Below, one piece after another: positions 1 through 15,516 of a stretch of DNA of 15,516 nucleotides. The stretch's first letter is position 1. Each line of letters opens with the position of its first letter. Source of the DNA: Candidatus Altarchaeum sp. (lineage in GTDB: Archaea > Altiarchaeota > Altiarchaeia > Altiarchaeales > Altiarchaeaceae); assembly GCA_018260755.1 (NCBI GenBank), contig JAGTWP010000034.1, positions 1 to 15,516 on the forward strand. The letters run 5' to 3'. The position numbers were made by a program, and so were the translations under genes. The notes under the pieces were generated by a model. It saw only the letters and a list, made by a program, of their open reading frames with translations, was not told where the DNA came from and made no database searches.

Positions 1-240
1 TTAAATAGATTATGATTCGAAATTTAAATTTTTGTACTGAAATAATAAAATAATCGCTCTTATACTTATTATTATTGAACTTTTGTGTTTTGCATTTTTA
101 GTGTATTTGAACTTGGATTGATATTTGAATTTGTGCTTGAATTTTAAAATTTGCAAAACTTCAACAATGTGTTTTATCTCCATCAGTGAACATCAACATA
201 AGAGCGTTTCTTTTTAAGAAAAGTTAAAATGATTATAAAT
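1..240. other. Left-edge intergenic region
   Basis: AT-rich spacer downstream of the ligase stop, with no convincing ORF. It contains a block at 54-76 that matches the ligase upstream region (listed separately). It also has a 9-bp inverted pair, cgctcttat at 55-63 and ataagagcg at 199-207, and an 8-bp pair gttttgca/tgcaaaac. Several short variants of ttgaa(c/t)ttg recur between 75 and 155. If the next gene to the left is also on the minus strand, its promoter would lie here. Confidence 0.5.
54..76 (-). promoter_or_regulatory. Block shared with ligase upstream region (possible promoter)
   Basis: These 23 bp match positions 3589-3611 at 22 of 23 bases. Read on the minus strand, both are an (AAT)n run followed by aagtata(a/t)gagcga. 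At 3589-3611 the block ends only 9 bases upstream of the ligase ATG, so it may hold a TATA-like element (agtatatg). The copy here could be the upstream region of an unseen minus-strand gene to the left. A shared repeat with no promoter role is equally possible. Confidence 0.3.
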
Positions 241-3200
241 TTAACCGACTGCCTGTTCGCTTAATTTTTTAACCCTTTCAATCGTATCTGCTTCTTCCGG
301 CGATTTATCATCCCTAAACCGGACTAATCTCGGAAATCTTAAAGCATATCCGCTCGTGTATGAAGGCGATTTCTGGATTTCCTCATAAGCAACTTCAATA
401 ACAATACTTGGCCTGATTTCAACATCTTTCCCTTCTTCTCTTGTAATTAATTCCCTTAAATTTTCCGTCATCTCTTTGAATTCTTCATCCGTGAATCCTG
501 TTCCCAATCTGCCTATTGTTAAAAATTTATTTGTTTCCGGATCTCTGATTGCTAATAAAAACGATGCTAACCATTGTGCCCTTCTTCCTTCCCCCCATGT
601 TCCCCCGACAATTACAACATCTAATGTTTCCATGAGTGGCTTAATTTTATACATATATCCTACTCTTGAACCCGCCTGATAAACAGCATCTAATTTTTTT
701 GCCATCACCCCTTCATGACCTAATTTTAAGGCATAACTATAAAATTTTTCCGCCTCTTCAATATTATCCGTAATTGTTTGTTCCGCCAGACGAAATACCT
801 CCGTCGTCCTTACCGTATTTTCCAAAATTTTTCTCCTGTTCTCAAATTTTTCATTGAGCAGTGATTTTCCGTTCAGATAAACCATATCAAATAAATTTAT
901 TTCAACAGGAATTTTAATAGCAATTTCATCAATATCATATTTTCTCTTTATCCTACGGGATAATGCCTGAAAGACCCTCGGTTTTCTTCTTTCGGAATCA
1001 TCACCCTGTTCTGTGCCACCTTGTCCTATGCCCTGTATTGCTACTGTTTCACCTTCCATAATTACACTGTCCGCTTTCACATTTTCTTTAACCGCTTTAA
1101 CAATTTCCGGAAACTGGGCAGTAACATTTTCAAGTCGTCTTGTAAATAAATAAATTTTATCCTTATTTTTCTGAATTTGTATTCTCATTCCATCATATTT
1201 TACCTCAAATGCACATCTTCCAAATTCATCAATTGCATTTTCAATTGGATTAATGAAGATATTTAAGTTGCCCCTCTCTTTTTTCAAATTATATTCACAT
1301 ATTTTTTCACCACCAAGTTCAACATCAACAATATTCTTTTCTTCGTTAAGTACTATAGCAAGCGAGTTTTTATTATCTTTAATATCTTTAATTAATAGTT
1401 TATTTTCATCTATTTTTTCGATTTCTGCATTTTTTATCCATCCTATCTCTATATCTTTCTCTAAAAATGTCAGGAATTTTTTACTATCCTTTCCGGGAAT
1501 GCACACATACCAATTACGCTTATATATATTTAGCTTACCATCCTCTTCTTTTAAAATGTAATCATAGGTGTCCCCGCAACCCATTTCTAAGCTTGCAGTA
1601 TTTTTTAATTTGTCAATTTTAAACAATAGTGAGTTATTCTCCTTTGTAAAGGATATAGTTTCACCATTATCCCCTTTTTTTATTTCTGCGTTTTCCGCCC
1701 AATTTATTTTTAAGTCATCCTTTAAATGTTTTAGAAGTCCTGAAACATCACCCCAACTAAACAAATACTCAGCATTCTCCTTTAGAAGCCATTTATATTT
1801 CTTATCCTCGCCAAGATCTATATCCACAATGTTTTTTTCTTTGTTAAGTATTATAGTAAGCGAGTTTCCATTATCTTTAACTGCTATGGTATTTTCATCT
1901 ATCCTTTTGATTTCTGCGTTTTTTATCCATTCTAATTCTAAATTTTTCTCTAAAAATGTTATGAATCTTCTACTATCTTTTTCAAGAATCTCGTTCCAGA
2001 TAAACAAATGCATGGGAATATCTTCCCAACTAAACAACTCAGGCCCCATTTTTTGTGCGAGCATAACCCTTATAGGGATACCGATTTCAGGTACAATATT
2101 TTCAAGTCCTTTTATTCCCTTTAATTTTGCAATTTTTGCAATCTTTCCCATGTCAGATGTCAAATTATATGCCGCCTCAATATTTGTAGTAATGGAGGTT
2201 TTTAATTTTTTTCCGAGAGGTGTGTCTGAAAGAAGAATTTTATTAAAACTTTCAATATCCTCTGTTTGTATCTTTTCGATTTTATATATCTTTAGATCTA
2301 CACGCTCCTTTTTTAAAATATACTCCTGCTTCTCTCCACCACTGACTTCTAAGATTATTTTCTTTTCTTCTTCATCGAGTCTGAATATAAGCGATTTTTC
2401 TACTTTTGTAATGGTTATTACTTTGTCATCATCGCTTTTTTCAATTTTTGCATTTTCTATCCATTCTATTTTTAAGTCGCCTTTTAAAAATTTTATAAGT
2501 TCGGCATTGTTTTCAGGAACATCTTCCCAGTTAAACAAATACTCAAGTTTTTTTATTTTAATATAATTATTTTTTGAAAAATCAGTATAGTAATCAAATA
2601 AATTTTCATCCTTTTTTATAGTATTCTCTAACTCACTATCAATCAAAATTTTCTCGGACTTGGTTTTCTCCAAAAGTTCTTGAATTAGTATTCTATCATC
2701 CTTTCTGTATATGTTTGGTATTCCTGCATCCCATTTCAAAATATAACTATATGTCTTTCCATCAACGAGTTCTAACATTGCTTTGTTTTCTTCCTCGTCA
2801 AGTTTTAACCGAAGTGAGTTTTCCCCATTTGTAATCGTTATGATCTGGTTATTGTCGTTCTTTTTTATTTCTGCGTTTTCCACCCATTCTATCTTTAGAT
2901 TATTTCTCAAAAATCCTACGAGTTTTCTGTTATCGTTTCCTGGGACATTATTCCAACCAAACAAATATTTGTTTTCCCCTTCTTCCCCTTTCTGCCATAG
3001 TAAATCCTTCCATAAGATTTCAGCAAAAAAAGCTCTTGCAATCGCATCCCTGATTACACCTTCTCCGATTCCCACCCTCATTTCCCCGAGCAACAATCTT
3101 ATAAAAAATTTTGCTTCTGTTTCCGTTGCCTTTGATAAAATTTTGTCTATTAACTGCATCTTTTTATCCTGCGAGCCATCACCCGCACATTCTGAAATTT

Positions 3201-3579
3201 TTTGAAAACATTCGCTCACTTCTTTTAAGGTTAAATTTTCCGTTTCGGATGAAAATAATGAGTGCTGAATCCTTTCGCTTAAAATTTTACCTGCAACATT
3301 TCCCAAATCACCTTCTTCCCTGATTTTATCCTTAATTCTTTCCTCTTTCCATCCCGTTGTCTTTGATAATGCCTTTACAACGATATTTTCTGCAATTCCT
3401 AACTCTTTATTGCTCCATATAGGAAATGTCTTTCCCTGAAAAAACAACAGCACAATTTGCAGGCATTCATCTGAAACATCGGCAATAAATTTAGCAACGA
3501 TATTTGTAAGTTCAATCCTTCCTGTAATGCTTTCTTTATCTATTTTGTCAAAAATTTCAGCGATTCTTATGAAGTCCAT
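241..3579 (-). CDS. lig: ATP-dependent DNA ligase with two large in-frame insertion blocks
   Basis: Seals nicks in duplex DNA during replication and repair, using ATP to form a ligase-AMP intermediate. The archaeal ligase scaffold is complete. The N-terminal DNA-binding domain covers residues 1-190 and resumes at about 464-512 (AYNLTSDMGKIAKIAK). The adenylation domain has the KYDG motif at 794-797 (nucleophilic Lys794), TRRLEN at about 813, EGE at 842-844, EGVMAK at 956-961 and KIKP at about 978. The OB domain ends with RFPRLVRFRDDK and EEADTIERV. Archaeal homologues have about 560 residues; this one has 1112. The excess lies in two blocks, roughly 190-463 and 513-778, which contain five copies of a repeated module. 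The second block separates the MLAQ segment from the catalytic KYDG. No active-site motif is lost. The ATG at 3579 begins a normal ligase N-terminus. The identification is secure; activity with the insertions in place is inferred. Confidence 0.95.
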   Translation of the reverse strand: MDFIRIAEIFDKIDKESITGRIELTNIVAKFIADVSDECLQIVLLFFQGKTFPIWSNKELGIAENIVVKALSKTTGWKEERIKDKIREEGDLGNVAGKILSERIQHSLFSSETENLTLKEVSECFQKISECAGDGSQDKKMQLIDKILSKATETEAKFFIRLLLGEMRVGIGEGVIRDAIARAFFAEILWKDLLWQKGEEGENKYLFGWNNVPGNDNRKLVGFLRNNLKIEWVENAEIKKNDNNQIITITNGENSLRLKLDEEENKAMLELVDGKTYSYILKWDAGIPNIYRKDDRILIQELLEKTKSEKILIDSELENTIKKDENLFDYYTDFSKNNYIKIKKLEYLFNWEDVPENNAELIKFLKGDLKIEWIENAKIEKSDDDKVITITKVEKSLIFRLDEEEKKIILEVSGGEKQEYILKKERVDLKIYKIEKIQTEDIESFNKILLSDTPLGKKLKTSITTNIEAAYNLTSDMGKIAKIAKLKGIKGLENIVPEIGIPIRVMLAQKMGPELFSWEDIPMHLFIWNEILEKDSRRFITFLEKNLELEWIKNAEIKRIDENTIAVKDNGNSLTIILNKEKNIVDIDLGEDKKYKWLLKENAEYLFSWGDVSGLLKHLKDDLKINWAENAEIKKGDNGETISFTKENNSLLFKIDKLKNTASLEMGCGDTYDYILKEEDGKLNIYKRNWYVCIPGKDSKKFLTFLEKDIEIGWIKNAEIEKIDENKLLIKDIKDNKNSLAIVLNEEKNIVDVELGGEKICEYNLKKERGNLNIFINPIENAIDEFGRCAFEVKYDGMRIQIQKNKDKIYLFTRRLENVTAQFPEIVKAVKENVKADSVIMEGETVAIQGIGQGGTEQGDDSERRKPRVFQALSRRIKRKYDIDEIAIKIPVEINLFDMVYLNGKSLLNEKFENRRKILENTVRTTEVFRLAEQTITDNIEEAEKFYSYALKLGHEGVMAKKLDAVYQAGSRVGYMYKIKPLMETLDVVIVGGTWGEGRRAQWLASFLLAIRDPETNKFLTIGRLGTGFTDEEFKEMTENLRELITREEGKDVEIRPSIVIEVAYEEIQKSPSYTSGYALRFPRLVRFRDDKSPEEADTIERVKKLSEQAVG
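1255..1512 (-). repeat. Invasive FxW/VPG module, ligase copy 5
   Basis: Ligase residues 690-775, with a degenerate start (NWYVCIPGKDSKKF), core IGWIKNAEIEKIDEN and end GNLNIF. The native ligase sequence resumes directly (IENAIDEFGRCAFEVKYDG), so the array ends about 16 residues before the catalytic KYDG. It resembles copy 3 more than its adjacent copy 4, giving an A-B-A order in block 2. Confidence 0.8.
1516..1770 (-). repeat. Invasive FxW/VPG module, ligase copy 4
   Basis: Ligase residues 604-688, opening EYLFSWGDVSG and slightly shortened after the opening motif, with core KINWAENAEIKKGD and end KLNIYKR. Only one residue separates it from copy 3 and one from copy 5, so block 2 is a head-to-tail array. 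It belongs to the subgroup of copies 1 and 2. Confidence 0.85.
1774..2040 (-). repeat. Invasive FxW/VPG module, ligase copy 3 (double start)
   Basis: Ligase residues 514-602, first copy of block 2, inserted soon after the MLAQ segment of the adenylation domain. It begins twice: LFSWEDIP is followed at once by HLFIWNEILEKDSRRF, as if a truncated copy start precedes a second start. The core is LEWIKNAEIKRIDEN, and it lacks the usual NIYK end. It groups with copy 5 (shared WIKNAEI, IDEN, EKNIVD). Confidence 0.8.
2281..2544 (-). repeat. Invasive FxW/VPG module, ligase copy 2
   Basis: Ligase residues 346-433, opening EYLFNWEDVPENNAEL, with core KIEWIENAKIEKS and end LKIYK. It is separated from copy 1 by a charged linker of about 50 residues (294-345) and followed by about 30 residues before the ligase fold resumes. 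The codons for its core are visibly similar to copy 1 at DNA level, for example the ccattctat(c/t)ttta stretches near 2886 and 2461. Confidence 0.85.
2701..2970 (-). repeat. Invasive FxW/VPG module, ligase copy 1
   Basis: Ligase residues 204-293. This is a full copy: it opens LFGWNNVPGNDNRKL, has the core KIEWVENAEIKK, then beta-strand-like sequence ending YILK and NIYRK. It is the first copy of block 1, inserted between the RDAIARAFF helix of the DNA-binding domain and the AYNLTSDMG helix. Together with copies 2 and 4 it forms one sequence subgroup. Confidence 0.85.
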
Positions 3580-3588
3580 TTTTAATGT

Positions 3589-3611
3589 TCGCTCATATAC
3601 TTATTATTATT
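3589..3611 (-). promoter_or_regulatory. Possible ligase promoter region
   Basis: Lies just upstream of the ligase ATG. The minus strand reads aagtatatgagcga, a weak TATA-like match. The same block recurs at 54-76 with one mismatch. The TATA-like centre is only about 18 bases from the ATG, close for a canonical archaeal promoter, so this is tentative. Confidence 0.3.
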
Positions 3612-3627
3612 ATTATTATTATTATTA
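3601..3627. repeat. (TTA)9 microsatellite
   Basis: Nine perfect TTA units (TAA on the minus strand) lie between the possible ligase promoter and the TIR-bounded hairpin element. A shorter TTA run lies within the matching block near 66-76. Length change here would alter ligase promoter spacing, but no regulatory role is shown. Confidence 0.9.
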
Positions 3628-3919
3628 GTAACTATTCAGCCACCCAAAAAATTACGAGTAAATTTTTTGATTTTTACGCTCACTTCGTTCGTGTATTTTA
3701 AAATCTTTGAGATTTTAAAATTGTATTTTTTGAAATTTTACGCTCATTTTTCAAACGATTTCGTTTGAAAAATACACGAACGAAAGTGAGCGGACTTCGT
3801 TCGTGTATTTTCAAACAAGTTTGAAAATCGCGGGTATTAAAAAATATTTGAAATATTTTTTAAGATTGAAAATTTATTTATAAATTTTCAGTAAATTTTT
3901 GTACCCTCTGAATAGTTAC
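3628..3919. mobile_element. 292-bp MITE-like palindromic element with 12-bp TIRs
   Basis: This fills most of the 350-base gene-free spacer between ligase and thiI. The ends are perfect 12-bp inverted repeats: gtaactattcag at 3628-3639 and ctgaatagttac at 3908-3919, with partial similarity continuing inward. Inside are consecutive hairpins. Arms are 3646-3654/3659-3668, 3695-3706/3710-3721, 3747-3758/3761-3772, 3774-3787/3794-3806, 3807-3816/3819-3828, 3839-3849/3851-3861 and 3867-3876/3881-3890. A core aacgaagtga occurs in both orientations (3675-3695, 3773-3792 with one extra base, 3791-3808). No transposase is encoded, so any mobility would be in trans. No clear target-site duplication is seen. 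The right end is 10 bases from the thiI stop, so the hairpins could also serve as its terminator. Confidence 0.6.
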
Positions 3920-3929
3920 ATTTTAAATT

Positions 3930-5144
3930 TTAAATTTCTACAATCTCCACCTTACTGAGTGCATCCTCAACCAATTTTTCAACATCTAAATTTTTCTCAA
4001 TCTTCTTTACAATCTCAATCTTTGCCTTTGTTGCAGGATGTTTCGGCATAAATCTCGTACAGGTATCACAATGGGGAAGTATTGAAATTTCATAAGTTCC
4101 TATTTCTTTTGCTTTATTGATGATTTCCTCTTTATCAAATCCAATCAAAGGTCTCAATATCGAAATTAAACATGCTTCGCTGATTGTCTTTATATTTTCA
4201 AGTGTCTGCGATGCGACCTGACCGATGGCATCACCTGTAATTATTGCTTTGGCATCTTCTTTTTCACAAACTTTTTCAGCAATTCTCAGCATAAACCTTC
4301 TGTAAAGCACAATCCTAAACCTTTCAAATTCTCCCGCTGTATTCACAAAAATTTCTCTCTGCAAATCGGCAAAAGGAACAAAATAAATTTTTCCCTCAAA
4401 CTGAAATTTATCCAAAATTTTAACAATGGTTTTGACTTTTTCCAGGGACTCAATTCCTGTATACGGAAACGAATGAAAATGGACAAATACAACTTCGCAT
4501 CCTCGCTTCATAGCATAAAATGAAGAAACAGGAGAATCAATTCCGCCTGAAATCAATGAAACAACCTTCCCAGAAACACCGACAGGCAGCCCTCCGATGC
4601 AGCCGAACTTTTTTGTATATAAAAATGCGCTCCGAGTGGTAATTTCAATAATAACTTCAGCATCAAAATTTTTCAGAGAGACATTTTTCTTTAAATCGGC
4701 AATTATACGCTCACCTACTATTTCATTTATCTGCTGCGATGTCCAAGGAAATTTTTTGTCCGCACGAACAGCGGAAATTCTGAATGTGTTAAAATTTTTT
4801 CCGCTTAATAAAAACACTGCTGTATCTTTTATTGCATCAATTTCGCAAGGACATTTTATTGCATAAGAAAAATGTGCGATTCCTATGACATTCTTTAAAA
4901 TTTCGGAAATTTTTTTATATCCTTTTTCCCCTTCATCTGCTTCTTCATCTAATTCAACAACAAATCGCCCTGAAATTTTTTTCAAAAGAAATTTAATGCT
5001 TTCTTTTTTAAGTGCCTTTTCAATGTTGTTCTTTAAAGCATCTTCAAAAAATCCGCGATTATTACCTTTAAGAGCTATTTCTGCGTAATGAATAACTACA
5101 TATTTAAATTTCATCATAAATTTCTTAATTCGCATTATTTTCAT
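3930..5144 (-). CDS. thiI: tRNA 4-thiouridine synthetase ThiI (no rhodanese domain)
   Basis: ThiI adenylates uridine 8 of tRNA for replacement by sulfur to give 4-thiouridine; in some organisms it also serves thiazole synthesis. Numbering from the ATG at 5144: N-terminal ferredoxin-like region with the characteristic HYAEIALKGNNRGFFE at about 19-34, a THUMP domain to about residue 175, then the ATP pyrophosphatase domain with the PP-loop SGGIDS at 199-204 and GDAIGQVASQTLENI at 304-318. The C-terminal HCDTCTRFMPKHPATK aligns with the family DCCTxFxPKHPxT segment. There is no C-terminal rhodanese domain, as is usual in archaea, so sulfur must come from another donor. The frame is open upstream to a TTG at 5156, but I prefer the ATG at 5144, preceded by gcgga; ATGs at 5117 and 5114 fit the family N-terminus even better. 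It follows trpD by under 20 bases and is probably co-transcribed. Confidence 0.9.
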   Translation of the reverse strand: MKIMRIKKFMMKFKYVVIHYAEIALKGNNRGFFEDALKNNIEKALKKESIKFLLKKISGRFVVELDEEADEGEKGYKKISEILKNVIGIAHFSYAIKCPCEIDAIKDTAVFLLSGKNFNTFRISAVRADKKFPWTSQQINEIVGERIIADLKKNVSLKNFDAEVIIEITTRSAFLYTKKFGCIGGLPVGVSGKVVSLISGGIDSPVSSFYAMKRGCEVVFVHFHSFPYTGIESLEKVKTIVKILDKFQFEGKIYFVPFADLQREIFVNTAGEFERFRIVLYRRFMLRIAEKVCEKEDAKAIITGDAIGQVASQTLENIKTISEACLISILRPLIGFDKEEIINKAKEIGTYEISILPHCDTCTRFMPKHPATKAKIEIVKKIEKNLDVEKLVEDALSKVEIVEI

Positions 5145-5159
5145 TAATTCCGCCAAAAT

Positions 5160-6173
5160 TCAGACATTGTTTGTCCATCTTATCAGTTCATCCAGTTTCT
5201 TCATCGCATTTCCGCTTTCAATTGATTTCTTTGCAATTTCAATTGCCTCGTCAAAATTTTCCGCTTTTTTTCCGACGATGATTCCTGCCGCAGAATTAAG
5301 CAAAACGATATTTCGCTTTGGCAAAATTTCTGCACTTTTATCATCGCTCAAAATCCGCTTTATTATTTCTGCATTGAAGGATGCATTTCCTCCTCTTATA
5401 TCTTCAAGATTTGCTTTTTCAAAGTATTTGTCCGGCTCAATATAATATGTTTTTATTTGGTTGTTCCGTAATTCGGAAATTTTTGTCCTGAAAATATTTG
5501 AAATTTCATCCATTCCGTTACTGCTCGCCACTATGGCACGCTCCAAACCTAAAATTTTCAACACACCACAAAATTTTTCAGTAATATCTTCACTGAATAC
5601 CCCCAAAACCTGTCCCTTTACATTTGCAGGATTTGCCAAAGGTCCCAACATATTAAAAACAGTTCGGACGCCAATTTCTTTCCGGACAGGCATCACATTT
5701 TTCATTGATTTGTGATATAATGGAGCAAACATAAATCCAAGTCCGATTTTGTTGATACATAGTTCAGTTATTTTCGGTTCTATATCAATTTTGACATTTA
5801 ACGTTTCAAGAACATCCGCACTGCCTGATTTTGATGTTATCGCCCTGTTTCCATGCTTCGCAACCTTAATTCCTGTTCCAGCAACAACAAACATCGCACA
5901 TGTAGAAATATTAAATGTATTAAATTTATCGCCCCCTGTTCCACAGGTGTCAATTGCATAATCATCAACATGCACCTTCTCGGCAAAATTTCGCATAATT
6001 TTTGCCATTGCTGCAATTTCGCCTGCCGTTTCGCCTTTCATTCGCAGACCTGTCAAAAATGCTGCCATCTGTGCATGTGTTGCCTCTCCTTTCATAATTA
6101 AATTCATTGCATGACTTGCTTCTTCATCACTTAAATTTTCCCTGTCAACAAGTTTTTGAATAATCGGTTTCAT
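5160..6173 (-). CDS. trpD: Anthranilate phosphoribosyltransferase
   Basis: Transfers the phosphoribosyl group of PRPP to anthranilate, the second committed step of tryptophan biosynthesis, in the cytoplasm. The 337 residues match the family length. Visible motifs are the PRPP-binding GTGGD at 78-82, KHGNRAITSKSGSAD at 106-120, an Arg-rich VRKEIGVR at 163-170 in the anthranilate-binding region, LGPLANPAN at 176-184, and the metal-binding MDEIS at 221-225. The MDEIS and KHGNR signatures favour TrpD over thymidine/AMP phosphorylases of the same fold. No other trp gene is in the window, so it stands apart from a trp operon here. It is first in a probable two-gene transcript with thiI and carries no invasive module. 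The ATG at 6173 gives a normal N-terminus. Confidence 0.92.
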   Translation of the reverse strand: MKPIIQKLVDRENLSDEEASHAMNLIMKGEATHAQMAAFLTGLRMKGETAGEIAAMAKIMRNFAEKVHVDDYAIDTCGTGGDKFNTFNISTCAMFVVAGTGIKVAKHGNRAITSKSGSADVLETLNVKIDIEPKITELCINKIGLGFMFAPLYHKSMKNVMPVRKEIGVRTVFNMLGPLANPANVKGQVLGVFSEDITEKFCGVLKILGLERAIVASSNGMDEISNIFRTKISELRNNQIKTYYIEPDKYFEKANLEDIRGGNASFNAEIIKRILSDDKSAEILPKRNIVLLNSAAGIIVGKKAENFDEAIEIAKKSIESGNAMKKLDELIRWTNNV

Positions 6174-6202
6174 TTTGTTTGTGATTTGGTTTATGCGAAA
6201 TT

Positions 6203-6210
6203 TATTTAAA
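6203..6210 (-). promoter_or_regulatory. Probable TATA box of trpD-thiI
   Basis: The minus strand reads tttaaata centred about 33 bases upstream of the trpD ATG. That fits an archaeal box A with a short 5' leader. The surroundings are very AT-rich, so chance matches are likely. Confidence 0.35.
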
Positions 6211-6287
6211 TTTGTTTAAGCCTGTGATTATTTTTAATCTTATTTAAAAATTTTATAAATTTTTAAGTCTCCGAATGAAATGAGGTG

Positions 6288-6310
6288 ACAAAATGTTTGA
6301 AACATTTTGT
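6288..6310. repeat. 23-bp inverted repeat
   Basis: The arms acaaaatgttt and aaacattttgt are exact reverse complements with one base between them, so it is close to a perfect palindrome. It directly borders the tandem array at 6316 and resembles in style the short hairpins inside the 3628-3919 element. Confidence 0.75.
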
Positions 6311-6315
6311 AAATA

Positions 6316-6485
6316 TACAAACGAAGTGAATGTAAGATACAAACGAAGTGAATGTAAGATACAAACGAAGTGAATGTAAGATACAAACGAAGTGAATGTA
6401 AGATACAAACGAAGTGAATGTAAGATACAAACGAAGTGAATGGAACGAAGTGAATGGAACGAAGTGAATGGAACGAAGTGAACGT
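6316..6485. repeat. Tandem array of 22-bp then 14-bp units
   Basis: Five perfect 22-bp units start at 6316, 6338, 6360, 6382 and 6404, and a sixth, partial unit starts at 6426. The array then changes to a 14-bp period (aacgaagtgaatgg) at 6430, 6444 and 6458, with a diverged last unit at 6472 (aacgaagtgaacgt). Both unit types contain aacgaagtgaa. The same core lies in the 3628-3919 element as tacacgaacgaagtgagcgta on the minus strand. Units are directly abutting with no spacers. Confidence 0.95.
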
Positions 6486-6644
6486 AAGGGATGTTATCAG
6501 ATTAATAAGATATGTTACAGATAAAATTCCGACAGGTCTTTTTAGGTTGGCAAATTATAAAATTTAAAAAAATATAAAAATTAAATTTAAACTTATCCGA
6601 ACCTATAACAAAATTCTTTTATCCCTACCTTATACTGCCTAAAA

Positions 6645-8039
6645 TTACTCGTATATCAATGCCTTTGCATCCATTATTGCCTTCTTAGTCATTTTTGAGG
6701 CCTCAATTGCAAAGTCAACACTTTTTGCTCCGGTAATAACTATCCTTCCGGATCTAAAAACAAGCATCACTGTCTTTGGCACTTCAATTTTATAAACAAG
6801 TCCGGGAAACTGCTCGGGTTCATACTCTGTGTTCTCGTCGTAGTCGGCAAGCACATCTAAATTTATCTTCGGATAAAACATTGTTGAAGCGACTATATTT
6901 TGCAATTTTATTATCGGCTCAGAGTTTAGATTTATATCAAACGCTTTTAATTTTTCAATCAGATGATTTTTTGCCTTTTGAACAAATTCTTCTCTTCCCG
7001 CACCTGTACATATAATACTTCCGGAATCAAACAATAACATTGCCAGCTGTAAATCCTTCAGACGATACACAATGCCTGGAAATCTTGATTTATTATAAAC
7101 AAATGTAAGTGCATCCTGTGCTATAACCTTTTCTATCTCCCCTTCTTCTATTGCTTTCCTTATTGTTTTCCTAAAAATTTCCGTAATTTTTTCTATATCC
7201 TCTTTATTTATTTTTTCTTCATCAATTCCTTCCTCGTTCATTGCTTTCTTAAATGTATCGTAGTATTCCTTGTTTATTACCTTTGCTATGCCTTCTTCTA
7301 TGTTTGCATTTTCTTTTGTTGCTTTCGTAAAAATATTCATATAGTCCTTTTCTATGATATTTTCTATATCTAACCGGTTATTATGAATGTATTCCGACTT
7401 TATTCCATCCAGGTTAATTGATATTGAGGCCACAATATTTTCCAGAATAATCAGATTATCATAGACCAAAAGTTTGCCTGCTTTTTTTCGGATAACTAAA
7501 ATTTCCTTCACCTTATCTTCATTTTCTACAAATACCCTGCCTTCACAATATATTTCTATACTTTTATCTGTATTGTCTCCCAAGTCCTTTATCGTATAAA
7601 TATCAACCATTCCGTCTATTCTGTTCCATATAACTCTCCATTCACAGTCTTTTATTTTTTTAACCTCCGCTCTCGCAGGAAGAAAAATTTTATTCTGATA
7701 AAACCCGTCCCTTAATTCCTCACTTATTATTCCTTCTTTTATATATTTACTGTAAGCTGCCCTTAAATCAAACAGATGTCCGACCTCATCAAGTTGAAAG
7801 TTTATGCTATGCCCATTATGTGAGAGGGTAATGTTTTTATTATCTTTGCTTTTTTCAATTTTTGCATCTTTGTTCCAGTCCACAAAGAAATTTGTCTTTA
7901 AATAATTTCTAATACTTTCTTCATCCTTTCCTGGAACATTATTCCACTCAAAAACAAATTCGGATATATCAATTTTATCCTTTTTCTTCTTTTTTTTAAT
8001 GACAACCTCGTCTTTGTTCTTTTTTGGCCCTCTGCTCAT
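6645..8039 (-). CDS. tbp: TATA-binding protein with large N-terminal extension and internal insertion
   Basis: General transcription factor that binds the promoter TATA box and recruits TFB and RNA polymerase. Both halves of the pseudo-symmetric saddle are present. Half 1 has NIVAS at 201-205, FPGIVYRL at 320-327 and the glycine-containing CTGAG at 344-348. Half 2 has NIVAS at 381-385, YEPEQFPGLVYKI at about 406-418 and VITGAKS at 434-440. Archaeal TBPs have about 180-190 residues; this one has 464. The extra length is a 195-residue N-terminal extension, with a Lys-rich start (residues 6-22) and a copy of the module also found in the ligase, plus about 75 charged helical residues inserted in half 1 between LDIENIIE and FVYNKSRFPG. 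S8e lies 105 bases upstream on the same strand. The ATG at 8039 is the only sensible start. Family assignment is firm; whether this is the main TBP or a paralogue is unknown. Confidence 0.93.
   Translation of the reverse strand: MSRGPKKNKDEVVIKKKKKKDKIDISEFVFEWNNVPGKDEESIRNYLKTNFFVDWNKDAKIEKSKDNKNITLSHNGHSINFQLDEVGHLFDLRAAYSKYIKEGIISEELRDGFYQNKIFLPARAEVKKIKDCEWRVIWNRIDGMVDIYTIKDLGDNTDKSIEIYCEGRVFVENEDKVKEILVIRKKAGKLLVYDNLIILENIVASISINLDGIKSEYIHNNRLDIENIIEKDYMNIFTKATKENANIEEGIAKVINKEYYDTFKKAMNEEGIDEEKINKEDIEKITEIFRKTIRKAIEEGEIEKVIAQDALTFVYNKSRFPGIVYRLKDLQLAMLLFDSGSIICTGAGREEFVQKAKNHLIEKLKAFDINLNSEPIIKLQNIVASTMFYPKINLDVLADYDENTEYEPEQFPGLVYKIEVPKTVMLVFRSGRIVITGAKSVDFAIEASKMTKKAIMDAKALIYE
7125..7355 (-). 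repeat. Helical repeat insertion inside TBP half 1
   Basis: TBP residues about 229-305 lie between the first NIVAS strand/helix and the FPGIVYRL strand, where other TBPs have a short loop. The segment reads as roughly three units of about 26 residues with the pattern (E/N)K-x-Y/I-x-x-x-F-x-K-A/T followed by Glu/Ile-rich turns: units start near 229, 255 and 280. It is predicted helical from composition and is unrelated to the FxW/VPG module. Confidence 0.6.
7590..7961 (-). repeat. Invasive FxW/VPG module, TBP copy (split)
   Basis: TBP residues 27-150. It opens EFVFEWNNVPGKDEESIRNYL, followed by FFVDWNKDAKIEKSKDNKNIT and INFQLDE, matching ligase copy 1 closely. The usual end (WRVIWN..DGMVDIYTI) appears only after an extra segment of about 45 residues (88-132) rich in Lys, Glu and Arg, so the copy is itself interrupted or belongs to a longer variant. 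Residues 158-195 may be a further degenerate tail (ILVIRKKAGKLLVYDN). Confidence 0.75.
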
Positions 8040-8144
8040 TTTATAATAATAAATAAATTTAAATAGTAAAATTTAAAAATAATTTAACGACAAAAATCAA
8101 AAATGATAAAATTTAAAAATACATAATAAAATTTAACTCAAAAT

Positions 8145-8513
8145 TTAACTCAATAAAACCGCATTTATAATTCCATCCTGTCCAGGTCTTGAAGTAACCT
8201 TAACTTCTATTTCTTTATTAGCCATTCTGACTTTAAGGATTGCCCCTTTTGTTATTATATTTGCCCTTGCAAATTCCCTGTTTGCGGGATTATTAACAAC
8301 GGATAAAATTTCACACTTCTCATAGTTGTTGTTAGTGCTGTCAATCAGGACATTTGCATATTTTTCGGACAATAAACGATTTTTTATATTTCCGCCCCTC
8401 ACTCTTATTTTCTTTATTTTGTGCTCTCCGATGGATGTATTTGCCGGCTCCCGTGCAATTTCATATTTCCTTTTTCCCCTCTTTTTAAGTTTTTCTGATG
8501 GTGTTTGGTACAT
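8145..8513 (-). CDS. rps8e: Small-subunit ribosomal protein S8e
   Basis: Structural protein of the archaeal/eukaryotic small ribosomal subunit. The family core is unmistakable: KRGKRKYEIAREPANTSIGEH at about 11-31 (in parts), IRVRGGNIKNRLL at about 36-48, a central KYANV, VVNNPANREFARANIITKGAIL at about 71-92 and the C-terminal VTSRPGQDGIINAVL. At 122 residues it is slightly short: the usual archaeal WQGRSKRKPTGG opening is replaced by MYQTPSEK, so roughly eight residues are missing or diverged. No in-frame upstream start was found in the preceding 30 bases. TBP follows after 105 bases on the same strand, and the pair could share a transcript. A short direct repeat (aaaatttaactc) spans the stop region near 8130-8152. 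Confidence 0.95.
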   Translation of the reverse strand: MYQTPSEKLKKRGKRKYEIAREPANTSIGEHKIKKIRVRGGNIKNRLLSEKYANVLIDSTNNNYEKCEILSVVNNPANREFARANIITKGAILKVRMANKEIEVKVTSRPGQDGIINAVLLS

Positions 8514-8585
8514 TTTAAAAGATGTTTTATAAATATTAATAAATTAGAATTTTATAACTAAATTTAAAAAATAAAATTTGCCACT

Positions 8586-8660
8586 CAAAAAGAAAAGAAA
8601 AATAAAAAAAATAAAAGACAAAATAAAAAATAAAAAATAAAAATTTAATGGCAGAATGCC
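8586..8660 (-). terminator. Terminator after the surface-protein gene
   Basis: Read on the minus strand, about 27 bases after the surface-protein stop there is a short hairpin (ggca-ttc-tgcc at 8650-8660). It is followed by a long T-rich tract with several TTTTTATT runs down to about 8586. T-rich tracts terminate archaeal RNA polymerase. This separates the surface-protein transcript from S8e. Confidence 0.55.
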
Positions 8661-8686
8661 TTTTTTATGTCTGCTTTTATTTGCCC

Positions 8687-11600
8687 TTATATATTTTTAG
8701 ATCGCTGCTCGCCATTACTCCACACAACCTTTACTTCAGGAAGTCCTTTCGCACCTGCTCCTTTAATTCCTTCTGCATTTATAATCTTATACTCTGCTAT
8801 TCTTTTTTCTCCTTTCTTTAAATTACCAAGATTCATTATCAGAGTATCCCCCATTGCTGTTTTCTCAAGTCCCTGTGTAATTACCTCTATCTGCAATCCC
8901 AGAGGAATAATATCTTCAAGCATACACGCATCAAGTGTCTTATGTGTTTTATTAACTATTGTAATTGTGACCTTTCCGTCTCCTCTTTCTTTTGTTATTT
9001 CAACCTTTCCTTTCATCATGAACAGAATCAGATAAATCAGCAGCAGTATTGGCAACAACAATAAAAGCAATATCCAGTAATCAGGTAATTTCTTTTCTAT
9101 TTTTACCGGCAATGCAAAGTGTTCAACAGTGTAATCCGCATATTCCTGCTGATCTACAGTTATGTATCCCGACTGGTTAATTGTCAAACTGAATATTCCA
9201 TGTTCATCTGTAACAATCTTTTGCGTTACATTATTTGGCAATCTGACAACAAGTTCTCTGTTTGCGACTAAATTTCCCTGTTTATCTCTAACCTCAAATT
9301 CATAAATTCCTTCCTTTTCTTTGCCTTCTCCTTTTAATTGAGTAACAATTAAAATTTCTTTTTCAACTGTCGTTGGCTTTTCGGCTTCTACAACTGTTGG
9401 TGTTCTTGCCTCTACACCACCCTTTGTTGCTCTTATATCATAAACTCCGAGAACTGCTTTTGGGATAACTGCTGTTCCGTCAGTTCCTGTTACTGCTGTT
9501 TGTCCAGCATAGTCTACATGAGCATTTGCAACAGGAATTTCTTCTGATTTAATTAATGTTTCACTGACTTTCACCCATCTTGTTCCGTTTGTTGTATTTT
9601 GTTTGTAAGTTAGGTTGTAAGTATAGGCTTTATTTATAACTTTGACTGTAAATGATTCATTTTCTTTCATTGCGGTTATATTTCTGACCACTAAAGTATA
9701 ATTTGTTACAGTTGCTGACCTGAATACACCTTCTGTGGTTGTTACTGGTTCTGTTGCTGTTGGAGGTAATGCTGCCGTAGTTATACCTTCACCTCCACCA
9801 CCTCCGATACTTATGGGTGATCGTGGCTGTGGCTTACAGGTTAGACATATTGGTGGTTCTGGTGCGCCTGCACCTTTCTTTGTAATAGTCAATACTTTAT
9901 TCCATACCTGGACATTACAACACATATCATAAATAATAACAGTAACATTTAAGAAGTATGTTGTTTTATTTGCAACATCAGAAGGTAACACATACGGAGT
10001 ACCTTCAACACCAACGCCTCCAAATCCATTTTCTATTCCCTGATTATCAAATATCCCATCAATATTTGGATCTCCTAATTGCAAGGATGTAGGAGTAACC
10101 TTTGTTATGTTTCCATTCTCATTTACATAAGGTGTGAAGAATACTTTTACTACTGCAGGAAGACTTTCTCTATTCTTCAAACTTACATTTATGTAAACAG
10201 TATCTTCAGTATGCAGCTCACCTTTATCTTTCAAATTAACCATTTGAACATCTTCATCGCGGATGTTTGGTGCAACAATATCACCTATTGAAATATTTCC
10301 AAGTTTAATTATATTCTTTTGCTCAGTCTCATTTCCTACAATTACTGTAACATTATAGACATACTTTCCTTCTATAAAGTCTTTCTCACCTATTGTTTCC
10401 AGATCATCAATTTTTTTGATATAGTAGGATTTATTTAACTTCAATGTTATTACATTATTATTTAAAGTTGCATTTTCGCTTAACACACCCTCAGGTGCAA
10501 CAGTAGTTATATTGGTGCCATCAATAGTTAATGTAATTTCATCATCTCCAACTTTTACCGTTAATTTCGAAGTATTTGCATTTATTTTTAGAGTTATAAC
10601 TGGATCATTAAATGAATATCCTCGTGTATCTCTTTCATTTATGTTTGGAGAGGATAGGTAATCACTGCTAAATGCACATTTCGCGTATGCACCTCCGTAT
10701 TTCACTAAATCCATATTTATTGTCTTTGTAATATTTGCCTCGTCTAAATTCACTACATTTTTACCTGTTGAACTTTCATTATATTTCCATACATACGGTG
10801 CGTCTGTTGCATCAACTGAAACATATACGCTATTGTTAAATTCAAACAACCACGGATTTTTAATACTTGAAAATGTTGCTGTATCAAAACTTGCACTATC
10901 AAAGTCAGATTTCTTTACACCCGCAGCACTAACTGCTTTATGTAAAATATTTACATTTATCAATGACCAACCAGTATCATTTGTAGTATATTTTTCAACA
11001 TATATTTTATTGTCTGTTAATGGTGCTTTCACAAAATAAGTTACCGTTTTGTTTCCGGTGGTTACAGGGTAATCTAATTCTATAGTATCTAATAAAGGTG
11101 TATCTACTTGGAATGACACATATAAATTACCACCATTGAAGAGTATATTTGGATGATGTGCTTCACAAGTTGTATTCATTTTTTGTCCTTTTGTTTCAAC
11201 TTCGCATAGTGGATCACCATAAACAGTTATATTCCCTCCAACAACGTCTTCTTTCTTGACCTTAAGCACATATTTTCCTTTATTCAAAATATCTGCTGAC
11301 ACATAATAAGTATGATTCAATTCATTGTTGAACGTTAATGTAACATTTGTGAACTTAATTTCATTTCCTGTTATATTTGGGGTTTCACTTGCTATCCATG
11401 TAACTCCAAAATTGTTTCTTAAATAATCCTTAAGTTCTTGAATGCCCCCAATGTCCCCATTAATTGAATAATTCCAGTTAAATGCTCTTTTTTCTGCGAA
11501 ATCTGTAATCTTTCTAATCGTTCCATCTTCCTTTGTATAAATATATATATCAGAATTATTTGCATAAGCAATATATGTCTTTCCATTATATCTGGCAATT

Positions 11601-14600
11601 GCTGGTTCCTTTGCATCTCCTGCTGGAATGGCAGCAATTTTTTCTTCATATGGACAGGATAATGAAGCTGCTGAGGATGTACATTCCCTATAATACAAAC
11701 TTGCTTGTAAATCCCCTTCTCCTCTACCCATATAAACCAAATATATCTCATTATTATCATAAGTCATTGCAGGATAATAATACCTCATTCCTTGCTGTGA
11801 AATTTCAAAAGATATGTTTTGGTAAGTTGCACTTGCATTAGAAAGATAAATAAACCTTATCTTTGGATTGTGATTATCATTGCTATAATCTTCATACGCA
11901 ATATAGTACCCACTTCCAACCTTAATCATTGATGTTGCAGCCTGCCAGTTAATAACATTTGTCAATTTTGTAAAGTTAACTGTTGAAAGATTTTCCATCT
12001 CATCTGCATAATTCCATACAATTGTTGAATACAATTCGTATCTATTTCCATAGTCTGTCTTGTATCCTTTGCTTATACTCGCTATACAACCATTATCATT
12101 ACCACAATAAGCAATATTGCTATTTACCAATGAATAGGTAATTGCACATTTTGGATCTGTTGGAGAGGTACATTCATATAGTACATTGAAATCTTTTTCT
12201 CTTGAAGTATTACATTGGTCATTTAAATATATTCTTAATGTGTATATACTTTCATTTAAATCATTTATATTATAAGAACCATAATATATTGTGGTTGTTG
12301 TATTCGTTACAGGTGTGGTATTTGTCAGATTGAATGCCCCTACAATTGTTCCATTTTTAGATATAATATCAGCAGTAACATTAAATTTCAATTTTCCCTG
12401 CACTGGAACATTTACACTCATCATTCCTTTTGGCACACCATAAGGACCTTCTTCAAATATCTCTATGTTTGATAGATCCCCACAAACATCTGAAACCAAT
12501 TGCAATGTTGCTGGTTGGAAGTAATTAACTGTTCCATTGAAATTTATATTTCCAGATACATTAACACCTCCTAAAAGTGCAACATTAAATGAATAATTTC
12601 CTGCAGTAACAAAAAATTCAACAATTCCTTCTTCATTTGTAAATTTGGTTTCATTCCATGTTTCATTATATAAAGTAACAGATGCGTTTTGTATTGGAGA
12701 GCCATTATTTTCATAAGTTACATTTATCACTATTCTTGGTTCCTTCACAAGTCCAATAAATACTTCCATATCCCCGGTATTATTAAAGTAAGGAGTAATC
12801 ACTCCATTTGACATATAATGCGTTGCGCTTGCATTTATATGATAAGTTCCATTTGGAATTTGCCCTACATACTCTTGCATAAATTTATAACATCCTATAT
12901 TATCTGTCGTTCCATTTATATTTAAATTTAATGTTTCATTATAGAGCAACACTGTTGCATTACTTATTCTTTGTCCTGTACTTTCATTTCCTGTCTCATT
13001 ATCATACACACAAACAGTTATTCTTGGAAGTGGAGTAAGTTCTATCGTCAAATTTGTGTCTCCTAAATATTCTGCTGTTCCACTACTTGGAATATATCCC
13101 TTTGCAGTTGCATTGATACTATAATTTCCATAAGAAATGTTCACAAAGCGATAACATCCTTTTGAGTCAGTTTCTCCACTTGCTGAAAATGTTGAATTAA
13201 ATAAAGTTACATTTACTTTCACTATCGGTGTTGTTGTATTTACTTCAACTACGCAAACCTTTATTCCCTTCATTGCAGAAAGTTTTATTTCTTGAAGTAA
13301 AATAGTTCCATCATATTCAATTTGCCCTTTACTTTCTTCGTATCCATATTTTGATGCTTTGACAGTATAAGTACCTGCTAAAATGTTATAAAATCGGGCA
13401 CATCCACTCATATTTGTTAAATTTGACGCAATATTATTATTGTCTTTATAAATTTCAACCAATGCATCACTTAATGTTTCATTTGTTTCACTATCTTTTA
13501 CACAAATTTGAAGATAGGGAGTTATTGAAGGAGTTAATGAGAAATTATATACAAAAGTTTCATTTATGTAAAATGTTCCAAATTCTGAATCTTTTGAAAA
13601 GTCCTCTTCTATTGAATTATATCCTATCTTGCTCACATTTATTGAATAGTTTCCTATAGCAGAAGGAATAAACATATACTTACCTTTTTCATCTGTAAAA
13701 TTTATTGCTATTAAAACACCTTCTTTATACAACTCAACTGTTGCATTTTGAATTCCTTCCCCAGTTACATTATCTATGACATATCCTTGTATAGAAGGAG
13801 GATAATTTAACATTATGTTGAGATATAAAGACACATTTCCTGCAAATGAAATGTTGACAATTTCTTCTTTATATTTCTCTTTAGTTATAATAGAAGTATA
13901 ATTACTCACTGCCAAATTTCTAAATTTATAACAATTTTCTTTATCTCCAAGAGTGATGTTTGCTATCGTTGTATTGCCTAAATTTCTTAAAACAATCGTT
14001 GTTTGATTTAATGAGGCATTTTCTTCATCAAAGGTGCATATTGTCAAGGTGTATTGTTCTAATTCAATCTTATAATAGAAAGGTTCAAATAAGTATTCCA
14101 CTTTCTCAAATTTAGGATATGTTGTTTTTGACGCTTTTACATTATAGTATCCTTGGGAAACATTATCAAATATATAACAACCTGTTTTTGTGGTATAATT
14201 CCACTTTGTATCTGTAGAATTTGAAATACTCACATTTACATCTTCAATTATCTCTTTTGTATCTTTGTCATATACACATACCTTCACTCCACTTGGAAGC
14301 TGAATTACTTTAACTTTTGTGTAATTCCATCCGGTTACTTGTGTTTTATAGTCATCATTCATTCTAAATTTAATAGTATATGTTCCTGTATAGTTTCCAA
14401 TTTTTTTATCTCCTATAACGAAAATTGTTGTATCCAATGTAATGTTACATCCTCCACCGGAAATGTTTGAAGTTGTGACATTGTATTCTATTGCTGATTT
14501 ATCAATTCTGTCTCCCAATGTAGTCATATTTGTGAATTCTACATTTATTTCTCCTTTATAAATATCACTACAATTTATAGTTGACTCAAACCATACTGAT

Positions 14601-15516
14601 GCATTATTGCTCTTTCCTGATGCTATTTCTACAAAGTCCAACACATCTGCATCTAATTTTTGTATTGGTGTTGAAATTACCTGAACTTTTGTTGTATTTG
14701 TTCCGGTTACTTTTGTTTTGTAATCATCATTTATTCTTAATGAATAAGTATAAGTTCCCGTATAATTTCCTATCTTTTGTCCTGCTGGAATGTTTAAAGT
14801 TGCAGTTATTGTTATATTGCATGCTGTCGCGTTTATTGGAGTTAGTGTAATGTTCTTGATTATGTTATTTTTACTTATTGATGCTCCTGTTGTTGTTAGA
14901 TCTGAAAATTCAACATCAACATTTCCATATATTTGTGAGCAATTTCCATCTAATCCCGTATCTACTTCTATAGAGATTTCTGCTGTGTTATTTATTCCTT
15001 CTGTTAGGTTTCCAAAGTCAATTGCTGCCGGAGTTATTACATTTACAGGTGTTGAAATTACCTGAACTTTTGTTGTATTTGTTCCTGTTACTTTTGTTTT
15101 ATAATCATCATTTATTCTTAATGAATAAGTATAAGTTCCCGTATAATTTCCTATCTTTTGTCCTGCTGGAATGTTTAAAGTTGCAGTTATTGTTATATTG
15201 CATGCTGTCGCGTTTATTGGAGTTAGTGTAATGTTCTTGATTATGTTATTTTTACTTATTGATGCTCCTGTTGTTGTTAGATCTGAAAATTCAACATCAA
15301 CATTTCCATATATTTGTGAGCAATTTCCATCTAATCCCGTATCTACTTCTATAGAGATTTCTGCTGTGTTATTTATTCCTTCTGTTAGGTTTCCAAAGTC
15401 AATTGCTGCCGGAGTTATTACATTTACAGGTGTTGAAATTACCTGAACTTTTGTTGTATTTGTTCCGGTTACTTTTGTTTTGTAATCATCATTTATTCTT
15501 AATGAATAAGTATAAG
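8687..15516 (-). CDS. Giant membrane-anchored surface protein (5' end outside window)
   Basis: Probable S-layer or adhesin-like surface protein of at least 2275 residues. The frame stays open from the stop at 8687 to the right edge, so start and signal peptide lie outside; the first in-frame start-type codon in view is an internal GTG at 14644. Order from the N-terminal side: near-identical 127-residue beta-sandwich-like repeats (15516-14660) and a diverged copy; about seven Cna-B/carboxypeptidase-regulatory-like modules (14296-12485) with motifs such as CVYDxxT, GCYxF and GxYxxxAxxxGY; a propeller-like region (about 12154-10610) with blades such as HHPNILFNGGNLYVSF, interrupted by an FxW/VPG module; Ig-like domains; a Gly/Pro/Thr linker (about 9877-9710); a transmembrane helix (9082-9014); and a beta-rich C-terminal domain of about 107 residues. 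N-x-S/T sequons are abundant before the helix, as expected of an exported archaeal glycoprotein. The exact function is not recognisable. Confidence 0.9.
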   Translation of the reverse strand, partial: YTYSLRINDDYKTKVTGTNTTKVQVISTPVNVITPAAIDFGNLTEGINNTAEISIEVDTGLDGNCSQIYGNVDVEFSDLTTTGASISKNNIIKNITLTPINATACNITITATLNIPAGQKIGNYTGTYTYSLRINDDYKTKVTGTNTTKVQVISTPVNVITPAAIDFGNLTEGINNTAEISIEVDTGLDGNCSQIYGNVDVEFSDLTTTGASISKNNIIKNITLTPINATACNITITATLNIPAGQKIGNYTGTYTYSLRINDDYKTKVTGTNTTKVQVISTPIQKLDADVLDFVEIASGKSNNASVWFESTINCSDIYKGEINVEFTNMTTLGDRIDKSAIEYNVTTSNISGGGCNITLDTTIFVIGDKKIGNYTGTYTIKFRMNDDYKTQVTGWNYTKVKVIQLPSGVKVCVYDKDTKEIIEDVNVSISNSTDTKWNYTTKTGCYIFDNVSQGYYNVKASKTTYPKFEKVEYLFEPFYYKIELEQYTLTICTFDEENASLNQTTIVLRNLGNTTIANITLGDKENCYKFRNLAVSNYTSIITKEKYKEEIVNISFAGNVSLYLNIMLNYPPSIQGYVIDNVTGEGIQNATVELYKEGVLIAINFTDEKGKYMFIPSAIGNYSINVSKIGYNSIEEDFSKDSEFGTFYINETFVYNFSLTPSITPYLQICVKDSETNETLSDALVEIYKDNNNIASNLTNMSGCARFYNILAGTYTVKASKYGYEESKGQIEYDGTILLQEIKLSAMKGIKVCVVEVNTTTPIVKVNVTLFNSTFSASGETDSKGCYRFVNISYGNYSINATAKGYIPSSGTAEYLGDTNLTIELTPLPRITVCVYDNETGNESTGQRISNATVLLYNETLNLNINGTTDNIGCYKFMQEYVGQIPNGTYHINASATHYMSNGVITPYFNNTGDMEVFIGLVKEPRIVINVTYENNGSPIQNASVTLYNETWNETKFTNEEGIVEFFVTAGNYSFNVALLGGVNVSGNINFNGTVNYFQPATLQLVSDVCGDLSNIEIFEEGPYGVPKGMMSVNVPVQGKLKFNVTADIISKNGTIVGAFNLTNTTPVTNTTTTIYYGSYNINDLNESIYTLRIYLNDQCNTSREKDFNVLYECTSPTDPKCAITYSLVNSNIAYCGNDNGCIASISKGYKTDYGNRYELYSTIVWNYADEMENLSTVNFTKLTNVINWQAATSMIKVGSGYYIAYEDYSNDNHNPKIRFIYLSNASATYQNISFEISQQGMRYYYPAMTYDNNEIYLVYMGRGEGDLQASLYYRECTSSAASLSCPYEEKIAAIPAGDAKEPAIARYNGKTYIAYANNSDIYIYTKEDGTIRKITDFAEKRAFNWNYSINGDIGGIQELKDYLRNNFGVTWIASETPNITGNEIKFTNVTLTFNNELNHTYYVSADILNKGKYVLKVKKEDVVGGNITVYGDPLCEVETKGQKMNTTCEAHHPNILFNGGNLYVSFQVDTPLLDTIELDYPVTTGNKTVTYFVKAPLTDNKIYVEKYTTNDTGWSLINVNILHKAVSAAGVKKSDFDSASFDTATFSSIKNPWLFEFNNSVYVSVDATDAPYVWKYNESSTGKNVVNLDEANITKTINMDLVKYGGAYAKCAFSSDYLSSPNINERDTRGYSFNDPVITLKINANTSKLTVKVGDDEITLTIDGTNITTVAPEGVLSENATLNNNVITLKLNKSYYIKKIDDLETIGEKDFIEGKYVYNVTVIVGNETEQKNIIKLGNISIGDIVAPNIRDEDVQMVNLKDKGELHTEDTVYINVSLKNRESLPAVVKVFFTPYVNENGNITKVTPTSLQLGDPNIDGIFDNQGIENGFGGVGVEGTPYVLPSDVANKTTYFLNVTVIIYDMCCNVQVWNKVLTITKKGAGAPEPPICLTCKPQPRSPISIGGGGGEGITTAALPPTATEPVTTTEGVFRSATVTNYTLVVRNITAMKENESFTVKVINKAYTYNLTYKQNTTNGTRWVKVSETLIKSEEIPVANAHVDYAGQTAVTGTDGTAVIPKAVLGVYDIRATKGGVEARTPTVVEAEKPTTVEKEILIVTQLKGEGKEKEGIYEFEVRDKQGNLVANRELVVRLPNNVTQKIVTDEHGIFSLTINQSGYITVDQQEYADYTVEHFALPVKIEKKLPDYWILLLLLLPILLLIYLILFMMKGKVEITKERGDGKVTITIVNKTHKTLDACMLEDIIPLGLQIEVITQGLEKTAMGDTLIMNLGNLKKGEKRIAEYKIINAEGIKGAGAKGLPEVKVVWSNGEQRSKNI
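11210..11485 (-). repeat. Invasive FxW/VPG module, surface-protein copy
   Basis: About 92 residues starting AFNWNYSINGD, with ELKDYLRNNFGVTWIASETPN, a strand-rich middle and the end KYVLKVKKED..NITVYGD. The spacing matches the ligase copies. It falls between the propeller segments IRKITDFAEKR and CEAHHPNILFNGGNLYVSF. Unlike the ligase and TBP copies it carries five N-x-S/T sequons (NYS, NIT, NVT, NHT, NIT), so it appears adapted to the extracellular environment. Confidence 0.75.
14660..15516 (-). repeat. 381-bp near-identical tandem coding repeats
   Basis: Two complete 381-bp units (14660-15040 and 15041-15421) and part of a third reach the right edge. Each encodes 127 residues of a beta-sandwich-like domain with AAIDFGNLTEGINNTAEI, CSQIYGNVDVEF and IGNYTGTYTYSLRINDDYKT. 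I see only two base differences between units after the join, both synonymous (Thr acc/aca, Tyr tac/tat). The first and third units share one state and the middle unit has the other. A diverged copy follows at about 14287-14659 (MTTLGDRIDKS, IGNYTGTYTIKFRMNDDYKT). The array may extend further beyond the window. Confidence 0.93.

Follow-up and report, generated by a model that had tools for sequence, protein, structure and literature searches.

In-frame inserts of an archaeal DNA ligase as probable copies of a non-autonomous transposable element that encodes a small domain

Rickettsia provides the best-known cases of selfish DNA inserted in frame into conserved genes; the encoded peptide is short there, and how the DNA moves is unclear. 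The Rickettsia palindromic elements (RPE; Ogata 2000, 2002, reviewed in PMC10969869 and PMC2229807) are palindromes of 105–150 bp reported from Rickettsia, for which target duplication is listed as unknown, and one of their host enzymes, guanylate kinase, has been shown to stay active (reviewed in the same two articles). The 107-bp Correia/NEMIS and the ERIC/RU elements are MITEs with open frames that are fused in frame to genes, and their coding and non-coding versions are split between genes and intergenic regions (PMC2229807). The IS66 family makes 8-bp duplications, and its quoted terminal repeat starts GTAAGCG (PMC11946415).

The stretch of DNA analysed here (the window, 15,516 nucleotides) is one entire contig (C67) of G000, a 1.32-Mb archaeal genome that is 85% complete and consists of 78 contigs. 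It contains a DNA ligase gene enlarged by copies of a repeated module, and these are very probably copies of a non-autonomous transposable element (a coding MITE) that makes an 8-bp target-site duplication and is most likely moved by an IS66-family transposase. The closest known kind is RPE. Like these, the module is a short non-autonomous repeat with an open frame that lies in frame in unrelated, often conserved genes; its size and mechanism differ. New as compared with RPE are the larger size (262 bp, with inverted repeats at the ends alone), a clear and defined duplication of 8 bp, a probable mobiliser in the form of a candidate transposase family, a folded payload (a confidently predicted domain) and a broad range, from distant archaea to a cyanobacterial plasmid. 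The Correia/NEMIS and ERIC/RU elements resemble the module in their in-frame fusions and in having both coding and non-coding versions, but they are much shorter and occur in other hosts. As in MITEs, the module is short and multi-copy, has no transposase of its own, and is bounded by terminal inverted repeats and a duplication of fixed length. No earlier description of this element was found in the papers searched.

The ligase gene and its inserts

Pfam detected all three ligase domains in the full frame of the G000 gene (Table 1). With MLAQ at residue 506 and KYDG at residue 794, the spacing from MLAQ to the catalytic Lys794 is 284 residues, as compared with 19 in the ligase of the congener G001, and it is equally short in the congeners G002 and G003. 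Thus, the insert comprises ~265 residues, the size given in an earlier sequence-only reading, which had also correctly placed its end shortly before the catalytic lysine: the final module stops at residue 775. In total, the ligase has five near-complete modules of ~88 residues in two blocks. Both insertion sites lack modules in G001, G002 and G003, whose ligases have open frames of 566, 579 and 564 aa, respectively; the module-free ligases that this reading had proposed to look for in sister genomes are therefore present.

Table 1. Location of the ligase gene, the element copies and tandem repeats in the window.
Feature	Position	Strand	Evidence or remarks
ATP-dependent DNA ligase, host gene, 1112 aa	241..3579	(-)	single open frame; DNA_ligase_A_N/A_M/A_C; congeners 564–579 aa without modules
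KYDG, catalytic Lys794	1189..1200	(-)	
Block 1, element copy 1, 262 bp, residues 205–291	2707..2968	(-)	profile E 9.5e-39; flanks gaaaacaa/agaaagga match 4/8
Block 1, element copy 2, 259 bp, starts GTATTTGTTTAACTGGG	2284..2542	(-)	profile E 7e-35; flanks aaacttga/aaaatcga match 6/8; exact terminal-repeat pattern match
Block 2, outer element, left fragment (ELFSWEDIP)	2014..2041	(-)	joined with 1255–1503, gives one complete module
Block 2, middle element, N-terminal part (HLFIWNE...KENAE)	1768..2011	(-)	direct repeat ATTCCC on either side of the nested insert
Block 2, inner element (YLFSWGDV...KLNIY), 247 bp	1522..1768	(-)	95.4 bits alone; flanks aatgctga/aagcgtaa match 4/8
Block 2, middle element, putative resumption (KRNWY at the KLNIY position)	1507..1521	(-)	with the inner element cut out, the profile match reaches 86–87 instead of 80, gain of 1–3 bits
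Block 2, outer element resumes (CIPGKDSKKF...NIF)	1255..1503	(-)	from the re-joining result; followed by INPIENAIDEF
Element copy near the N-terminus of the TBP gene (6645–8039)	7743..7958	(-)	E 1.3e-27; common to G000–G003
Diverged element copy in the giant surface protein (8687–15514)	11216..11482	(-)	E 1.6e-22; shared with G002 and G003
Perfect tandem repeats, 22 bp (5.8 copies) and 14 bp (3.8 copies)	6315..6482		interval between the TBP gene and a phosphoribosyltransferase-like gene
Tandem repeat, 381 bp, 2.2 copies, 99% identity	14667..15516		open end of the giant surface-protein frame

Block 2 opens with a fragment of nine residues, and its last module lacks exactly that start. After re-joining, the outer module reaches 82.9 bits (profile positions 2–87), as compared with 68.5 bits for its right part alone; hence the other two modules interrupt the outer one. 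Its right part is joined to INPIENAIDEF, and these residues align with VNGVRDAIDEF of the G002 ligase. It is likely that the middle module is also split by the inner one, although here the gain in score is small. As read from the sequence, block 2 is thus a nested (Russian doll) arrangement, in which at least one module is interrupted by others, rather than the head-to-tail array of three modules that had been described.

The gene itself might be dying or an assembly artefact, with the real ligase elsewhere, and the incomplete, fragmented state of the assembly speaks for this. It is nevertheless hardly credible, given the full frame with all three domains, the divergence of the modules from each other and the occurrence of the element in many contigs and species. 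Furthermore, the sequence-only reading had named another ligase gene without modules, together with decay of the present one, as evidence that this is not the working gene; a search of G000 (85% complete) with PF01068 found only the one ligase.

The element at the DNA level and its candidate mobiliser

The commonest length of the element is 262 bp; it is open throughout and has imperfect terminal inverted repeats GTATTTGTTTAGCTGG / GTATATGTTTA, both of which are found by one pattern. The unit in 43 full copies starts G-TATTTGTTTAGCTGG and ends TTAAACATATAC, and the reverse complement of the end starts GTATATGTTTA. All 43 copies have a length of 1 mod 3, and the element together with 8 bp is thus a multiple of three. 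Since 262 + 8 = 270 bp, a copy inserted in phase lengthens the host gene by 90 codons and preserves its reading frame.

The 3' end of the element for the flank test was set by a protein motif, independently of the match. Among 34 non-redundant copies, the 8-bp flanks match at 58.8% versus 35.4% for the null, whereas the match at other lengths from 4 to 12 is close to the null. Flanks are identical at 6 or more of 8 positions in 16 of the 34 copies (null 3.6%), and in four the identity is perfect. Those of the ligase modules match at 4–6 of 8 positions; going by their sequences, the ligase junctions alone would not prove transposition. Perfect duplications were found on each side of a module nested within the RadC module of G003 (GCAAAAAA) and of a copy that lies between two genes on contig C48 of G000 (AATTTTCT). 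The latter indicates that insertion is not confined to genes.

Codon usage at the ends of the element departs strongly from the host background, Ser4 being AGC in 14 of 15 cases, Leu2 TTG in 24 of 33, and the last Tyr TAC in 21 of 31. Synonymous sites show clearly raised conservation at the 5' end and not over the last nine codons, and the lack of a rise at the 3' end as a whole counts against the transposon reading. A palindrome of 105–150 bp with a long stem-loop, as in RPE, was not found in the 262-bp module, for which the RNA folding z value is −0.06 for ligase copy 2 and −2.96 for the C48 copy, whose ends pair. A search with the end pattern further revealed non-coding elements of 100–325 bp in G000–G002, which have the same 14-bp end and 8-bp duplications, and nearly all of which contain stops in every frame.

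The likely mobiliser comes from the Methanothrix order. Three module copies in this order are exactly 262 bp long, with ends GTATGTGTTTAGCTGG / GTATATGTTTAG and perfect 8-bp duplications, the duplication having helped to decide which motif match was taken as the module end. Genomes of the same order include four complete IS66 elements of 1425–1457 bp with ends GTAYGTGTTTAGCT, which are flanked by the duplications CAAAAAAG, AAATCCTG, CCGCAAAG and AAAAAATG, all identical at 8 of 8 positions. Like other members of the family they make 8-bp duplications, and, unlike the module, they encode transposases, which matched NF033517 at 299 and 293 bits (cut-off 180) and also PF03050. In one genome of the order (G425), 16 bases are common to the end of the IS66 element and that of the module (GTATGTGTTTAGCTGG), and the module thus shares its ends with an autonomous IS of the same genome, as in MITEs. 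The IS66 elements of this order start GTAYGTGTTTAGCT and not GTAAGCG; hence the transposase belongs to the family and the ends are divergent. An IS66-family transposase most likely moves the element in trans, and would presumably do so in the genus of the window.

Two other transposases were considered. An IS630 transposase located between matching ends in G001 (L199) was dropped, as it has its own repeats and a TA duplication; positions 681–1864 of this locus are an IS630 element nested in a non-coding MITE with module-type terminal repeats. An IS1634 element was rejected because its own end starts CTTGAGTTTC, which makes it a host of the module. A complete element was not found among other GTATTTGTTT repeats in G002, G003 and G026.

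Dispersal across genes and genomes

A profile constructed from the seven modules of the window (five from the ligase and one each from TBP and the giant surface protein) located 18 places in G000 with E values down to 1e-38, every one in a stop-free frame. The repeat is thus beyond chance, and the modules, which had been regarded as a peculiarity of the ligase, belong instead to a genome-wide, probably mobile element. Hosts confirmed by Pfam are the LonB protease, RadC, CTP synthase, a protein with TPR and metallo-beta-lactamase domains (TPR-MBL protein) and CdhA (Prismane) in G000; PRPP synthetase, Cas3 and an Eco57I-type methylase in G001; Cas3, a rhomboid protein and a second TBP in G003; and N6 methylases in G026. 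In addition, IS1634 transposases carry the module in G002 and G026. No function or fold shared among the hosts was apparent.

The profile gave 11–20 matches per congener (G001–G003) and 25 in G026, which belongs to the same class and another family; in each of three more genomes of the class, a single copy lies inside a very large protein. The insertions in LonB, TBP and the TPR-MBL protein are common to the whole genus. G000 carries the module at the CTP synthase site and G001 at the PRPP synthetase site, whereas both sites are empty in G003. In the CTP synthase of G002 (L160), a KDDDAKN low-complexity repeat occupies the loop where G000 has the module. A RadC paralogue on contig C242 of G002 (L103) has its module frame broken into 128 and 215 aa.

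Outside this class, a contig search with one module protein as the query produced one locus, in a Methanothrix genome, and 13 of 50 genomes of the Methanothrix order have one to four module copies. In the conjugative Nostoc plasmid pn3 (L131), a protein annotated as functioning in baseplate assembly contains a diverged module. Another copy, in G123 (L138), was recognised by eye in the ATPase region of a putative topoisomerase VI subunit B. The flanking duplication is not above chance in the copies of G197, G309, G123 and Nostoc, which are therefore probably old. No relatives of the module were found in the viral contigs and phages searched.

In G000–G003 and G026, nearly all copies are genic, and a rough estimate for random insertion gives about as many intergenic copies as tolerated genic ones. 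The shortage of intergenic copies counts against the proposed element, and loss of unselected copies by decay may explain it.

Ordinary domain shuffling, by which a useful domain (e.g. a regulatory or interaction domain) would be spread by recombination and kept for its function, the DNA ends being incidental, could account for the purifying selection on resident modules (see below) and for the retention of the module in LonB, TBP and the TPR-MBL protein throughout the genus. It is unlikely in view of the clean duplication signal at the single length of 8 bp, the nested insertion with a perfect duplication, the same ends in non-coding MITEs and IS66 elements, and the unrelated hosts, which include transposases and Cas3.

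Fate of the inserted domain and its significance

Orthologous modules have dN/dS values of 0.12–0.42, mostly above those of their hosts and well below 1, which indicates that the modules are translated and that their protein sequence is conserved. The payload is an α/β domain of ~87 residues. Modelled alone using AlphaFold2, it gave a pLDDT of 92.9 and a pTM of 0.82, with two helices followed by six strands. In the model of the whole 1112-aa ligase, calculated without ligase homologues as input, the core is poor (mean pLDDT 57) and the module regions reach about 70–92. Fold comparison gave weak matches with frataxin-like proteins at the top (best Foldseek E 0.03, VIA-align Z 4.8 at best). In Pfam and NCBIfam, the first member had no match above the curated cut-off, and 25 members had just scattered weak matches; no transposase family matched the open frame of the module.

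The sequence-only reading had left two alternatives, namely that the protein tolerates a large extra lobe or that the insert is removed at the RNA or protein level. The former is borne out by the codon-level selection and the predicted fold, as well as by the IS1634-type element of G026, in which the module lies inside the transposase in all six copies found, the five compared sites being distinct. This suggests that the transposase works with its insert, an argument limited by assembly collapse of repeats. Removal before the ligase becomes active, either as an intron or by self-splicing in the manner of an intein, would suit an insert adjoining the active site, and inteins do occur in related ligases: in G026 and G036 (L084 and L085), inserts of ~300 residues recognised by eye as intein-like lie directly after KYDG(F/M)R. 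The module resembles these in being an in-frame insert near the ligase active site. Unlike inteins, it has only ~90 residues and no sign of self-splicing, and Pfam found no Hint/intein domain in the G000 ligase. Moreover, the first residue of the modules is mostly Tyr, and not Cys, Ser or Thr; their ends are DNA terminal repeats beside an 8-bp target duplication, i.e. transposon ends and not splice signals; and the ligase modules are indistinguishable from copies near protein N-termini, e.g. that of TBP. Removal, which is very improbable, is thus not needed to explain the open, codon-constrained frame and is without support. Resident modules are translated and most likely tolerated; the ligase would accordingly be active and its insert neutral or nearly so.

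The whole element is one open frame for a domain predicted to fold, and it occupies 270 bp together with the duplication. In the proposed mechanism, this length is what spares the host gene. A copy landing in the sense orientation and in phase would add a folded unit of 90 residues and leave the host protein unbroken. At the first ligase site, two copies would have landed in the N-terminal domain. At the second, a copy would have landed between the DNA-binding and adenylation domains, and further copies would then have entered that copy.

It seems somewhat more probable than the contrary that the foldable domain is an adaptation of the element to life inside genes. Selection at the level of the element would have kept an 'insertion-safe' domain, and a single family of selfish DNA would thereby have placed this domain in essential enzymes across many archaea and also on at least one plasmid of a cyanobacterium.

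For genome annotation, the finding carries a warning, as a domain that has no name and occurs in many unrelated archaeal proteins can mislead the transfer of function by homology. The combination of defined ends, a duplication, a candidate transposase, empty alleles in sister genomes and a domain predicted to be stable makes the route from transposition to multidomain proteins testable. The same applies to the tolerance of essential enzymes to inserts by their active sites and to the selection of selfish DNA for a harmless fold. If true, the insertion-safe nature of the domain would mean that transposition can lead directly to new multidomain proteins.
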